Shown piece after piece: positions 1 to 64,000 of a stretch of 64,000 bases of DNA (positions are counted from its first letter, which is position 1; the number at the start of each line of letters is the position of its first letter). The stretch spans positions 1,426,001 through 1,490,000 of the forward strand of contig JAKCFJ010000001.1 of assembly GCA_025041175.1 (NCBI GenBank). Reading direction: 5' to 3'. Under the pieces are notes generated by a model. It searched no databases. It was not told the DNA's origin and was given only the letters and a program-made list of their open reading frames with translations. Position numbers and translations under genes: made by a program. This DNA is from Halobacteriales archaeon YIM A00010 (GTDB lineage: Archaea; Halobacteriota; Halobacteria; Halobacteriales; Haloarculaceae).

Positions 1-1047
1 CTGGCTGGTGTACAGGACGTGTTCGAGGTCGCCCTGTTCGGGCTTGGTCGGCATCCCCGTCGACGGACCGGCCCGCATCGCTTCGACGAGCACGATCGGC
101 GTTTCGGCCATTTCCGCCAGCCCGAGCGGCTCGGACATGAGCGCGAATCCACCACCGGACGATCCGGACATGGCTTTGACCCCCGCGTGAGAGGCCCCGA
201 TGGCCAGCGACGCGGCGGCGATCTCGTCTTCGACCTGTTCGGCGATGCCGCCGAACTCCGGCAGGTTCTGGGACATGATGGTGAACACGTCCGTCCACGG
301 CGTCATCGGGTAGCCGGAGATGAACCGACACCCCTCGTCGATCGCTCCGTACGCGATCGACGTGCTCCCCGAGACGAGCACCTGCTCGTCGTTCCCGCCG
401 TCCTCGACGGCAGGGATGCGGAGATCGTGGGTGAACTCACGGTTTCCAACCTCCTCTTTTGCGATATCGAGGATCTCGATGTTCTGCTCCAACACCTCAC
501 CACTCATGCGCTCTTCCATCAGCTCCTTGATCGGATCCAGCTCCAGATCGAGCAGCGCGGCGGTCGCACCGACGCCAGCGGTGTTGCGCATCACCTCGCG
601 GCCGTGCTCGCGCGCTAGCCCGCGAAGATCGAGCGGGTAAACGTGCCAGCCGTTCTCCTCCGCCTGTTCGTCGAGATCCGCGACGTCCTCCTCATCGAGC
701 AGTCCCTCGTCGTAGACGATCACCCCGCCCTCGCGCAGGTCATCGAGGTTCTCGGTGAGCGGCTTGACCTCCTCGTTGCCGTAGTAGGCGTCTTCCTGTG
801 GGTTGCGGGCGAAGCTGTCGCCCAGCGCTAGCAGGAAGTTGTAGCCGTCACCGCGGGATTTGACCTCGTGTGATGCCGCCCGGACCTCCACGAACGTGTG
901 GCCACCACGGATCCGCGACGGATAATGTCTGTGTGTGAATATATTCAGGCCGGACCGCATCAGTGCCTTGGCGAAGTTTTTGCTGGTGGAGTCGATTCCA
1001 TCGCCGGATCCACCAGCAATCCGCCAGAGTAGCTCATCATTTGTCAT
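1..1047 (-). CDS. korA: 2-oxoacid:ferredoxin oxidoreductase, alpha subunit (N-terminal part; gene runs off the left edge)
   Basis: Oxidative decarboxylation of a 2-oxoacid (pyruvate or 2-oxoglutarate class) to acyl-CoA with ferredoxin reduction, as the alpha subunit of an alpha/beta complex. All 349 codons in the window are open from ATG at 1047. Residues about 1-185 form the gamma-type domain (IAGGSGDGIDS near the N-terminus, then RIRGGHTF), fused to the alpha domain that begins near residue 200 (SGSTSIAYGA, FISGYPMTPW, EDEIAAASLAIGA). The gamma-alpha fusion order is usual in haloarchaea. The C-terminus and any downstream beta gene lie outside the window. The substrate, pyruvate versus 2-oxoglutarate, cannot be told from this part, so the symbol is provisional. 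Confidence 0.9.
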   Translation of the reverse strand, partial: MTNDELLWRIAGGSGDGIDSTSKNFAKALMRSGLNIFTHRHYPSRIRGGHTFVEVRAASHEVKSRGDGYNFLLALGDSFARNPQEDAYYGNEEVKPLTENLDDLREGGVIVYDEGLLDEEDVADLDEQAEENGWHVYPLDLRGLAREHGREVMRNTAGVGATAALLDLELDPIKELMEERMSGEVLEQNIEILDIAKEEVGNREFTHDLRIPAVEDGGNDEQVLVSGSTSIAYGAIDEGCRFISGYPMTPWTDVFTIMSQNLPEFGGIAEQVEDEIAAASLAIGASHAGVKAMSGSSGGGFALMSEPLGLAEMAETPIVLVEAMRAGPSTGMPTKPEQGDLEHVLYTSQ

Positions 1048-1424
1048 TCGGAATCATGGCCCAGCAGGCCTCTATCCCCAGCAACGGACCCTGCAGACTA
1101 AAGAGTTTACCATGTGTTAGCACGCATCGATTATGATGAATAAGGTTCTATCATGAACATAAGGAATACGCAGTAATTATAATGAATGCTGATCGATCAT
1201 GTTCGTTTCGGATCGTGATCGAAATCCTATCATTGAAATTAACCATTTCGCGTGGCGCATCGAATCGGGCATGTACGCCGAATTTGGAGGTCTCGGCGCT
1301 TGAATCCCGGATCGATGCGTCGGCTCGCGACACGGCTCCGAGAAATCACAGATTTCTCGTGACGTGACCGTGGGCACAGCTCACGGTTTTTGGGCGTCCG
1401 ATCCGTAGCTCGAACCCGGATCGG
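1048..1424. other. Intergenic region upstream of korA with AT-rich patch and two hairpins
   Basis: No convincing gene is seen in these 377 bases. Positions about 1100-1200 are AT-rich, unlike the surroundings, with short repeats of atcatgaacata type, and probably hold the korA promoter region. Positions 1339-1391 hold two adjacent three-base-loop hairpins, listed separately. Short open frames here lack codon bias and recognisable protein features. Confidence 0.5.
1339..1391. repeat. Pair of three-base-loop hairpins (REP-like), second followed by T5
   Basis: First hairpin: arms cgagaaatc (1339-1347) and gatttctcg (1351-1359), loop aca. Second: arms ccgtgggc (1368-1375) and gctcacgg (1379-1386), loop aca, one G-T pair, followed by ttttt at 1387-1391. 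The arms resemble two hairpins of the array at 8102-8273 and differ from them by paired changes. Read on the minus strand, the order and the spacer containing gtca match the array. The T-run may also make the second hairpin a terminator for plus-strand transcription, although no plus-strand gene ends nearby. Confidence 0.7.
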
Positions 1425-1799
1425 TCACAGAAACTCCCGCACTTCCGAGTACCACATATCGTGGTGGTCGACGGCGTCGATCCGGCGCGCAATCTCGACC
1501 GCAAGCGTGTGCCAACACTGTTGTGTCGGATCTTCGCGGTCGAGGTTGTACTGGCTGTCGTCACAGGGACACTCGCCGTCCTCGATCACGTACTCGTCGG
1601 TGTGGCCGACGACGACGGTGAAATCGCGGTACTCCTTGACGCGCTCTTCGGCAACGGCTTCGATGGCGCGCTCTCCCCGCGAGCCGTGGACAGTGATGAT
1701 ACGATCGACTACAGGGGCAGTGAGTTCGCCCGCCTGGGCAAGTGTGTTCTGCCACTCCTCCACGGAGATCACACGTATCGGTTGCTCGGCCGGAACCAA
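1425..1799 (-). CDS. Small SWIM-type zinc-finger protein
   Basis: About 124 residues, acidic. The C-terminal half has the pattern C-P-C, then about 15 residues, then C-W-H (ECPCDD ... QQCWHTL), which is the CxC...CxH layout of SWIM zinc fingers known for binding nucleic acid or protein. The preceding strand-rich part (ITVHGSRGERAI, FTVVVGHTDEYVIEDG) looks like the usual platform before the finger. The start is uncertain: TTG at 1799 is the first possible, and the in-frame GTG codons at MISVEEW are alternatives. It is divergent from the gene at 1896. The SWIM assignment rests on cysteine spacing only. The biological role is unknown. Confidence 0.65.
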   Translation of the reverse strand: MVPAEQPIRVISVEEWQNTLAQAGELTAPVVDRIITVHGSRGERAIEAVAEERVKEYRDFTVVVGHTDEYVIEDGECPCDDSQYNLDREDPTQQCWHTLAVEIARRIDAVDHHDMWYSEVREFL

Positions 1800-1895
1800 A
1801 ACAAATTCGATGATCGCACGCGTGGTGGTGCTGAACAGCTACGGGATGGCGTGATAGCCACAACAATTATGATAGTCGTTCACAAGCACCACTTA

Positions 1896-2375
1896 ATGAC
1901 CGCTCCGGATCGTTGGAGGGCTGCAGAGAAGGAAAAACGTCTTCAGCGGCTGTTCGAGGAGACACAGACCATCGAGGACGACCCCAGGTTCATGGAGGTA
2001 GCGTTCGAAGACGACACTCGGGTGTACCAGTATTCTCCCGGCTGTCACAACGTCACGGGAATGGACGAGGAGGTGGTCACCGAGATGGTCGACATCATCG
2101 AACGACACGGTCTCACGATCGTCGATACCGGTGATAGCCGCACCGTTCTGGAAACGATCGTTTCGAAGGTCAAACGACCGTTTTCACGCGAGAAGCTCAA
2201 TTCTGACACGGAGTGGGTCACGGCCTGCCATAGAGACAAGGTGGAGCCCGAGACGGCGTACACCGTGTTCGGGGACATCTGTCGCTCGGTGTACGGATCT
2301 GACACCAGTGCGGTAACGGAAGCGACCATCAAGTTTTCCCACCGCGACAGTGAGATCTCGTGGACGGACGTGTGA
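1896..2375 (+). CDS. Uncharacterised haloarchaeal protein, 159 aa
   Basis: I do not recognise this family. ATG at 1896 is chosen because a TATA-like caattatgatag at about 1863-1874 lies at leaderless distance. An in-frame ORF extends further upstream but overlaps the divergent SWIM gene. The protein is soluble and charged, without membrane segments: an N-terminal basic/acidic helix (RWRAAEKEKRLQRLFEE), then mixed alpha/beta sequence with FMEVAFEDDTRVYQY and DTEWVTACHRD. No catalytic signature is visible. It stands alone before trm1, with 142 bases between them. Confidence 0.6.
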   Translation: MTAPDRWRAAEKEKRLQRLFEETQTIEDDPRFMEVAFEDDTRVYQYSPGCHNVTGMDEEVVTEMVDIIERHGLTIVDTGDSRTVLETIVSKVKRPFSREKLNSDTEWVTACHRDKVEPETAYTVFGDICRSVYGSDTSAVTEATIKFSHRDSEISWTDV

Positions 2376-2517
2376 CCCGCCGCTCGTGGTGTCTCGAATC
2401 ATTCGGCTGTGAGGGTAGAAGCGGTGCACGCGCCCATTCCCGCGGAGAACGCCGGTTCGTCGCGGCGACTTCGATTGGATCGGTGTCGTTTTTCGCGTTC
2501 GGGCGCGTGGCACGCGT

Positions 2518-3624
2518 ATGGAGGTCACGGAGGGAACGATCACGGTCGAAGTGCCCGAACAGCCCGAATCGGGCGTCGGGGACGACGTGTTTTTCAACCC
2601 CCGACAGGAGTTGAACCGGGACATCACTGCTGCCGTGCTCGATGTGTGGCGCGATCGAACGGGAGCACAGACGTATCTCGACGCGACGGCCGCGAGCGGC
2701 ATCCGGGGCGTTCGCGCGGCTGCGTCCGGGTGGGACGCGACGTGTTGTGACCACGACGAGCGCGCGGTCGAGCGGTGCCGTGAAAACTTCGCGCGCAACG
2801 AACTTGGGGGGACGGCCGTTCACCGGGACGCCAACGCCTACATGCACGAATCGCGGTTCGACGTCGTGGATCTCGATCCGTTCGGGACGCCCATCCCGTT
2901 CGCGGACAGCGCGTTTCGGTCTGCGCGGGAGTTGGTTTGTGTCACGGCGACGGACACCGCGCCGTTGTGTGGTGCTCACTTCGAAAGCGGCGTTCGCTCC
3001 TACAGCGCCGTGCCACACAATACGGATTTCCACCCCGAGATGGGGCTTCGAGTTCTTCTTTCCGCTCTCGCGCGCACGGCAGCGCGCTACGATGTCGGTG
3101 TCACCCCCGTGTTGAGCCACGTCACCCGCCACTACGTCCGGACGTATCTCGAACTCGACCACCGGGCGACTGACGCCAACGCCGCCATCGACGAGCTCGG
3201 CTACGTCGACCACTGCGAGGACTGTCTGTATCGCACGACATCGCAGGGGCTGATCGCCGATCCGTTCGATGCGTGCCCGAACTGTGCGAGCGCCCGCATC
3301 AGCACGGCCGGGCCGCTGTGGCTCGGGCCGGCACACGACGCGGACTTTGTCACAGCCGTGCGCGAACGGGTGACCGAGGCGTTCGACACCGCCACACGGG
3401 CGCGGCGGCTCCTCGACACGATCGCCACGGAGATCGACACGCCGACCCACTACGACCAACACCGGCTCTCCAAACAGTGGAGCGTGTCCGCGATCGGAAT
3501 GGACGAGTTCCTCGACCGTCTCGAACACGCCGGCTTCGACGCTTCGCGCGCCCATTATGGCGGCACCACGTTCAAAACCGATGCGAACGTCGCACAGATC
3601 GAACGCGCCACGGTCCGAACGTGA
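2518..3624 (+). CDS. trm1: tRNA (guanine(26)-N2)-dimethyltransferase Trm1
   Basis: Makes N2,N2-dimethylguanosine at position 26 of tRNA using S-adenosylmethionine. The 368 residues match the archaeal family length. N-terminal [15 protein letters not shown] is the typical Trm1 opening. The Rossmann methyltransferase follows with [12 protein letters not shown] (SAM loop) and the catalytic-loop motif DLDPFGTP near residue 118. A C-terminal zinc-binding part carries CEDC (about 233) and CPNC (about 253). It is monocistronic. ATG at 2518 directly precedes the conserved N-terminus. Confidence 0.95.
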
Positions 3625-3674
3625 TCAACTGACTGGGATATAGTATATGTGCGTGCCCGACGAACTGCCGCCGT

Positions 3675-4541
3675 GTGAGCAGGGACACCGAGCGTGTCAT
3701 AGGCGTCGCACAGTCGGTTATCGATGGGATCAGATCGGAACAGATCACGTTTCTCGCGGCCAGCCTCGCGTACTACGCGTTCGTCTCGCTCATTCCCCTG
3801 CTCTTGCTCGCTATCGTCGTCGGGACGACCGTCGGCGGAGCGGGGTTCGCAGGCGCTGTTTCCGAGCCTGTGACCGCCGCCATCGGCGGAGAGGCGGGAG
3901 AGGTCGTCCGCGACGCGCTCAAACGTCAGTCAGGGGGTGGTGGCGCGACCATCGTCGGCCTGCTCGTTCTCCTGTGGAGCGGACTGAAGCTCTTCCGGGG
4001 GATAGACATCGCGTTCTCGACCGTCTACACCGCTCCCTCCCCGCCGGGATTCGTCGGACAGCTCCGAAACGCGCTCCTCACCTTGTCCGCTGTCGCGATC
4101 GGGATCGCGTTGACCGTCGCAATCGGCGCGGGGATAGCAGTGGCACCCCTCACGTTCGTAATCGGTGGCGTCAACGTCCTCGGCACGATCGGCACGATCG
4201 CCCAGTTGGGCGGGCTGATGGTTTCTCTCCTGCCGATCTACTACATCCTCCCCAGCGTGCCCGTCTCGGTTCGAGAGGCGCTGCCTGGGGCGGCGTTCAC
4301 CGCCGTCGGATGGACCGTCCTCCAGACGGCCTTCCGGATCTATACGGGCTACGCGAGCGGCTACGCCGCCTACGGGGTGCTCGGGGCTGTCCTCTTGCTC
4401 GTGACGTTTCTCTATTTCGGCGGCCTTATCCTTCTCGTGGGCGTGGTGATAAACGCCACACTCGCCGGACGCCTCGACAGTGAGACCGATGATCCGGATG
4501 GGGACGATCACGGCGGGACAAAGACGGAAACGACAACTTAG
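3675..4541 (+). CDS. YihY/UPF0761-type membrane protein
   Basis: Integral membrane protein of about 288 residues with six hydrophobic segments (for example LIPLLLLAIVVGTTVG, ATIVGLLVLLWSGL, VTFLYFGGLILLVG). It has the family hallmarks ITFLAASLAYYAFVSL near residue 25 and the central WSGLKLFRG. Family members were once called ribonuclease BN or virulence factor BrkB, but their activity is not established. The start is GTG at 3675, since no in-frame ATG precedes the conserved N-terminus. The C-terminus is a short acidic, polar tail. It is followed after 29 bases by a small coiled-coil membrane protein in the same direction, possibly one transcript. Confidence 0.85.
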   Translation: MSRDTERVIGVAQSVIDGIRSEQITFLAASLAYYAFVSLIPLLLLAIVVGTTVGGAGFAGAVSEPVTAAIGGEAGEVVRDALKRQSGGGGATIVGLLVLLWSGLKLFRGIDIAFSTVYTAPSPPGFVGQLRNALLTLSAVAIGIALTVAIGAGIAVAPLTFVIGGVNVLGTIGTIAQLGGLMVSLLPIYYILPSVPVSVREALPGAAFTAVGWTVLQTAFRIYTGYASGYAAYGVLGAVLLLVTFLYFGGLILLVGVVINATLAGRLDSETDDPDGDDHGGTKTETTT

Positions 4542-4570
4542 GCGCCGCCGATTCAGCCATCATACCATCT

Positions 4571-4960
4571 ATGCCAGACGACGAGACAAGCGAGTCAGAC
4601 GACGATCTCAGATCGGAGGTGCAGGCCCTCCGTTCGAAACTCGACGAATTCGAAGCACAGGTCGACGAGCGCACCCTCCACCGCGACGAGATCGAAGCCG
4701 ATCTCAAACGATACGTTCGAAAGCGCGCGCGCCGCGGCAAAGCCCAAGGGTGGGGACCGTATCTCGTTCTCCTCTACGGAACGGCGATGACGATCGGGGC
4801 GTTCTACTACCTCTCGGGTGGATGGGCCGTCCTCGCAATGATCGTGATATGGCTCTCGACGCTCGGTCTCTACGTGTTCATGCTCGTGGTCGGTCTGGGT
4901 CTCAACCTGCTTGGTGTCCCCGGCCGACTGAGAGACCGCATCGGCTCGTTCCGGTCGTGA
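4571..4960 (+). CDS. Small coiled-coil protein with two membrane segments
   Basis: 129 residues. Residues 1-50 are acidic and heptad-like (LRSEVQALRSKLDEFEAQV), predicted to form a coiled coil. A basic stretch follows (RKRARRGKAQ), then two hydrophobic helices (YLVLLYGTAMTIGAFYYL and AMIVIWLSTLGLYVFMLV). The layout suggests an inner-membrane hairpin with a cytoplasmic coiled coil. Similar short proteins occur in haloarchaea, but I know of no function. It lies 29 bases after the YihY-like gene and convergent with glnA. Confidence 0.7.
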   Translation: MPDDETSESDDDLRSEVQALRSKLDEFEAQVDERTLHRDEIEADLKRYVRKRARRGKAQGWGPYLVLLYGTAMTIGAFYYLSGGWAVLAMIVIWLSTLGLYVFMLVVGLGLNLLGVPGRLRDRIGSFRS

Positions 4961-4994
4961 GCGCGATCGAACGAAAACCGCAGGTCGCCGTGGC

Positions 4995-6365
4995 TCAGAA
5001 GATTTCGAGATACTGGTCGATCTCCCACTCCGACACCGAGGCCCGGTACTCGGCGAACTCGGCGCGCTTGGCCTCGATGAACTTCTCTGCGACGTGTTCG
5101 CCGAGCGCATCGAGAACGACCTCGTCGTTCTCGAGCGCATCGATGGCCCCACCGAGGTTGGGCGGAAGGGTGTCGATCCCGTACTCCTCGCGGGCGGCCT
5201 CGTCGAACTCGTAGATGTTCTCCCGGACGGGATCGGGGGCTTCGAGCCCGCGCTCGATCCCATCGAGACCGGCCTGGAGCATGACCGCCAGCGCGAGATA
5301 CGGGTTACACGAAGGATCGGGCGAGCGCAGCTCGATCCGCGAGGCGGCGGGGGTGCGCGCGGCGGGCTTGCGAACGAGCGCGGAGCGGTTCACGTCGCTC
5401 CACGCGACGTACACCGGCGCTTCGTACCCCGGCACCAGTCGTTTATAAGAGTTCACGGTGGGGTTACACACCGCGGTGATAGCGGGCGCGTGTTCGAGGA
5501 TCCCGGCGAGGAACTGTTTGGCTTCGGTGGAGAGATCGAACTCATCAGCACCGTCGTAAAACGCGTTCTCACCGTCTTCGGTGAACAGAGAGAGGTGAGT
5601 GTGCATTCCGCTGCCGTTGATGCCCGCGATCGGTTTGGGCATGAACGTCCCGTGCAGGCCGTGCTCGGCAGCGATGGCGCGCACGACCGCCCGGAACGTA
5701 GCGATGTTATCGGCGGTCGTGATGGCGTCGGCGTACTTGAAACTGATCTCGTGTTGGCCTTCTGCGACCTCGTGGTGGCTGGCTTCGACCTCGAAATCCA
5801 TCTGATCCAGCCCGTAGATGATGTCCCGGCGAACGTCGCTCGCCAGATCCTTGGGCGCGAGATCGAAATACCCACCCACGTCGTGGGTGACCGTCGTCGC
5901 CTGCCCGTCTTGCTCTTCGAACAGGAAGAACTCCGGCTCCGGTCCGGCGTTGAGCGTGTACCCCATGTCGCCGGCTTTTCCCAGCGCGCGCTTGAGCACG
6001 TGACGGGGATCGCCCGCGAAGCTGTCTCCGGAAGCCTCCATCACGTCCGCGATCAACCGGGCGCTCGCGGTGCCGTCATCGCGGGTCCGCCACGGCAACA
6101 GCGCGAACGTGCTCGGATCGGGCTTGAGCCGCATGTCGCTCTCTTGGATCCGGACGAACCCCTCGATCGACGACCCATCGAAGTAAATGCCTTCAGTGAA
6201 CGCCTTTTCGGCCTGACTCGCCGGAACGGAGACGTTCTTGACGGTTCCGAGAATATCCGTAAACTGAATACGAAGAAAATCCACGTCGTTCTCCTCGATC
6301 GCATCGAGAACGGTCTGTGCCTCGACGCTGATGCCGCCATCAGCGGCAATATTTTCGGTTCCCAT
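4995..6365 (-). CDS. glnA: Glutamine synthetase, type I
   Basis: ATP-dependent synthesis of glutamine from glutamate and ammonia. 456 residues carry the type I motifs: beta-grasp DGSSIEGF, metal ligands in [21 protein letters not shown], the ATP/glutamate segment [12 protein letters not shown], and [16 protein letters not shown]. The tyrosine region reads ENIYEFDE, not the adenylylated NLYD form, as expected for the GSI-alpha group, which is controlled by feedback and partner proteins rather than adenylylation. It is divergent from lrp, the same arrangement seen in other haloarchaea. A palindrome overlaps its likely TATA box (6396-6409). Confidence 0.96.
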
Positions 6366-6395
6366 TGTTGTTTGACGTTGTACTCAACCATCCAC

Positions 6396-6409
6396 ACGGT
6401 TAAAACCGT
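6396..6409. promoter_or_regulatory. Palindrome over the glnA promoter, possible Lrp operator
   Basis: acggtt-aa-aaccgt is a 6-bp inverted repeat with a 2-base centre. Read for glnA it contains the TATA-like gttttaacc about 37 bases before the ATG. The divergent lrp has its own TATA (aaaattata, 6459-6467) at -30. Position and symmetry suit a regulator of glnA. Lrp as the binder is inference. Confidence 0.45.
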
Positions 6410-6493
6410 ATTGGTTCCCGCAAGACGGCCATCTCTGGATGGATAACTGGATATTCGTAAAATTATAGTGTCTCCGTCGAGTGTGGTGATGTA

Positions 6494-6952
6494 ATGACGT
6501 ATGAAAACTTGGACGAGAAGTTGGTGAACGCCCTCCTCAACGACGGCCGGTCGAGTCTCCGGAACCTCGCGGAGGAACTCGACGTTTCAGTCACGACCGT
6601 CTCGAACCACCTGAACGATCTGGACGAGCAGGGAGTGATCAAAGGATACACGCCGAAGGTCGATTACGGCGCGCTCGACTACGACGTGACGGCGGTCATC
6701 CAGCTCAAAGTCGAAGGCAGTGCTATCACCGACGTGGCAGACACGCTCAGGGAGGCCAGACAGATGGTGTCGGTGTATGAGGTGACCGGCGACCACGACG
6801 TGATCGCCATCGCCAAATTCGAAGACACCGACGGGATGAACGACCAGATCAAGGGACTGCTGAAGGACGTGAATGTGAATGAGACCAACACGAGCGTCGT
6901 GTTGAACACGGTGTGTGAACACGAGCAGTTCCCGCTCGAAGTTTCGGAGTGA
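6494..6952 (+). CDS. lrp: Lrp/AsnC-family transcription regulator
   Basis: 152 residues. The N-terminal winged HTH (about 5-55: [20 protein letters not shown], then a recognition helix with VTTVSNHL) is followed by an alpha/beta RAM domain (about 70-145: [26 protein letters not shown]) for ligand binding and oligomerisation. Its position head-to-head with glnA suggests control of glutamine synthesis, as for the haloarchaeal Lrp paired with glnA. ATG at 6494 has a TATA box at -30, so the transcript is probably leaderless. Confidence 0.92.
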
Positions 6953-7365
6953 ATCGGCGTCGGTGATCAGTATCGGTTTTGGTGCAGTGGTCCGCCCTGC
7001 GTCGTCGGTCGGTCGCACCGGCGACGGCAATCACTGGCGGGCGGTGGCTGTTGGTCACAGAGCAAACAGACATCCTAGTAGTCTAACTGATGAAACTAGC
7101 TGATCTACAATGATCGATGCTCACTCGGTGGAGACGAAAGGATGGACCGAATGACGGGGTCAACCGGCGTGTCCGCAGCGTTCGAGACGCTCGAAAATGG
7201 CACTCCCAATCACTCCAACGGTTCCGATGGCACCCAAATCTCTGTCCCGGTCTTTTTCACGGCGCATTTGAGCGACTGTAAGTGTGGACTTGGATGCTTT
7301 CCCAAATTCCGAAACATTACCGTATCCACGATATTTGCTGTGTACATTCTCCGTCGCTCGCTCCC
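6953..7365. other. 413-base region without a recognisable gene
   Basis: This region lies between convergent lrp and the HTH gene. It has lower GC than neighbouring genes from about 7060 onward. No RNA gene, strong hairpin or inverted-repeat end was seen. Open frames on both strands lack known motifs. It may hold decayed sequence belonging to the accessory region that follows. Confidence 0.4.
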
Positions 7366-7989
7366 TTACTCGTCGGGCAACTCTTCTAGCGGATCGCTGT
7401 CCTCATCCGCAAAGTCGTCCGGCGTATACGTCGTCGGGCTGGAATCGTCGTCACCGAGATTATGGATCTCGTACAGTGCTTCGACAATATCGTATGCTGT
7501 CCCGGACGACAGTCCGGTAAGGCTAGCGATTTGTCGGATGGTGAGGTCTCCCTCCCTGTGTCCCTTAACGAGGTCGTGTACGAGCGCGAAGGTCACGAGA
7601 CCGTGTTCTTCAAGCACGCGGTTGATGATTGGAAACTCATCTTCGTGCGCGACCACTTCGACGAGTTCGGGCGTGATCGTCACCTCTACGTCACGTATCG
7701 TGAGTGTCATCTCGAAGTCCTCCGCCTCGTACACACTGGCTCCAGCTTCTTCGCCGGTTTCGGTGATGAGTCCTGCCTGTTCTAACTTGCGGAGGTACTC
7801 GTACACTGTCTTTTTTGATACATTCGTACTCTTCTTGAGTTCGGGACCGGTTGCGGTTGACGAGTGGCGAATAGACGTGTAGAGTGAAGCGAGGGCGGTG
7901 TTGGCGAGCAACTCCGTGAACGTGGGGATACCGATGATCGTCCCCGGATTGTCACCCGCATTCCGCACGTGTTTCGTCCCGTAGCTCAT
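7366..7989 (-). CDS. Winged-HTH transcription regulator, haloarchaeal family
   Basis: 207 residues. A TrmB/MarR-like winged helix lies at about 25-85 (ALASLYTSIRHSS, TNVSKKTVYEYLRKLEQAGLI) and a second helical DNA-binding-like part at about 135-175 (LTIRQIASLTGLSSGTAYDI). The C-terminus is very acidic (DDFADEDSDPLEELPDE). A perfect 7-bp inverted repeat lies between its TATA box and the ATG, so it probably represses itself. Such regulators in haloarchaea often sit in accessory islands, sometimes with a partner gene, but no partner is evident here. The regulated target is unknown. Confidence 0.8.
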   Translation of the reverse strand: MSYGTKHVRNAGDNPGTIIGIPTFTELLANTALASLYTSIRHSSTATGPELKKSTNVSKKTVYEYLRKLEQAGLITETGEEAGASVYEAEDFEMTLTIRDVEVTITPELVEVVAHEDEFPIINRVLEEHGLVTFALVHDLVKGHREGDLTIRQIASLTGLSSGTAYDIVEALYEIHNLGDDDSSPTTYTPDDFADEDSDPLEELPDE

Positions 7990-7995
7990 CTTGTA

Positions 7996-8013
7996 TAGAG
8001 TTACGAAACTCTA
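7996..8013. promoter_or_regulatory. Operator-like inverted repeat at the start of the HTH gene
   Basis: tagagtt-acga-aactcta is a perfect 7-bp inverted repeat ending 7 bases upstream of the ATG at 7989. On the minus strand the TATA-like ctcttatgg lies just upstream (about 8014-8022), so the repeat covers the expected transcription start. This is the classical place for an autorepressor site. Confidence 0.65.
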
Positions 8014-8101
8014 CACCATAAGAGTTTGCAAGCGACGACCTGTCCTCGCGGGGCGAAACCATCCTTACTTCAATCGAACAGGCGGACTGCTGACTGTGTC
8101 T

Positions 8102-8273
8102 CCAGAACTCTCCATTTTCTGGTTGGCTAACAAGGGCGCAGCTCTTGTCAATGTCACCAGAAATCGGTGATTTCTGGTTGCTAACCGAAACTCTTCGAGT
8201 TCCGGTGATGTCGTCGGGCTACGCCCGACTGCTTGAGGGATTTCGTCCCTCTCTGTCGCCGGCCTGCGGCCGG
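8102..8273. repeat. Array of seven short hairpins, six with exactly three-base loops
   Basis: Tandem hairpins (stem span, loop): 8102-8122 (ccagaa/ttctgg, 9-base loop, degenerate); 8130-8148 (acaagggc/gctcttgt, gca); 8156-8178 (accagaaatc/gatttctggt, ggt); 8184-8206 (accg-aactc/gagtt-cggt, one mismatch, ttc); 8213-8229 (gtcgggc/gcccgac, tac); 8235-8251 (gagggat/gtccctc, ttc); 8259-8273 (ccggcc/ggccgg, tgc). Linkers repeat the words ttgctaac (8178, 8274; variant ttggctaac at 8123) and tgtc. The stems differ in sequence but share geometry. Related hairpins occur at 1339-1386 and 39650-39698. It is not CRISPR, because the units are palindromes without a constant repeat. Confidence 0.85.
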
Positions 8274-8567
8274 TTGCTAACCAGCCGTTATCACTATCCA
8301 GTCGGGCAGCAATGGTATACCATCGTTTTCGGCATACGACGATGGGCGAAAACGAGCACGGTACAGGCACGGAAACGATTCTACAGGCACGACGAACAGC
8401 GAAGTGACGAGCAACGACGCCGATGACGATGAGACGAAAGATCCCGACGGCGCATCGCTCTGAATCGATCCGTAAGAGTCAAACTCGGTACAACGACTGC
8501 ATTTCTGGCACAGATAGTAAAAAATCGCGTGTTCGAACTGACTGCGGTTAGGCTACCGTGGGGACGC
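8274..8567. other. Intergenic stretch with further palindromes and an acidic ORF tail
   Basis: atggtataccat at about 8312-8323 is a perfect 12-base palindrome. cgttttcg and cgaaaacg (about 8324-8354) can pair around a 15-base loop. The plus-strand frame ending at the tga at 8460-8462 has a halophile-like acidic tail (SNDADDDETKDPDGASL) without a credible start, perhaps the relic of a gene. Otherwise nothing is recognised before the thermosome stop codon. Confidence 0.4.
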
Positions 8568-10259
<1,692 letters not shown>

Positions 10260-10284
10260 AATCGATCGATGATTGAATGTGCTT

Positions 10285-10296
10285 CTACATAAAAGC
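10285..10296 (-). promoter_or_regulatory. Thermosome promoter TATA box
   Basis: On the minus strand gcttttatgtag is centred about 30 bases before the ATG at 10259. This is a good haloarchaeal TATA element for a short-leader or leaderless transcript, and such promoters are known to respond to heat. Confidence 0.6.
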
Positions 10297-10388
10297 ACTG
10301 GATTGAATCACGGCGAACACGTCACGCAACCGTCCCGAGGTGGGTGCTAATAGTTGACGACGTGTATTTTATATGCTGATTTTCGGTG

Positions 10389-11237
10389 TCACTGTCCGTT
10401 CACGGACAACGATCCGGAGGGCGTGACGGTGCCGCGTGTCAGCGCACCCAGCGGTTCTTCGATCGTGTACTCCGGCGTTTCGATTTCGATCAGGGAGTCG
10501 TCGGTGACGTCGTAAAACGGAAGATCGAGCGTGTACTCGCCGTTTCCTTCGATGGCCGTCGCCTCCCGTTGTCCGGACTGGCGATGGAACGCCCACGCGC
10601 TTTCCCCGCCAAACTTCGGATCGGTTGCGCCGGCGATGGACCGTATTTCCGGTTGGTTGTTGGTCTCCGAGCCCGCGACCGGGTAGTTCCGATTGACCCA
10701 TTCCCTGTATCCCTCATCGAGGGCGTACACCCGCTCGTACCCCTCGTTGATGAGGCTTGCTGCCCGGAGTGAGGAGAGATGGTGCGGACAGGCACAGTAG
10801 GTGATAATGCGGTCGGATTTGGGCCAGTTCTCGATCGGGTCGTTGTTCGCCTGTCCGTCCTCTGCCGGACTGAACACCGCGCCGTCGATGTGTGATTTTT
10901 CGTAGCCGGTTTCACTGCGTGCGTCAGCGAAGCGCGCCTCCTGTTTGCGATACCAATCGTACGCGATGTCGATCGGGACGAGCGGCACGGACACCCCGCT
11001 CTCTGTCGGGAGCGTTTTAAACGAGCTCTCGTCCACCGGAGTCGTGGACGAACCCTCGTTGCTGTTCGCGCTCATGCTCTCGTTCGTCGTCGCTGTCGGA
11101 TCCGGAGACTGTGGTGCGTATCCGTCGGCGTCCGACGACCCTCCATCGTCGGAAGTCAAACAGCCGCTGATACCGACAACCACCGACGCTCCGGCCAGTT
11201 GGATGAGCCGGCGACGAGTAAACGCTCGACCGTTCAT
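10389..11237 (-). CDS. Secreted rhodanese-like lipoprotein
   Basis: 282 residues. The N-terminus has a twin-arginine signal (RRRLIQLAG) ending in a lipobox ISGC, so the protein is probably exported by Tat and lipid-anchored. An acidic linker rich in Ser/Asp/Thr follows to about residue 70. The rhodanese domain (about 85-210) contains the active-site loop YCACPHHLSS with its cysteine, preceded by SHIDGAVF. Rhodanese-fold proteins carry sulfur as a cysteine persulfide. The substrate is not predictable. The remaining 70 residues are beta-rich and unassigned. It is monocistronic. Confidence 0.82.
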   Translation of the reverse strand: MNGRAFTRRRLIQLAGASVVVGISGCLTSDDGGSSDADGYAPQSPDPTATTNESMSANSNEGSSTTPVDESSFKTLPTESGVSVPLVPIDIAYDWYRKQEARFADARSETGYEKSHIDGAVFSPAEDGQANNDPIENWPKSDRIITYCACPHHLSSLRAASLINEGYERVYALDEGYREWVNRNYPVAGSETNNQPEIRSIAGATDPKFGGESAWAFHRQSGQREATAIEGNGEYTLDLPFYDVTDDSLIEIETPEYTIEEPLGALTRGTVTPSGSLSVNGQ

Positions 11238-11343
11238 CTGTGTGTTTACTTGTGGATGAGACGGTATTACGTTATTGATCGGATGATAGCAACAGAGAGC
11301 TTCTCACACGGATGGTTTCGATCGGAGTCGCACCCGCCAAGCG

Positions 11344-11520
11344 CTACCGGAGCGCCTCGAACGGCTCCCCACAGTCGTGACAGAAATGCATCGATCGACA
11401 GAGCGACGGTCCTTTGGGGTGCTCGCGGCTCGTGTTCGTCCCCTCGCAGTACGGACAGCGAGCCTGGTCAGCCGATGGATCGGTGTCGACGCTCGGGTCG
11501 GGGGTGTGGTCTCGTCTCAC
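11344..11520 (-). CDS. Small zinc-ribbon protein matching the PaaD C-terminal domain
   Basis: 58 residues from GTG at 11520, which overlaps the paaD stop (GTGA). It contains CPYC near residue 21 and CHDC near residue 47, with a fixed interval ending in GEPFEALR. This is the zinc-ribbon that ends bacterial PaaD proteins, here an independent reading frame. The four-base overlap implies translational coupling. It probably assists PaaD in maturation of the phenylacetyl-CoA epoxidase diiron centre, but that role is inferred from the family. Confidence 0.7.
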   Translation of the reverse strand: MRRDHTPDPSVDTDPSADQARCPYCEGTNTSREHPKGPSLCRSMHFCHDCGEPFEALR

Positions 11521-11904
11521 GGGACGCTCACCCCGAACGCTTCGAGCGCGTTCGCGCCGTCGTCGGTGATGAACTCGATCGACCACTCGGGACTCCAAAC
11601 GAGTCGCACGTCGCATTCCTCGACGCCGTCGACGCCGCTCACAGCGCTCTGTACGTCCGAAAGTAGCATCTTCCGGGCCGGACAGCCGGTGTAGGTGAGC
11701 GTCATCTCGACCGTCGCGCGGTCGTTTCGGATCCACGATGCCGATCCGGATGGCCGACGACACGTCGCGACCGCGCGCGGACTCGCCGGTCGCCGGGAGA
11801 TCGCCGGCGTCTCCGTTGCGTTCGTACTCCGTGTGCTGACAGTACGTGGCTCCCTCGGGATCGTCGGGAACCGTGTGATCGGATGGGAGCGTGTTATTGG
11901 GCAT
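11517..11904 (-). pseudogene. paaD: paaD (MIP18/DUF59 family), frameshifted and internally deleted
   Basis: The ATG at 11904 begins a PaaD-like N-terminus (TYCQHTEYERNGD ... LPATGESARG). From about 11760 the frame no longer matches. The rest of the family sequence, DRATVEMTLTYTGCPARK to the end (WSPEWSIEFITDDGANAL), is in the +1 frame and stops at 11517. Around the break the expected D-P-E-M-P segment and most of the following strand are missing, so this is more than a single base slip. As written, no full-length PaaD can be made unless a sequencing error or internal initiation at the ATG at 11705 (62 residues) is invoked. It sits in the normal operon place after paaC, overlapping it by 11 bases. 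Confidence 0.75.
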
Positions 11905-12745
11905 GGTCGGGATCGCTCGTGATAGTGGGAGTGTCAGTTCGGTCTAGCTCGCGGTAGGTACGGGTCAACTCCTCGTGGAGCGCCGGCCAGTGGCCGGTGT
12001 GGGCGCTGCTTCGTCCGTGATCGTCGGGCAGCTCGGGAAGCGTGCCGTCCTCGGAGACGGGGGCGCGAACGCCGAGCGAATCGAGGAACGGCACGGTAAT
12101 GGCACACCACTGCTCGCGCAGATCAGCGAGCGGCTCCGACCGGAGACCGAGCTCCTGGATCGCTGCCTCGCGGTCGGGATCGACCGGTTCGAACAGCGCC
12201 AGCGCGTGCGGAAACAGACGGTCCGTTGCTGCCTGCACGTTCTCGCGGCCCTCGGGATCGTCACACAGCCGTTCGAGCCAGTTTTGGGCGTGCTCGCGGT
12301 GGTAGGACTCTTCTTCCGTGATCTTCCCGATACGATCGGTGATCCGTGGGTACGACGCGTCTTCGAGCGCCCCGAGCCGGAGCTGTTCGGCGGTGTCGTA
12401 CAGATACCCCCGGAGGACGGCGTCAGCCCAATCCCCCTCCTCGAAGGGGAGTTCCACGAACGCTGCGTGGGTGAATTCGGCCGGATCGCGCTCGAAGAGC
12501 AGCTCCGACTCGGTGTATCCGAACTCCTCGAGGAGATCGTACCACAGCCGTGCGTGGCCCAGCTCGTCCTGTGCGATGTTCGAGAGCGCGAGATCCGACT
12601 CCAGGGTCGGTGCGCGCACCTGCCACTCGGTGTACCGCTCGGCGAGCACGAACTCGTCGTCGGCCAGCCCGAAGACGAGTGCCTCGACGGTCTTGCGCTC
12701 GCGCTCGGTGAGTTCGTCCGGTCCGGGGAGCTGGTTCGCCGTCAT
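11894..12745 (-). CDS. paaC: Phenylacetyl-CoA epoxidase subunit PaaC
   Basis: Structural ferritin-like subunit that pairs with PaaA in the ring-epoxidising complex of aerobic phenylacetate breakdown. 283 residues, helical, with ALSNIAQDELGHARLW and EESYHREHAQNW, the PaaC counterparts of the diiron ligand helices. The ATG at 12745 shares its first base with the paaB stop (TGATG), indicating coupled translation. The acidic C-terminal extension is halophilic. Part of the order paaA-paaB-paaC-paaD. Confidence 0.94.
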   Translation of the reverse strand: MTANQLPGPDELTERERKTVEALVFGLADDEFVLAERYTEWQVRAPTLESDLALSNIAQDELGHARLWYDLLEEFGYTESELLFERDPAEFTHAAFVELPFEEGDWADAVLRGYLYDTAEQLRLGALEDASYPRITDRIGKITEEESYHREHAQNWLERLCDDPEGRENVQAATDRLFPHALALFEPVDPDREAAIQELGLRSEPLADLREQWCAITVPFLDSLGVRAPVSEDGTLPELPDDHGRSSAHTGHWPALHEELTRTYRELDRTDTPTITSDPDHAQ

Positions 12746-13059
12746 CAGCTCTCACCCTCGGCTTGGCGCTGTTCGCGGTCGGACTCCTCGATCTCCTCCG
12801 CGAACTCCACGTCGACGTTGTACGCCGACACCCACCGGTAGGATTTGTCGGTCGTCCCGCCGAACTCGACGCCGTCGGTGTCGGCGTCGACCGTCGTGAC
12901 CTCCGATTTGGGGACGACCCACAGGCTGTTGGTCGGCTTCCGGCGCGCGTGCTGGATTTGCGCGAACAACAGCGCCATCTCCCGATCCGGCGCGTGAACG
13001 TTTCCACAGTGGGTGTGGTACTCGCCCGCTTGCTCCTGTCTGAACACTTCCCAGATCAT
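12745..13059 (-). CDS. paaB: Phenylacetyl-CoA epoxidase subunit PaaB
   Basis: Small bridging subunit of the epoxidase. 104 residues from ATG at 13059, beginning MIWEVFRQEQAGEYHTHCGN as in the family, with NVHAPDREMALLFA next and SLWVVPKSEVTT in the middle. The ATG overlaps the paaA stop (ATGA). The C-terminal acidic helix, EEIEESDREQRQAE, is typical of halophiles. Confidence 0.94.
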   Translation of the reverse strand: MIWEVFRQEQAGEYHTHCGNVHAPDREMALLFAQIQHARRKPTNSLWVVPKSEVTTVDADTDGVEFGGTTDKSYRWVSAYNVDVEFAEEIEESDREQRQAEGES

Positions 13060-13964
13060 GATCCGTGTGGTCGATCGAGTGCCTTCCTGGCCCACGCCAC
13101 CGCGTCCTGTGCGGCCGCCCGGGAATCGATCTGCTCGTGGCTTCCCGCATACTCGTTGCTAGCGATCTCCCAGAACTCCTCCCAGTCGAGATCGTCCTCC
13201 TCGACGACGTACCGCCCCTCTTCCTCGCGGATGCGCGGCTCGTCGGGAATCTCCAACCCGTATTTCTCGGCTTTCGGGAGGTAGGCGTTCAGAAACGCCT
13301 GTCGGAGTTCGTCGTTGCTCATCGTTTTCAGCCCGACGCGGTCGGCGAAATCGTGGTGGGTGCTCTGGTCGTCCGTCGGCCCGAAAAACTGCAAAATCCG
13401 TGGCCACCACTCCTCGAACGCCGACTGGAGCAACTGCCGTTCCCGGCGGGTCCCCGTCGCAAGCTCCCGCATGATGTCCTCGCCGTGTTTGATGTGAAAC
13501 CCCTCCTCGAAACAGATCTTGTCCATCGCGTGGGCGTACGGCTCCCAGCTCGTTCGCTTGATCGTCGCCTGCCGGCGCATCGCCGCACCGTCGACGAAGA
13601 AGGCGATCATCGGCGTCTCCCACCACTCCGTCATGGGATAATGGAAGCAGTTGAGAAACTTTCCGTCACCCGCAGCCAGCTCGTCCAGCATTTCTTCCCG
13701 TGTTTTGATCCCGAGCGACTCCGCAGCCCGGTACAGCAACTGCCCGTGGCCGATCTCGTCTTGGACCTTCGCCGAGAACGCGAGCTTCCGGTCGAGACTC
13801 GGAGATTGGCGGATGAACGGCCGTTCGAGGTACGCACCCATGATCTCGGAGTTGGCGTGGAACTGGATCATCCGCGTCGCCGCTTTGCGGTACTCCTCGG
13901 GCATGTCGTCCTGGGGACTGAATGCCCGCGGTTCAGCCCGCTCTGTGACCTCCTCGACGTTCAT
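13056..13964 (-). CDS. paaA: Phenylacetyl-CoA epoxidase catalytic subunit PaaA
   Basis: Catalytic diiron subunit that converts phenylacetyl-CoA to the ring-1,2-epoxide. 302 residues from ATG at 13964 (MNVEEVTERAEPRAF), chosen over two upstream in-frame ATGs because the conserved N-terminus begins here and a TATA-like gtatgataatcc lies about 26 bases upstream. Ferritin-like ligands are visible in the helices FHANSEIMGAYLE, KVQDEIGHGQLL and FEEGFHIKHGED. It is first in the operon and divergent from an HTH-10 regulator. No paaE reductase or paaK ligase is in the window. Confidence 0.95.
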   Translation of the reverse strand: MNVEEVTERAEPRAFSPQDDMPEEYRKAATRMIQFHANSEIMGAYLERPFIRQSPSLDRKLAFSAKVQDEIGHGQLLYRAAESLGIKTREEMLDELAAGDGKFLNCFHYPMTEWWETPMIAFFVDGAAMRRQATIKRTSWEPYAHAMDKICFEEGFHIKHGEDIMRELATGTRRERQLLQSAFEEWWPRILQFFGPTDDQSTHHDFADRVGLKTMSNDELRQAFLNAYLPKAEKYGLEIPDEPRIREEEGRYVVEEDDLDWEEFWEIASNEYAGSHEQIDSRAAAQDAVAWARKALDRPHGS

Positions 13965-13984
13965 TACGTCTGGACGTTTGTAAT

Positions 13985-14028
13985 GGATTATCATACGCCT
14001 TGGCCCCCACATAGCCGGGTTTTATAAC
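13985..14028. promoter_or_regulatory. Divergent promoter between paaA and the HTH-10 regulator
   Basis: For the plus strand, ttttataac at about 14020-14028 lies about 25 bases before the GTG at 14050. For the minus strand, gtatgataatcc (13985-13996) lies about 26 bases before the paaA ATG. Both genes would be leaderless. The two TATA elements are only about 25 bases apart, so one bound regulator could control both. Confidence 0.6.
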
Positions 14029-14049
14029 TGTGCACCGGTATCATTGGGC

Positions 14050-14691
14050 GTGATCTCGGAGTGTCTCATCGTGGAGTTCGAGATACGGGGAGACGACTGT
14101 CCGCTCGCGGAGGCCACGCGGACGGTGGACGGTTCGGTAGAGGCACAGCCGCCCCAATTACGAGCCGACGGGTACGCACTGTTGCGGTTCGGCGCGCCCG
14201 AGGACGACCAGCTCGCGCGCGTGCTCGATGCGGACGACCGCGTTCGGTATCTTCACCGCGTTCTGACCGACGGCCGGGCGAGCTACCGGTGTCTCTCGAA
14301 GCACCCGTGTGTGGTCCACGAGCTAGTGAGCGAGGGGCTGTTGGTCGAATCGCTCGGCTATCGGGACGGCACTGCGACCGTCACCGGTGCGGTCGTCGGG
14401 TACGACGTGCTCGAGGGGGTGATGGACCGCGCCGGCGAAACGGTCGGCGTCACGCTCCGGCGCGTCTATCCGCTGGGAGGCGAACACGAACGGGACGCCA
14501 CCACGCAGCGCTGGAATCTCACGCCGAAACAGGAGGAGGCGCTGCGCGCGGCGACCGAACTGGGGTATTTCGAACTCCCGAGAGACGCGGACGCGGCTGC
14601 CGTTGCGACCGAACTCGGGGTGAGCAAATCCGCGTTTCTCGAACGGCTCCGGCGCGCGGAGCGCGCGGTGCTCACCCGGCTGTTTCGGTGA
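14050..14691 (+). CDS. Bacterio-opsin activator-type HTH-10 regulator
   Basis: 213 residues from GTG at 14050 (MISECLIVEFEIRGDDCPLA), the typical family opening, with TATA at -25. The C-terminal HTH-10 domain (about 155-213) includes LTPKQEEALRAATELGYFELPRD and a recognition helix around LGVSKSAFLERLRRAE. The N-terminal part is the BAT-associated sensor-like domain. Divergent orientation and promoter sharing suggest it controls the paa operon. Phenylacetyl-CoA as effector would be by analogy only. Confidence 0.85.
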   Translation: MISECLIVEFEIRGDDCPLAEATRTVDGSVEAQPPQLRADGYALLRFGAPEDDQLARVLDADDRVRYLHRVLTDGRASYRCLSKHPCVVHELVSEGLLVESLGYRDGTATVTGAVVGYDVLEGVMDRAGETVGVTLRRVYPLGGEHERDATTQRWNLTPKQEEALRAATELGYFELPRDADAAAVATELGVSKSAFLERLRRAERAVLTRLFR

Positions 14692-14711
14692 ACGCCGGGG
14701 CGTTCGCATCA

Positions 14712-15209
14712 CTACTCGTTCTCGGAGACCGAAAGGAGGCGGAGTTCGAACGCGACGGGCTCGCCGGCCAGCTCGTGGTTGAAATCGATTTCGACGGTGT
14801 TCTCTCTCACGCCGGTGATCCAGCCGGTTTCGACGGCGCGCGTTTCCTCGGCGTCGGCCGGAAGCGATTCGGGTCCGACGAGGTCGCCCTCGGTGGGTGG
14901 TTCGTCCGTGTCGAGCGCGTCGCGCGGATATTCAACGACGCGGTCGTCGGAGCGGAGACCGAACGCGTCCTCGGGATCGAGGCGGACTGTTCGCGTCTCG
15001 CCGGCGTCCATCTCCCGAACCGCCGCCTCGATCGGTGGACGCACCGTTTCGTCCCCGATCCGGAACTCGATCGGCGAGTAGTCCCGGTTGGGGTGATAGA
15101 TCCCCTCCGCGAGTGCGACATCGACGTCGCTCGTATCGAACACGCTTCCATCGTCCCCAGCCAGCCGCCCGACGTAGTGGACGACCGCGACGGTTCCTTG
15201 CTCGAGCAT
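14712..15209 (-). CDS. FKBP-type peptidyl-prolyl isomerase (SlyD-like)
   Basis: 165 residues from ATG at 15209 (MLEQGTVAVVHYVGRL). The FKBP core is split by an insert-in-flap domain: VFDTSDVDVALAEG and PIEFRIGDETV, then GETRTVRLDPEDAFG before the insert, and a final strand AFELRLLSV. It acts as a folding helper that isomerises X-Pro bonds, probably cytosolic as no signal is present. Several FKBP active-site aromatics seem retained. It is convergent with the regulator at 14050 and divergent from the SDR at 15316. Confidence 0.9.
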   Translation of the reverse strand: MLEQGTVAVVHYVGRLAGDDGSVFDTSDVDVALAEGIYHPNRDYSPIEFRIGDETVRPPIEAAVREMDAGETRTVRLDPEDAFGLRSDDRVVEYPRDALDTDEPPTEGDLVGPESLPADAEETRAVETGWITGVRENTVEIDFNHELAGEPVAFELRLLSVSENE

Positions 15210-15315
15210 GTTCGGGTCGGTCGCGGCGGGCCGTCTTAACGGTTCCCAGACCGCCCGCGTCTGGTTCCTGTGGCGTGCGATCAACAGCTATGATGGTGTG
15301 TGCTGTACACACCCC

Positions 15316-16104
15316 ATGGGAAAAGCAGAGCACGATTTCAGCGGTGAGACGGTGGTCGTCACGGGCGGGAGTTCGGGGATCGGTCGGGAGATCGCGCTCC
15401 GGTTCGCCGACACGGGCGCAGCGGTGTTGATCGGCGACGTTCGCGCAGAGCCGAAAGACACGAACGAAACCACCCCGACCCACGAGCTGATCGAGGCGGC
15501 CGGCGGGACGGCCGAGTACGTGGAAACCGACGTGACCGATCGCGACGCGATCGAATCGCTCGTCGCGTCGGCCCGCGAGCACGGCGGCGTGGACGTGATG
15601 GTGAACAACGCGGGGCTGTACATCGGAAAGCCGCTGCGCCAACTCTCACCCGAGGAGTTCGATCGCATCCACGCGGTGAACGTCCGTGGCGTGTTTTTCG
15701 GTTGCCAGGCCGCCGCGAACGACATGATCGACCGGGATCGGGCGGGCGTCATCGTGAACACGGCGTCGATCAGCTCCTCGCTCGCGCAGTTCGGACAGGT
15801 GCAGTACGACTCGACGAAAGGCGCGATCCGCATGGTGACGCGGGGCGCGGCGTTGGAACTCGCCGAATACGGCATCCGGGTCAACGGCGTCGCTCCCGGG
15901 CAGATCGCCACGGAGTTCCTCGAGGATTGGACCGAGGAAGCAACCACCGCCGCACGGGATGGAGAGTTCCTCAAGCCGGTTCCGCTGGGCCGGGCGGGAC
16001 ACCCCGAGGACGTCGCCGGAGCCTACCTCTTTCTCGCCAGCGACGACGCCGGCTACATCACCGGCGAGCTGATTCACGTCGACGGCGGCTGGCAGATCTG
16101 TTGA
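15316..16104 (+). CDS. SDR-family NAD(P)-dependent oxidoreductase
   Basis: 262 residues, a classical short-chain dehydrogenase: cofactor glycine motif TGGSSGIG near residue 18, NNAG near residue 97, the catalytic serine within NTASISSS and YDSTK as the Tyr-Lys pair, and a final IHVDGGWQI. An acidic residue after the second strand (IGDVRAEP) suggests NAD rather than NADP. ATG at 15316 is the last start before the motif. Longer in-frame extensions overlap the FKBP promoter. The substrate is unknown. It is convergent with the isomerase-like gene that follows. Confidence 0.9.
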   Translation: MGKAEHDFSGETVVVTGGSSGIGREIALRFADTGAAVLIGDVRAEPKDTNETTPTHELIEAAGGTAEYVETDVTDRDAIESLVASAREHGGVDVMVNNAGLYIGKPLRQLSPEEFDRIHAVNVRGVFFGCQAAANDMIDRDRAGVIVNTASISSSLAQFGQVQYDSTKGAIRMVTRGAALELAEYGIRVNGVAPGQIATEFLEDWTEEATTAARDGEFLKPVPLGRAGHPEDVAGAYLFLASDDAGYITGELIHVDGGWQIC

Positions 16105-16119
16105 TCGATCTGCAGCCGA

Positions 16120-16932
16120 TCAGTCGTTCAGCAGTTCCTCCACGTGACGCTTGCCCAGGGCGATGGTGTCTAGGTCCTCGGTCCCCACTTCGAGCGTCGC
16201 GGTTCCCGACCAGCCGGCGGCGGCCAATCCCTCGAACACGGTGGCGAAATCGATGCGACCCATCCCGACCGGGAGGTGCTCGTCGTCGCCCCCGCGGGTG
16301 TCGACCAGGTGAAGGTGGTCGATCCGCTCGGCGTGTTCGCGACAGAACGCAGCCATTTCCATACCTTTCATCCCGGCGAGCAGCGCGTGGCTAGTGTCGA
16401 ACGTCATCGACGCGCCGGGGTAGCGCTCCAACAGCGCTGGGAACGTGGTCACATCGTAGTAGCTCGAAACCACGTTCTCGAGACACGGGGTGAGTCCGCG
16501 ATCGTGGGCGGCGGGAACCAGCTCGTCGAGGCTTTCGTGGACGAACGCCCGACGCTCGGTTTCGGACCAGCCCAGCTCCCACGCGTCCGAGGAAGGGTGG
16601 AACACGACTTTCTCGGCTCCGAGATCGCTCGCCAGCTCCATTCCGGCCGTGAACTCCGCGATAGCTCCCTCCCGAACGGGCGCGAACGGCGAGCCGGGAT
16701 CGACGGCGAAGGGAAGATGAACCACGACGCCCACCCCGGCGTCGGTGAGCACTGTCTGCATCGACTCACTTCGGTCTTCGATGCGCTCGCGCGCGTACGG
16801 GCCGTCAAGGAGTACCTCCACGAACTCGAAGCCCTCACTGGTGGCCCACTCGATCGTCCGCTCGAACACCAATCCGAGACCGACGGTGAAACCCAGACGC
16901 AGCGATACACCCGGACACGAATCGGTCACCAT
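16120..16932 (-). CDS. Xylose isomerase-like TIM-barrel protein (AP endonuclease 2 fold)
   Basis: 270 residues. Metal-binding residues of the sugar phosphate isomerase/epimerase family are recognisable: VVVHLPFAV (His), EKVVFHPSSD (His), LTPCLENVVS (Glu), MTFDTSHALL (Asp/His), HLHLVDTRGG (His/Asp) and TLEVGTED (Glu). Such proteins are isomerases, epimerases or dehydratases of small sugars, and some are endonuclease IV-like. Here the sequence looks more like the sugar branch. The start ATG at 16932 is about 10 residues longer than the usual family start, and no better codon exists. Confidence 0.82.
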   Translation of the reverse strand: MVTDSCPGVSLRLGFTVGLGLVFERTIEWATSEGFEFVEVLLDGPYARERIEDRSESMQTVLTDAGVGVVVHLPFAVDPGSPFAPVREGAIAEFTAGMELASDLGAEKVVFHPSSDAWELGWSETERRAFVHESLDELVPAAHDRGLTPCLENVVSSYYDVTTFPALLERYPGASMTFDTSHALLAGMKGMEMAAFCREHAERIDHLHLVDTRGGDDEHLPVGMGRIDFATVFEGLAAAGWSGTATLEVGTEDLDTIALGKRHVEELLND

Positions 16933-17074
16933 GCGTGTGAGTGCGACCCTGACAGCGCGATTGTTTCTGGCCAGTCAGGCACCGTCTCGTTGAATGAATC
17001 GTGTCCGGGTGTAGAACGCATGGACCGTCCTACCGGTGAGATCCCCGTGAAGCCACTGGTTTTGATCGCTCGGC

Positions 17075-18184
17075 TCAGATCTGTTGTTCTTCGAGCACCC
17101 CGTCGAGCCGGCGGCGTTTCTGGCGGGCCTGTTCGAGTTCTCCAGCCACCGTGTCGTTCCGGAGGCGTTCGCGGTCGCCGTCGTCGAGCCGCTCGCGTGC
17201 GATCGCGCTTTCGCGAAGGCGGTCGTAATCGTCGTCCCGACGCAACGACCGAACCGACCGGAGCCGGGCGACCGTCTCCTCGGGGGCGAATCGCCCGGCG
17301 ACCGAGATGTACTCCCGGAGCTGGTAGCGGAGCGTCCCTGCAGTCGGCGGCGGCCACGCGATTTCGAGCGGACCGCCGTCGAGCCGGTTCAGGTACGTCC
17401 GGTTGGTCTTCACGGCACTCAGCAACGCCTGTGGATCGTCCACGTAATGGCCGAGTTTCGACCGGGAGTACTCCGCGTAGTCGAGCAGCGTCGGGATCGG
17501 TTCGGTGCCCGCGTCGTGGGTCGTGATGTACTCCCGAAGGGGAGCCGGCGGCTGGCGGTAGTCGACGAACGGATACTGGGCGGTCGTGTCGACGAACGTC
17601 AGCACCGTTCGAGCACTCTCCTCGTGGACGAACGCCTCGAACGCCTCATTGACGGCGTCGTTGTACCGCTCGATCGGCGTTCGGATCCGATCGAGCGGAG
17701 CGTCGAGATCGACCGTTTCGAACCGCTGGAGCCGTTCGAGCCGGGCGATCCGTTCGTCGGTCTCATCGCGTTTCCGTCGGACGGCGTGGCGCGCGTCGTC
17801 GTATCGCTCTCGCAGCTCCTGTTGTCGGTCCAAAAGGTCGGCGTGCTCCGCAGCGGGTCCGAGCGCCGACCGCGCCCGTTCGAACTCCGCGGCCGAGAGG
17901 GTTTGCTGGTGGAGCTGGTCGTCGGCCGCCTCGAACGCCTCGCGTTCGGGCAGATCGTCAGGCAGTCCTTCGATCAGATTGACCAGCTTCTCCTGGAATT
18001 CGACGTACCCCTCGAAATCGTCCCAGTCGGTCGCCCGCTCCTCGTACCGGTCGAGCAGGCCGGTTACGTCGCGGTACGCCGAGCTGACCGCCTCGACATC
18101 CTCCCTTCCGATCGATTCGACGCGATCGCGCACCGCCGCGTACTCCTCGACGGCGTCCCGAAGGTCGTCGACTGGATCCGACAT
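17075..18184 (-). CDS. Haloarchaeal coiled-coil protein of unknown function (DUF7118-like)
   Basis: 369 residues without membrane segments. Residues about 1-170 are strongly helical and charged with heptads (VDDLRDAVEEYAAVRDRVE, DRQQELRERYDDARHAVRRK). The remainder mixes helices with a conserved-looking FVDYRQPPAPLREYI, then SAVKTNRTYLNRL. It lies 8 bases after hisI in the same direction, so the two are probably cotranscribed. I recall this as a conserved haloarchaeal family often near hisI, but its role is unknown. A structural or nucleic-acid-associated role is possible from the coiled coil alone. Confidence 0.75.
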   Translation of the reverse strand: MSDPVDDLRDAVEEYAAVRDRVESIGREDVEAVSSAYRDVTGLLDRYEERATDWDDFEGYVEFQEKLVNLIEGLPDDLPEREAFEAADDQLHQQTLSAAEFERARSALGPAAEHADLLDRQQELRERYDDARHAVRRKRDETDERIARLERLQRFETVDLDAPLDRIRTPIERYNDAVNEAFEAFVHEESARTVLTFVDTTAQYPFVDYRQPPAPLREYITTHDAGTEPIPTLLDYAEYSRSKLGHYVDDPQALLSAVKTNRTYLNRLDGGPLEIAWPPPTAGTLRYQLREYISVAGRFAPEETVARLRSVRSLRRDDDYDRLRESAIARERLDDGDRERLRNDTVAGELEQARQKRRRLDGVLEEQQI

Positions 18185-18192
18185 TCTGTTCG

Positions 18193-18591
18193 TTACTCGT
18201 ACACCTCGTCGGGATCGAACAGCTGTTCGCCCGTTTCAGTGGTCGAAACAGCGATCGATGCATCCTCACGCGCTACCGTCTCCTCGACCGTGCGGTAGAA
18301 ACAGCTCTCGTAGCCGGTGTGACACGCACCGCCCTCCTGGTCGACTTCGTACAACAACGCGTCGCCGTCACAGTCGACCCGGATCTCCTCGACGTGCTGG
18401 ACGTGGCCGCTGGTCGCTCCCTTCTGCCAGAGTTCGTCCCGGCTGCGCGAGTAGTAGTGCGCCAGTCCGGTTTGCTCGGTTTGCTCGACGGCGTCCGGGG
18501 AGGCGTAGGCGAACATCAGCACCCGTCCAGACTCGGTGTCTTGGGCGATCACCGGTATTAGTCCGTCCTCGAAGACGAGATCGACGGTCAT
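18193..18591 (-). CDS. hisI: Phosphoribosyl-AMP cyclohydrolase
   Basis: Third step of histidine synthesis: opens the adenine ring of PR-AMP. 132 residues carry the whole family signature: [17 protein letters not shown], the metal-binding VDCDGDALL, and [14 protein letters not shown] with zinc cysteines. It is the HisI domain only, with no fused HisE. It is followed after 8 bases by the coiled-coil gene at 17075. Other his genes are not in the window, as is usual for dispersed his genes in haloarchaea. Confidence 0.95.
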
Positions 18592-18676
18592 GACCGATCG
18601 AACGGACGGTCAGTGAATAGTCCTTTTGACCTCGGTTTTCGAGAACACTTTTGGCTGTTTGGTGGCAACACCAACC

Positions 18677-19603
18677 ATGGACGGCGCGAAACCGTCCGAG
18701 GAACGAGTGGCGACCGAAGCCGAGCCACTCCCGTCGGTCGGCTACCGGATTGCCGTGGCGCTCGAAGCGCCGGCTTCGCTCGAGCAGTTGCTCCGGACGG
18801 CGCTCGATCTCGCGGCCGACAACGACGGTGAGGTCCTCATCGTGAGCGTCATCACGAAACACCGCAGCTCCCCGTTCTCGCTGTTCACTGACGAGTTCAT
18901 CAAGCGGGAGTTCTGTGGCGACCGCCGGGAGATCCTCGACCGCGCGCTGGCGCTGGCCGACGGCTCCGGCGTCCCGATCCGCGGGCGGCTGCTGGTCGCC
19001 AACGACGCGTCCCAAGCTATCGAGCAGGCCATCCCGGAGTTCGGTTGTGACGCTGTGTTGGTCGGGTGGCACGACCGTCGCCGTCCCGAAGCGGTGTTCG
19101 GACGGAACGTCGATCGGGTGGTTACCCGCGCGCCGTGTGACGTGTTCGTCGAGAAGATCGGCCAGACGGCCGATTCGGTCGACCGCGTGTTGCTACCGGC
19201 GGGAGACGGCCCGAACACCGAACTCGCGGCGAGCGTGGCGCGCGCGATTGCGGTGGCAAACGACGCCGGGATCGACGTGCTCCGGCTCGTCGGACTGGAT
19301 GCAACGCCCGAGGAGCAGACTGACGCCCACCAGCGCGTGAGAAGCGTCGGGGAGGCGCTCGAACCGGCCGACGCGTCGCTGCTCGTCGAGAAGACCGGTT
19401 CGGTTCCCGCCGCCATCACCGAGGCGACCGACGCACGCGACGTGACCGTCCTCGGCGCGACCGACCGGACGTGGACCCAGCGGCTGGTCGTCGGCCCGAC
19501 ACCCGAAAAAGTCGGTCGAGACGCCCGGAGCACGGTGATCGTCGCCAAACGCGGCGGCCGATTGCCCTCCAAGCTCAACTACTGGCTGCGCCGGTTCGGG
19601 TGA
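18677..19603 (+). CDS. Tandem universal stress protein (two UspA domains)
   Basis: 308 residues from ATG at 18677. Two UspA-like halves: about 20-160 (YRIAVALEAPASLEQLLRTA, GCDAVLVGWHDRRR) and about 165-300 (VDRVLLPAGDGPNTELA, DVTVLGATDRTWTQRL). The second half retains part of the ATP-loop pattern (VVGPTPEKVGRDARSTVIV). The end is basic (LPSKLNYWLRRFG). Such tandem proteins are linked to stress or to transporter regulation, and here no transporter is adjacent. The stop codon forms the first bases of TGATACTGTC, a word that recurs at element ends in this window. Confidence 0.87.
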   Translation: MDGAKPSEERVATEAEPLPSVGYRIAVALEAPASLEQLLRTALDLAADNDGEVLIVSVITKHRSSPFSLFTDEFIKREFCGDRREILDRALALADGSGVPIRGRLLVANDASQAIEQAIPEFGCDAVLVGWHDRRRPEAVFGRNVDRVVTRAPCDVFVEKIGQTADSVDRVLLPAGDGPNTELAASVARAIAVANDAGIDVLRLVGLDATPEEQTDAHQRVRSVGEALEPADASLLVEKTGSVPAAITEATDARDVTVLGATDRTWTQRLVVGPTPEKVGRDARSTVIVAKRGGRLPSKLNYWLRRFG

Positions 19604-19617
19604 TACTGTCACACATG

Positions 19618-19635
19618 CACAACGCTATTGTTGTG
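19618..19635 (+). terminator. Hairpin after the UspA gene
   Basis: cacaac-gctatt-gttgtg is a 6-bp stem with a 6-base loop, 14 bases after the UspA stop and just before the next gene. It is followed by ttcgc without a T-run, so it may mark the transcript end or be an operator for the gene at 19654. Confidence 0.35.
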
Positions 19636-19653
19636 TTCGCGTAATGTTCGCTC

Positions 19654-20190
19654 GTGAGTTCTGGAACCATCACACTGTACATCGCCGCGAGCGTGGACGG
19701 CTTCATTGCCACCGAGGACGGTGGGGTCTCGTGGCTCGAGGAGTTTCAAGAGGAGATGGAGGACGGCGAGGGGGGTTTCGAGGCGTTTTTCGCCAGCGTC
19801 GACTGTCTCCTCATAGGCTCGAAGACGTACGAACAGGTCCTGGGATTCGGTGAGTGGCCCTACGGACAGAAACCGACGTACGTCGTGACGCGTCGGGACC
19901 TGCCACGCACGAACGAGGCCGTCGAGCTGTTCGACGGACCCGTGGACGAACTCGTCGAACGGCTCAAACGGGAGTACGAACACGTCTGGCTCGTCGGCGG
20001 TGCACAGCTCGCCCAAACGGTTCTGCGCTCCGACCAGCTCGACCGCCTCCACCTGAGTCTCGTTCCCGTGCTGCTCGGCCGCGGAATCCCCCTGTTCGAT
20101 GACGCTGGCGAGCCACACGACCTGACGCTTCTCGATACGATTACGCGCGATACTGGGATCGTCGAAATGCAATACGACGTTGGGCCGTAA
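19654..20190 (+). CDS. Dihydrofolate reductase-fold protein (RibD C-terminal family)
   Basis: 178 residues from GTG at 19654. The fold markers are ITLYIAASVDGFIA at the start, LLIGSKTYEQVLGFG, TYVVTRRDLP, and HVWLVGGAQLAQTVL before LHLSLVPVLLGRGIPLF. These match the small DHFR-like proteins grouped with RibD reductases, not the folA/hdrA type. It probably binds NADPH. The substrate is unknown. The downstream GNAT gene starts 28 bases after its stop, so they may share a transcript. Confidence 0.85.
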   Translation: MSSGTITLYIAASVDGFIATEDGGVSWLEEFQEEMEDGEGGFEAFFASVDCLLIGSKTYEQVLGFGEWPYGQKPTYVVTRRDLPRTNEAVELFDGPVDELVERLKREYEHVWLVGGAQLAQTVLRSDQLDRLHLSLVPVLLGRGIPLFDDAGEPHDLTLLDTITRDTGIVEMQYDVGP

Positions 20191-20218
20191 AGCTCACGAA
20201 TCGATCGATACACTGCGT

Positions 20219-20722
20219 ATGACTGACTCCCCTACCATCAGACAGTACCGCCCTGCCGACAACGATCGTGTTCGCGAACTCCACGCGACGGCGCTGCGTG
20301 CGGCCGGTGGATTCGTCGAGGGAGCGCCGGAGCCGGATCTCGACGCCATCGAGGAGACGTATCTCACGAACGGCGACTTTCTCGTCGGGGAGATCGAGGA
20401 CCGAATTGTGGCGATGGGCGCGTTCCGACCCGCCCAGGGCTACGTCACCGAGTTCTTCGACTGTTCGGAGACTACAGCCGAACTGAAGCGGATGCGCGTC
20501 GATCCCGATCATCAGCGCCAGGGATACGGCCAGACCGTCTACGAGGAACTGGAGCGCCGCGTACGGGTACAGGGGTTCTCTGAGCTGGTGCTCGATACGA
20601 CGCCCCCACAGGTCAGCGCACAGCGGTTTTTCGAGACCAATGGCTTCGATCAGGTGCAAAGTGAGCGCCTTCAGTGGGAGGGCGAACCGTTCGAGCTGCT
20701 CCTATACGAGAAGAAAATCTGA
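20219..20722 (+). CDS. GNAT-family N-acetyltransferase
   Basis: 167 residues from ATG at 20219 (MTDSPTIRQYR). The acetyl-CoA loop is RMRVDPDHQRQGYGQTVYE, with the QRQGYG core near residue 100, followed by LVLDTTPPQVSAQRFFETNG. A single GNAT domain. The acceptor could be a small molecule, antibiotic-like amine or protein, and cannot be predicted. It sits 28 bases after the DHFR-like gene and convergent with the module at 20728. Confidence 0.9.
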   Translation: MTDSPTIRQYRPADNDRVRELHATALRAAGGFVEGAPEPDLDAIEETYLTNGDFLVGEIEDRIVAMGAFRPAQGYVTEFFDCSETTAELKRMRVDPDHQRQGYGQTVYEELERRVRVQGFSELVLDTTPPQVSAQRFFETNGFDQVQSERLQWEGEPFELLLYEKKI

Positions 20723-20727
20723 CTGTA

Positions 20728-21180
20728 TTATCCAGTTCCATCGCTCTCCCAATGGGTTTCGAGCCGTCGCTCTATGGCCGCCTGCACCGTCGCGTACACG
20801 TCGAGTGGGTGTCGTGATGGAAGCGATAGATCCGTCACCGAATCGCCGTGCGGCTCGTGGAAATGTGTCCGCGTGTTGTGGTCGTTGGGATGGCGGTCCC
20901 ACCGACACTCCCAGCGATCGCCGGCTGTGGTTTCGATGTAGTGGATCGAGAAATCGCCGCTCGTGAACCACTGGACGTCCAATCGGGCGGCGTCGATGGA
21001 TGCAGGATAGCACTCGGTCCCAAGCCGCGCGCAGAGAAGCCGTGGCTCGTACACGTCGGGTTGGAAGGCGGTCTCTGCAACCAGTGGATCCCACGCAAGC
21101 TGTCGTTCGAGGAGTTCCAACGTCTGTCGATCCGGTGGCCCGGTAGAATCAGAGGGTGATCCCATCGATGGCGGACTCAT
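20728..21180 (-). CDS. Uncharacterised protein coupled to an HTH gene
   Basis: 150 residues, no membrane helices. The central part has WFTSGDFSIHYIETTAGDRWEC followed by DRHPNDHNTRTHFH, an arrangement of Trp/His/Cys residues suggestive of a small beta-rich fold. The C-terminus is a helix (YATVQAAIERRLETHWE). ATG at 21180 overlaps the stop of the upstream HTH gene (ATGA). The pair looks like a two-gene module seen repeatedly in haloarchaea. Whether it is a toxin-antitoxin-like or other defence unit is speculation. Confidence 0.65.
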   Translation of the reverse strand: MSPPSMGSPSDSTGPPDRQTLELLERQLAWDPLVAETAFQPDVYEPRLLCARLGTECYPASIDAARLDVQWFTSGDFSIHYIETTAGDRWECRWDRHPNDHNTRTHFHEPHGDSVTDLSLPSRHPLDVYATVQAAIERRLETHWESDGTG

Positions 21181-21707
21181 GCGGGGATTAGATGCCCGTC
21201 GTTCTGGGAGAGCTGTCGCGCGAGTTCGTAGAGCCGGATATCACGGCGGACACCGCGCCACTCGCTCACTGCTGTCATGCGGTCGTGGATGGCGTCGTGG
21301 GTCTCCTGGTCGAACACCGAGACCGTCGTCGGCTCCGTCGTTCCGAACCGCTCTTCGTAGGCCGCGCGTTCCTCCTCGAGGGCTTGCACCCGGTCGATGA
21401 TCTCCTCGACGGTCAACTCGCGGGCGATGCGGCTGGCTTCCTGCCATTCGAGATAGCCGTCGTTGCGGGCGTACCGAGCCGGATCGTCCGTGGCTCGGAC
21501 GATCCCCATCTCCGTGAGGCGGTCGAGATGCTTCTTTGCGGCGTTCGGGGAGCAGCCCGCGATCTCCGCGATATCGGCGTACGGTGTGGGCGTCGTGATT
21601 CCGAGGACGACGTCGTACACGCGGCCGAAGGTGTCCGTTTCCGACCGCCAGCGCTGTCGAACGTTGTCGATGGCCTCCTGTGACGGAACCGGATCGAACT
21701 CGTCCAT
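21177..21707 (-). CDS. HTH protein of the DUF7342/TrmB-like type
   Basis: 176 residues from ATG at 21707 (MDEFDPVPSQEAIDN); a TATA-like aaaaatatattg at about -30 supports this over an upstream start. The winged HTH lies at about 35-85 (TPTPYADIAEIAGCSPNAAKKHLDR, then MGIVRATDDP). A following helical coiled-coil-like stretch (EEIIDRVQALEEERAAYEERF) probably makes dimers. It is translationally coupled to the gene at 20728, so the two products probably act together, with this one as DNA-binding regulator. Confidence 0.78.
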   Translation of the reverse strand: MDEFDPVPSQEAIDNVRQRWRSETDTFGRVYDVVLGITTPTPYADIAEIAGCSPNAAKKHLDRLTEMGIVRATDDPARYARNDGYLEWQEASRIARELTVEEIIDRVQALEEERAAYEERFGTTEPTTVSVFDQETHDAIHDRMTAVSEWRGVRRDIRLYELARQLSQNDGHLIPA

Positions 21708-21786
21708 GCGTAGTGGTACGCCGTGCTCAGCAATATATTTTTGTTTTTTGCAAATATTTGAGTCCCGGTGCTCGACTGTCCTTCCG

Positions 21787-22278
21787 TCAGAGCAGATACT
21801 CCTCTTCGGCCAGATCCGTGAAGGAATCAGCAGCATCGATGAGGTTCTCGGCGGTCGAGGGCTGGAAGCTCATGACCTCGACCCGGACGCCTTCGTGGCG
21901 GAGGTGCCAACACAGCCGCGTGAAATCCCCGTCGCCGGTACAGAGCACGATCGCGTCCACGTGCTGGGCGAGCGTGATGGCGTCGAGGCTCAGCCCTACG
22001 TCCCAGTCGGCCTTTTTCGTGCCGTCAGCGAACGTTTTCAGATCCTTGCTTTTCGTTTCGAACCCGATGTCGGACAGCGCCTCGAAAAACCGCTCCTCGT
22101 CGGGCGAGTGCGCCCGGATGACGTACGCGATCGCGCGAACGAGCTCCCGGTCGTGAACGGCCTGTTCGAGCAAGGCAGCGTAGTCGACGTTCCGAGAGAA
22201 GAGGCTGTGAGCGCTGTGATAGAGGTTCTGCGCGTCGGCGAGCACCGCAACCCGCTGACTCGAATGTAGCGGTGGCAT
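21787..22278 (-). CDS. NYN-domain (PIN-like) protein, putative RNase
   Basis: 163 residues from ATG at 22278 (MPPLHSSQRVAVLADAQNLYHSA). The NYN acidic residues are visible: VLADAQNLYHS (Asp/Asn), KADWDVGLSLDAI (Asp) and VLCTGDGDFTRL (two Asp), a complete LabA/DUF88-type active site. Members are predicted metal-dependent RNases acting in RNA turnover. It is divergent from the lysine operon leader and faces away from the HTH module. Confidence 0.88.
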   Translation of the reverse strand: MPPLHSSQRVAVLADAQNLYHSAHSLFSRNVDYAALLEQAVHDRELVRAIAYVIRAHSPDEERFFEALSDIGFETKSKDLKTFADGTKKADWDVGLSLDAITLAQHVDAIVLCTGDGDFTRLCWHLRHEGVRVEVMSFQPSTAENLIDAADSFTDLAEEEYLL

Positions 22279-22376
22279 ACGCCGAATTCGGCCGCCCACG
22301 CGGATAGACCTTGGTATTCTCCCGATAACAGCGATCTAGTCATATCACTCGGAAAATTCCCTTCGTAATTTCTTAG

Positions 22377-22385
22377 AATATATTA
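22377..22385 (+). promoter_or_regulatory. TATA box for the dapA operon leader transcript
   Basis: aatatatta lies in the AT-rich stretch 22360-22390 and predicts a start near 22408-22412. This gives a leader of roughly 205 bases before the dapA ATG, unusually long for a haloarchaeon. A 6-bp inverted repeat (ggtgcg 22400-22405 and cgcacc 22431-22436) covers the predicted start. Confidence 0.5.
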
Positions 22386-22445
22386 ATATGGCAGGTATTG
22401 GTGCGTGGCACAATTGCTAAGTCGTCCTAGCGCACCTCTACAGAC

Positions 22446-22520
22446 ATGCACGTCGTCACATCCTCGACTGCCACCGGGTGTGACCGTCAGGTTCGCCGTA
22501 GGAAAACAAAACGCCCGTAG
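22446..22520 (+). CDS. Possible leader peptide ORF, 24 codons, with two Lys codons near its end
   Basis: ATG at 22446 opens MHVVTSSTATGCDRQVRRRK then TKRP and a TAG at 22518-22520. Codons 20 and 22 are AAA (Lys), and the TAG lies inside the 5' arm of the strong hairpin that follows. The ORF has no homologue I know and no clear ribosome site, so its translation is unproven. It is listed because the arrangement (promoter, short ORF with Lys codons, terminator-like hairpin, lysine operon) is that of an attenuator. Confidence 0.25.
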   Translation: MHVVTSSTATGCDRQVRRRKTKRP

Positions 22521-22564
22521 CGACGGGTCCATGGCGGGTTGGCACCCCGTCGCGGGCTGTTTTT
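22513..22564 (+). promoter_or_regulatory. Terminator-like hairpin in the dapA leader
   Basis: Arms gccc-(gta bulge)-gcgacggg (22513-22527) and cccgtcgc-gggc (22546-22557) pair over 12 bp around an 18-base loop, followed by tgttttt (22558-22564). No plus-strand gene ends upstream: the neighbour on the left is on the minus strand. The hairpin therefore lies only in the leader of the lysine operon, 53 bases before the dapA ATG. Confidence 0.6.
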
Positions 22565-22616
22565 GATCGCGTTGCAATGGAGAACTGACTGAACACGAGT
22601 GGAACACAAAACACGA

Positions 22617-23528
22617 ATGACACACGAACCGTTCACAGGCGTCTTTCCAGCGATGACGACGCCGTTTACCGAGGAGTACAGCATCGACCACGACCGGCTC
22701 GCTGCCGACGCGAGGCGTCTCGAAGCCGCGGGCGTCGACGGGCTGGTGCCCGTCGGGACGACCGGCGAGAGCGCAACCATGACCCACGACGAGCACATCG
22801 CGGTCATCGAGACGGTCGTGGACGCGGTGGATGAGGTGCCCGTGATCGCGGGCGCAGGGAGCAATTCGACCCGCGAGGCAGTCGATCTCGCGGCCCGAGC
22901 GTCGGATGCCGGTGCTGACGGCGCGTTACTCATCTCGCCGTACTACAACAATCCCGAACCCGAGGGCATGGAAGAACACTTCCGGACGATCGCCGATGCG
23001 GTGGATCTCCCACAGATCGTGTACAACGTGCCGGGGCGCACCGGTCGGAACGTCGCGAGCGAGACCGCCGTCTCGCTCGCCCGCCACGAGAACATTGTCG
23101 GGTACAAGGCCGCCAGCGGGGATCTCAACCGTGTCACGGAGATCGTCGAACGCACCCGCAACGAGGCGTTTTCCGTGCTGTCGGGTGACGACGCGCTTAC
23201 GACGCCGATGCTCGCCATCGGTGGGTCCGGCTGCATCAGCGTCGCGGCGAACGTCGAACCCGAACGTGTGAGTGCGATGGTGGGGGCCGCGCTCGAAGCC
23301 GACTACGACCGCGCCCGCGAGCTGCACCACGAACTCGGAGCGCTGTTTCGGGCGCTGTTCCTCGAAACGAACCCCATCCCGGTCACGGCGGCGATGGAGA
23401 TCCGGGGACACGCCCCCGAACGGCTGCGGTCACCGCTGTCGCCGCTCGATCCCGAACACCGGGACCAGCTCGCCGGCGCGCTCGAATCGCTCGAGCCGAT
23501 CGAAGCCCCCGCTGGGGGTGATCGATGA
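22617..23528 (+). CDS. dapA: 4-hydroxy-tetrahydrodipicolinate synthase
   Basis: First committed step of lysine synthesis: condenses pyruvate with aspartate semialdehyde. 303 residues from ATG at 22617, a TIM barrel with GTTGESATMTHDEH (substrate loop), the catalytic tyrosine in YNVPGRTG, and the Schiff-base lysine in IVGYKAASGD. A GTG 18 bases upstream is possible but less like the family start. It heads the six-gene lysine operon, and dapB overlaps its stop (ATGA). Confidence 0.95.
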   Translation: MTHEPFTGVFPAMTTPFTEEYSIDHDRLAADARRLEAAGVDGLVPVGTTGESATMTHDEHIAVIETVVDAVDEVPVIAGAGSNSTREAVDLAARASDAGADGALLISPYYNNPEPEGMEEHFRTIADAVDLPQIVYNVPGRTGRNVASETAVSLARHENIVGYKAASGDLNRVTEIVERTRNEAFSVLSGDDALTTPMLAIGGSGCISVAANVEPERVSAMVGAALEADYDRARELHHELGALFRALFLETNPIPVTAAMEIRGHAPERLRSPLSPLDPEHRDQLAGALESLEPIEAPAGGDR

Positions 23529-24274
23529 CGGTCGTCGTGACAGGCGCGTCCGGACGGATGGGCCGGACGGTTCTGGATCTGGCGGCCGAGCGCGGCGTGA
23601 AGACAATCGCTGTCTCGCGGAGCGAGACCGCAGATGCCGACACCGCGTGCCATCCAGAGGACCTTCCGGCAGTGCTGTCCGAGCAGCCGGCCGACGCGCT
23701 GGTCGATTTCACCGTTCCGGCGGCGAGCGTCGAGTTCCTCGAGGCGTGCGTCGACACCGGAACGCCGGCGGTGATCGGAACGACTGGGTTCGACGAGGCG
23801 GAACTGGCCCGGATCGACCGGGCGAGCGAACGGATCCCCGTGTTGCGGGCAGCGAACTTCGCGCGCGGCGTCCAGGCGTTGCTCGCGCTCGTCCGGGAGG
23901 CGGCCGACTCCCTACCGGGCTACGACGTGGAACTCACCGAAACACACCACAACGGGAAGCGCGACGCCCCGAGCGGGACGGCCACCACGCTGCTCGATGC
24001 GATCGAGGAGACGACCGACGCCACCGAGCGCGTCCACGGCCGGGAGGGGAGACAGCCCCGGAGCGACGGCGAGATCGGCGTCCACGTCCGGCGTGCGGGA
24101 TCGGTCCACGGCGAGCACGAGGTGTTGTTCGCCGGCAACGATGAGGTACTCACGCTGACCCACCGGGCCGAAAGCCGCCGGGTGTTCGCGGCAGGAGCAC
24201 TCGACGCCGCAGCGTGGCTCCACGGACGAGACGCGGGACAGTACACGTTCAGCGAGGTCGTCGAAGACAGATGA
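23525..24274 (+). CDS. dapB: 4-hydroxy-tetrahydrodipicolinate reductase
   Basis: NAD(P)H-dependent reduction of the DapA product. 249 residues: the nucleotide-binding GASGRMGR at the start, VIGTTGFDEAEL, and the substrate signature ETHHNGKRDAPSGTA (catalytic His-His and Lys). ATGA overlaps join it to dapA and to dapD. All expected residues are present. Confidence 0.95.
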   Translation: MTVVVTGASGRMGRTVLDLAAERGVKTIAVSRSETADADTACHPEDLPAVLSEQPADALVDFTVPAASVEFLEACVDTGTPAVIGTTGFDEAELARIDRASERIPVLRAANFARGVQALLALVREAADSLPGYDVELTETHHNGKRDAPSGTATTLLDAIEETTDATERVHGREGRQPRSDGEIGVHVRRAGSVHGEHEVLFAGNDEVLTLTHRAESRRVFAAGALDAAAWLHGRDAGQYTFSEVVEDR

Positions 24275-25113
24275 GTACGAACGCACTACGATCGGAGATC
24301 ACGGAGCTGTACCGCCGCTACGAAGACGAACAAGTGACCGCCAGCGAGGCGGACACGGAGGAGTATTCGACGCTCGATGCGTTCCTCGACGCGCTCGAAG
24401 CCGGGGAGGTTCGCGCGGCCGAACGGCGCGGCGCGGAGTGGGCGGCCAACGAGTGGGTCAAACGCGGCATCCTGTTGAACTTCGGGCTGCGGGAGATACG
24501 GAGCCACACGCACGGCGACGTCGCGTACCACGACGTGCTCAGCTTGCGCGAGACGGACGATCTCCCCGAGCGGGGCACGCGAAACACGCCCGATGGGACG
24601 GTGATCCGCCGGGGGTCGTACGTCGGCGGCGACGCCATCCTGATGAGTCCAGCGTTCGTCAACATCGGCGCGTACGTCGGGGACGGCACACTGGTGGACT
24701 CCTGTGACACCGTCGGCTCGTGCGCACAGATCGGTGCCAACGTGAAGCTCGGCGCGAACACGCTGATCGGTGGCGTCCTCGAACCGGTGGAAAGCGCGCC
24801 GGTCGTCGTGGAAGACGACGTCTCACTGGGGGCGGGCTGTCGGGTCACCTCCGGATTCGTCGTCGGTGAGGGCAGTGTCGTGGGAGAGAACACGCTGCTC
24901 ACCCCGCGGATTCCGGTGTACGACCTCGTGGACGACGAGATATACTACGGCCGGCTCCCACCCGAGCGACGGGCGTTCACGCGCTTCGTCGAATCGAGCG
25001 TGGGCGAGCACGATCTCTTCGAGGGCGGGGCGTACAAACCGGCGGTCGTTGCGACCGACATCGAGGCAACGACGCTCGAAGGAACCGAACGGGAGGCCGC
25101 ACTCCGGGAGTAA
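24271..25113 (+). CDS. dapD: 2,3,4,5-tetrahydropyridine-2,6-dicarboxylate N-succinyltransferase
   Basis: Succinylates tetrahydrodipicolinate using succinyl-CoA. 280 residues: a helical N-terminal domain, then a left-handed beta-helix of hexapeptide repeats (IRRGSYVGGDAILMSPAFVN, IGANVKLGANTLIGGV), then a C-terminal catalytic and binding segment (VYDLVDDEIYYGRLP). This fixes the lysine route as the succinylase branch. Start ATG at 24271 overlaps the dapB stop. Confidence 0.94.
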   Translation: MSTNALRSEITELYRRYEDEQVTASEADTEEYSTLDAFLDALEAGEVRAAERRGAEWAANEWVKRGILLNFGLREIRSHTHGDVAYHDVLSLRETDDLPERGTRNTPDGTVIRRGSYVGGDAILMSPAFVNIGAYVGDGTLVDSCDTVGSCAQIGANVKLGANTLIGGVLEPVESAPVVVEDDVSLGAGCRVTSGFVVGEGSVVGENTLLTPRIPVYDLVDDEIYYGRLPPERRAFTRFVESSVGEHDLFEGGAYKPAVVATDIEATTLEGTEREAALRE

Positions 25114-25115
25114 CA

Positions 25116-26336
25116 ATGACCGAGAACCCCCCCGTACGTCGACTGTCCGATTGGTCCCCAAAGCGACTGCGGGCGCTCGCCGGCGAGCACGGCACGCCCC
25201 TCTACGTTCTCGATCCCGACCGGGTCCGCGAGAACGCGGCCCGCCTTCGGGGGGCGTTTCCCGAGGCGGACGTGAGCTACGCGCTCAAAGCGAACACGAC
25301 GCGTGCCGTGCTCGAAACCGTCGAGAGCACCGGCCTCGGCGCTGAGTGTGCCTCCGCGGGCGAGGTTCAGCGCGCGATCGACGCCGGATTTCCGGCCCAC
25401 CGCGTCAGATACACCGCCGTCAACCCGCCGGCCCGTGATCTCGATCACGTCGTGGAACTCGCCCAGTCACACGATTTCGTGCTCACGATCGGCGCGCTCG
25501 ACACGCTCGATCGTCTCCTCGATCGGGGCTATGCCGGCCGGCTCTGTGTGCGCGTCAACCCCGGCGTCGGCGCTGGCCACCACGCGAAGGTCACGACCGG
25601 CGATGCGCCCCAGTTCGGGGTCCCCTACGACCGGGCGGCTGGCGTGTGCGCGCGAATCCGAACGGAGACACCGGCGCTGGATCTCGTCGGGCTCCACGCC
25701 CACGCGGGGAGCGGTATCTCGGGTGAGGACCTTTCGGCTCACCGGGAACTCGTCCGACGGATGGGCGCGCTCGGCAGCGAAGTGGGTGGACTCGACTTCG
25801 TTGCCGTCGGCGGCGGCTTCGGCGTTCCCTACCGTCCCGATGAGCCACCGCTCGATCTCGACGCCGTGGCCGAGGAGACGCGGGAGGCGTTCGAGGGGTG
25901 TGACGCACAACTGGCGATCGAGCCCGGCCGATATCTCGTTGCCGACTGCGGGGTGCTTCTGATGAGCGTGACAGCGGTGAAACCGACCCCCGAGACCACT
26001 GTTATCGGCGTCGACGCCGGCATGACGACGCTGCTCCGTCCCGCGCTGTACGACGCTGTCCACGAAATCCGCAGCCTCACAGAGGAAAACGACCGAGTGG
26101 ACCGGTCATGTCTCATAGCGGGACCGATCTGTGAGACCGCGGACGTGCTCGACCGAGATCGGTCGCTCCCGGACCCACAGCGCGGCGACGTGCTCGCGGT
26201 CGGAAACGCCGGTGCCTACGGCTACGAAATGGCCAGCCAGTACAACTCCCGGCCGCGGCCGGCGGTCGTCTCCGCGACCGGTGAACGCATCGCGCGCAGG
26301 GAGACGGTCTCCGATCTCACCCGATTGGAACGATAG
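25116..26336 (+). CDS. lysA: Diaminopimelate decarboxylase
   Basis: PLP-dependent final step giving L-lysine. 406 residues, a fold III alanine-racemase-like barrel plus beta domain: PLP lysine in VSYALKANTT near residue 60, HAHAGSGIS, EPGRYLVADCGVL, and the active-site cysteine in GPICETADVL, where most family members have CESGD. The glycine of that motif is replaced by alanine, a mild variation. It begins 2 bases after the dapD stop. Confidence 0.95.
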   Translation: MTENPPVRRLSDWSPKRLRALAGEHGTPLYVLDPDRVRENAARLRGAFPEADVSYALKANTTRAVLETVESTGLGAECASAGEVQRAIDAGFPAHRVRYTAVNPPARDLDHVVELAQSHDFVLTIGALDTLDRLLDRGYAGRLCVRVNPGVGAGHHAKVTTGDAPQFGVPYDRAAGVCARIRTETPALDLVGLHAHAGSGISGEDLSAHRELVRRMGALGSEVGGLDFVAVGGGFGVPYRPDEPPLDLDAVAEETREAFEGCDAQLAIEPGRYLVADCGVLLMSVTAVKPTPETTVIGVDAGMTTLLRPALYDAVHEIRSLTEENDRVDRSCLIAGPICETADVLDRDRSLPDPQRGDVLAVGNAGAYGYEMASQYNSRPRPAVVSATGERIARRETVSDLTRLER

Positions 26337-26373
26337 CTGAACGATAGAACCACAACCAAACCAGAACTGAACC

Positions 26374-27234
26374 ATGATTCACGTAGAAAAGTACCACGGA
26401 ACTGGAAACGACTTCATCGTCGTCGACGCCGCGCTCACCGTCCCCGATCGGCGGGCGTTCGCCATCGAGTACTGCGACCGCGAGACCGGGATCAGCCAGC
26501 CCGACGCGGAGACGACCGGCGCCGACGGCGTGTTGTTTCTCGCATTAGAGGATCAGTACTCCCCGCCGCGAGTCGTGATGACGCTCGTCCAACCCGACGG
26601 AAGCGTAGCGGCGATGTGCGGCAACGGCGTGCGGTGTGCGGCGGCGTGGGCGTCCCGAAAAACGGGGGCGGACGAGCTGATGATCGACACGCTCGCGGGC
26701 ACTCGTCCGGCGACAATAGCGGACGACACCGTTCGCGTCGAGATGGGCCAACCGTCGTTCTCGCCCGAGACGGTGCCGCTGGCTGATGACTCGCCGCTCA
26801 TCGAGATGTCCATCGATGAACTCACGGTGACGGCCGTCAACACGGGCGTTCCCCACGCTGTGGCGTTCGTCGAGGACGTAGACAGCGTGGATCTCGAACG
26901 CGTGGGTCCCGCTGTTCGCAACGCGTCGGTGTTTCCCGACGGGGCGAACGTGACGATCGCCTCGAAAGACGCCGGGCAAAACCCCGTCTTCGAACAACGC
27001 ACGTTCGAACGGGGCGTCGAGGGCGAGACGGCCTCCTGTGGCACCGGAGCGGTCGCGGTGGCCGCCGTGGCGCACAGGCTCGGTTTCCTCGAAGACGAGG
27101 AGTCGGTCACGGTTCGTCCCGAGGGCGGCGGTCTCGAAGTGTCGATCTCGGCAGGGGGTGCCGTCCTGTCCGGTCCCGTCGTCCGTTCCTACGAGACCGA
27201 ACTGCCCGTTGCCGAACCCCGTCGGATCAGCTGA
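26374..27234 (+). CDS. dapF: Diaminopimelate epimerase
   Basis: Interconverts LL- and meso-diaminopimelate with two cysteines. 286 residues carry both: MCGNGVRCAAAW near residue 80 and ETASCGTGAVAV near residue 220, with the opening HGTGNDFIVVDA form (YHGTGNDFI). It follows lysA after a 37-base gap, and dapE overlaps its stop (TGATG). Confidence 0.95.
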   Translation: MIHVEKYHGTGNDFIVVDAALTVPDRRAFAIEYCDRETGISQPDAETTGADGVLFLALEDQYSPPRVVMTLVQPDGSVAAMCGNGVRCAAAWASRKTGADELMIDTLAGTRPATIADDTVRVEMGQPSFSPETVPLADDSPLIEMSIDELTVTAVNTGVPHAVAFVEDVDSVDLERVGPAVRNASVFPDGANVTIASKDAGQNPVFEQRTFERGVEGETASCGTGAVAVAAVAHRLGFLEDEESVTVRPEGGGLEVSISAGGAVLSGPVVRSYETELPVAEPRRIS

Positions 27235-28319
27235 TGGCGTTCGATCCGTTGGCGTTCCACGAGCGGGCGGTCCGAACGCCGTCGCACGAAACGCCCGACG
27301 CGATGCGGGAACTGGTGGTAGAAACGCTGCGCGAGCACGGCGTGGAGCCGACGCTCGACGGCGCAGGGAACATCCTGGCGGAAAAGTCCGGGGCGGCTCC
27401 TGGCCCTCATCTCGTGTTGAACACGCATCTCGACACGGTCTCGCCACACGTTCCGTTTCGTCGGGAGGAGACCATCGTGTACGGGCGGGGCGCGTGCGAT
27501 GCGAAGGGACCGCTCGCAGCGTTGGTGGACGCGTTTCTCGCGGTCGATCCCGCCCGGGGGCGACTCACGCTCGCGCTCACGCCGGACGAGGAGACGACAT
27601 CGGCAGGAGCGGCCGCGCTCGATCTCGACGGAGACGGCTACGTCGTGGGCGAACCGACCGGCCTCGACGTGTGTACCGCGGCGAAAGGCCGGTTCGAGGG
27701 GACGATCACGATCCACGGAACCAACGCCCACGCCGCATCGCCCGAGGCGGGCGTGAACGCGGTCGCCGCCGCCGGAGCGGTGCTTTCGGCGCTCGAGACG
27801 TTCGAGACCGAACGGGGACCCGGCACCCATTCCGTGCTCGGCGCGCCGACGCTCACCCCGACCGTCATCCGTGGCGGGGATGCCGTGAACCAGATCCCCG
27901 ATGAGTGTGCCATCACCGTCGACCGGCGGAGCGTCCCCCCCGAAACGGCGGCGGGGTTCGAGCAAGCGCTGAACGCGCACCTCACAGAACGGACGAACGT
28001 CGACTGTGAGTTCGCGCTCACCGACCGTGCCACGCCGTTTTTGGAGGCGTTCGCCACGCCCGAGAAAACCGACCTCGTGGCGGCGTTGGTGGGGGCCGGT
28101 GGCGACAACGTGGGGCCGTTCGCGGCGGCGACGGAGGCCTCCTACTTCGCCCCCGCCCCGACCGTCGTGTTCGGACCGGGCGTGCTCACCGACGAGGAGG
28201 GAGCCGTCGCCCACGCCGACCGGGAGTACGTCCGACGGCCCGCGATCGAACGGGCAAGCGAGATTGTCCGCGGAGCGCTCGAATCGCTGCTCGAATCACC
28301 GGACGGAGCGTCCGGCTGA
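27234..28319 (+). CDS. dapE: Succinyl-diaminopimelate desuccinylase-like M20 peptidase
   Basis: Removes the succinyl group from N-succinyl-LL-diaminopimelate. 361 residues with the M20 metal ligands: LNTHLDTVSPH (His/Asp), GRGACDAKGPLAAL (Asp), TPDEETTSAG (Glu-Glu) and VVGEPTGLD (Glu). Related haloarchaeal proteins are sometimes named LysW-lysine hydrolase, but the adjacent dapD favours the succinyl role. The 3' end overlaps the convergent DUF5518-like gene by 24 bases. The operon lacks lysC, asd and the aminotransferase dapC, which must be elsewhere. Confidence 0.9.
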   Translation: MAFDPLAFHERAVRTPSHETPDAMRELVVETLREHGVEPTLDGAGNILAEKSGAAPGPHLVLNTHLDTVSPHVPFRREETIVYGRGACDAKGPLAALVDAFLAVDPARGRLTLALTPDEETTSAGAAALDLDGDGYVVGEPTGLDVCTAAKGRFEGTITIHGTNAHAASPEAGVNAVAAAGAVLSALETFETERGPGTHSVLGAPTLTPTVIRGGDAVNQIPDECAITVDRRSVPPETAAGFEQALNAHLTERTNVDCEFALTDRATPFLEAFATPEKTDLVAALVGAGGDNVGPFAAATEASYFAPAPTVVFGPGVLTDEEGAVAHADREYVRRPAIERASEIVRGALESLLESPDGASG

Positions 28320-28661
28320 TCCCGACTGCGCCAGCTCCGATCTGACGTACACGCCGAGATACCCTCCGACCGCACCGAGCGCCCCGTTGATGACCAGAGT
28401 AACCACGAAAACCACGAGGAAGGCGAGCAGACCGATCCCGACAACCAGCGCGTCCGGAACGAACACGAGCGCGGTTCCAACGATCGGAAGGAACAGCACG
28501 ATCGGCAACGAGGCGATGATACCCGAAAGCGCACCCACTGCAAGCCCATCCGTTTCCTCTAGGTAGCCGGCGACACCCCCGCCGAGAACCGGACCGAGCG
28601 GACCGAGCGGGAACGATGCCGCCATAGTGACGACCGCCCCGATGAGAGCGTTGACGATCAT
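28296..28661 (-). CDS. DUF5518-like membrane protein
   Basis: 121 residues from ATG at 28661 with a TATA-like tttatgtatt at about -30, so probably leaderless. Four hydrophobic segments (VNALIGAVVTMAASFPL, GALSGIIASLPIVLFLPI, VVGIGLLAFLVVFVVTL, GALGAVGGYLG) with glycine-rich turns (LGPVLGGGVAGYLEE) resemble the haloarchaeal DUF5518 family. Function unknown. Its stop lies inside the dapE coding end. Confidence 0.75.
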   Translation of the reverse strand: MIVNALIGAVVTMAASFPLGPLGPVLGGGVAGYLEETDGLAVGALSGIIASLPIVLFLPIVGTALVFVPDALVVGIGLLAFLVVFVVTLVINGALGAVGGYLGVYVRSELAQSGSAGRSVR

Positions 28662-28721
28662 TCCAACACGATTAGATACGAATACATAAATATCTAGCGG
28701 GCGTGATACGCCGCTCACCGA

Positions 28722-30089
28722 TCAATCGTCTTCGATCCGAGCGAGATCGCTCGCCAGTCCGGTGTACGCCGCGGGAGTGAGCGCGTGGAGTTCCTCGCGC
28801 ACGTCCTCGCTCACGTTTAGTTCGTCGAACAGTTCGCGGAAATCCTCGATCGTGACGCGCCGGCCACGTGTAAGATTCTTGACAATCTCGTACGCGTCCT
28901 CGTGTCCTTCCCGGCGGAGGATCGTCTGGACCGCTTCACCGATGATCTCCGGCGTCGATTCCAGTTCCTCGCGCATGACCTGCTCGTTGGGGACGATCTT
29001 TTCGAGCCCCGCATCGAGTTTCACGTAGCCGATGTGACAGTGGGCGAGCGCGGTTCCAATGTTCCGTTTGACGGTCGAGTCAGACAGGTCGCGCTGGAGC
29101 CGGGAGGTGGTGACGTAGCCCGAAAGAAAGGAGAGGTCGGCGTTGGCTTTCGAAAGGTTGCCCTCGCTGTTCTCGAAGTCTATCGGGTTCACCTTGTGAG
29201 GCATCGTCGAGGAGCCGGTTTCGCCCGCCGTCGCTTTCTGCCCGAGGTAGCGGTCGCTGACGTACAGCCAAATGTCCCGATCCAGATCGAGCAGAACGTC
29301 ATTGGCCCGCTGGAGGGCGTCGAACAGCGCCGCGAGGTCGTCACACGGGTTGACCTGCGTCGCAAGCGGCGTGTGTGCGAATCCGAGCGATTCGACGAAC
29401 GACCGGGAGAACGCCTGCCAGTCCACGTCGGGGTAGGCCACGTGGTGGGCGGCGTACGTGCCGCTCGCGCCCGCCAGCTTTCCCGACAGCTCCACGGATT
29501 CGATCGCACCGATGGCTCGGCCGAGCCGCGCGGCGTACACCGCCATCTCCTTGCCGAACGTCGTCGGTGTCGCGGGCTGTCCGTGGGTCCGCGCCAGCAT
29601 CGGAAGATCGCGGTGCTCGTGCGCCAACTCGACCAGGGCGTCCCGAACCGCGGTGAGATCCGGACGGAGCACCTCCGCCAGCGCACCCGCCACGAGCAGC
29701 CGGTGGGCGAGGTTGTTCACGTCCTCGCTGGTGAGACCGAAATGAATCCACGGCCCGTACTCGGGGACCGATTCCCGAATGAAATACTCGACCGCCTTCA
29801 CGTCGTGGTTCGTCGCGGCGTACTCGCCGTACCCGTCGGTCTCGATCCGCTTGATCAGCGCCGCGCTGTCGGTGTCGAACGACTCGTACAACTCCCGCAG
29901 CGCCGCGCGATCCTCGGCGTCGATCGAAAGCGGCGTGGTCTCGAGATCGGCGAGCGCGATGAGATACTCGACCTCCACGCGAACCCGCGCCCGCATGAGT
30001 CCCGCCTCGCTCGCGTACGGCGACAGTTCCGACGTGGTCGAGGCATACCGGCCATCGAGCGGCGAAACGGCTGTCAGAGCGCTCTCCAT
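28722..30089 (-). CDS. purB: Adenylosuccinate lyase
   Basis: Two steps of purine synthesis: fumarate release from SAICAR and from adenylosuccinate. 455 residues from ATG at 30089 (MESALTAVSPLDGRY). The fumarase/aspartase signature GSSTMPHKVNPIDFEN near residue 285 and catalytic segments THGQPATPTTFGKEM and HFGLTSEDVNN are intact. A 6-bp inverted repeat (tctgtg/cacaga, 30095-30112) lies between a T-rich TATA-like element and the ATG. It is divergent from the purN-purH fusion, so two purine genes share one control region. Confidence 0.95.
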   Translation of the reverse strand: MESALTAVSPLDGRYASTTSELSPYASEAGLMRARVRVEVEYLIALADLETTPLSIDAEDRAALRELYESFDTDSAALIKRIETDGYGEYAATNHDVKAVEYFIRESVPEYGPWIHFGLTSEDVNNLAHRLLVAGALAEVLRPDLTAVRDALVELAHEHRDLPMLARTHGQPATPTTFGKEMAVYAARLGRAIGAIESVELSGKLAGASGTYAAHHVAYPDVDWQAFSRSFVESLGFAHTPLATQVNPCDDLAALFDALQRANDVLLDLDRDIWLYVSDRYLGQKATAGETGSSTMPHKVNPIDFENSEGNLSKANADLSFLSGYVTTSRLQRDLSDSTVKRNIGTALAHCHIGYVKLDAGLEKIVPNEQVMREELESTPEIIGEAVQTILRREGHEDAYEIVKNLTRGRRVTIEDFRELFDELNVSEDVREELHALTPAAYTGLASDLARIEDD

Positions 30090-30247
30090 ACCGGTTCTGT
30101 GTGGAGCCACAGAAAAAGAGTGTCGAACCCGCGCGCCAACCAACGCGATCGAATGCACGAACGTGTATATGTTTGGTCCCTATTGGTGTCGATAATACAC
30201 GACCCTGCTGGTGGATCGATATTCCTTTGCCGTCACGGCTCCGCGTG

Positions 30248-31831
30248 ATGGATATGGTACGCATCGCCGGCATGGCCAGCAATCGCGGACGGAACTTACT
30301 GAACATCGCCGATCGAGCACCCGGTGGCGCCGAATTTTCGGTGATCCTCACGAACGCCGACGGTGCGCCGGTGCTCGAGAGTGCTAGGAAGCGCGAGATT
30401 CCGACCGAAGTAGTCGAACGGGGCGAGGACGAGTCCCGCGAGTCTCACGATCGGCGGATTCTCGACCGACTCGGGGCGTACGACGTGGATTTCGTCTGTC
30501 TGGATGGCTATATGCGCGTGTTGACGGGGGAGTTTCTGGATGGAGTCCCGTTAACGCTGAACGTTCACCCGTCGTTGCTGCCGTCGTTCAAAGGGATGGG
30601 CGCGTGGGGCGACGCGATCGATGCGGGCGTTCGGATGACCGGCTGCACCGTTCACGTGGTCACCGAGGAGGTCGACAGCGGTCCCATCGTCGCCCAGGAG
30701 CCGGTTCCGGTGTACGAGGACGACACGATCGCGGAACTGAAAGACCGCGTGCTGTACGAGGGCGAGTTCGTCGCCTACCCGCGGGCTGTCAGGGCAGTCG
30801 CGGAGGATCGGCTCACGGTCGAGGGCGACACTGTCCGCATCGATGGGGACAAACGGCAGCCGTTCCCGAGCCGGCGGCTCGATACCGGAGACCGCGTGGC
30901 CTCGCTCCGGTACGGCGAGAACCCACACCAGGACGCCGCGCTGTACGCCGATCCCACCTGCTCGGAGGCGAGCGTGATTCACGCCGAGCAGTTGAACGCG
31001 GGCGCAAAGGCGCTGTCGTACAACAACTACAACGACGCCGACGGCGCGTTGAATCTCGTCAAGGAGTTCGACGAGCCGGCGGCTGCGGTGATCAAACACA
31101 CCAACCCGGCGGGCTGTGCGACGGCAGACACGCTGGCTGTGGCGTACGCCGACGCGCTCGCCACAGACTCAATGAGCGCGTTCGGGGGTATCGTCGCGCT
31201 GAACCGGGCGTGTGACGTGCCGACCGCGGAGCGGATCGTCGACTCGTTCAAGGAGGTCGTCGTTGCGCCCGGCTACACCGAGGACGCGCTCAGTGTGCTC
31301 CGCTCGAAGGAGAACCTCCGGGTGCTCGACGTGGGCGATGCGTACGACCGAACGGAGACGCTCACCGAGAAGCCCATCGTGGGCGGGCGGCTCGTCCAGG
31401 AGCGCGACCGACAGCAGCTCACCAACGAGGATCTCGACGTCGTCACCGAGCGAACGCCAACCGAGGAACAGATCGAGTCGATGCTGTTTGCGTGGTCGGT
31501 CATCAAACACGTCAAATCCAACGCCATCGTGTTCGCGGACGACACGGAGACCGTCGGCATCGGTATGGGACAGGTGTCGCGCGTCGATGCGGTCCGGCTC
31601 GCCGGGATGAAGGCTGACGAACACGCCGAAGACAAGACAGCCGACGGCGCGGTGATGGCCTCCGACGCGTTCTTCCCGTTCCCCGATGGGATCGAAGCCG
31701 CGGCCGAACGCGGCATCGAAGCCGTCATCCAACCCGGCGGCTCCGTCAACGACGACGACGTGATCGAGGCGGCCGACGAACTGGACGTGACGATGGCGTT
31801 CACCGGTCAGCGGTGTTTCAGACACGATTGA
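30248..31831 (+). CDS. purNH: Fused GAR transformylase (PurN) - AICAR transformylase (PurH C-domain)
   Basis: Two formyl transfers of purine synthesis in one chain of 527 residues. Residues about 1-190 are PurN-like: GMASNRGRNLLNI, VDFVCLDGYMRVL, LNVHPSLLPSFKGMG (catalytic Asn/His). From about 200 the AICAR transformylase domain of PurH follows: LRYGENPHQDAALY, LSYNNYNDADGAL, KHTNPAGCATAD, and a final FTGQRCFRHD. The IMP cyclohydrolase half of bacterial PurH is absent, as expected in archaea that use PurO. ATG at 30248 or 30254. Confidence 0.93.
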   Translation: MDMVRIAGMASNRGRNLLNIADRAPGGAEFSVILTNADGAPVLESARKREIPTEVVERGEDESRESHDRRILDRLGAYDVDFVCLDGYMRVLTGEFLDGVPLTLNVHPSLLPSFKGMGAWGDAIDAGVRMTGCTVHVVTEEVDSGPIVAQEPVPVYEDDTIAELKDRVLYEGEFVAYPRAVRAVAEDRLTVEGDTVRIDGDKRQPFPSRRLDTGDRVASLRYGENPHQDAALYADPTCSEASVIHAEQLNAGAKALSYNNYNDADGALNLVKEFDEPAAAVIKHTNPAGCATADTLAVAYADALATDSMSAFGGIVALNRACDVPTAERIVDSFKEVVVAPGYTEDALSVLRSKENLRVLDVGDAYDRTETLTEKPIVGGRLVQERDRQQLTNEDLDVVTERTPTEEQIESMLFAWSVIKHVKSNAIVFADDTETVGIGMGQVSRVDAVRLAGMKADEHAEDKTADGAVMASDAFFPFPDGIEAAAERGIEAVIQPGGSVNDDDVIEAADELDVTMAFTGQRCFRHD

Positions 31832-31968
31832 CGAGAGAATAATCCGCTACGTATTCGGGAGGAATATAACTTTGATTATCACTTGTCAATATCCAATATT
31901 AATACATGCGATATGAAAATATATCTAAATTAGATTTAAGATAGTGAATTTGTAATATTTTTACACCT

Positions 31969-32841
31969 GTGTTGGGAAATAGTAAGAAGCGTGGCAATGA
32001 AGGCGAATCAGGAGGCTCGACAGTGGGACCAGTAACTCGGCGCCGGCTCCTGAAATCCGGTGTCACGGCGGTGGTCGGGGTGACCGGTGTGACGGCGATG
32101 AGCGGGTCAGCGGCGGCGGGTGATGGGGACTGTCCGTATTCGTATCCGAGTGCCCCATCGTGGCTCGGTGAGGTGCAGCCGGAGGCGGGGAACTTCCACG
32201 AGTGGCCGTGGGACGCCGAGAACCTCACCGTCTTCATCCACGGGTTCACGAACCAAAACGGCGGTCGTAGCTACGCCTACGAGATTCACCAGTACCTCTC
32301 GGACACCGGCTACGGCGGTTCCGTCACGACGTGCAATTGGGACGCTGGCGATTCGTGGGACGAGTGGTACTCGGCGAAAAACCACTCGATCGAGGCCGGA
32401 GAGGACCTCGCTGGGTTGCTGGATGCCTACGGTTTGACGGCAGACCACGGCGTCACTGTGAACTTCGTTGCTCACTCGCTCGGCGGGAAGCTGGCGCTCG
32501 AGTGTGTCCGGGATCTCCACGGAACGTATGGCCGCTCCATCAACTCGGTCAACCTGTTCGGCGGTGCCGTGTGGGACGAACAGCCCGGCGAACGATTTTA
32601 CGACGGCATCCTGTACGGCACCAACGAGACGCACAACTACTACAGCGAAAACGACGACACCCTCGGCGACATCTATCAGGCCGCCGAGTTCGGTCGACAC
32701 GCGTGTGGATACACCGGCGGGGCAGGCGGTGAACCAGGGAACTGGTACGACCACGACTTGACATCGCAGATCGGCCACCACTGCCAGTACATGGATTACG
32801 ACGACGGCTGTGTCGGGTACGTTACCGACGATCTCAACTAG
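31969..32841 (+). CDS. Tat-exported alpha/beta hydrolase, lipase-like
   Basis: 290 residues. A twin-arginine signal (VTRRRLLKSGVTAV, cleavage after SGSAAA) indicates folded export. The mature part has the lipase layout: VFIHGFTNQNGG (oxyanion region) and the nucleophile elbow FVAHSLGGKLAL with Ser in HSLGG. Later acidic and His residues (YDHDLTSQIGHH) may supply the rest of the triad. The start is GTG at 31969 after about 120 very AT-rich bases, with gatttaagatag at about -30 as the likely TATA. Natural substrate unknown, an ester or lipid by family. Confidence 0.82.
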   Translation: MLGNSKKRGNEGESGGSTVGPVTRRRLLKSGVTAVVGVTGVTAMSGSAAAGDGDCPYSYPSAPSWLGEVQPEAGNFHEWPWDAENLTVFIHGFTNQNGGRSYAYEIHQYLSDTGYGGSVTTCNWDAGDSWDEWYSAKNHSIEAGEDLAGLLDAYGLTADHGVTVNFVAHSLGGKLALECVRDLHGTYGRSINSVNLFGGAVWDEQPGERFYDGILYGTNETHNYYSENDDTLGDIYQAAEFGRHACGYTGGAGGEPGNWYDHDLTSQIGHHCQYMDYDDGCVGYVTDDLN

Positions 32842-33019
32842 AGAAGATCTTGATCTCTCGACAACAGCGCTCTCACCCCTAACGCGAGATCACAGAAGCA
32901 GATTTCCTATGGGGTCACGTGGTCGCTCCGGGTTCCGGAGCGCCGCTATAATATATACAATACTACAAAAATTGATTCGCGGGAACGTATAATTGTACTG
33001 GCGCCCAATCGAATATTAC

Positions 33020-33988
33020 ATGTTGCTCGCAGGCACCGCAGACGGCGTGTACAGGATTTCGAGCACGAATGCGGCGGAGTCGCTCGACTTCGAGCAGGCG
33101 TTGGAGACGGACCGTTGTATGCGCGTCCGGACGTTCGATCCGGTTGCCGGCGCGTTTGCGGCCACCCAGTCCGGGCTGTACCACTCGCTCGACGGCGTGG
33201 AGTGGGTGGATCTAGGCGTTCCGAGAGACGAGGTGTACTCCGTCGCTGTGAGTCCATCGGGAGATCGTCTGTACGCCGGGACCCATCCCGCGCACGTGTA
33301 CGTTTCCACGTCGTTCGCTCCGGAGTCGGGCGATCGGGAGTGTGAGTGGGGGGAACTCACGGGGTTCCAGGAGCTGCCGTCTCGGAGCGAGTGGCACACG
33401 CCGCGCCACCGCAACGAGGCCCACGTCCGGAGTTTGGGAACCCACCCCGACGAGCCAGAGCGCCTCATCGCCGGCGTCGAGGTTGGCGGCGTCCACGTCA
33501 GCGAGGATCGGGGCGAGACGTGGACCGAACGCCGCATCGAGTTCGACGCGCGCCACAGCAACGACGTGCACCACGTGCTCCTCCAGGGAAGCGATCGATA
33601 CGTCGCTTCGACCGGGAGCGGGCTGTATCGCACGACGGACGCGGGCCGCTCGTGGACGCGCATCGACGAGGACGTGGATCACAGTTACTTCCGGGAGGCC
33701 TTTGGGGCCGATGGTCGGCTGTACGCCGCAGCGGCCCGTGACCCACCGGGAACGTGGGGCGGCGAACTCGGCCCGGACGCGGCGCTGTTCGAGTCGACCG
33801 ATGGCGGCGACACGTTCGAGACCGTCTCCTACCCGGGCGAGCCGAACGAGTTCGTGCTGGCGTGGACCCCCCACGATGCGTCCGTGGTTGCCGGGACAGA
33901 TGGCGGGTACGTGCTCCGACGGACCGACGGCGAGTGGACCGAGGTGGGCCAGCTTCCCAGTTCGATCCGCTCACTGACGGCGGTGTAG
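33020..33988 (+). CDS. BNR/WD40-like beta-propeller protein
   Basis: 322 residues from ATG at 33020, with TATA-like gtataatt at -30. Repeated blades with Asp-box-like turns are visible: LLAGTADGVYRI, AATQSGLYHSLDGVEW, VGGVHVSEDRGETWTER, TGSGLYRTTDAGRSWTR, ALFESTDGGDTFETV, AGTDGGYVLRRTDGEW. This predicts a six- or seven-bladed propeller without signal peptide. S-x-D-x-G-x-T-W motifs are known from sialidases and sortilin-like proteins, but no catalytic residues are apparent. It is probably a binding scaffold. Common in haloarchaea, function unknown. Confidence 0.8.
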   Translation: MLLAGTADGVYRISSTNAAESLDFEQALETDRCMRVRTFDPVAGAFAATQSGLYHSLDGVEWVDLGVPRDEVYSVAVSPSGDRLYAGTHPAHVYVSTSFAPESGDRECEWGELTGFQELPSRSEWHTPRHRNEAHVRSLGTHPDEPERLIAGVEVGGVHVSEDRGETWTERRIEFDARHSNDVHHVLLQGSDRYVASTGSGLYRTTDAGRSWTRIDEDVDHSYFREAFGADGRLYAAAARDPPGTWGGELGPDAALFESTDGGDTFETVSYPGEPNEFVLAWTPHDASVVAGTDGGYVLRRTDGEWTEVGQLPSSIRSLTAV

Positions 33989-34090
33989 CGCACTGGGCGA
34001 CGTGATGTACCGGCTTTCTGGGTGCTGAACACACCCTCCGACGCCCGGAAAACAGGAACGTTCTTTTCTGCCCCGCTCGTCTCCGATCGT

Positions 34091-34726
34091 GTGACGACGT
34101 GGATCGAATCGAGCGGCGGCCGCGAACGCGGACCGGCCGGTCTCGTGCGGGCGTGGATCGGGGTGCTCGTGACGCCCCATCGGTTTTTCCGCTCGGCCAT
34201 CTCGACCGGCGATCAGGCACCGGGGCTCACGTTCGCCATCGCTGTGGTCCTGCTTCATGCCACGCCACGGCTCTTCATTGCTCCCCCGACCGCGCAACCG
34301 CTTTCGATGCGGGTGCTCACGCTCCTTCTGGTGGTGGTGTTTCTCACACCCCTCGTGTTACACCTCTGTGCCGCGCTCGAAACCGTACTCCTCATCCCGT
34401 TGGTCGACGACCGCGCAGGGGTGAGCCAAACGGTGCAGGTGCTCGGATACGCCGCCGCACCGTGTGCCCTTTCGGGCGTTCCACTGACCGCGCTGTGCGT
34501 GGTGGGGCTGTGTGGAGCATCTTCCGATCTGATCGCCGCGCTGTGGCTGGGAACCGCCGTCTACGGCGCGGTGCTGTTGGTGGTCGGAACGGCCCGAATC
34601 CACGACACGTCGATCCCGCGAGCCGTGGTCGTGACCGCCGTTCCGTCGTGGATCGTGTTCGGCTACGGATTCCGTGGGATACACGCGCTCGAACAGTTGG
34701 GTATCAGCGGTGGACTGCTCGGGTAG
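34091..34726 (+). CDS. Yip1-domain-like membrane protein
   Basis: 211 residues from GTG at 34091 (MTTWIESSGGRERGPAGL), chosen by the family-like opening that leads to VLVTPHRFF and GDQAPGLTFA. Five hydrophobic segments follow (LTLLLVVVFLTPLVLHLC, QVLGYAAAPCALSGVPL, LWLGTAVYGAVLLVVG). This matches the haloarchaeal Yip1-like proteins of unknown function, probably in membrane organisation. Monocistronic. Confidence 0.75.
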   Translation: MTTWIESSGGRERGPAGLVRAWIGVLVTPHRFFRSAISTGDQAPGLTFAIAVVLLHATPRLFIAPPTAQPLSMRVLTLLLVVVFLTPLVLHLCAALETVLLIPLVDDRAGVSQTVQVLGYAAAPCALSGVPLTALCVVGLCGASSDLIAALWLGTAVYGAVLLVVGTARIHDTSIPRAVVVTAVPSWIVFGYGFRGIHALEQLGISGGLLG

Positions 34727-34832
34727 CGTGGAGAGATACGATCCGTGTGTGGTCACGCGTCGTGGTGACGTCCGGCGGTGTTGGATGGAGTGATTCCGAC
34801 AACCGTTTCAATCCGGGCCGGTTCGTATTCAT

Positions 34833-36911
34833 ATGAGCGAGCAGATCGTCACCGGTGACTCCTTGGAGGGTCAGATCGGCAATCTCCACAAGGAGGATGT
34901 CGTTCTCGATTTCGCCGGGACGCGACCCGACCAACTCATCGTTGACTGTTACTATCGCGGCACTGTCGATGGCTATGCCGATTTCGGCATCTTCGTGAAT
35001 CTTGGAGAGCACGTTACAGGTCTGTTGCATCGGAGTGAACTCCCCCGGCGGCTCGAAAGCCTCGGCTGGGAGGAAGGCGACACCGCGTACGTACAGGTAA
35101 CGAACGTTCGTGACAACGGGAACGTGGATCTTGGATGGTCGCTTCGGAACTCCGGACGGGAGTTCCGGGGGGCGTACGTCCACGACCCCGAGGACACGCT
35201 CGACCAGGAGGAGATCGATAGCCGACTACAGCAGTCAGACGCCGGCAGCAACGGTTCCGGTCCGGAGCAGGTGTCCGGCGCGCAGACCCGATCGGATCCC
35301 GATAGCGAACCGTCGGAGACAGGAGCGTCCGAGCACGACTTCGAGCGGGGTCGTTCCGAGCAGGAGGCAGCGTCGGAGAATGGGGCTGTGCCGACCGATC
35401 TCAACCGCAGTGAGATCGAACAGTTGCGCGAGCAGATCGGCGACGTCGTCCGCCTCGAAGGACTCGTTGCGGACGTGCGCCAGACCAGCGGTCCGACCGT
35501 GTTTTCGATCCAGGACGAAACGGAAACGGTCGACTGCGCGGCGTTCGTCGGTGCCGGTGCCCGCGCGTATCCGGACGTCGACACCGGCGATTACGTCCGC
35601 ATCGTCGGTGAAGTGCGCGAACGCCGTGGCGAGCTACAGGTCGAAACCGAGCAGCTGGAAGTATTAACGGACGAGGATGCGACAGCGGTCGTCGACCGGA
35701 TGGACGACGCCATTCAGGCCGAGGCCGAAGTCGATCCGCTCGATCCGCTCGTTCCCGACAGCGCCGTCGAATCGGTGCTCGAACCCGTTCGGGAGGGGGC
35801 AACGGCGATCCGGCGGGCCGTTATCGAAGCCCGGCCGATCGTCGTCCGTCACGAGACCAGCGTCGACGGCTATCTCGCTGGCGCGGCGCTCGAACGGGCG
35901 GTGCTCCCGCTCATCGAAGACGAGCACACGGCGGCCGACGCCGTCTATCACCTCTTCGATCGGCGGCCGCTCGAGGGTGCGTACGACATGGACGACGCGA
36001 CGAACGACGTTACGTCCCTGCTCGCGTCCCGCGATCGCCACCAGCAGAAACGTCCGCTGTTCGTCTTCGCCGCAACGGGGAGCACGAGCGATTCCCTCGA
36101 CGGTCTCGAACTGCTCCGGATCTACGACACCGACGTGGTCGTTCTCGACAGTGCGCCCGGCGATTCTGAGGTTCGAGACGCGGTCAGCACCCTCGTGAAT
36201 CCCGAGCTGGTCGGAAGCGAGACGGAAACGAGCACGACCGCGATCGCCACGGCGATCGCCGTCCACATCAACCCCGAGGTTCGCGGGGATCTCTCCCACC
36301 TTCCGGCGGCGAGCTTCTGGAAGGACGTTCCGGAGATCTACACGGAACTCGCGCGCGAGAGCGACTACAGCTCCTCGGAGACGGACAACCTGCGGGAAGC
36401 CGTCGCGCTCGAAGCGTACTACCAGTCCTACGACGGCAAGCGGGAGCTGATTTCCGATCTCCTGTTCGAGGAGTCGGTGTCTGTCGGTCTCGCCGAACAG
36501 GTGAGCGAACAGTTCCGCGAGAAGCTCTCCCGAGAGATCGAAACCGCGGAGGAGAACATCGACCGTCGTTCCCAGGGCGGCGTCGCGTTCGCCGTCCTCG
36601 ACACCGACGCGTTCACCCACCGCTTTGACTTCCCGCCGACGGATCTCCTGCTCGATGAGATTCACCGGCGCAACCAGGACGGCACGTTCGTCACGCTCGG
36701 CGTCGAGTCGGACGAAATCACCGTCCGGAGCACCACGCCGATCGACGTCTCTACCGTCGTGGAACAGCTCCAAACCGACGTTCCCAACGCCGGCGTGACT
36801 CCACGCGACGGCCACAACCGAATCGGGTTCGTTTCCGGGGAGCGAGAACGCGTTCTCGACGCAGTCTACGACGCGATCGCTACGACGCTCCAAAAGACAC
36901 ACGCGAATTAA
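34833..36911 (+). CDS. RecJ/DHH-family-like protein with S1 and OB domains, catalytic residues lost
   Basis: 692 residues. An S1 RNA-binding domain (about 38-105, GYADFGIFVNLGEHVTGLLH), an acidic linker (about 115-190), an OB fold (about 200-285, RLEGLVADVRQTSGPTVFSI) and then a DHH-like domain. The fold is recognisable, for example ASRDRHQQKRPLFVFAATGS and LLRIYDTDVVVLD, but metal-ligand motifs of active RecJ-like enzymes are altered: RHETSVDGYLAG (about 339) for H-x-D-x-DG, FAATGSTSD (about 410) for a DNGST-type Asp, LDSAPGD (about 436) for the DHH itself, and AASFWKD (about 491) for the last Asp. It probably binds nucleic acid without cleaving it. Haloarchaea also carry active paralogues. 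Confidence 0.8.
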   Translation: MSEQIVTGDSLEGQIGNLHKEDVVLDFAGTRPDQLIVDCYYRGTVDGYADFGIFVNLGEHVTGLLHRSELPRRLESLGWEEGDTAYVQVTNVRDNGNVDLGWSLRNSGREFRGAYVHDPEDTLDQEEIDSRLQQSDAGSNGSGPEQVSGAQTRSDPDSEPSETGASEHDFERGRSEQEAASENGAVPTDLNRSEIEQLREQIGDVVRLEGLVADVRQTSGPTVFSIQDETETVDCAAFVGAGARAYPDVDTGDYVRIVGEVRERRGELQVETEQLEVLTDEDATAVVDRMDDAIQAEAEVDPLDPLVPDSAVESVLEPVREGATAIRRAVIEARPIVVRHETSVDGYLAGAALERAVLPLIEDEHTAADAVYHLFDRRPLEGAYDMDDATNDVTSLLASRDRHQQKRPLFVFAATGSTSDSLDGLELLRIYDTDVVVLDSAPGDSEVRDAVSTLVNPELVGSETETSTTAIATAIAVHINPEVRGDLSHLPAASFWKDVPEIYTELARESDYSSSETDNLREAVALEAYYQSYDGKRELISDLLFEESVSVGLAEQVSEQFREKLSREIETAEENIDRRSQGGVAFAVLDTDAFTHRFDFPPTDLLLDEIHRRNQDGTFVTLGVESDEITVRSTTPIDVSTVVEQLQTDVPNAGVTPRDGHNRIGFVSGERERVLDAVYDAIATTLQKTHAN

Positions 36912-37507
36912 CTACCGCTGTACTCGATGGTGCCCGTCCACTCGTCGTAGCGGTCGTCGAACTCTTTGTCTTTGTCGTACAGCGTCACTCGAACCGAGAG
37001 CGTCCCGGCGTCGAACTGTTCGAGCGCGTCCGGGTGGACGTGGAGGACGAACGTCCCGTCCTCGCGGAAGTACGCGTCCTGTCGGGTAACGAGCTCGTCG
37101 TTGATCTCCACGACGAAGTACGGATCACCGTCCACGGCCGGCGTGGGATCGACGCCTTCCATCGACGTGTTGGCGTTCACCCGGATGTCGAAGTCGGTGT
37201 AGCCGCTCCCGTTAGAAGCCTCTTTCTTGTTGGTGAACTCTGCGCCCGAGATCCGGTCTTGGAGTTTGTTTTCCGGCTCTCTCGGTGTCTCCGGCTTCGT
37301 CCACGTCTCCGGTTCAGTCGTCGTCGACGGTCCGGGTGCTGTTTTGACGACCGTCGTGGGCTCCGGAGACGGTGACGGGGTGGCCGTGTCCTCCGTCACT
37401 GTCGATGGATCCCCTTCATCCGAGCCGGTCAACGAGTCGATGCTGCTACAACCCGCTATCAACACGAGGATAACGAGCGCGAGCGCGGTGAGACGATGAG
37501 TGTTCAC
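36908..37507 (-). CDS. Secreted lipoprotein of unknown function
   Basis: 199 residues from GTG at 37507 (MNTHRLTALALVILVLIAGC). The hydrophobic signal ends in a lipobox (IAGC), so a Sec lipoprotein is predicted. A Thr/Pro/Ser/Glu-rich linker follows (TPSPSPEPTTVVK), then a beta-sandwich-like domain (YTDFDIRVNANTSM, GTFVLHVHPDALEQF, LSVRVTLYDKDKEFDD). Cell-surface location is likely. It is convergent with the RecJ-like gene, with a 4-base overlap of the ends. Confidence 0.72.
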   Translation of the reverse strand: MNTHRLTALALVILVLIAGCSSIDSLTGSDEGDPSTVTEDTATPSPSPEPTTVVKTAPGPSTTTEPETWTKPETPREPENKLQDRISGAEFTNKKEASNGSGYTDFDIRVNANTSMEGVDPTPAVDGDPYFVVEINDELVTRQDAYFREDGTFVLHVHPDALEQFDAGTLSVRVTLYDKDKEFDDRYDEWTGTIEYSGS

Positions 37508-37611
37508 AGTTGTTCGCAACAGGGCAGAATGAGATAACTGTTGGGAAAGCCCTGCTGCTCGTCGTTGGTGCTACGAGACGATCGTCGGCAGTCCCGCCCG
37601 GTCCACGGCTG

Positions 37612-37720
37612 ATACTGTCGGTCATACTCACGTGAATGTACGGTGGCGTTTTCGGGGGCATGAAGCAAGTACCCGACTGAGCTGGCCATCGCGTGTTCGA
37701 CGATCCATGACCGACAGTAT
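37612..37720. mobile_element. MITE-like element, copy A (109 bp)
   Basis: Perfect 14-bp terminal inverted repeats: atactgtcggtcat (37612-37625) and atgaccgacagtat (37707-37720). No ORF inside. A second element of exactly the same length with the same ends lies at 48140-48248. The interiors align only weakly after the first 35 bases. No clear target duplication was found. It lies 68 bases before elp3 and may affect its promoter. Confidence 0.75.
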
Positions 37721-37788
37721 GAGCGGTGTCCCTGATCACCGAGGAGCGAACCGCAGGCTCTTATTCGTGGATCGCCACGTACCAGTAG

Positions 37789-39438
37789 ATGAGCACACAC
37801 CCGACCGAAACCGACGCGTTCGAGCGGGTTTGTGAGACGCTGGTCGACCGGATCCTTTCCGGGGAGGTCGGACGCGATGACCTCGAAGCCGCCAAGCTCG
37901 AAGTGTGTTCGGAACACTCCGCGCCGAAGGTGCCGAAAAACTCCGAACTCCTCGATTTCGCCGGACAGGAGCGGCGTGAAGAACTCGAACCGGTTCTTCG
38001 CCGCAAACCCGTCCGGACGGTCTCGGGCGTCTCACCGGTTGCGATCATGACCTCGCCGCACATGTGTCCCCACGGCAAGTGTCTGTACTGCCCCGGTGGT
38101 CCGGCCTCGGAGTTCTCCTCCGCACAGAGCTACACGGGCCACGAACCCGCTGCCGCCCGCGGCGACCAGAACGACTACGATCCCTACGGTCAGGTCACCC
38201 TCCGGCTCGAACAGTTGCGCAAGATCGGCCACCCCGTGGATAAGGTCGAGCTCATCCTGATGGGGGGAACGATGACCGCTCGGTCACACGACTACCAGGA
38301 GTGGTTCGTCAAGCGCGCGCTCGAAGCGATGAACGACTACGACGCGACCAAAGAGCCGGAGCCGGCCGAGGGCGTGAGCTTCGCCCAGGATCCCGAGGAG
38401 CACGAGTTCCGGTATCTCGAGGACGTGATCGCCGAGAACGAAACCACAGACGTGCGAAACATCGGCACCACGTTCGAGACCAAACCCGACTGGTGTGATC
38501 CCGAACAGATCGATCGGATGCTCGCGCTCGGCGGAACGAAGGTCGAACTCGGCGTCCAAACCACGTACGAGCGCATCAACCGCGAGATGCATCGGGGCCA
38601 CGGCATCCAAGCCTCGATCGACGCCAACCGCCGGCTGCGCAACGCCGGGTTCAAGGTCGGCTTTCATATGATGCCCGGCCAGCCGGGGATGACGATGGAG
38701 ATGTGCCGCGAGGACTTCCGCCAGCTGTTCGAGGACCCGGCGTGGCGGCCCGACTACCTGAAGATCTACCCGACGCTCGTCGTCAACGACACGATCACGT
38801 ACGACATGTGGCAACGCGGGGAGTACGAGCCGCTCGCCAACGAGGAGGCGGCCCAGCTCGTCGCGGAGATCAAATCACGGATTCCCAAATACACCCGGCT
38901 CCAGCGCGTCCAACGCGACATCCCCGCCGACTTCATTGAAGCAGGCGTGTGGAAGTCGAACCTGCGTCAGCTCGCTCGCCAGCGGATGGACGACCACGGC
39001 TGGACGTGCGACTGTATCCGGTGTCGGGAGGTCGGGATGAACGACGCCACGCCCGACCGGATCGAGCGCGACGTGCTCACCTACGAGGCCGGCGGCGGAA
39101 CCGAGAACTTCATCAGCTACGAGGATCCCGACAAGGATCTGCTCGTCGGGTTCTGCCGGCTCCGATTCCCAGAAGACACCACCCGAAAGGAGCTACAGAA
39201 CGCGGCGCTCGTTCGCGAGCTGCACGTGTACGGCAACGAGGTCGGTCTCGGCCGAGACGGGAGCGAGGAGTACCAACACCAGGGCTACGGCAGAAAGCTG
39301 CTCGAACACGCAGAACGCATGGCGCGCAACGAGGGGTATGACAAACTCAGCGTCATCAGCGGCATCGGCGTCAGACAGTACTACCGGGACAAGTTGGGCT
39401 ACTACCAGGACGGCCCGTACGTGTCGACGCGGCTGTGA
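37789..39438 (+). CDS. elp3: tRNA U34 carboxymethyl-modification enzyme Elp3
   Basis: Radical-SAM plus acetyltransferase enzyme that starts the cm5U/mcm5U-type modification at wobble uridine. 549 residues: the cluster motif CPHGKCLYC near residue 90, the barrel with IGTTFETKPDW and MHRGHGIQASIDANR, and the C-terminal GNAT domain with the acetyl-CoA loop HQGYGRKLLEHAERMA near residue 505. Archaeal Elp3 works alone, without the eukaryotic Elongator partners. ATG at 37789 follows the MITE-like element. Confidence 0.96.
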   Translation: MSTHPTETDAFERVCETLVDRILSGEVGRDDLEAAKLEVCSEHSAPKVPKNSELLDFAGQERREELEPVLRRKPVRTVSGVSPVAIMTSPHMCPHGKCLYCPGGPASEFSSAQSYTGHEPAAARGDQNDYDPYGQVTLRLEQLRKIGHPVDKVELILMGGTMTARSHDYQEWFVKRALEAMNDYDATKEPEPAEGVSFAQDPEEHEFRYLEDVIAENETTDVRNIGTTFETKPDWCDPEQIDRMLALGGTKVELGVQTTYERINREMHRGHGIQASIDANRRLRNAGFKVGFHMMPGQPGMTMEMCREDFRQLFEDPAWRPDYLKIYPTLVVNDTITYDMWQRGEYEPLANEEAAQLVAEIKSRIPKYTRLQRVQRDIPADFIEAGVWKSNLRQLARQRMDDHGWTCDCIRCREVGMNDATPDRIERDVLTYEAGGGTENFISYEDPDKDLLVGFCRLRFPEDTTRKELQNAALVRELHVYGNEVGLGRDGSEEYQHQGYGRKLLEHAERMARNEGYDKLSVISGIGVRQYYRDKLGYYQDGPYVSTRL

Positions 39439-39474
39439 CGGTCAAACCAGCACTCACACGTCCGTCTTCGGGTT

Positions 39475-40163
39475 GTGTATCTCACGGAGCTGGCGGCGGA
39501 ACTGAACGAAACGACGGCTAGCAACGCGATCGCCGTTCCGACCGATATCACCGACCGGACACAGGTTACGGAGGGGTTCGATCGGGTGCACAGAGAGTTC
39601 GGTCCCGTCGATCTGCTGGTGAACAACGCCTACCCCACTGGCGACATTACCAGAAATCTCCGATTCTGGTTAGCAGCCAGATTCCGATGGAATCTGGCGA
39701 CACCGAAAGCGGACTGGCCGACTCCGGTGACGGACCCCTCGGGGACGATCACTCGTCGTTCGAACGGTCGTTGCGCGTGTGGGCCGACGGTGCGTTCCTC
39801 TGCTCGGAACAGGCTGCGGCGGACATGCTCGCGGGTGACGGCGGTGCTATCCTGTTCACTAGTTCCTCTGCCGCCGTCCGCAGCGACGGAGTTGCCCACA
39901 GCAGTGCCGGGTTCGGGGCGCGCGGACTCGCCCGTTCGCTCGCTCGCCAGCTCTGGCCCGAGGGCATCTACGTTGCAACCGTGCTCGTCAACGGCAGCGT
40001 TGGCAGACCGGACCAGCGAGAGTGGGCGGACCACCCCGATGGGGAGTGGATTCATCCGGATCGCGTTGCAGAGACGTACTGGCACGTGGCGAACCAACAC
40101 CCGAGCGCGTGGACGCTCGAACTCGACATCAGGGTGCACGCGGCCGACATCAACTTCAGCTAA
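39475..40163 (+). pseudogene. SDR dehydrogenase, 5'-truncated and frameshifted by a hairpin repeat
   Basis: The first frame (39475-39646) encodes LTELAAELNETTASNAIAVP and PVDLLVNNAYPTGD, the middle of a short-chain dehydrogenase. From 39703 the continuation (ESGLADSGDGPLGDDHSSFE to the end at 40163) is in another frame. The N-terminal nucleotide-binding strand and glycine motif are missing, since elp3 ends only 36 bases upstream. Deleting bases 39647-39702 (56 bp) joins TGD to TES in one frame, so an inserted repeat caused the shift. The catalytic YxxxK is also not seen (AHSSAGFGARGL). Not functional. Confidence 0.85.
39647..39702. repeat. 56-bp inserted hairpin repeat inside the SDR pseudogene
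   Basis: Two hairpins: ccagaaatc-tcc-gattctgg (39650-39669, one unpaired A) and ccagattcc-gat-ggaatctgg (39677-39697, perfect 9 bp, extendable by one pair), separated by ttagcag. Read on the minus strand the linker is tgctaac, as in the array at 8102-8273. The direct repeat ctggcgaca occurs at 39638-39646 and 39694-39702, at the two edges, like a target duplication. Confidence 0.8.
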
Positions 40164-40235
40164 GTCCCTGTGATAGGATGGAGTCGCATCACATCTGCCG
40201 TGAAGATTAACCGTGACGGGTAGATATCTCTCGTG

Positions 40236-40949
40236 ATGCGACGTCTCCGTGAGGACCTCTGGTTGCTCGAACTCGGTTGGCCCGCACCGCTCGGTTCGAA
40301 CGCGTATCTGATCGACGACGGGATCGATCCCGAGACCGGCGACCGATCGGAGGGCGACGTGACGCTGATCGACACGGGCTATCGGTACAACCGTCGGTCG
40401 CTGCGCGGGGAACTCGACGCCGCGGGGTATGCACCGAGCGACGTGGATCGCGTGTTGCTCACCCACTACGATCTCGATCACACGCGGGGATTGGACAGCG
40501 TCTCGTTCGACTGCCCGGTGTATCTCGGCGAGCGGGACGTCGCGCTAGTCGAAGGACAGTGGGAGCCGCCGATCGCCCACCACAAGGGACTGTTTCACCG
40601 GTTCGCCCGCCAGCTGTTCCCGCTACCGCAAGGCACTGATCTCCGCGAGGTGAGCGACGAGCAACGCGTCGGTCGCTTCACCGCCTACCACACGCCGGGC
40701 CACAACCCAGGCCACACCGCTTACGTCCACGACGCCGGCGCGGCGTTTCTCGGTGATCTGGTCTGGGAAACCGACGGCGAACTGACGCCGCCGTTCTGGG
40801 GCGATTCGTACGACATGCGACAGCTCCGCGAGAGCGTGAAGGATCTCGCACAGCGCTGTCCCCCTTTCGACGTCGCGTGTATCGGTCACGGCACGCCCTT
40901 TACCGATCGCGGGTACGAGAAGCTGCAAGCGCTCGCGGAGCAGTTGTAA
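40236..40949 (+). CDS. MBL-fold metallohydrolase
   Basis: 237 residues from ATG at 40236 (a GTG three bases earlier is possible). Metal ligands of the metallo-beta-lactamase fold: LTHYDLDHTRG near residue 80 (H-x-D-x-D-H variant with Tyr), TAYHTPGHNPGHTA (His), FLGDLVWET (Asp) and CIGHGTPFTDRG (His). The family spans glyoxalase II, lactonases and other hydrolases. The residues suggest a hydrolytic two-metal site. Substrate unknown. It is followed by the membrane-protein pair. Confidence 0.88.
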   Translation: MRRLREDLWLLELGWPAPLGSNAYLIDDGIDPETGDRSEGDVTLIDTGYRYNRRSLRGELDAAGYAPSDVDRVLLTHYDLDHTRGLDSVSFDCPVYLGERDVALVEGQWEPPIAHHKGLFHRFARQLFPLPQGTDLREVSDEQRVGRFTAYHTPGHNPGHTAYVHDAGAAFLGDLVWETDGELTPPFWGDSYDMRQLRESVKDLAQRCPPFDVACIGHGTPFTDRGYEKLQALAEQL

Positions 40950-41026
40950 GTGACGAGCACGGCAAATCTTCGAGTGGTCGCTTTCACACAGCGATTATCT
41001 CCCCAGTGGTACTACGATCATTCATC

Positions 41027-41527
41027 GTGGTATCAGTACATCGTAACTGGATCGTGAATCGACATCCCACGGTGTTGCTCGTTTCGGGGGCACTCCTGTT
41101 CACGCTCGTTACTCTCGTCAGTACTGCTTCGCTCCAAGCGGTGTATACACCACTTGCAGAGAATCACGGGATATATCTCCCCAACTGGTTGTGGATCCTC
41201 GGTCCATCGCTCACCATCGCTGGATTGTATCCCGTACTGGGCGTGCCGATCGTGAGCGTGAGATACGATGAGCCGCTCTCTCGGTGGGCCGTCGCATTAC
41301 AGGCGGTATGCGGACCGTACGTCCTGCTCGGGACGGCGCTCGTGATAGAAGTCGTCATTGTTCATCTCTGGCAACTACTCGTTCTCGGCGTGACCCGACC
41401 GAGCTGGGCGCACGTGATCTTCCTGTTTTACGCGTTCCCTGCCGCGTTCGTGGGCGTGTGGGGCGGTCTCGTGTGCTACTGGCTCTGGGGCAGGGTCCAC
41501 TTGGGACACCGGAAACCCTCGGAGTGA
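41027..41527 (+). CDS. Four-segment membrane protein, intact paralogue
   Basis: 166 residues from GTG at 41027 (MVSVHRNWIVNRHPTVLL). Four hydrophobic segments: about 15-38, 55-75, 90-115 and 130-150. The C-terminal block FVGVWGGLVCYWLW is identical in the damaged paralogue at 41848, and the starts also align (GTGGTATCAGT versus GTGCTATCAAT). The family is unknown to me. A tandem duplication with one copy kept intact is the simplest reading. Confidence 0.7.
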   Translation: MVSVHRNWIVNRHPTVLLVSGALLFTLVTLVSTASLQAVYTPLAENHGIYLPNWLWILGPSLTIAGLYPVLGVPIVSVRYDEPLSRWAVALQAVCGPYVLLGTALVIEVVIVHLWQLLVLGVTRPSWAHVIFLFYAFPAAFVGVWGGLVCYWLWGRVHLGHRKPSE

Positions 41528-41847
41528 ACGAACGGAGCAACGATCCATCCGCTCGGTATCGTTGCCACGCTAGGAAGAACGCGTTTTACCCCCTGAAACG
41601 GTGGCTGTTCTCGGCTGGCGTTCGGTGTGCCTCTGACGGTCGTGGATCGCTGGTTGGTCGTGGTGTTACTGTGGGGTGGCCGTTCGAGAGCGTGAGAACG
41701 AGTCGGGACGATGTTTCCCACGCCCGTGTGCCCCCTCTGGGCGTACGTCTCGTATCGATCCACGGCGCGGCGGAGATACTGCTCCGGCAGACGATAGCCC
41801 CACGGCTTTCCCAGCTATTATCACGTAGACTAACATGATCCAGTATC
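41528..41847. other. 320 bases between the two membrane-protein copies
   Basis: No gene, terminal repeat or three-base-loop hairpin recognised. A TATA-like ctattatc at about 41816-41823 suits the second copy. No third copy of the membrane gene is visible in the translated frames. GC content falls toward the right end. Confidence 0.4.
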
Positions 41848-42354
41848 GTGCTATCAATGCAGAACATTCGTGACTGGACCGTAGGCCTCCATCCGCTCGT
41901 GTTGCTCGGTGGAGGAACGGTTCTGGCTGCGTTCGTCAACGTCCTTAATACGTATGCCTTCGTGACGCTATGGTTGCCGCTTGCTGAAAATTACGGCATA
42001 CAGCTTCCGTTTTGGGTGTGGTTCACCGGGCCAACACTCGCCATTGCCGGGATGTACGCCACAGTGGGCGCTTCGATCGTGCAGGCGGGATACGACAATC
42101 TGTTCTCTCGCTTTTGAATGTTTCTACAGACGATCATTGGGCCGTTCATCGTGTTCGCAGTGTGGGCGTTGGCCCATCACTGTATAACCTATACGTATCA
42201 GATGATAGTTATCGGGGAGATGCGACCGAGCTATGGACAGATTCTTTTCCTTTTTCCGATGTATCCCGCAAGCTTCGTGGGTGTCTGGGGCGGTCTCGTG
42301 TGCTACTGGCTCTGGAACACGGTTCGCTCGGATCGCCAGAAGATGACAGGATAG
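41848..42354 (+). pseudogene. Paralogue of the membrane protein, broken by an in-frame TGA
   Basis: One continuous frame from GTG at 41848 to 42354 aligns over its whole length with the protein at 41027: WLPLAENYGIQLPFWVWF with TPLAENHGIYLPNWLWIL, and the shared FVGVWGGLVCYWLW. The only defect is TGA at 42115-42117 (SRF-stop-MFLQ), aligning next to SRWAVALQ in the intact copy. There is no frameshift or deletion. Either the gene has just been lost or the stop is a sequencing error or is read through. The two halves could be made separately from the ATG right after the stop, but that is unlikely. Confidence 0.75.
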
Positions 42355-42355
42355 T

Positions 42356-43330
42356 TCACCTACCCTGGTGACTGTGCGTTCCGTTTCGTCCCCGCCCGAG
42401 CACAAGATCGGCGGTGATCGCCCTGTGATCGGATGGGGATGGCGGAGCGTTCTCGGTTGTGACCACGTTCCCATCCGCAGCGTCGATCTCGTTCGTAGCG
42501 AAAATGTAGTCGAGCCGGCGTTTGTTTCCGTCCGTTCCCGGAGCAGGAATGGTGTATTCGTCGTCACCCGTTTGCCGGAGCACATCGATGAACGCGTCAT
42601 CGAGGATTTTGTACGACGCCTGACGCGGATTGTCTCCGATACCGTACCGAGCGTTGAAATCTCCCGCCACTATTTGCGGTGGCTCCTTTCGTCTCGTGGT
42701 TTCTATGAGTTGCTCCTGTTGTGCTTTATTGATCTCTGCATCGAAAGCGTTGGCATGAACCGAATACAACCAGAACTGAGTGCCTCGCGCGTTGATTTTC
42801 GTCGCTGCTAGTTTGTTCTGGAGATACTCATTTTCCTCGCCTGTTACACGGAACGGATACGATTCCGTTTCTACTATCGGGTGCTTGCTCAGGATGAGAT
42901 TCCCGTACTGTCCGTTCGCCTCCCCGTACTCCTCGAAGTCTTCCGTGCCCGTGTAATCGATGTGGACGAAATACTCCGCGTTCAGTCCCGTCCATTTCGA
43001 TAGCAACGCTGGCTGATCGTCCAAATCGCTTCGAGACGATTCTCGCCACGGAACGTGATATCTCTTATCGACCTCCTGGAGAGCGGCGACGTCCGGATCC
43101 ACAGCCCGAATCACCTCCGCGATTCTCCGGAGGTCGTACACCCCGTCCGTCCCCTCCCCGTGCTGAATATTGTAGGATAAGACCCGAAGTGGTTGTCGTG
43201 GTCCCATGAAACTGTTTTGAACCTCGCTCGGCAAAGCAGTAGCTGTACGTGAGCCAATCAGTCCCGTGATGGCCGCTCCACCCGTTGCGAGAAATCGACG
43301 CCTACCGATCCGTTTTCCAGTACCAGTCAC
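42356..43330 (-). CDS. Tat-exported endonuclease/exonuclease/phosphatase-family protein
   Basis: 324 residues. Twin-arginine signal (GRRRFLATGGAAITG) predicts export. The EEP fold has LSYNIQHGEGTDG (metal-binding Asn), LQEVDKRY (Glu), YSVHANAFD, VAGDFNARYG (Asp/Asn) and a final SPSDHRAITADL (Asp-His). All catalytic motifs are intact. Members cleave phosphodiesters in DNA, inositol lipids or sphingomyelin, and an external enzyme of lower specificity is likely. Its stop is one base after the broken membrane gene. Confidence 0.88.
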   Translation of the reverse strand: MTGTGKRIGRRRFLATGGAAITGLIGSRTATALPSEVQNSFMGPRQPLRVLSYNIQHGEGTDGVYDLRRIAEVIRAVDPDVAALQEVDKRYHVPWRESSRSDLDDQPALLSKWTGLNAEYFVHIDYTGTEDFEEYGEANGQYGNLILSKHPIVETESYPFRVTGEENEYLQNKLAATKINARGTQFWLYSVHANAFDAEINKAQQEQLIETTRRKEPPQIVAGDFNARYGIGDNPRQASYKILDDAFIDVLRQTGDDEYTIPAPGTDGNKRRLDYIFATNEIDAADGNVVTTENAPPSPSDHRAITADLVLGRGRNGTHSHQGR

Positions 43331-43778
43331 GGCATCCTGAATCCGTGGGCAGAAACCAATGAAGATAAAGTAAATTAAATATTGTAGTATTATACTAATA
43401 AATATCGCAACAGTGATTGGTGATCTCTTCGTTGATGGATAATCGTTCCATCCTGATTCGAATGGCTATATAATCAATATAACTGTATCGTTTGTCATAT
43501 TGGTATTAGGGACTGCGGCAGGCTGCGTTCCGGAACCGTTGGATCGGAGCTTCTGGCGTCCGGTTTTTCGTAGGGGGTCATAGGGACTGTTGTGATTCCG
43601 TCCCGCTGTGGCGACACAGAACGGTTCGTGACACCGCAGAGCAGTCGTCAGTCAACGACCGTGCCGAAACTACTCACAACAGTCCCTATCAAACCCCACG
43701 GCAGTGCTCGACGACGAGCTGTCCCAGGCGGGGTGTGACGGTCACACTCTTGTAGCGACCGACCCGAAACACCGAACC
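43331..43778. other. 448-base gap: AT-rich promoter region and a MITE-like element
   Basis: Bases 43370-43500 are AT-rich and probably hold the promoter of the EEP gene (for example tattatactaataaatat). Bases 43506-43517 (agggactgcggc) resemble one end of the element at 43580. No gene is recognised in this gap apart from short frames without coding character. Confidence 0.5.
43580..43689. mobile_element. MITE-like element (110 bp), second family
   Basis: Perfect 16-bp terminal inverted repeats: atagggactgttgtga (43580-43595) and tcacaacagtccctat (43674-43689). No ORF inside. The ends differ from those of the 109-bp elements, but the size is the same. A partial end is seen at 43506. Its right end lies 89 bases before the FAD oxidoreductase start. 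Parent transposon unknown. Confidence 0.7.
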
Positions 43779-44828
43779 ATGACCGACCATCGAGTTGCCG
43801 TCGTCGGGGCCGGTGTCGCGGGTGCTGGCGTCGCGTACGCCTTGCGGGACGTTCCGGTATCAGTCACCGTCTTCGAGCGCACCGACCGGATCGGCGGGCG
43901 GGCGGCGACCCGCAGCGCCCACGGCTGCACCTACGATCCCGCGGCGAATTACGTCAAAAGCGACGATACCACGATCACGAACCTCATCACGGAGACGCTC
44001 GACACCGAGGGGCTGATCGACGTCACGGAGCCGGTGTGGACGTTCACCGAGGACGGAACCATCTCGCTGGGTACTGATACAGACGCGCACAAATGGAGCT
44101 ACGAGTGCGGCATCGCAGAGCTTCCCCGGCGGCTGTTCGAGGAGAGCGACGCCACCGTCGTCCGGAACACTCCCATTACGGCGATCGATCGCGACGAGGA
44201 CCGATGGACGCTCACCGGTGAAAATGACCTGCTCGGCGCGTTCGACGCGATCGTTCTCACACCGCCAGCGTCCCAAACGGCGGCGCTCCTATCGACCGTC
44301 GAATGGGATCGCGACAGCCACCGAGCGCTACGAACGGCCGTGGAAAGGATCGAGTACCGTTCGATTTACACGGTGCTGTTGGGCTATCCCTTCGCGCTCG
44401 ACGCGCCGTACTACGCGCTGGTGAACACCGACCGGAGCCACGACATCGGGTGGCTCTCGCGCGAGGAGTGCAAGCCGGGACGCGTTCCCGACGGAAAGAG
44501 CCTGTTGGTCGTCCAGATGGCCCCCGACTGGTCGGCCCGCCGGATCGAAACACCATCCGACGAGACAGAGATCGTCCGCGAGGTAGCGGGGGAGACGGCG
44601 ACGCTGCTCGACAACGAGCGACTCCAGGACCCCGAGTGGACCGACACCGCCGCGTGGTCGCACGCTCTGCCCGCGCGCGATACGGAAGAGATCGCTCCGG
44701 AAACGCGCCGCCCCGCCGAGCGAGAGGGGCTGTTTCTCGCTGGCGACTGGGTGACCGGGGAGGGGCGGATCCACCGCGCGCTGCAAAGCGGCCTGACGAC
44801 CGGCTCGCGCGTTGTCGACCGAGCGTAA
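43779..44828 (+). CDS. FAD-dependent amine oxidase/renalase-like oxidoreductase
   Basis: 349 residues from ATG at 43779 (MTDHRVAVVGAGVAGAG). Rossmann dinucleotide motif GAGVAGAGVAYAL at the N-terminus, the second FAD motif ERTDRIGGRAATR, and C-terminal GLFLAGDWVTGEGRIHRALQ that closes the flavin site. The organisation is that of small renalase-like amine oxidases. The substrate is unknown. It is followed after 41 bases by rqcH. Confidence 0.88.
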   Translation: MTDHRVAVVGAGVAGAGVAYALRDVPVSVTVFERTDRIGGRAATRSAHGCTYDPAANYVKSDDTTITNLITETLDTEGLIDVTEPVWTFTEDGTISLGTDTDAHKWSYECGIAELPRRLFEESDATVVRNTPITAIDRDEDRWTLTGENDLLGAFDAIVLTPPASQTAALLSTVEWDRDSHRALRTAVERIEYRSIYTVLLGYPFALDAPYYALVNTDRSHDIGWLSREECKPGRVPDGKSLLVVQMAPDWSARRIETPSDETEIVREVAGETATLLDNERLQDPEWTDTAAWSHALPARDTEEIAPETRRPAEREGLFLAGDWVTGEGRIHRALQSGLTTGSRVVDRA

Positions 44829-44869
44829 CGGAGCGACATCCCTTTTCGCCTGCTCCGACTGTGCTCGGT

Positions 44870-46963
44870 ATGGACCAGAAGCGCGAGCTGAGCAGCATCG
44901 ACCTCGCGGCGCTCGTCACGGAGCTTCGGGCGTACGAGGGCGCGAAGGTCGATAAGGCGTATCTCTACGAAGATTCGCTGGTGCGGCTCCGGATGCGCGA
45001 TTTCGATCGCGGGCGCGTCGAGCTGTTGATCGAGGCCGGCGATCCGAAGCGGCTCCACGCCGCCGATCCCGAGAACGTTCCGGACGCACCGGGCCGTCCG
45101 CCGAACTTCGCCATGATGCTCAGAAACCGGATCTCCGGCGCGGATTTCGCCGGCATCGAGCAGTACGAGTACGACCGCATCGTCACCCTCCGGTTCGATC
45201 GGCCGGACAACACCACCCTCGTGATCGCGGAGCTGTTCGGCGACGGAAACGTGGTGGTGTGTAACGCCGATTACGAGATCATCGACTGTCTGGAGACGGT
45301 TCGGCTCTCCTCTCGGACGGTTGCGCCCGGCGCGCAGTACGAGTACCCTGAATCCCGGTTCGATCCGCTGACCGCGACCGAAGCGGAGTTCCACCGGCAG
45401 ATGGAGACCTCCGACACCGACATCGTTCGCACGCTCGCAACCCAGCTCAACTTCGGTGGACTGTGGGCAGAGGAGCTCTGTTCGCGGGCCGACATCGAGA
45501 AAACCAAATCGATCGAAGATGCCGGCGAAACGGAGTATGCGGAGCTCTTTCACGTTCTCACGGATCTTAGGGACGCGCTTGCAGAGGGTGCGTTCGACCC
45601 GCGCGTCTACTACGAAGACGACGCCCGAGTCGACGTCACACCGATTCCGCTCCTCGAACGCGAGGCGCTCGAAACCGAGCGGTTCGACACGTTCAACGAG
45701 GCGATCGATTCGTATTTCGTCGGACTGGACGAGGCAGACGCCGCCACGAGCACCGAACCCGAACGTCCCGACTTCGAGGCGGAAATCGAGAAGTTCGAGC
45801 GGATCATCGAGCAACAAGAGGGCGCGATCGAGGACTTCGAGCACGAAGCGAACCAGGAGCGGCGGAAGGCGGAGCTGCTGTACGAACGCTACGGGCTGGT
45901 GGACGAGGTGCTGTCCGCGATCCAGGACGCCCGCGGGGACGATCTCCCGTGGGACGAGATCCAGGCGCGGTTCGAGGAGGGAGCAGAACAAGACATCCCC
46001 GCCGCCGAGGCCGTGCGATCTGTCGACGGCGCGCAGGGAACGGTGACGCTCGATCTCGACGACGCCACCGTCACGATCGATACGACGATCGGCGTCGAGA
46101 AGAACGCCGACCGGCTCTACCAGGAGGCAAAGCGGATCGAAGAGAAACGGGAGGGTGCGCTCGAAGCAATCGAAGAGACGCGCGACCAGCTCGCAGCCGC
46201 CGAACGACGCCGAGACACGTGGGCCGAAAGCGACGACACCGAGGAGGAAGACACCGAGGAGACGACGCCCGAGGAGTGGCTCTCCCGGCCGTCGATCCCG
46301 GTTCGACGCGAGGAGAAGTGGTACGAACGCTTCCGGTGGTTCCACACGAGCGACGGCTTCCTCGTCATCGGCGGACGCAACGCGGACCAGAACGAGGAGC
46401 TGGTGAAAAAATACATGGAAAGCAGCGATCTGTTCTTTCACACACAGGCCCACGGCGCTCCGGCGACGATCCTGAAAGCGACCGGTCCGAGCGAAGCGGC
46501 CAAGGACGTCGACATCCCCGAGCGCAGCCGCGAGGAAGCCGCCCAGTTCGCGGTGTCGTACTCCTCGGTCTGGAAGGACGGCCACTACAGCGGCGACGTG
46601 TATATGGCGACCCCTGATCAGGTGACGAAAACGCCCGAAAGCGGCGAATTCATCGAGAAAGGGTCGTTCGTCATTCGGGGAGAGCGGACGTACCACCGCG
46701 ACACCGCTGTCGGCGTTTCGATCGGCATCACCTGTGAACCCCGAACGCGGGTCATCGGCGGTCCCCCCGACGCGATCGAAGAACAGGCCGTCACGAGGAT
46801 CGATCTCGAACCCGGACGGTACGCCCAAAACGACATCGCCAAGCTCGTCTACCGGGAGTTCCGCGACCGATTCGAAGACGAAGCATTCGTGCGGAAAGTG
46901 GCGAGCCCCGACCTGATTCAGGAGTTCTGTCCGGCCGGCGGGAGCCGCATCAACGAGGAATAG
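44870..46963 (+). CDS. rqcH: Ribosome quality-control protein RqcH (NEMF/Rqc2 homologue)
   Basis: Binds split 60S-like subunits with stalled peptidyl-tRNA and recruits Ala-tRNA for C-terminal tailing. 697 residues from ATG at 44870: an NFACT-N domain (LAALVTELRAYEGAKVDKAY), a middle helical/coiled-coil region (about 300-480, EIEKFERIIEQQEGAIEDFE), an acidic stretch, and NFACT-R (FRWFHTSDGFLVIGGRNADQ, LFFHTQAHGAPATIL). All modules expected of archaeal members are present. egsA follows downstream under its own TATA box. Confidence 0.94.
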   Translation: MDQKRELSSIDLAALVTELRAYEGAKVDKAYLYEDSLVRLRMRDFDRGRVELLIEAGDPKRLHAADPENVPDAPGRPPNFAMMLRNRISGADFAGIEQYEYDRIVTLRFDRPDNTTLVIAELFGDGNVVVCNADYEIIDCLETVRLSSRTVAPGAQYEYPESRFDPLTATEAEFHRQMETSDTDIVRTLATQLNFGGLWAEELCSRADIEKTKSIEDAGETEYAELFHVLTDLRDALAEGAFDPRVYYEDDARVDVTPIPLLEREALETERFDTFNEAIDSYFVGLDEADAATSTEPERPDFEAEIEKFERIIEQQEGAIEDFEHEANQERRKAELLYERYGLVDEVLSAIQDARGDDLPWDEIQARFEEGAEQDIPAAEAVRSVDGAQGTVTLDLDDATVTIDTTIGVEKNADRLYQEAKRIEEKREGALEAIEETRDQLAAAERRRDTWAESDDTEEEDTEETTPEEWLSRPSIPVRREEKWYERFRWFHTSDGFLVIGGRNADQNEELVKKYMESSDLFFHTQAHGAPATILKATGPSEAAKDVDIPERSREEAAQFAVSYSSVWKDGHYSGDVYMATPDQVTKTPESGEFIEKGSFVIRGERTYHRDTAVGVSIGITCEPRTRVIGGPPDAIEEQAVTRIDLEPGRYAQNDIAKLVYREFRDRFEDEAFVRKVASPDLIQEFCPAGGSRINEE

Positions 46964-47029
46964 CTGTGCGTTGGGTCCGTTCGGATCGGATCGTGGCTGT
47001 TCTGAACGGACTGTGGCGACGTATCCGAT

Positions 47030-47038
47030 AGTATATAC
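47030..47038 (+). promoter_or_regulatory. TATA box of egsA
   Basis: agtatatac lies about 27 bases before the ATG at 47061, a good leaderless promoter and the main reason for that start choice. Confidence 0.6.
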
Positions 47039-47060
47039 TGCCCGGTGGACTGTTCCCTGT

Positions 47061-48110
47061 ATGTTCGAAAAGCGGTCGTGGATTCAGTTACCGCGCAACG
47101 TAGTGATCGGTCACGGGGTGATCGCAGAGACGGGGACGATGCTCGCGGATCTCCACCTCTCGGGCGTCCCGCTCGTCGTGACGAGCCCGACACCGAAAGC
47201 CATCGCCACCGATCGGATCACGGAACAGTTGTCGTACGATCCGCCGGTGGAGCTCGTCGAGCACCCCCGGTTCGCGTCGGTCGAGCGCGTCATCGAGCGC
47301 GCCCGGGACGAAGACGCCGGCTATCTCCTCGGGATCGGTGGCGGAACGGTGATCGATGTCGCCAAGATGGCCGCCGACGAACTGGGTGTTGGATTCGTCT
47401 CCGTGCCGACGACGGCGAGCCACGATGGCATCGTCAGCGGGCGTGGGTCGCTCCCGAGCGGAGGCACCCGCCACAGCGTCGCTGCGGATCCACCGATGGG
47501 TGTGATAGCGGACACGGCCGTCATCGCTGACGCCCCCTGGAAGTACACGACCGCCGGCTGTGCGGACATCATCAGCAACTACACCGCCGTTCGGGACTGG
47601 CAGCTCGCACACCGGCTGAAAAACGCCGAATATTCGGAGTATGCGGGCGCGCTCTCGCGGATGACGGCTGAGATGCTCGTCGGAAACGCGGACTCGATCA
47701 AACAGGGACTGGAAGATTCGGCGTGGGTCGTGATGAAGGCGCTGGTCTCCTCTGGCGTCGCCATGAGCATCGCGGACTCCTCACGTCCGGCCAGCGGAGC
47801 GGAACACCTCGTCTCCCACCAGCTCGATCGCATCGCGGCGGGAACTGCCCTGCACGGCCACCAGGTCGGCGTCGCAACCATCACGACGGAGTATCTCCAC
47901 ACCGGACAGGACGGGAACTGGCAGAACGTGCAGAGCGCGCTTTCGAACATCGGCGCGCCGACGACGACCGACGAACTCGGCCACACCACGGACGACTTCA
48001 TCGAAGCGATGACCACCGCTCACGAAATCCGCGATCGCTACACCATCCTCGGCAACGGCATCAGCGAGGCCGCCGCGCGCGAAGCCGCACGGGTCACCGG
48101 CGTGATCTGA
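47061..48110 (+). CDS. egsA: sn-Glycerol-1-phosphate dehydrogenase
   Basis: Makes the sn-glycerol-1-phosphate backbone of archaeal ether lipids from dihydroxyacetone phosphate with NAD(P)H. 349 residues: GIGGGTVIDVAK nucleotide motif, PTTASHDGIVSG with the zinc Asp-His, ADIISNYTAVRDW, and HQLDRIAAG/HGHQVGVAT with further zinc His. Iron-type alcohol dehydrogenase fold. It is flanked by a MITE-like element directly downstream. Confidence 0.95.
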   Translation: MFEKRSWIQLPRNVVIGHGVIAETGTMLADLHLSGVPLVVTSPTPKAIATDRITEQLSYDPPVELVEHPRFASVERVIERARDEDAGYLLGIGGGTVIDVAKMAADELGVGFVSVPTTASHDGIVSGRGSLPSGGTRHSVAADPPMGVIADTAVIADAPWKYTTAGCADIISNYTAVRDWQLAHRLKNAEYSEYAGALSRMTAEMLVGNADSIKQGLEDSAWVVMKALVSSGVAMSIADSSRPASGAEHLVSHQLDRIAAGTALHGHQVGVATITTEYLHTGQDGNWQNVQSALSNIGAPTTTDELGHTTDDFIEAMTTAHEIRDRYTILGNGISEAAAREAARVTGVI

Positions 48111-48139
48111 TACTGTCGGTCACGGACCGTTGAACACTC

Positions 48140-48248
48140 ATACTGTCGGTCATAATCACGTCAATCCATAGTGGCGTGAATGGGTTCTCGTGGCGATGAC
48201 TAAACCGAACAGGCCACCCCATGGTGACAAGCCTATGACCGACAGTAT
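48140..48248. mobile_element. MITE-like element, copy B (109 bp)
   Basis: Perfect 14-bp inverted ends identical to copy A: atactgtcggtcat (48140-48153) and atgaccgacagtat (48235-48248). Same 109-bp length. A further half end atactgtcggtca lies at 48110-48122, beginning on the last base of the egsA stop codon, perhaps a remnant of an earlier insertion. The right end is 4 bases from the Nudix-like stop codon. Confidence 0.75.
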
Positions 48249-48251
48249 GAA

Positions 48252-48737
48252 CTACTCCAGCAAGGGATAGGCGGCCACCGGTGCGCTCGCCGTGTGCCAA
48301 CTCGCACACTCCGCCGGCTCGCCTGTCTCGTACACCGCCTCGAACAACACGGACAACCGGTAGACGGGATCCCGATCCGGTCCCGACGTATCGTGTACGG
48401 CGACGATGTTGGCGCTGACGAGATCCACGACGTGGCAGAAGATCCCGGTCCGCTCTCGAACGAGACGGCGCGCAGCCATCTCGACCGACGCATCGCCCAC
48501 CTCAATCAGCCCGTGGGGCGTCCGCTCGACGCCGTCGGTCTCACACACCAACACCCCCTCCTCGTTGTGAACCTTCACGTCAACCTCGATAGCGCCGTGC
48601 TCGCTGCGCTGTGCGACGCGCTCGTACGTCTCCCGGTCAACACTCACCGAAGATTGATGGATCGAAAACGAGTCATACGAATCTTGAAGTGTATCTAACA
48701 CTTCGGTCACCTGCTTCTGTGTCCGACCGGTCGCCAT
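48252..48737 (-). CDS. Nudix-like protein with a degenerate Nudix box
   Basis: 161 residues. The central part reads GLIEVGDASVEMAARRLVRERTGI, aligning with G-x5-E-x7-R-E-x2-E-E-x-G. The first Glu is displaced and the REUXEE core is R-L-V-R-E-R, so only one of the usual metal-binding glutamates is kept. Strands before and after (VDVKVHNEEGVLVCE, RLSVLFEAVYETGEP) fit the fold. It may bind nucleotides without hydrolysing them. Similar proteins are widespread in haloarchaea without known function. Confidence 0.68.
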   Translation of the reverse strand: MATGRTQKQVTEVLDTLQDSYDSFSIHQSSVSVDRETYERVAQRSEHGAIEVDVKVHNEEGVLVCETDGVERTPHGLIEVGDASVEMAARRLVRERTGIFCHVVDLVSANIVAVHDTSGPDRDPVYRLSVLFEAVYETGEPAECASWHTASAPVAAYPLLE

Positions 48738-48879
48738 GCCCGTCGGTAGAACGCTGCTGTGACATAAGTCTTGTAGATATAGTTGTATACATATCTAAAG
48801 ATATTGATTTTTATTCATTGGATGTTTGTTTTTCACATCGTTCGTCGATCGTTGTGGATCCACTGCTCGTTGGGGAGGT

Positions 48880-49374
48880 TCACTGGGTCGCGTTCATCCA
48901 GTTGCGGAGCGCCGGGAGGGAAGCGACGCCACCGAGTCCCAGCGCGAGCACACAGCCCGCGTAGATGACGATCATCGACGTCATGCCGTACAGGGGATTG
49001 ATCGACAGGGGTGCAAATGGTCGGATGTCCAAATAGAGGACCGAGTCGAGCGTGACGTGAAGCCACGTTCCCGTCACGCTTGCCAGCAGGACGGCCCCGA
49101 CGGAATCGGGCCGGGAGCTGATTCGATCCATCACGTCCGGTGCCCACCGGGCACAGGCGAGCACACCGCCAGCGAGCACACCAGCGAGCAGGGTCGCCCC
49201 GAGATACGTGTGTAGCGGTCCGTGCAACCGTCCGGAGAGGATCCCGAAGAACACGAGCGTCGCTCGAACGTCGACGATCACGTTCCCAACGAGGAACGTC
49301 ACGAAGTCGAGCCGCCGTCTGAGCGGAACGCCGAACAACAGTGCGGGACCGAAATGAAAGGGAGTGAACGGCAC
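48880..49374 (-). CDS. YdjM/DUF457-like membrane-bound metal-dependent hydrolase
   Basis: 164 residues from GTG at 49374 (MPFTPFHFGPALLFG), the normal family opening. Conserved His/Asp along the membrane face: FTPFHFGP, GNVIVDVRA, LHGPLHTYLG, TGTWLHVTLDSVLYLD. Four or five hydrophobic segments. The pattern suggests a membrane metal site, but no substrate is established. Convergence with neighbours is not tight. AT-rich DNA precedes the Nudix-like gene beyond it. Confidence 0.8.
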   Translation of the reverse strand: MPFTPFHFGPALLFGVPLRRRLDFVTFLVGNVIVDVRATLVFFGILSGRLHGPLHTYLGATLLAGVLAGGVLACARWAPDVMDRISSRPDSVGAVLLASVTGTWLHVTLDSVLYLDIRPFAPLSINPLYGMTSMIVIYAGCVLALGLGGVASLPALRNWMNATQ

Positions 49375-49430
49375 ACGCTGTGTGTTTCCCTGAACGAACA
49401 AAGCCCTGATGGCCCGAGCCGAACAGTTCG

Positions 49431-50867
49431 TCAGTCGGCGGTCGATACGGGTTCGTGCTCGTCGTCGATAGTCGGGCGCGTCACGTCCCTGTCGGCCGAT
49501 TCGCCGGAGATGTCGTAGGGGTATTCGCCGGTCACACAGCCCAGACAGAGATCGTCTTTGTGACTATCCAGTGCGCGCGCGACGGCGTCGATCGAGAGGT
49601 ACGCGAGGCTGTCCGCGCCGATCTCCTCGCAGATCTCCTCGACGCTCCGGTCGGCGGCGATGAGCTCCGACCGGCTCGCCATGTCGATGCCCATATAACA
49701 GGGTGCGACGATCGGCGGCGCGCCGATGCGCATGTGCACCTCCTTGGCCCCGGCCTCGTACAACAGTTTGACCAGCTGCGTCGAGGTGGTGCCCCGAACG
49801 ATGCTGTCGTCGATGAGCGTGACGGTTTTGCCCTCGACGGTGCTTTTGATGGGGTTGAGCTTCAGCCGCACCGCGCGTTCGCGGGCGTCTTGTGTGGGCA
49901 TGATGAACGTCCGGCCCACGTACCGGTTTTTCATCAATCCCTCCGCGAACTCCACCCCGTCGGCAGCCTCGGCGTACCCGCCGGCGAACGCCCGGCCCGA
50001 GTCCGGAACGGGCATGACGACGTCCGTCCCGACGCCCGATTCCTCCCAGAGCTGTCGACCCAGCTCGCGGCGGACTTCGTACACGAGGTTGTCGTCGATG
50101 ACCGAATCCGGGCGGGCGAAATACACGTGCTCGAAAAAGCAGTGAGCGCTGTGAGCGCGGTCATCGAGCTGGTAGGAGGTGTACCCCGCCCCGTCGGGAT
50201 CGAGCCGGATCAGCTCGCCGGGGCGAACGTCCCGAATCAGCTCACCATCCAGGGTGTCGATCGCGGCGCTCTCGCTCGTCAACACGTAACCGTCCTCAAG
50301 CTTGCCGAGACAGAGCGGGCGGTTGCCCTCCGGGTCGCGGACGCCGACGACCGCGTCGTCGTGGATGATCGTCAGCGCATACGAGCCGTGGATCCGCCCC
50401 ATCGTCTGCCTGACCGCCTGGATGAGACCTCCATCGAGGAGATTCCGTGCGAGATCGTGGGCGATCACTTCCGTGTCGCCGTCGGAGGTAAAGGCGTGGC
50501 CCTGTCCGGCCAACTCGTCGCGGACCGCGTCCGCATTGACGAGATTGCCGTTGTGAGAGAGACCCAACGAGCCGCTTTTGAACGACACCGAAAACGGCTG
50601 GGCACAACAGCTGTCCACGCTGCCCGACGTCGGGTAGCGGACGTGTCCGATCCCGACGCGTCCGTGTAATCCCTCGAGAGCCTCCTCCGTGAACGCCTCC
50701 CCGACGAGCCCCATCTCGACGTGATCGTACTGTTGGAATCCATCGTGTGTGACGATGCCAGCGGACTCCTGGCCGCGGTGCTGTAAGGCGTACAACGCGT
50801 AGTAAAGTGGGTGAGCGGCGTTCCGGTCGGCGAGCGATACCCCGACAACGCCGCATTTCTCATGCAT
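49431..50867 (-). CDS. purF: Amidophosphoribosyltransferase
   Basis: First step of purine synthesis. 478 residues with a four-residue propeptide MHEK before the catalytic N-terminal Cys (CGVVGVSL), the Ntn glutaminase (VGIGHVRYPTSG, GLSHNGNLVN) and the PRT domain (TLIDDSIVRGTTS). Cysteines for a 4Fe-4S cluster are in CFFEHVYFARP, APCYMGIDM and LCLGCVTGEYP, as in the Bacillus-type enzyme. It is downstream of the rpl37e-lsm pair with an 81-base gap, possibly cotranscribed. Confidence 0.96.
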   Translation of the reverse strand: MHEKCGVVGVSLADRNAAHPLYYALYALQHRGQESAGIVTHDGFQQYDHVEMGLVGEAFTEEALEGLHGRVGIGHVRYPTSGSVDSCCAQPFSVSFKSGSLGLSHNGNLVNADAVRDELAGQGHAFTSDGDTEVIAHDLARNLLDGGLIQAVRQTMGRIHGSYALTIIHDDAVVGVRDPEGNRPLCLGKLEDGYVLTSESAAIDTLDGELIRDVRPGELIRLDPDGAGYTSYQLDDRAHSAHCFFEHVYFARPDSVIDDNLVYEVRRELGRQLWEESGVGTDVVMPVPDSGRAFAGGYAEAADGVEFAEGLMKNRYVGRTFIMPTQDARERAVRLKLNPIKSTVEGKTVTLIDDSIVRGTTSTQLVKLLYEAGAKEVHMRIGAPPIVAPCYMGIDMASRSELIAADRSVEEICEEIGADSLAYLSIDAVARALDSHKDDLCLGCVTGEYPYDISGESADRDVTRPTIDDEHEPVSTAD

Positions 50868-50948
50868 TGTCGTATGAATGTATGGTTTGCCCGTATTCGG
50901 CGTTCTCTTCCACGTCCGGGTCGAATGCGGGCGCTGTGTGGTCCCGTT

Positions 50949-51122
50949 TCAATCCTCGGCCTTGGACTGCCACGCGTACTCGCGTCGCTTGGCCGATTGT
51001 CCGAACCCACACGCCGCACACACCTTCTTCTTCACGTGATAGGATTTTTCCCCACACCGACGACACCGGACGTGTGTCGTTTTGTTCTTCTGTCCTTGGC
51101 TTGGGGTTCCCGCTCCAGTCAT
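50949..51122 (-). CDS. rpl37e: 50S ribosomal protein L37e
   Basis: 57 residues from ATG at 51122: [20 protein letters not shown] then the zinc finger. Zinc cysteines are CRRCGE near residue 20 and CAACGF near residue 35, in a very basic protein. The ATG overlaps the lsm stop (ATGA). It is conserved as lsm-rpl37e in archaea, a link between an RNA-binding Sm ring and ribosome biogenesis. Confidence 0.95.
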
Positions 51123-51304
51123 GTGTTGATGGAAACGACGTTATCGCCGCGTATAACGGTTGTGTCTTCATCTGATTCGACGACGAGATTCATGTGCTGA
51201 TCGTAGCCGGTCAGCTCGCCGGTGAACGTCTCCCCATCTTTCAGAGAAATCGTCACAACGGTTCCAAGTGATTCTTCCAATACATCGAGCGGTCGTCCAG
51301 CCAT
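51119..51304 (-). CDS. lsm: Sm-like (Lsm) RNA-binding protein
   Basis: 61 residues, a single Sm fold: Sm1 ([36 protein letters not shown]) and Sm2 ([13 protein letters not shown]). It assembles as a ring that binds U-rich RNA, including small RNAs. It is first in the lsm-rpl37e(-purF) unit, with an ATGA overlap with rpl37e. Confidence 0.95.
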
Positions 51305-51403
51305 ATTCTCTTGGCCTCGTTCCTCTGTCTTAAGCCCACCGAGTGCGATCGACGAGAGTGTGAGACCACACCACGGACATCGGTGACATGTGTGAGATAT
51401 ATT

Positions 51404-52465
51404 TCAATTCATAACAAATGATTGTATGTTGTCTATTTCGGCACCCACAGCCCCGAGTAGCTCCGCGATCGCATCGAGGTCGTCGGTGTCGACGAGTTCG
51501 ACAGGGGTGTGCATGTACCGGTTCGGGAGAGAGACGCTCAGCGATGGCACTCCGCCGCGGGTGGTGTAGAACGCGTCGGTGTCGGTTCCGGTGGCGCTGC
51601 CGTCGGCTTGGAGTTGAACGTCGATCCCTTCGGTGTCGGCCACGCGTCGCGCGTGGTCGACGAGCCGCGGGTGGTTCGCGCTGCCCCGAGCGATCACCGG
51701 TCCGGCTCCGAGTTCGACGTCGTCTGTCGCTTGGGCCGGAACGTCGGGCGAATCGGTCGCGTGGGTCACGTCCACGACGACGAACGCGTCGGGCGTCAGA
51801 TCGAATCCGACCATTCGAGCGCCCTTGAAACCGAGTTCTTCCTGCACGGTGGCGACCGCGTACACCGTCGCATCGGCGTCGCGTTGGGTCGCCCGCCGCA
51901 GCCCTTCGGCTGCCGCCCACACACCAATCCGGTTGTCCATTCCCCGAGCCGCCAGCCGCGTCCCGTGCAACGACGCGATCTCCCCCGACACCGTGATCGG
52001 ATCACCCACCTCGACGAGCTTCTCGGCGTCCGTCCGGGAGTCGACCCCGATGTCGACGTGTTGCTCGCCAATGTCGTCCACCGCATCGTCGCCCTCTCGC
52101 AGATGGATGGCCGTCTGTCCGATGACGCCGGAAACCGGCTGTTCGGCGTGAACCGTGACGTGCTGGCCCCGCGTGACGGTTTTGTCAGTCCCGCCGACGC
52201 TCGTCAGCTTCAGAAAGCCCTCGTCGGTGATGGCCCGCACCATCAGCCCGATCTCGTCGGCGTGGCCAGCGAACGCGATCTCAGCGTCGCTTTCCCCGTG
52301 GTGGACCGCGACCGCGTTGCCGTAGGCGTCCATCCGAACCTCGTCCGCGAACGACTCGACGTACTCCATCCACACCCGCTGTCCGGCGCGCTCGAACCCG
52401 GACGGCGAATCAATTGTCAGCAATTCGTTAAGAAAATCCCGTTGACGGTCCTTCATACCCTGCAT
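51404..52465 (-). CDS. M42-family aminopeptidase (tetrahedral aminopeptidase)
   Basis: Cytosolic dodecameric peptidase of the TET type. 353 residues: metal ligands in FAGHADEIGLMV (His), LAARGMDNRIGV (Asp), VQEELGFKGA (Glu-Glu), VVDVTHATD (Asp) and RYMHTPVELV (His). Start at ATG 52465, or 52456 (MKDRQRDF). Finishes peptide breakdown after the proteasome. Substrate preference is not predictable. Confidence 0.93.
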   Translation of the reverse strand: MQGMKDRQRDFLNELLTIDSPSGFERAGQRVWMEYVESFADEVRMDAYGNAVAVHHGESDAEIAFAGHADEIGLMVRAITDEGFLKLTSVGGTDKTVTRGQHVTVHAEQPVSGVIGQTAIHLREGDDAVDDIGEQHVDIGVDSRTDAEKLVEVGDPITVSGEIASLHGTRLAARGMDNRIGVWAAAEGLRRATQRDADATVYAVATVQEELGFKGARMVGFDLTPDAFVVVDVTHATDSPDVPAQATDDVELGAGPVIARGSANHPRLVDHARRVADTEGIDVQLQADGSATGTDTDAFYTTRGGVPSLSVSLPNRYMHTPVELVDTDDLDAIAELLGAVGAEIDNIQSFVMN

Positions 52466-52571
52466 AGACTGTGTGGAGGCATGAACGCCTCGATTGATCG
52501 GTTTCCTGATTTTGGATACTATTATTTTTATTTGAAATGTCTGGGTAGAGAACTAAATTACGCGTTTGCGA

Positions 52572-53408
52572 CTATTTTTTGTCAGTAGATGTTTTGAGGA
52601 ATTCTCGGAGCGTTTCGACGACGAACGCGGGGGCATCGACGTGTGAATGGTGACCGGCGTCCGGGATCGGACGGGCGTCGGCAGTGGGGATGATTTCGGC
52701 CATATACCGCGCGTGGCGGGCCATCGACGGCGGTTCACGCTCGCCGTACAGCAGCAGGGACGGGACGGTGATCGCCCCGTGATCGACATCGATGTCGGGG
52801 TAGGAAACGAGCGCCGATCGGATCTTTCCTGCCTCCTCTGGCGGTGTCTCGGGGAACGGTTCGGCGTGGCTTCGTTTGATCTCCTCGGCAGCGAGATCAC
52901 CGTTCGCCGTTTCGTCATGTCGCCACTGGTTGATCCACTGGACCACCGAGTAGAGGCGATCGGGCGCGACGAGTGGAGCAATCGCCTCGATCGTGGTCGG
53001 CACCAGCCGTCGTTCGATCCACTCGCCTCGCGTCAGGAGTTCCGGTGTGGTCGCACTCAACGTACAGAGGGCGGAAATGGTTTCCGGGGATCGGGCGGCG
53101 TAGGTTTGGGCGATCATCCCACCCATCGAGAGCCCACACAGTGGGGGACGATCGAGGTCCAGCGCCGTGATGAACGCATCCAGGTCGTCGGCGTACAGTC
53201 CGATCGTGTACTCGGCGGGCTCGGAGCCGCCGGTTCGACCGTGGCCTCGGAGGTCGGGCACGACGACGCGAACGTCGTTCGTGAGCGGCTGGAGCTGTTC
53301 GGCCCAGAGCCGGTGATCGCTCATCGCTCCGTGGAGGAACACGACCGGTGGGCCGTCGCCGTGTTCCTCGTAGTACGTTTGGATGCCGTTCGTCCGAACG
53401 GTTGGCAC
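52572..53408 (-). CDS. Alpha/beta-fold hydrolase
   Basis: 278 residues from GTG at 53408 (MPTVRTNGIQTYYEEHGDG), which has a TATA-like gataataaat at about -30. An upstream ATG at 53438 would overlap that element. Oxyanion motif VFLHGAMSDH, nucleophile elbow LCGLSMGGMIAQ (Ser), acid near LLLYGERE, and the last His in DAGHHSHVDAP. A typical esterase/hydrolase of this size. Substrate unknown. Confidence 0.87.
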   Translation of the reverse strand: MPTVRTNGIQTYYEEHGDGPPVVFLHGAMSDHRLWAEQLQPLTNDVRVVVPDLRGHGRTGGSEPAEYTIGLYADDLDAFITALDLDRPPLCGLSMGGMIAQTYAARSPETISALCTLSATTPELLTRGEWIERRLVPTTIEAIAPLVAPDRLYSVVQWINQWRHDETANGDLAAEEIKRSHAEPFPETPPEEAGKIRSALVSYPDIDVDHGAITVPSLLLYGEREPPSMARHARYMAEIIPTADARPIPDAGHHSHVDAPAFVVETLREFLKTSTDKK

Positions 53409-53571
53409 TATTACGTCTGCGTGACAATTTATCATCAATCTTGGGGCGACAGTGTGCGGTTTCTGTCGTTCGGTTCCGTGCTCTGGGCGTTCACACAGGA
53501 ACGCGTTCGCGGTGACGACAGTATGAGCAACCGAGCCAAATTCCTATGCGTGTGCCGGCCGTACTCCGACT

Positions 53572-53943
53572 ATGGACGTCACCGTTTTCAAACTAGAGGT
53601 CGACGAACCCACGTTTAACGCGCCGTTCAGCGAGTGTACGCGATCCGACGACGCGTCTTCCACCGACGAATCGTCGGGGTCGAGCGTGAAACGCATCGTC
53701 GGACTCGGCACGGTGCTCGTGACGGCGCTACTCGGGGGTGTGCTCGCACTCAAACGCCGGCTCGGTGGTGATGAGACCGAATCGGAGAGCGATCCGTCAC
53801 CTCCCCCCGCCACCGAGGAGGAGGAAAACGGAAACCGCGGGGCCATCCGGGCGCTCGTCGGACTCGTCTTTGTTATACTGGTGTCGATACTGATGAAGAA
53901 AAAACGGGCGTCGAAAGAGGACGAACCGGTTTCACCCGAGTGA
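53572..53943 (+). CDS. Small membrane protein of unknown function
   Basis: 123 residues. An N-terminal soluble, beta-like part (MDVTVFKLEVDEPTFNAPFS), an acidic Ser-rich linker, then two hydrophobic segments: IVGLGTVLVTALLGGVLAL and IRALVGLVFVILVSIL, with an acidic Pro-rich loop between. The C-terminus is basic then acidic (MKKKRASKEDEPVSPE). No family recognised. Followed by the metalloprotease gene in the same direction after 63 bases. Confidence 0.6.
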   Translation: MDVTVFKLEVDEPTFNAPFSECTRSDDASSTDESSGSSVKRIVGLGTVLVTALLGGVLALKRRLGGDETESESDPSPPPATEEEENGNRGAIRALVGLVFVILVSILMKKKRASKEDEPVSPE

Positions 53944-54006
53944 GCCGGGAGCCAGCGGCGTTCGTGGAGGCGGAAGGACTTTGCGTTGTGCGCACCTTTT
54001 ATTTCC

Positions 54007-54957
54007 ATGAACTTTTATCGCGCTGTTCGGGCGGTTGCGGACGCATCCGGTGCCGAACCGATCGATTGGTCGGCGGTGACCGAATCCGCAAAGGCGGTCA
54101 CGGCGTCGGGTGATCTCGATCTCACAGCCGAGGAGATCGACTCGTATCAGGGCGACGTTCGTGCCGCGCGCGATCGGATCCGGTCGGTCGGGGGAGTGGA
54201 GTTCGACCTCCCCTCGTCGGTGGAGATCCAACACCGACACCACTGGATCGACACGAACGCAGCGACGTTCGAGCGGATTCTCGGTGGGATGGATTCGGAG
54301 ATCGACTATCTACCGGGCGTCGTTCGGGCGATCAACACGGGATCGATGGCGGTTTCGATGGGCTTTCTCGCCAACAACGTCCTCGGGCAGTACGATCCGC
54401 TGTTGCTCTCGGGGGACGACGACCACGCGCTGTATTTCGTACACCCGAACATCGAACGCATTGCTGGGGAGCTGTCGGTCGACCAGGAGCGGTTTAGACG
54501 CTGGATCGCGTTTCACGAAGTGGCACACGCCGCCGAATTCGGCGCTGCGCCGTGGCTCACCGACCACCTCGAAGGCCTGATCGATGAGGTCATCGAAAAC
54601 CTTTCGTCGGGCCGGTTCAACCACATCGACCTCGATCGAATCGACGTCACCATGACCGCGGTCGAAGGCTACGCCGAGTTGCTGATGGACCGAACGTTCG
54701 ACGCGGAATACGACGATCTCCGGCGCAAACTCGACGAGCGCCGCCACAGCGGAGGACCGATCACGCAGCTCATGCGCCGCCTCCTCGGTCTCGGCCGCAA
54801 GCGCCGCCAGTACGAACGCGGCAAGGAGTTCTTCGAGACGGTCGTCGACGAGCGGGATCTCCACACCGCAGCCCTCGTCTGGGAACGGGAGGACCACCTC
54901 CCGACCGACATCGAACTCGACGATCCCGCTCTGTGGATCGATCGAATAGCTGTGTGA
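54007..54957 (+). CDS. DUF2342-type zinc metalloprotease
   Basis: 316 residues from ATG at 54007 (MNFYRAVRAVADASG). The active-site motif HEVAHAAEF near residue 174 is the HExxH-type of the family sometimes called F420-biosynthesis-associated or putative hydrolase (zincin). Flanking segments match: WIDTNAATFERILGG, AINTGSMAVSMGFLANNVLGQYD, and a downstream Glu region ELLMDRTFDAEYDDL. No signal or membrane segment. Biological substrate unknown. Convergent with the PAP2 gene. Confidence 0.88.
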   Translation: MNFYRAVRAVADASGAEPIDWSAVTESAKAVTASGDLDLTAEEIDSYQGDVRAARDRIRSVGGVEFDLPSSVEIQHRHHWIDTNAATFERILGGMDSEIDYLPGVVRAINTGSMAVSMGFLANNVLGQYDPLLLSGDDDHALYFVHPNIERIAGELSVDQERFRRWIAFHEVAHAAEFGAAPWLTDHLEGLIDEVIENLSSGRFNHIDLDRIDVTMTAVEGYAELLMDRTFDAEYDDLRRKLDERRHSGGPITQLMRRLLGLGRKRRQYERGKEFFETVVDERDLHTAALVWEREDHLPTDIELDDPALWIDRIAV

Positions 54958-54984
54958 GTGGGCGCGGATCGATCAGAACGGAAA

Positions 54985-55007
54985 GCCGGCGGACCGTGAG
55001 GGCCGGC
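54985..55007. terminator. Hairpin between convergent genes
   Basis: gccggc (54985-54990) and gccggc (55002-55007) pair around an 11-base loop midway between the metalloprotease and PAP2 stop codons. A bidirectional end-of-transcript hairpin is plausible, but it lacks a T-run. Confidence 0.35.
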
Positions 55008-55050
55008 GATTCACCAGCAGCCGATACACAATCACCCTTCTCCGACAGTA

Positions 55051-55923
55051 TCAGTCGTCCCGACGCCAGCCCCGAACGCGCGTGGCCAGTCGGTTCCCGA
55101 TCCAGTCAGCGCCGAACCCCGCCGAGCCACGACTCAGCCGCCCGCCGAGACGTACCGCCACAACGGCGCTGAGAACCGCGAGGATGACTCCAACGACAAC
55201 ATCCGTCAGCCAGTGGATTCCCAGGTACATCGTCGAGACCGCGACCGACACCGCGATCACCCACGCGACGGGGAGCCACCGGGCGTAGATATCCCGATAC
55301 CGGTAAGAAAAAATCGCAACGGTGGCAGACATCGCGGTGTGGAGCGACGGAAAGACGTTCGTGTTCGTGTTCACCTCGCTCGTCAGGAGTTGTGAGTGTG
55401 GCCAACTCGTGTACAGCAGGGGTTCGACCAGCTCCGGCATGAAGTTCCGTGGGCCGTACGCGACGAACACCACGTAACAGAGCAACCCAACGCTGTAATT
55501 GATGATGTACGCGATGACGATCTCATACAGCGGTCGCACGTCGTCGTGGAGGAGATAGGCGAACAACGGGAACACCAGGAGGAACGTGTATCCGAAGACG
55601 TAGATGTAGCCGAAATACGCCGTCAACGCCGGCGTTGCCATCGACTGGAGGTATGCGACGAACTGCCCCTCGATCACGTGGATGTACCCGGTGACGTTGA
55701 GCCCGATGATCCACGAGAGGTTGTTCCCGCTGTCACGGACAACGCTGTTGATAGCCAAAACGATACCGAGCACCGTGAAGATGGGAACGATCTCCCGAAC
55801 TCTCGGTCGAAGGTCCGAGAGCGCCGTCCGTAGGCGGTTCGGTCCGACGATGATGACCATTGCGACAGGGAGGAGGACGAGCACGACAGCGACCACTTGC
55901 GATAGGATTTCGATCAGATTCAT
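55051..55923 (-). CDS. PAP2-family membrane phosphatase
   Basis: 290 residues, about six membrane segments. The acid phosphatase motifs are FPSLHTAMSATVAI (Ser/His) and MYLGIHWLTDVVVGV (His/Asp), placed as in PAP2 and inositolphosphorylceramide-synthase-like enzymes. Acts on lipid phosphates or lipid headgroups, with the active site facing outside. It begins 3 bases after the stop of the upstream binding-protein gene, so the two are coupled. Confidence 0.88.
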   Translation of the reverse strand: MNLIEILSQVVAVVLVLLPVAMVIIVGPNRLRTALSDLRPRVREIVPIFTVLGIVLAINSVVRDSGNNLSWIIGLNVTGYIHVIEGQFVAYLQSMATPALTAYFGYIYVFGYTFLLVFPLFAYLLHDDVRPLYEIVIAYIINYSVGLLCYVVFVAYGPRNFMPELVEPLLYTSWPHSQLLTSEVNTNTNVFPSLHTAMSATVAIFSYRYRDIYARWLPVAWVIAVSVAVSTMYLGIHWLTDVVVGVILAVLSAVVAVRLGGRLSRGSAGFGADWIGNRLATRVRGWRRDD

Positions 55924-55926
55924 CGA

Positions 55927-57759
55927 TTACTTCCCCACGAGATTCCCGTCGTTGTACCGATACCCAGCGGTTCGGAACGCCTCTTTTGCCTTCTCTACGT
56001 TCAGTTCTCCGTCCGTTCCCAGAAACGGCGTCACGGGATCGGATTCGTCCCACTGGAGATCGGGCGGAAGCCAGTCGGTTCCGGTGAGCGAACTCACAGC
56101 AGGCTCTGCGTATCCGCCGAAAACATCATCGACAAGATATTCATTGTCGATGAGCTGTGCGAGTGTGTTACGAACCCGGGGGTTTGCGAGCGGGGACTGG
56201 CGCGCGTTGTATCCAAGGACGTAGAACGACTTCGAACGCTTGACGACCAGATCGAGCACGTCCTCCCGACCGATTCGCGGGACCTGCTTGGCACCGACGG
56301 CCGTTCCAGTCACGTCGACGTCACCGCTGGCGACCATCTCGACAGCAGTAGCGTCCGATCCGACCGTACGGACACTGAGTCGGTCGAACGCGGGACCATT
56401 GGCCAACGGCGCCGGAAGCTCGGAATGCTCTTTCCGGGTCAGGAAATGGTCGTCGAACGTTTCGAACGCCAGGCTTCTCTGGGGGTCGTTTTCAACGAAC
56501 GTGAGCGGACCACTCCCGACCGGGGGGATGTTTTTCGTGACGAGCGCTTCGGTGGCGGTGCCGACCTCGATACCACCGACAGAGGCAGGTTGCGTTCGGT
56601 TGCTCCAGACGTGTTTCGGGAGGAGGGGCACGGTGAACGCCCGTCTTGCGACCTGGGGTTGGCACTCGACGAACCGAAACTCGACCGTTTGGGGATCGAT
56701 GACGCGGACATCGGACACGAGATCACTCCGTCCCTGGAACCGTGGCGCCGGGACAGTGGTGGGATCGTCGTCGGGGTTCTCCTCGATGCCACCCCCGAGC
56801 GTCGTATCCGAGAGGAACGCGTAGGTGAACGCGACGTCACCAGCCGTGAGTGGGGTGCCATCGTGCCAGGTCAGGTCCGCAGGGATTCGAACCGACGCGA
56901 TCGGTCCGGGATCCCCCTCGGAGAACTTCCACGATGCGGCGAGCCACGGGTCAACTGTTTCCCGTTCGGGTACGTAGCCGAGCGAGTCGTACAGCAGCGC
57001 CGTCAAGTCATCGGTGGGACGGAACTCGACGCTGAGCGGGTTCATGTTCGTCGTCGGTCGCGTGTCGTTCATCACCACGCCAAGCTCCTCGGTTTGTTCC
57101 TGCGCGGTGGTTCCCTCTTGGCTTTGCTCGTCCACTCGTTCCAACGCCAGGTATCCAAGCGACGATCGCAGGCTCCTGTCTTGCCAGTTCGTGTACCGAT
57201 CACTCCGAACAGCCCGAATGTCGTCCGCGAGCCCGATGGCCGTGAACGGTTGGGACGTGGCGATCGTCTGTTGGAGCTGTGAGACCGCGTCGTGGCGGCG
57301 CTTGCCGGTGGCGCTGCGTTGGGTCTTCAACAGCTCGTCCACGTTCAGATTCGCGTATCCGAACGGATTCTGCCACCCGGATGCGGTTGTGTATCCCGAA
57401 TGCAACAGCGAGTAGAACGCATCCGGCGTTCGGATCCACTCCGGTGGGCGGGCAACGAACATCTCGAACTCGTGGTTCAACAGCACTTGCCTGAGCAGCT
57501 CCTCGTTCGACATCGGTGTTACCGTCGTGTCGATACCCGCGCTCCGAAACCACTCCGCGACCTGGTTGGCGATCCGGAGCGCGTAGGGATCGGCGTCCGC
57601 AGAGACCGTCTTGATTTCGAGGGACATCTGGTTCGATGATTGCCAGCCGGTGATCGTCCGCAAGCGACGAATACAGCCGCTGGTAAGGGTAGTCGCGCTG
57701 ACGGCGAGCAGGGTCAAAACGCTCCGTCGACGCATTGGGGTGGTTGGCGGCCGTGTCAT
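55927..57759 (-). CDS. Oligopeptide/dipeptide-type ABC solute-binding lipoprotein
   Basis: 610 residues, family 5 extracellular binding protein. Signal with RRRSVLTLLAV and lipobox TSGC near residue 28, Tat-type. Core motifs of the family: DPWLAASWKFSEGDPG, IPADLTWHDGTPLTAGDVAFT, then VPLLPKHVW and YNARQSPLANPRVRNTLA. A TATA-like tgataatagg at about 57771-57780 sits so near the first ATG that the second (57735) may be the real start. No permease or ATPase genes are nearby, so either the transporter is elsewhere or the protein works with the PAP2 gene that follows. Confidence 0.88.
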   Translation of the reverse strand: MTRPPTTPMRRRSVLTLLAVSATTLTSGCIRRLRTITGWQSSNQMSLEIKTVSADADPYALRIANQVAEWFRSAGIDTTVTPMSNEELLRQVLLNHEFEMFVARPPEWIRTPDAFYSLLHSGYTTASGWQNPFGYANLNVDELLKTQRSATGKRRHDAVSQLQQTIATSQPFTAIGLADDIRAVRSDRYTNWQDRSLRSSLGYLALERVDEQSQEGTTAQEQTEELGVVMNDTRPTTNMNPLSVEFRPTDDLTALLYDSLGYVPERETVDPWLAASWKFSEGDPGPIASVRIPADLTWHDGTPLTAGDVAFTYAFLSDTTLGGGIEENPDDDPTTVPAPRFQGRSDLVSDVRVIDPQTVEFRFVECQPQVARRAFTVPLLPKHVWSNRTQPASVGGIEVGTATEALVTKNIPPVGSGPLTFVENDPQRSLAFETFDDHFLTRKEHSELPAPLANGPAFDRLSVRTVGSDATAVEMVASGDVDVTGTAVGAKQVPRIGREDVLDLVVKRSKSFYVLGYNARQSPLANPRVRNTLAQLIDNEYLVDDVFGGYAEPAVSSLTGTDWLPPDLQWDESDPVTPFLGTDGELNVEKAKEAFRTAGYRYNDGNLVGK

Positions 57760-57944
57760 ATCGTTCTCCGCCTATTATCATGGGGATCCAATATCTCTTG
57801 GGACTTCCTCCCGAGAAGATCATCATCGTCCCGGACTATACCATAGGACGCCGGTAGGAGAGCCGTTCTCCCGCAACCGTTCGGAGTGAGAGTACAGAGC
57901 ATACGTGAATCACATCGGCTGTTCGGGGCGAAAAACAGGGTCCG

Positions 57945-58349
57945 TCAGTCCGTCTCGACGGTAAACACCGGCGCTGGCAGCCCGTTTTCGTCCTCTTCGA
58001 TGACGCCCGAAAGGACGACCGGGGTCTCGATCTCCGGGGCGGTGTCCGCTCCGTCCCGTTCGATGCGTGCCGTGATGCGGGCGTCTCCCAGCTGGACGAT
58101 ACCGACGTAGTACGGTCCCTCGAAGCCGACCGGAGCAACGTTGATCCGCGTGACCGAGTGAAGCGTTCCCTCGGTCGGAAGGTCGACCGGTTCGAGATCC
58201 CGGCTACCGCAGTCGTGACAGACCGCGACCGGCGTGCCGTACGTCGCCCCACAGTCGGCACAGCTCACGCCGAGCACGCTCCCCGATCGCAACGCGTCGG
58301 TCCACGCCTCGTACCCCACGCTCGCGCTCTCGTTCGTGTTCGCGCTCAT
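57945..58349 (-). CDS. DUF35 OB-fold/zinc-ribbon protein, thiolase partner
   Basis: 134 residues: a rubredoxin-like zinc ribbon (SCADCGATYG and VCHDCGSRD, residues about 30-52) followed by the OB fold (TLHSVTRINVAPVGFEGPY, VGIVQLGDARITARIE). In archaea such proteins bind thiolase and shape its CoA-acyl site. The thiolase gene directly upstream overlaps its start (ATGA), which supports a permanent complex. Confidence 0.9.
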   Translation of the reverse strand: MSANTNESASVGYEAWTDALRSGSVLGVSCADCGATYGTPVAVCHDCGSRDLEPVDLPTEGTLHSVTRINVAPVGFEGPYYVGIVQLGDARITARIERDGADTAPEIETPVVLSGVIEEDENGLPAPVFTVETD

Positions 58350-59515
58350 GCTCGGGCCTCCATGACCGAGATCACCGTCGTTCCGGCGTCGCCCCCGAGG
58401 TTGTGGGCCAGTCCCCGGGTCGCGTCGCTTATCTGTCGGTCGCCGGCCGTTCCCCGGAGCTGTTCGGTGAGTTCGACGATCTGGGCCGCACCGGTCGCAC
58501 CGATCGGGTGGCCCTTCGCTTTGAGCCCGCCGCTCGGGTTGATCGGTCGGTCGCCATCTAGCGCCGTTCGGCCAGCCGCCGCGGCAGGACCACCGTTCCC
58601 GTCTTCGAAGAAGCCGATCGCTTCGCTCGCCAGCACCTCAGCGCCGGTGAAACAGTCGTGTACCTCCGCGAAGTCGATGTCCTCGGCGGTGATCCCGGCC
58701 TGGTCGTAGGCTTGGGTTGTGGCGTCGCGCGCGGCCTGTGTCGCGTGCAGCGTCGGTTTCAATCCGAGCGGGACGAGATCGGTGGCGTGACCCACTCCCG
58801 TCACGTCCACTGGACGATCGAACGAATCCGCGCGGTCGTCGCTGGTGACGACGACGGCGGCTGCACCGTCAGAGAACGGACAACAGTCCATGAGGTGGAA
58901 CGGCTCGGCGACCACCGGCGAATCGAGCACCTCCTCGACGGTCGTCTCCGAGCCGAAGTGGGCGCGCGGGTTTCGGGTTCCGTTCCCGTGGTTTTTCACG
59001 GCCACGCGCGCGAGTTGCTCCTCGGTCGTGCCGTACTCGTGCATGTGTCGTTTCGTCAGGAGCGCGAACACGCCCGGAAACGTCAGCCCAGTCGGCTGTT
59101 CGTACTGGCGGTGTGACGCGGAGGCGAAAATCCGGGTCATCTCTCCTGTCCCCTTGCCGGTTTCGGGCGTGCACCGCTCGACCCCTCCGACGAGAATCGT
59201 GTCGTGAATCCCCGCATCGACCGCTTGCACCGCGTTCTTGAACGCGTTAGCGGAGGTCGCACAGGCGTCTTCGAACCGTTGTGCCGGAATTCCGGCCAGC
59301 CCAACTTCGGTGGCGAGCGTTGGTGCGAGATGCGTGTCGTTTTCGGTCTGACCGCCCATCGCGTTCCCGAAATAGAACGCGTCGATGTCGGCGGGATCGA
59401 CGCCTGCGTCGTCGTAGGCCGAAAGCGCTGCCGTTGCGAACAGATCGGGCAGCGTCGACTCGTGAACCCCGAAGGTCGTCATTCCGGCCCCGACGACACT
59501 TGCTCGTGTCATCAC
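58346..59515 (-). CDS. Thiolase (acetyl-CoA C-acyltransferase, SCP2-type)
   Basis: 389 residues. Catalytic Cys in FEDACATSANAFKNA near residue 85, a C-terminal VHDCFTGAEVLASEA with conserved His, and GHPIGATGAAQIV, where the His is kept. The second Cys-Gly region reads GGDAGTTVISV. Archaeal thiolases of this group form a complex with the DUF35 protein encoded next, often with HMG-CoA synthase in mevalonate synthesis. Fatty-acid or PHA metabolism is the alternative. Divergent from rtcB. Confidence 0.9.
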   Translation of the reverse strand: MMTRASVVGAGMTTFGVHESTLPDLFATAALSAYDDAGVDPADIDAFYFGNAMGGQTENDTHLAPTLATEVGLAGIPAQRFEDACATSANAFKNAVQAVDAGIHDTILVGGVERCTPETGKGTGEMTRIFASASHRQYEQPTGLTFPGVFALLTKRHMHEYGTTEEQLARVAVKNHGNGTRNPRAHFGSETTVEEVLDSPVVAEPFHLMDCCPFSDGAAAVVVTSDDRADSFDRPVDVTGVGHATDLVPLGLKPTLHATQAARDATTQAYDQAGITAEDIDFAEVHDCFTGAEVLASEAIGFFEDGNGGPAAAAGRTALDGDRPINPSGGLKAKGHPIGATGAAQIVELTEQLRGTAGDRQISDATRGLAHNLGGDAGTTVISVMEARA

Positions 59516-59616
59516 TCATTGTTCGGCCCGCAATCACAAAGCTACACGGATATCGTGTTGTCTCACAACACCGTCCGTTCCGGTGGCGTTTAGTTTACCG
59601 ATCGTCTACCCCGCGT

Positions 59617-60909
59617 ATGTTCGACATCGAGGGCGAGCAGACGACTGCCCGCGTGTTTCTCGAGGAGAGTCAGCTCGGGCAGGCCGCCCACGAGCAGCTT
59701 CGAACGCTGGTGGACCACGCCGCCTTCACCAACCCAGTGCGCGTGATGAGCGACGCCCACTGGGGCAAAGGGAGCGTCATCGGGTTCACCATGGAGCTGG
59801 GCGAGCGCGTCGTCCCGAACACCATCGGCGTCGACATCGGCTGTGGGCTGTACGCGGTGAACGTGGGTCCGGAACTTCCGGGGTCGGGCGAGGAGCTGGA
59901 TCGGGCCGTTCGCTCTCGGGTGCCGATGGGATCGGCGGTGCGATCGAACACGGCCTACGACATGGCGCAGTTCCCGTGGCAGGAGGCGCACACCGTCCTC
60001 AAACGGTTCGAAGAGAACTACGGGCGGGATCTTGGATTTGATGGGTACGATCGGTCGTATTTCACCGATCTGTGCCACCGCGTCGGAATCGACGACGGGC
60101 GCGCGGTCGACAGCATCGGGACGCTCGGCGGTGGCAACCATTTCATCGAATTCGGCCGGAGCGAGCGGACCGGCGACGTGTGGGTCGTCGTCCACAGCGG
60201 GAGCCGGGGGTTGGGGTATGAGATTGCGACACACTGGCAAGAGAAGGCGACCGACTGCATGGACACCCGCGGGATCGACGTGGACGCCGAACTGCAACGC
60301 ATCCGCGAGGAGTACGAGGGTGAGGAGATCGGACGCCGCATCGAAGCGTTCCACGACCGACTGACCGACCGTGACCGCAACGAAACGCTCGATTACCTCG
60401 AAGGCGCGGAAGCCGACGGTTACCTCATCGATATGATCTTCGCACAACAGTACGCTTCTGAGAACCGCCGGGAGATGGCCCGCCAGATCAGGTCGATACT
60501 CGACGCGCCACAGAACGACGAGATCGAATCGGTCCACAACTACATCGATTTTCGGGATCTCGTGGTCCGAAAAGGGGCGACGCGGGCCTACGAGGACGAG
60601 CGGTTCCTCGTTCCGTACAACATGCGTGATGGTACCCTCATCTGTGAAGGACGGTCGAATCCCGACTGGAACTTCTCGGCTCCCCACGGCGCAGGGCGGG
60701 TGATGAGCAGACGACAGGCTACCCGGGAGTTAGACCTCGACGCGTTCCGCGAAACGATGGCCGGCGTGTTTTCAACCAGCGTGAACAGCGACACGCTGGA
60801 TGAGGCTCCCCAAGCGTACAAGGACGCGGGGCTGATCGAGCGATCGATCGAGCCGACAGCACAGATCACCGATCGGCTCGACGTACTCCACAACATCAAA
60901 GCGACGTGA
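59617..60909 (+). CDS. rtcB: RtcB-family RNA ligase
   Basis: 430 residues from ATG at 59617, with tttagtttacc near -28 as TATA. Motifs: RVMSDAHWGKGSVIGFT, GVDIGCGLYAV (metal Cys), GTLGGGNHFIEF, HSGSRGLGYEI, and the GMP-accepting His within SAPHGAGRVMSRRQA. Joins 2',3'-cyclic phosphate and 5'-OH ends, as in archaeal tRNA splicing. It is shorter than archaeal intein-containing or longer RtcB forms, with no intein, and may be the RtcB2-like branch. Confidence 0.93.
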   Translation: MFDIEGEQTTARVFLEESQLGQAAHEQLRTLVDHAAFTNPVRVMSDAHWGKGSVIGFTMELGERVVPNTIGVDIGCGLYAVNVGPELPGSGEELDRAVRSRVPMGSAVRSNTAYDMAQFPWQEAHTVLKRFEENYGRDLGFDGYDRSYFTDLCHRVGIDDGRAVDSIGTLGGGNHFIEFGRSERTGDVWVVVHSGSRGLGYEIATHWQEKATDCMDTRGIDVDAELQRIREEYEGEEIGRRIEAFHDRLTDRDRNETLDYLEGAEADGYLIDMIFAQQYASENRREMARQIRSILDAPQNDEIESVHNYIDFRDLVVRKGATRAYEDERFLVPYNMRDGTLICEGRSNPDWNFSAPHGAGRVMSRRQATRELDLDAFRETMAGVFSTSVNSDTLDEAPQAYKDAGLIERSIEPTAQITDRLDVLHNIKAT

Positions 60910-60928
60910 GCCGGTCGGTGCTCCCAAA

Positions 60929-61465
60929 TCAGGCCTCTTCGGTCAGTGTGATATCCAGTTGTGTTTCGATCGCGGTGATCAGCGAGCCACCCACCTCCGC
61001 GCTGGTGGCGCGTCCCTCCTCGACGGCGATGATATCGTCCTCGGGCGCGTCCAGCTCGTCCGCAAGGTCGGCGGTCCCGAGGTCGGCAGCCGCCCGCGCG
61101 TTCGCCAGTCGATCGCCGTAGCCACGAACGAGATACGGAAGCGGATCGCCCTCGTACTCCGCGCCGTCCACCCAATTGGAGGAATCGCCCGATCGAGCGT
61201 CGTCCATTCGGGCGGTGTTGCGAACCGCGCGCTGCTGTCTATCGGATTCGTCCGGATCCCGCGTTCCCGTTTCCCGTCCATACTCGTCGTGATCGCGTTC
61301 TGCTCCCGGTGTGCCAGTTTCGCCGTGGCGCGTTCGACAGTCGGAGCACACAGCGAGCGTCGCGCCAGCCACTCGCTCGGTGTGGAGCGTCGTCCGCTCG
61401 GCACCACACAGCTCACAGCTCCCTTCGTCGTCGGAGCTGATACCCCCGGTCGAGTACTTTGCCAT
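60929..61465 (-). CDS. Multiprotein-bridging factor 1 (aMBF1)
   Basis: 178 residues: zinc ribbon CELC (about 17) and CSDC (about 40), an acidic, Asp/Arg-rich linker, and a C-terminal cro-type HTH (YGDRLANARAAADLGTADLADEL, AVEEGRATSAEVGGSLI). In archaea MBF1 associates with ribosomes or transcription factors. TATA-like tttaaatag lies at -30 from the ATG. Convergent with rtcB and parallel to tfb. Confidence 0.9.
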   Translation of the reverse strand: MAKYSTGGISSDDEGSCELCGAERTTLHTERVAGATLAVCSDCRTRHGETGTPGAERDHDEYGRETGTRDPDESDRQQRAVRNTARMDDARSGDSSNWVDGAEYEGDPLPYLVRGYGDRLANARAAADLGTADLADELDAPEDDIIAVEEGRATSAEVGGSLITAIETQLDITLTEEA

Positions 61466-61594
61466 GCTCGTGTATTCGGTTGCTGCTATTTAAACAGTTA
61501 CACGAAATCGCGTGGGCCGCGTCGGTGTGCCCTCGAACTGTACGACCCTACAGAGATCCCCGTTGTCCCGTAGACACAGTTCCAGCGTTCTGTT

Positions 61595-62599
61595 TCACTC
61601 GTCGGGCGATTCGGGGTCGGGTGCGTTGTCGTAGCCCGCCCGGAGGAGTTCGCGGTAGCGTTTTCGGATGGTGACCGCGCTGACGTCGGCGGCGTCGGAG
61701 ATCCGCTGTTGGGTGATGTTTTCGTCCGTGAGTAACCCTGCGGCGTACAGGGCGGCGGCGGCCAGCCCCACGGGATTTTTCCCGCTGTGGATTCCTTCCC
61801 GGTGTGCGGCGTCGAGGAGATCGCGCGCTCGTCGCTCGGTCGCATCGCTCACGTTCAGGTCGCTCGAAAACCGAGGGAGATAACTCGTTGGCTGGGCAGG
61901 TGCGATTTCGAGCTGTAGCTCCCGTACCAGGTACCGGTAGGCGCGTTTGAATCGGAGCGCTTCGACCCGGCTGACGGCGGCCATCTCATCGAGCGTGCGG
62001 GGCGTGTCGGCCAGTCTCGCGCCGGCGTACAGCGCGGCGGTTGCAACCCCCTCGATCGATCGGCCCTGGAGATGCCCACCGGAGAGCGCGCGCCGGTAGA
62101 TGACGCTCGCGGTTTCACGAACGGTATCGGGCAATCCGAGCGCCGACGCCATGCGTTCGATCTCACCCAGCGCCTGCTTGAGGTTGCGCTCCTGTGCGTC
62201 ACCCGCCTGCACGCGCGAGTTCCACGTGCGAAGCCGCTGTACCTTCTGGCGCTGTCGGGACGACAAGGCGGAGCCGTAGGCGTCGGTGTCCTGCCAGTCG
62301 ATGGTGGTCGACAGACCCTTGTCGTGTAGCATGTTCGTCGTCGGTGCACCGACGCGGGACTTCTCTTCGTGCTCGCTCGCGTCGAACGCACGCCACTCCG
62401 GCCCACGGTCGATCTCATCGGTCTCGATGACTAATCCACACTCCCGACAGACCCGCTCGCCGTGTTCGGCGTCCTCCACGAGCGATCCGCCACACTCCGG
62501 ACACACCGTTTCTTCGGTCGGCTGAGAGCGCTCGTTTTTAGAAGCCGTGGCGTCTGCTGTCGATACGTCGCTTTGCTTGTACGATGTTACGTTGTTCAC
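61595..62599 (-). CDS. tfb: Transcription initiation factor IIB
   Basis: 334 residues from GTG at 62599 (MNNVTSYKQSDVST). A longer in-frame start at 62713 exists but would lie upstream of the presumed TATA box. Zinc ribbon CPEC and CREC (about 33-55), B-finger RGPEWRAFDASEHEEKSRVG and NMLHDKGLST, and two cyclin folds (QALGEIERMASALGLPD; LDAAHREGIHSGKNPVGLAA). TFB recruits RNA polymerase to TBP-bound promoters. Haloarchaea carry many TFBs, and I cannot assign the paralogue. Confidence 0.93.
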   Translation of the reverse strand: MNNVTSYKQSDVSTADATASKNERSQPTEETVCPECGGSLVEDAEHGERVCRECGLVIETDEIDRGPEWRAFDASEHEEKSRVGAPTTNMLHDKGLSTTIDWQDTDAYGSALSSRQRQKVQRLRTWNSRVQAGDAQERNLKQALGEIERMASALGLPDTVRETASVIYRRALSGGHLQGRSIEGVATAALYAGARLADTPRTLDEMAAVSRVEALRFKRAYRYLVRELQLEIAPAQPTSYLPRFSSDLNVSDATERRARDLLDAAHREGIHSGKNPVGLAAAALYAAGLLTDENITQQRISDAADVSAVTIRKRYRELLRAGYDNAPDPESPDE

Positions 62600-62691
62600 T
62601 GGATATGGTTGGAAATAACTCGTAGTGCTCGTCTGCTCGCTACTCTCCTCGTGTTCACTCGCAATGTGACACGCCACGATAATATAGATGT

Positions 62692-62709
62692 GTTCGGTTA
62701 TTACCGAAC
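62692..62709. promoter_or_regulatory. Operator-like palindrome beside the tfb TATA box
   Basis: gttcggt-tatt-accgaac is a perfect 7-bp inverted repeat. The tfb TATA (minus strand ctatatt, 62681-62687) begins 5 bases away, so the site lies where an activator or repressor touches the BRE/TATA. It also lies in the tfb to HTH-10 intergenic space. Confidence 0.5.
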
Positions 62710-62844
62710 TCACCTATTTGGAGCCTTCATTTCTCTCCAGTATTTCCTCTATCTTTGGCTGTTACGCCCGAAACGCAGCCGTACAGCCGTCAATCGATCA
62801 TCCTCGATCGACAGCTATTACTTCGGTATGAACCGAGTATCCGT

Positions 62845-63564
62845 ATGCGGGAGTTCGTTATTACGCTCGAATACGATTCCGGCGTCGATCCAGTTGCGGA
62901 CGTGTTCATCGATCATCCGGGATCGCTCTTGAAATCGGTCGCGTGTTCGGTTGCGAGTGACGCGATGTGGCGGCTCGATCGCATTACCGGTCCGTCGTCG
63001 GCTATCGACCGGCTCGAATACCTCCTTCTCGACACCGAACGGTGTAACGAGTGTCCGGATCGGCCGGCCTGCCAGTCCCACCGGGAGTACGAGCTGCTCT
63101 CTCGAGATGCGACGAGCTGCACGATGTACACGTACCGATCGGCCATCGATCGGTGTCGAACGCTTCCTTCCCTCGCTGCGGAGTATCTCGGCGATGGGCT
63201 GTTCTACGAAACCCAACGAAAGACCAACCAGTACGAATGGCGGATCCTGATGCGCAACGACGCGAACGTCGGGCGGCTGTACGACGCGCTCCAAGCCGAG
63301 CTTTCCGATGGGATCAGCGTTTCCCTCTCTCATCTGACGGAACCCACCCACTGGACCGACGAGGCGATCTCAGTGACGAAGCTCCCCTACGAACAGCGCG
63401 AAGCGCTCAGACTGGCGGTCGAACACGGCTACTACCAGACGCCGCGTGAAACCTCACTGAGCGAACTCGCCGAGCGGATTGACGTCCCCCAGTCGACGCT
63501 GCAGTACCGGCTCCAACGCGCCGAATCGTGGCTCGCCAGTCATTTCGTTACTGAGTGTTTGTAA
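62845..63564 (+). CDS. Bacterio-opsin activator-type HTH-10 regulator
   Basis: 239 residues from ATG at 62845 (MREFVITLEYDSGVDPVADV), a familiar family start. The upstream in-frame extension is AT-rich and unlike coding sequence. A BAT-associated domain with a CNECPDRPACQSH zinc-like Cys-rich knuckle (about 80-95), then the C-terminal HTH-10 (about 180-235, YEQREALRLAVEHGYYQTPR, IDVPQSTLQYRLQRAES). Divergent from tfb. Target unknown. Confidence 0.87.
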   Translation: MREFVITLEYDSGVDPVADVFIDHPGSLLKSVACSVASDAMWRLDRITGPSSAIDRLEYLLLDTERCNECPDRPACQSHREYELLSRDATSCTMYTYRSAIDRCRTLPSLAAEYLGDGLFYETQRKTNQYEWRILMRNDANVGRLYDALQAELSDGISVSLSHLTEPTHWTDEAISVTKLPYEQREALRLAVEHGYYQTPRETSLSELAERIDVPQSTLQYRLQRAESWLASHFVTECL

Positions 63565-63583
63565 TTTAACAAATAGTCCATAA

Positions 63584-64000
63584 CTACATCCAATCGTCGA
63601 GTCCGGTTTGAGCCACGGAGTCTTCGACGCGCTCGAACCCGCGTTCGACGGTGGTGTCCGGAATCTCCCAGTCAGCGACGTACTCCCGAGCAGCGCCGAT
63701 GTCGGGCGAAAGCTCCGTGTCGATGGAGTACTCGTCGGTCACGTTGGGGTTCAAAAACAGCTCCTGGATGACATCGGCGTGTTCGACGTATTCGCCTTCA
63801 GTGTCGAGCACTCCCCAGAGGTCGCCGTGTTCGTGGATCTTCCGCACTGCCGTCTTCGGTCCGATGCCGTCGACGCCGTCGTTGAAGTCCGTCCCACAGA
63901 GGAGGGCAACGTCCACGAGCTGTTCCCACGTGAGGTCGTGTTTTTCCAGCGTCGCTTCGAAATCCATCCGCTCGGGATCGCCAGAGCTCGTCAGCTGTCG
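63584..64000 (-). CDS. fen1: Flap endonuclease Fen1 (C-terminal part; gene runs off the right edge)
   Basis: Removes 5' flaps in lagging-strand maturation and base repair. The 138 visible codons carry [20 protein letters not shown] and [13 protein letters not shown], the acidic metal site and helix-hairpin-helix of the XPG/FEN1 family. The C-terminal acidic region ends [11 protein letters not shown], a short PCNA-interaction-type tail (Q-x-x-L/I-x-x-x-W). Frame open from 64000 to 63584. Confidence 0.92.

Follow-up and report, generated by a model that had tools for sequence, protein, structure and literature searches.

Bacterial RPE (Rickettsia palindromic elements) and CGTC REPs are short palindromes with no known dedicated transposase that lie in frame within unrelated genes and add a short peptide to the product (PMC3733652, PMC10969869). 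Each CGTC REP is a single palindrome that has a stem of 8-9 bp, a loop of 4-5 nt, a CGTC tag and a 3-nt tail (PMC3733652, PMC10969869). GTAG REPs and REPINs, which occur with RAYT, consist of a hairpin flanked by a tetranucleotide, are dispersed and clustered, and are assumed to move as single strands (PMC3733652, PMC3116915). For the archaeon Haloquadratum walsbyi, the sections of the source considered here describe PATEs as non-coding elements with near-terminal palindromes, a short oligonucleotide target and no target duplication; their ends resemble those of IS605-type transposons, most are longer than the repeat described below, and 52-bp terminal-only forms are reported (PMC3119063). The same sections present the Haloquadratum repeats SMR-A and SMR-B as sequences of ~80-110 bp with terminal inverted repeats, no target duplication and no known mobiliser, which insert into the palindromes of other elements (PMC3119063). 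Here we describe a twin-hairpin repeat that behaves like the bacterial REP/RPE palindromes and the Haloquadratum PATE and SMR repeats, and that is probably a non-autonomous mobile DNA element of Halobacteria.

The window, i.e., the whole stretch of 64,000 nucleotides that was analysed, contains an intergenic array of such hairpins between the genes for an HTH regulator (7366-7989, minus strand) and a thermosome (8568-10298, minus strand), both named by direct reading of their translations. The array and its parts are as follows:

8097..8279, plus strand: whole array, three complete two-hairpin units and a truncated fourth (direct reading, covariance-model matches)
8097..8151, plus strand: unit 1, 55 nt, degraded; TGTC, hairpin A, linker, hairpin B (direct reading)
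8101-8123, plus strand: hairpin A of unit 1, several mismatches
8130-8148, plus strand: hairpin B of unit 1, loop gca
8152..8208, plus strand: unit 2, 57 nt (covariance-model match G000:C1:1434152-1434212, 48.7 bits)
8152-8155, 8156-8178 and 8179-8183: TGTC, hairpin A (10 bp, loop ggt) and TGCTA of unit 2
8184-8206: hairpin B of unit 2 (loop ttc), followed by the GA tail
8209..8253, plus strand: unit 3, 45 nt (covariance-model match 8209-8257, 67.7 bits, E=2.2e-19)
8209-8212, 8213-8229 and 8230-8234: TGTC, hairpin A (7 bp, loop tac) and TGCTT of unit 3
8235-8251: hairpin B of unit 3 (7 bp, loop ttc), followed by the TC tail
8254..8279, plus strand: unit 4, truncated; TGTC, hairpin A at 8258-8274 (loop tgc) and TGCTA, hairpin B absent (31.2 bits, direct reading)

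The initial annotation had reported seven tandem hairpins, six of them with three-base loops (gca, ggt, ttc, tac, ttc, tgc), and recurring linker words. The six are present one after another at 8130-8274, preceded by the degraded hairpin at 8101-8123, and TGCTA(AC) or TGCTT alternates with TGTC along the array. The limits it gave, 8102-8273, are slightly too narrow, the true extent being ~8097-8279. The hairpin family itself held up, and to it we add the two-hairpin unit, the multiple-of-three length, the in-frame gene insertion and the YR^YY target, none of which the annotation contained. Perfect hairpins (stem of at least 6 bp, loop of 3 nt) number three within a 190-nt span covering the array; when the entire 64 kb was shuffled 20 times with dinucleotides preserved, the maximum per 190 nt was three in one shuffle and one or two in the others. 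Over the window, 3-nt-loop hairpins with stems of at least 7 bp number 18 vs 8.2 in shuffles. Hairpin enrichment inside the window is by itself modest evidence.

It is not these window statistics that establish the family as real but the copies elsewhere in the same genome, where 52 places are matched by BLASTN and at least 138 matches to a covariance model lie on five of the seven contigs, most at E<=0.01. The model was built from 37 units and its E-values are rough; since 150 of 3488 candidates were scored, 138 is a lower bound. A structured repeat family had been proposed together with a covariance-model search as its check, and the 138 matches refute the outcome of no copies above background. 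The 83 arrays of this genome fall into 68 flank clusters and thus occupy mostly independent sites. Five loci (L020 1491, L023 261, L029 2012, L090 2071 and L091 2027) are paralogous, all bearing a 51-nt unit at an equivalent point in homologous flanks, and here the unit was copied along with larger sequence.

The family extends through about four fifths of the sampled Halobacteria, with matches at E<=1e-6 in 231 of 292 genomes and 64 of 77 genera of the class sample; of the genomes sampled across the phylum, matches occur in 15 of the 19 from the same order and in 0 of the 101 from outside the class. A pattern search of genome contigs returned six named contigs (Halohasta, Haloarcula, Halorientalis and Halobacteriales MAGs), and further named carriers are Natrinema, Halomarina, Salinigranum, Halolamina and Halocatena plasmids; the pattern search of viral contigs gave no exact match. 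Many units in three genomes of one abundant genus (L213-L229; G006, G011, G038) lie within larger composite intergenic repeats of ~200-300 bp that hold many further hairpins.

Each unit reads TC, hairpin A, TGCTW, hairpin B, then GA, TC or GC, and TG, and is usually 45, 51 or 57 nt long, with stems of 7-10 bp and 3-nt loops (199 of 259 loops). Parsed by structure at 40 loci, the units run head to tail as TGTC, hairpin A, TGCTA, hairpin B, GA, or as TGTC, hairpin A, TGCTT or TGCC, hairpin B, TC or GC. The parse yielded 61 units, 27 of them 45 nt, 6 of them 51 nt and 8 of them 57 nt long. A length divisible by three is found in 46 of the 61 structure-parsed units and 55 of 62 single units, and some units depart from it; lengths taken from covariance-model matches are biased by the model, and the structure parse was built independently of it. 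Most stems have 7 or 10 bp, and where an 8-bp stem occurs, linker and tail are shorter and the total is still 45 nt. Hairpins A and B are mutually unrelated, and no inverted repeats span the unit.

That the geometry is conserved while the stem sequences vary, as the initial annotation had noticed, is confirmed by covariation: 95.8% of stem cells are paired vs 70.4% in shuffles, compensatory double-change cells number 150 vs 49.8, and stem covariation reaches 0.745 vs 0.284, with every slid structure scoring below the true one. Strong covariation would also be expected of a structured RNA or regulatory element (a terminator, mRNA stabiliser or processing site) that selection maintains for its RNA fold, and many arrays are indeed intergenic, the window array lying on the downstream side of the thermosome gene. 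We nevertheless regard this explanation as very improbable, as sites are polymorphic among congeners, copies within genes are mostly antisense (15 REV vs 2 FWD), unit number and order vary freely, and the units have no fixed gene partner and no Rfam match (an Rfam search of the window returned 0 matches).

The presence of units at a given site is polymorphic between species. The flanks of arrays were joined end to end with the array left out, searched against 16 genomes (own plus relatives) and then aligned, and most inserts tested have an uninterrupted site in the congeners G292 and G294, comparisons that are between species at 77-89% DNA identity. Such empty sites correspond to the inserts of ppsA, an MR/MLE enolase, an AMP-ligase, PEPC, a Cu-ATPase, carB (G292) and cofC (G294); for the carB insert, G294 has a decayed copy, and at the cofC site G292 has a differently composed array and G294 none. 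At any one site the relative could have lost the insert by deletion, but this is not credible for all of them. From these empty sites the units appear to be mobile, or to have been so recently, in agreement with the mobility first suggested for the hairpin repeats.

The boundaries of insertion are precise. Among 65 arrays with distinct flanks, the left boundary reads Y in 62, R in 64, T in 63 and C in 60, and the right boundary T in 62, G in 61, Y in 59 and Y in 61. Since YR then precedes TC on the left and YY follows TG on the right, the element is TC...TG inserted at YR^YY. The preferred target is TG^TC (left tetramers TGTC in 55 and CGTC in 12 of 83), and abutting units again have TG^TC at their junction. 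A 4-bp target-site duplication was considered and rejected, left and right tetramers differing at many sites (CGTC..TGTC, CATC..TGTC). Two loci, L105 and L107, have TATC on both sides, L107 having gained 51 nt; the simple boundary model does not explain them. The unit thus goes in whole and exactly, with the R of YR^YY (preferably TG^TC) on one side and the Y on the other, and without apparent target duplication. We propose that it is moved in trans by an enzyme that recognises folded single-stranded hairpins. Because the unit junction is itself the commonest target, arrays could grow by repeated insertion, new units entering beside old ones at the recreated TG^TC.

Two other routes to such arrays bear on this proposal. 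Replication slippage, template switching or recombination at palindromes, with no dedicated enzyme, might account for the different composition of the cofC arrays in the two species (L039 vs L166) and for gains and losses of single hairpins within arrays. Slippage cannot, however, place an exact unit with fixed ends at dozens of unrelated sites that share a YR^YY target, and as the sole source of the arrays we judge it improbable. Insertion of a hairpin as a single strand without duplication is reminiscent of attC, the integron-like cassette sites that undergo recombination in a folded single-stranded form, and GCTAAC beside hairpin B resembles the attC core. That word is, however, missing from many unit types, e.g., TGCTTGAGG and TGCCCGAG; gene cassettes are absent, and two separate short hairpins are unlike the one long imperfect attC, making this origin extremely unlikely.

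Reading frames were assigned to the flanks by a codon model for which 69 acidic ORFs were the training set, so that genic status here means codon score, not annotation. In 22 cases the two flanks code on the same strand, and in 18 of these the frame runs uninterrupted across the array (p=4e-6 vs one third). With a stricter threshold, 15 of 17 in-frame cases read the reverse strand of the array (15 REV, 2 FWD), mostly in the frame where the junction is GAC (Asp), and insertions fall mostly at GAY Asp codons, as read on the opposite strand. In this Asp frame (-2), stops occur in 0 of 16 genic single units vs 8 of the 39 remaining ones; the adjacent ACA frame (-0) is open in 54 of 55 units, with ~13 stops expected in shuffles. 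Restriction of the multiple-of-three length to genic copies was also considered and rejected (19 of 22 genic vs 47 of 61 others, p=0.54); multiples of three being equally common outside genes, the length characterises the family as a whole and not just the copies that survived.

The interrupted proteins keep Pfam domains on both sides of the insert, as in a GH3 glucosidase, AMP-ligases, PEPC, CofC, an MR/MLE enolase, CarB, a heavy-metal ATPase, V-ATPase subunit I and PpsA. Two of these genes, carB and that for PEP carboxylase (PEPC), are single-copy in the genome and both carry an in-frame insert, which, with no second copy, must be tolerated if the genes are needed. The encoded inserts are short and polar (PpsA, SEEQRSSDNRTQSGD; CarB, SEAQSAPGSRIQSGD), and a PDB search with the encoded peptide, a weak query at 22 residues, gave no match. 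Genes annotated as merA, P-type ATPase, hemolysin-family, histidine kinase, phosphatase and ArsR carry the unit in frame in other, named haloarchaea, e.g., MerA VDSEGRGPSGNRTQSGDDA. Given a total length divisible by three and a largely stop-free reverse strand, insertion into a gene would add a short polar peptide in frame rather than kill the gene, and genes may thus serve as safe landing sites.

As to the mover, the initial annotation had named REP/RAYT or IS200/IS605-type single-strand transposition as a possible mechanism. The single-strand transposases of IS200/IS605 (IS608/ISDra2) act on hairpin-bearing ends and insert at a short fixed target without duplication. The units could accordingly be IS200/IS605-derived mini-elements (PATE) or REPs moved by a Y1 (HUH) TnpA/RAYT that binds single-strand hairpins, a reading that fits hairpins beside a short target, the lack of target duplication and the tandem arrays. 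The suggested genome search for a TnpA/RAYT gene was carried out and did find four PF01797 (Y1 transposase) genes. Within the genus, the three most unit-rich genomes all carry TnpA (own 4, G292 3, G294 7), and G183, G277 and G295, with 6-10 units, have none; G277 and G295 share identical contig coordinates for the matches listed and are therefore not independent genomes, G295 having 9% contamination. On a plasmid of Halorientalis sp. IM1011 (L240 ~1500-1605), a unit sits in a terminal palindrome of IS605-type appearance just downstream of tnpB.

Across the class, with genome labels matched by hand between the unit and PF01797 listings, no association with units is seen: 162 genomes have both, 69 units only, 40 TnpA only and 21 neither (Fisher p=0.53). 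Thirteen genomes with at least 10 units have no PF01797, including G006 (38 units) and G011 (44 units). We found no TnpA gene bounded by hairpins A and B; at the TnpA loci L050-L052 these hairpins were not seen as element ends, nor was an IS605-type element with such ends found in the genome of the window. The unit junction, TGTC, also differs from the GTAG of REPs. The named mover is thus not supported, and it is the lack of class-wide association, together with unit-rich genomes devoid of TnpA, that leaves us doubtful of TnpA as the mover while we consider a mobile element probable. With similar reserve, we suggest that a recombinase other than a Y1 transposase might move the element and that its units might have been kept to whole codons in length because it finds refuge chiefly in genes. 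If so, the element would act as a movable in-frame peptide by which essential enzymes of haloarchaea have been reshaped. At one TnpA locus (L051 1486-1902, G000:C1), a lower-GC 45-nt two-hairpin unit lies in frame within the Y1 transposase gene, near the N-terminus of the product (HFVWC-RKSKIYCSQISDLRC-PKYR).

Each of the described systems, RPE, CGTC REP, PATE, SMR and GTAG REP, has at least one defining feature that the twin-hairpin unit lacks or is not shown to have. The nearest functional analogues are RPE and CGTC REPs, which share short palindromic repeats and in-frame gene insertion (18 of 22 here; annotated genes in other genera). The present element differs in being archaeal and in its two-hairpin unit, 3-nt loops, TGTC-type junction and head-to-tail arrays; a CGTC tag with 4-5 nt loops is not its rule (CGTC in 12 and TGTC in 55 of 83 left tetramers; 3 nt in 199 of 259 loops). 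PATEs and SMRs are the nearest archaeal categories. Like PATEs, the units are haloarchaeal and non-coding, with near-terminal palindromes, a short oligonucleotide target and no target duplication, but at the TnpA loci examined we found no IS605-type parent, and in-frame insertion and tandem arrays are not described for PATEs in the sections of the source considered (PMC3119063). With SMRs, as those sections present them, the units share a haloarchaeal host, short length and lack of target duplication, but they measure 45-57 bp, their two hairpins are unrelated, and inverted repeats spanning the unit are absent. Insertion into palindromes has one likely case at L240, as for SMR-A, and one hairpin-nested case at L032, where a 45-nt unit lies in the hairpin loop of another unit; most sites are not palindromes. 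GTAG REPs and REPINs are alike in the hairpin flanked by a tetranucleotide and in being dispersed and clustered, but differ in tag and dimer orientation and in their RAYT, none being linked here; the hairpin foot reads YRTC on the left and TGYY on the right in consensus, not GTAG.

In the open-licence papers searched, we found no description of such elements, or of in-frame palindromic elements, in archaea. As far as the literature found goes, the twin-hairpin mobile repeat was previously unnoticed, and it would be the first archaeal counterpart found of palindromic elements that, like the Rickettsia RPE, lie in frame within genes. The repeat shows how selfish DNA can directly add peptide segments to central enzymes (carB, PEPC), and may explain odd polar inserts that annotators and structural biologists meet in haloarchaeal proteins. 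The defined 45-nt unit and its YR^YY target provide a handle for finding the mobiliser.

Two further sites in the window had been noted as similar units, at 39650-39698 and 1339-1386:

39643..39702, minus strand: single unit in a short-chain dehydrogenase-like (SDR-like) gene (40.3 bits, E=3.7e-10)
1339..1386, plus strand: two adjacent hairpins of similar geometry with different linkers, no covariance-model match

The model match thus upholds the first and not the second. The unit at 39643-39702 is 56 nt long, one A short in hairpin B, so that the flanking frames mismatch; the frame break marks either a recent pseudogene or a sequencing error. The pair at 1339-1386 is either a different sub-type or a coincidence. 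A second hairpin-array type, with linkers AACGTC and TGCC and loops catg, occurs at L038, L030 2374-2600, L034, L043, L045 and L052, partly near TnpA genes, and the pair at 1339-1386 may belong to it.

Follow-up and report, generated by a model that had tools for sequence, protein, structure and literature searches.

A putative mobile double-hairpin DNA element of haloarchaea, encountered in a relic short-chain dehydrogenase gene

The two hairpins that interrupt a short-chain dehydrogenase (SDR) gene in a haloarchaeal genome very probably belong to a non-coding mobile DNA element of haloarchaea, which inserts precisely 3′ of the dinucleotide CA and of which this particular copy has lost one base. 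The source genome, Halocatena-like and 5.97 Mb in size, comes from a genus that includes Halocatena marina, H. pleomorpha and H. salina, and the window, i.e. the whole stretch of DNA that was analysed, comprises 64,000 nucleotides of it (G000:C1:1426001-1490000). Units of the same family recur throughout the genome and the class, and at several loci the filled sites could be compared with their empty counterparts.

The interrupted dehydrogenase gene

The SDR gene is represented by two fragments on the forward strand, both of which match the adh_short profile. The N-terminal fragment (39475..39646, +) ends in the coding sequence ...NNAYPTGD and covers profile positions 38-85, while the C-terminal fragment (39703..40163, +) covers positions 98-177. 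The intervening element copy (39647..39702, +) measures 56 bp, that is 57 minus one, as judged from the family alignment, and it scored 75.1 bits with the covariance model (E 1.6e-20 within the window, this copy being part of the training set). It is composed of hairpin A (39650..39669, +), which reads CCAGAAATC-TCC-GATT(-)CTGG and has a 3′ arm that is one base short, the constant linker TTAGCAG (39670..39676, +), the perfect hairpin B (39677..39697, +), which reads CCAGATTCC-GAT-GGAATCTGG, and the constant 3′ end CGACA (39698..39702, +). The 21-mer of hairpin B is identical at four other genome sites. For comparison, hairpin A of other copies reads GATTTCTGG, and the covariance-model alignment of the SDR copy displayed a single deletion, located in the 3′ arm of this hairpin.

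The initial annotation, made from the letters alone, had noticed two hairpins of one family within the gene and a 9-base repeat with a spacing of 56 bases. Indeed, the 9-mer CTGGCGACA is present at 39638-39646 and at 39694-39702, exactly 56 bases apart, and both hairpins lie between its two copies and are members of a dispersed family. The prediction that deletion of 56 bases restores the reading frame was verified as well: the two adh_short-matching fragments are then joined in frame as ...NNAYPTGD followed directly by TESGLADS..., which supports a net insertion length of 56 bp at this site. However, the joined sequence is only in part the ordinary SDR continuation that had been proposed. The distance from the N[N/H]A motif to the conserved F is about 15 residues in 28 of 28 homologs and 24 residues in the rejoined SDR, so that 27 further bases (nine residues) are unexplained, and the gene is devoid of the first ∼37 adh_short profile positions. 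The SDR gene is a relic with several lesions.

Among the genomes searched, H. salina was the only close relative with the SDR locus. The syntenic locus is arranged as elp3, element, SDR C-terminal part and a gene for a protein with metallo-beta-lactamase fold; it has the element but no SDR N-terminus, and the gene is more decayed there. The C-terminal fragments of the two relics share 79% amino acid identity. The genomes searched yielded no empty orthologue of the SDR site, the sole orthologous locus being the filled one of H. salina. The exact original junction in the SDR gene is therefore uncertain, since no empty orthologue was observed and the rejoined SDR is nine residues too long. In H. 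salina, the sequence 5′ of the element (L015, 1300-1500) is unrelated to that in the window (39439-39475) and resembles the end of an insertion sequence, so that a rearrangement had its breakpoint at the edge of the element.

The base missing from hairpin A reduces the SDR copy from 57 bp to 56 bp. From its sequence, a 57-bp copy of the SDR type would contribute 19 sense codons in the SDR frame without a stop. Since such a unit would read through, the frameshift would result from the missing base and not from the insertion as such, and the earlier view that the insertion itself breaks the frame is not supported, the standard unit with these stem sizes being 57 bp long. As we infer the order of the lesions, the SDR gene would have received a unit of the 57-bp type and the copy would then have lost the hairpin A base, while the gene would also have lost its N-terminus and decayed.

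Architecture and distribution of the double-hairpin family

When the units were aligned, they displayed the layout (CGA)CA-TCA-[hairpin A]-TTAGCAG-[hairpin B]-CGACA, the unit itself extending from TCA to CGACA over 45-57 bp, with two 21-base hairpins corresponding to 57 bp. CGACA or TGACA closes 38 of the 46 own-genome units. The stem sequences vary widely while their pairing is kept, 97% of the stem cells in the family alignment being paired. Covariation was evident from 66 cells that had changed on both sides, versus 17 after shuffling, and sliding of the partners abolished this signal. G-U or U-G pairs were found in only 4 of 438 stem cells. Furthermore, all 80 triloop hairpins in the own-genome units are closed by C-G, a closure shared by 150 of 386 (39%) other hairpins (stem length ≥5 bp), and the loops are of the GNA or TNC type in 60 of 80 cases (75%) versus 85 of 386 (22%) in those other hairpins. 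Recurrent stem types occur in both hairpin positions. Mini-hairpins of the C(GNA)G type, such as GCGAAGC, are unusually stable as DNA (PMC4686876). The near-absence of G-U pairs, taken together with the C-G-closed GNA/TNC triloops, suggests that the element acts as DNA rather than as RNA, and GC-rich sequence or selection on RNA could lie behind part of the loop preference. A search of Rfam gave no match to the unit, which ruled out a known RNA family.

The source genome contains dozens of copies. A BLAST search of the SDR stretch against it returned ∼40 further matches, most of which were unit copies, and the pattern ACCAGAAATCNNNGATTTCTGG with up to three mismatches was found at 45 genome sites versus none for the reversed control, well above what chance would give. 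The covariance model yielded ∼100 matches at E<1e-4, a number in which near-symmetric units are counted on both strands; the own-genome census rests on the covariance-model and BLAST searches. Within the window, a second array spans 8097-8309 on the reverse strand according to the covariance model. It comprises a second full unit copy (8152..8213, -; E 1.5e-18), a weaker neighbour (8254..8309, -; E 2.8e-4) and a degenerate neighbour (8097..8150, -; E 0.073), in which a hairpin was found. A possible diverged copy is located at 1318..1367 (-; E 3.3e-4). At some sites elsewhere, the arrays reach up to ∼10 hairpins, with TTAGCAG and CGACATCA linkers alternating (L005, L048).

Beyond the source genome, the covariance model detected the family in 191 of 292 sampled haloarchaeal genomes and in 62 of 77 genera. 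Part of the sequences described here served to train this model, but most of them have no bearing on the class-wide matches. Copy numbers across the class are lower bounds, since the Infernal filters were stricter there and no more than 18 candidates were scored in each genome. An exact-pattern scan of ∼85,000 species genomes returned 29 stretches, and every one of these was from a haloarchaeon or from a metagenome-assembled genome labelled Halobacteriales, Haloquadratum or Euryarchaeota. With regard to a viral carrier, no exact pattern match was obtained in IMG/VR. In one genus of the same family as the source genome, all ten listed genomes were free of the unit, and several of these had Y1 transposases.

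Two variants of the theme were observed alongside. Double hairpins of a related subfamily, in which the linkers differ (TCGCC..GG-CTGGCTG-CC..GG-CAACG), reside inside tnpB genes (L195, ∼2460-2520; L044, 1689-2031). In Halolamina and Halalkalicoccus, the unit is contained in larger repeats with T-tracts on both strands (six loci), and these T-tract-bounded repeats are possibly bidirectional terminators.

Filled and empty sites, and how the element may move

The clearest comparison of a filled with an empty site was provided by an acyl-CoA ligase gene, which is intact and encodes 542 amino acids with a 57-bp unit in frame. The orthologues that lack the unit, all three from congeners, are 520 (H. 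salina), 520 (H. pleomorpha) and 517 (genome G001) amino acids long. At the DNA level, the filled site reads ...GGAGACA, the 57 bp and then CCATG, whereas the empty site reads ...GG(T/C)GACACCGTG. Translated in frame, the unit yields ITGTQGVPVSSQKSKISGD, and the peptide GVGPGDITGTQGVPVSSQK or a similar one is the predicted product of the insert-bearing gene. The dN/dS ratio of 0.14 indicates that the ligase with its insert stays under constraint. In an uncharacterised ORF, a 51-bp unit keeps the frame open (...EKRI-ADVAERSSAANQKSEISG-DVDK...), where the empty homologue in genome G006 reads ...KKRIDTVNKARDG. The third case concerns the right end of an IS605-type TnpB element, for which the filled form is AAGCCCCA-unit-CCCTC...GGGTGGGGTAGTT and the empty forms are AAGCCCCACCCGC... 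(L195) and AAGCCCCTCCCTC... (L130); the insertion point in the right-end palindrome is GCCCCA^CCC. No target bases were lost at any of these three sites.

Precise insertion was also seen among the five own-genome paralogs of an uncharacterised WCxPC protein, four of which have one and the same unit of 51 bp. In-frame copies were found in further unrelated genes: an LMW-phosphatase gene (Pfam E 3.9e-25) has one or more units in frame, and the RefSeq glycoside hydrolase WP_247995250.1 of H. salina contains in-frame units or an array, while its neighbouring internal ricin-type repeat is without insert. The WCxPC protein gave no Pfam match, and at least five filled copies of it are present in H. 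pleomorpha. A 57-bp unit in a GNAT acetyltransferase gene (G000:C1:1926360-1926424) is in frame by its length, and its loop creates one TGA. In three tnpB genes (L044, 930-1572; L046; L092), units of 53-55 bp are situated at one H^R codon boundary and the frame is lost. In IS605 elements of the Halorubrum type, the unit supplies the last tnpB codons and the stop (...DKPHHQKSQTSG*), and it interrupts the right-end palindrome, where the TnpB guide RNA is expected to be encoded. Nine or more of these copies at the tnpB 3′ end suggested that the unit might have belonged to the guide-RNA region ancestrally, an idea that was rejected on the grounds that the tnpB copies of L130 and L195 have an uninterrupted right-end palindrome. 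An intron was rejected informally, the copies being present in both orientations relative to genes.

Among copies without a detected upstream hairpin, the left edge has C in 24 of 26 and A in 23 of 26 cases. The targets compared were TATCA, ATCCA, CTTCA, TTGCA, CCCCA, CACA and GACA, and wherever the empty form is known or can be inferred, CA alone is common to target and element end throughout. The overlap amounts to two bases in TATCA, in CCCCA and in TTGCA (H. pleomorpha) and reaches nine at the SDR site, where the N-terminal fragment ends in the target ...CACTGGCGACA, of which no more than the terminal CA is a feature common to the targets. The sequences thus showed insertion of the unit as a precise block immediately 3′ of CA, in either orientation with respect to genes. 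With insertion 3′ of CA, the 9-mer CTGGCGACA, which had been put forward as a candidate target duplication, is not a duplication but the 3′ end of the element: CTGG forms the foot of hairpin B and is followed by the constant terminus CGACA, and the other sites share fewer bases. Judged from the junctions, a duplication of the two-base CA and no duplication at all both fit, while the 9-base version is not supported. The filled and empty pairs at other loci do support the proposal that the family enters coding genes and is or was mobile; current activity is unproven, since the pairs compared included no insertion that postdates a species split.

We propose that the unit is inserted as one block 3′ of CA, with neither base loss nor duplication beyond the shared CA. 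As the element ends in CGACA, which is again a target, the inserted end would serve for further insertions, and such self-targeting may have generated the arrays with their alternating TTAGCAG and CGACATCA linkers. Units with a length that is a multiple of three (57, 51) can survive in protein genes as 17-19 extra codons. Transposition may use single-stranded DNA in its folded form and depend on an enzyme that recognises hairpins and is supplied in trans, for which a Y1/HUH-type enzyme or a functional equivalent is a candidate.

Of the alternatives, we regard it as possible, though unlikely, that these are REP/REPIN-like or PATE-like units moved by the Y1 transposase of IS200/IS605 (TnpA/RAYT) via a single-stranded circle. 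The hairpins, the lack of duplication, the short left target and the doublet layout resemble Y1 chemistry, PATEs are known from haloarchaea (PMC3119063), and across genomes the family and Y1 are weakly associated (odds ratio 1.8, p 0.02). However, of the 67 genomes in which five copies or more were detected, 21 have no Y1_Tnp match, and the mean copy number, based on lower-bound counts, is 5.2 without and 4.9 with Y1. Moreover, the unit flanks none of the four own-genome Y1 transposase genes, the target is not of the GTAG or TTAC type, and the unit was inserted into the right-end palindrome of IS605, from which it does not derive. A Y1-linked REP system was rejected on the same absence of flanking Y1 genes and of Y1 from many copy-rich genomes. 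Somewhat more doubtful is an origin by replication errors, in which a hairpin-forming nascent strand would anneal to the CGACA end through a microhomology of 2-9 bases and be copied in without a dedicated enzyme. This would account for the variable shared length at insertion sites, from CA up to the entire 9-mer, for the wide distribution without a consistent enzyme and for the recurrence of stem types in both positions, but template switching should leave ragged ends, whereas several dispersed sites are exact and both ends are nearly constant over 46 units. That the units are selected functional parts of RNA or DNA (terminators, mRNA stability elements or protein-binding sites) and not mobile DNA is improbable: the strong covariation and the T-tracts beside some Halolamina and Halalkalicoccus copies would suit such parts, but not the filled and empty pairs within unrelated genes, the lack of an Rfam match and the scarcity of G-U pairs. 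Local co-option of units after insertion is possible. Finally, the earlier model holds that an insertion of 56 bp duplicated a 9-bp target and inactivated an SDR that was ordinary in all other respects, an intact relative of which would read ...NNAYPTGDTESGLADSGDGPLGDDHSSF... at the junction. It agrees with the 56-base spacing and the restored frame but is very improbable, as the 9-mer forms the end of the element, the sharing at other sites is confined to CA, and the SDR has other lesions and 27 extra bases.

Comparison with known systems

If the proposed mobile double-hairpin element is real, the genomes of most haloarchaea harbour a tiny mobile element that adds its own sequence to proteins, as the palindromic elements of Rickettsia do in bacteria. 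Its covarying, base-perfect stems and constant ends would narrow the search for the enzyme to one that cuts 3′ of CA beside a C(GNA)G-capped DNA hairpin, and annotation could be corrected where in-gene copies mimic frameshifts, odd insertions or target duplications. More tentatively, and with slightly less than even confidence, we consider that this is a class-wide archaeal family with a new architecture, in which double DNA hairpins with freely diversifying paired stems combine with hairpin-dependent insertion after CA by a route other than IS200/IS605, self-targeted arrays and additions of 17-19 residues to working proteins. No description of the unit was found in the open PMC papers searched, which is limited evidence of novelty.

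The rickettsial palindromic elements (RPEs) are likewise short palindromic mobile repeats that lie in frame within unrelated protein genes (PMC10969869), as the unit does in the acyl-CoA ligase, the uncharacterised ORF, the LMW-phosphatase and the glycoside hydrolase. However, RPEs are bacterial, rickettsial and ∼100-150 bp long, whereas the unit is haloarchaeal, measures 45-57 bp and is built of two separate hairpins with a fixed linker and covarying stems. Like REP, BIME and REPIN sequences (PMC3733652, PMC3116915), the unit occurs as dispersed hairpins, as doublets and in mosaic arrays whose linkers alternate. It differs from them in that only the pairing and not the stem sequence is conserved, in that its constant edges are TCA, TTAGCAG and CGACA with no GTAG beside the hairpin, and in that it flanks no RAYT/Y1 gene of the source genome. 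Unlike the CGTC REPs, it has no unpaired CGTC, its end being CGACA/TGTCG, and unlike MITEs it does not combine the terminal inverted repeats of a known transposon with a target duplication, only CA being shared.

PATEs are short, palindromic, devoid of genes and inserted without duplication, and some are only 52 bp long (PMC3119063). The unit resembles them in its near-terminal palindromes and the lack of target duplication. PATEs, however, carry IS605 ends and use a target of 4-5 bp, whereas the unit has two hairpins seven bases apart and inserts into IS605 ends after CA; the filled and empty right-end palindromes showed it to be an insert and not a bearer of IS605-derived ends. Since REP, CGTC-REP, MITE and IS605-derived PATE each fail in a defining feature that was tested, we have filed the unit under the broad kind of small palindromic mobile repeats, with SMR-A compared by description. 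SMR-A of Haloquadratum walsbyi shows no target duplication, has no known mobiliser and inserts in near-terminal palindromes of the IS605 type (PMC3119063). Likewise, the unit is haloarchaeal, causes no duplication and enters an IS605-type palindrome (GCCCCA^CCC). SMR-A, known here by description only, measures ∼110 bp and has prominent terminal inverted repeats, which may set it apart; single units of the present family measure 45-57 bp and two-unit arrays ∼110 bp. Among RPE, BIME/REPIN and SMR-A, it is above all SMR-A that appears nearest to the unit in its manner of working.
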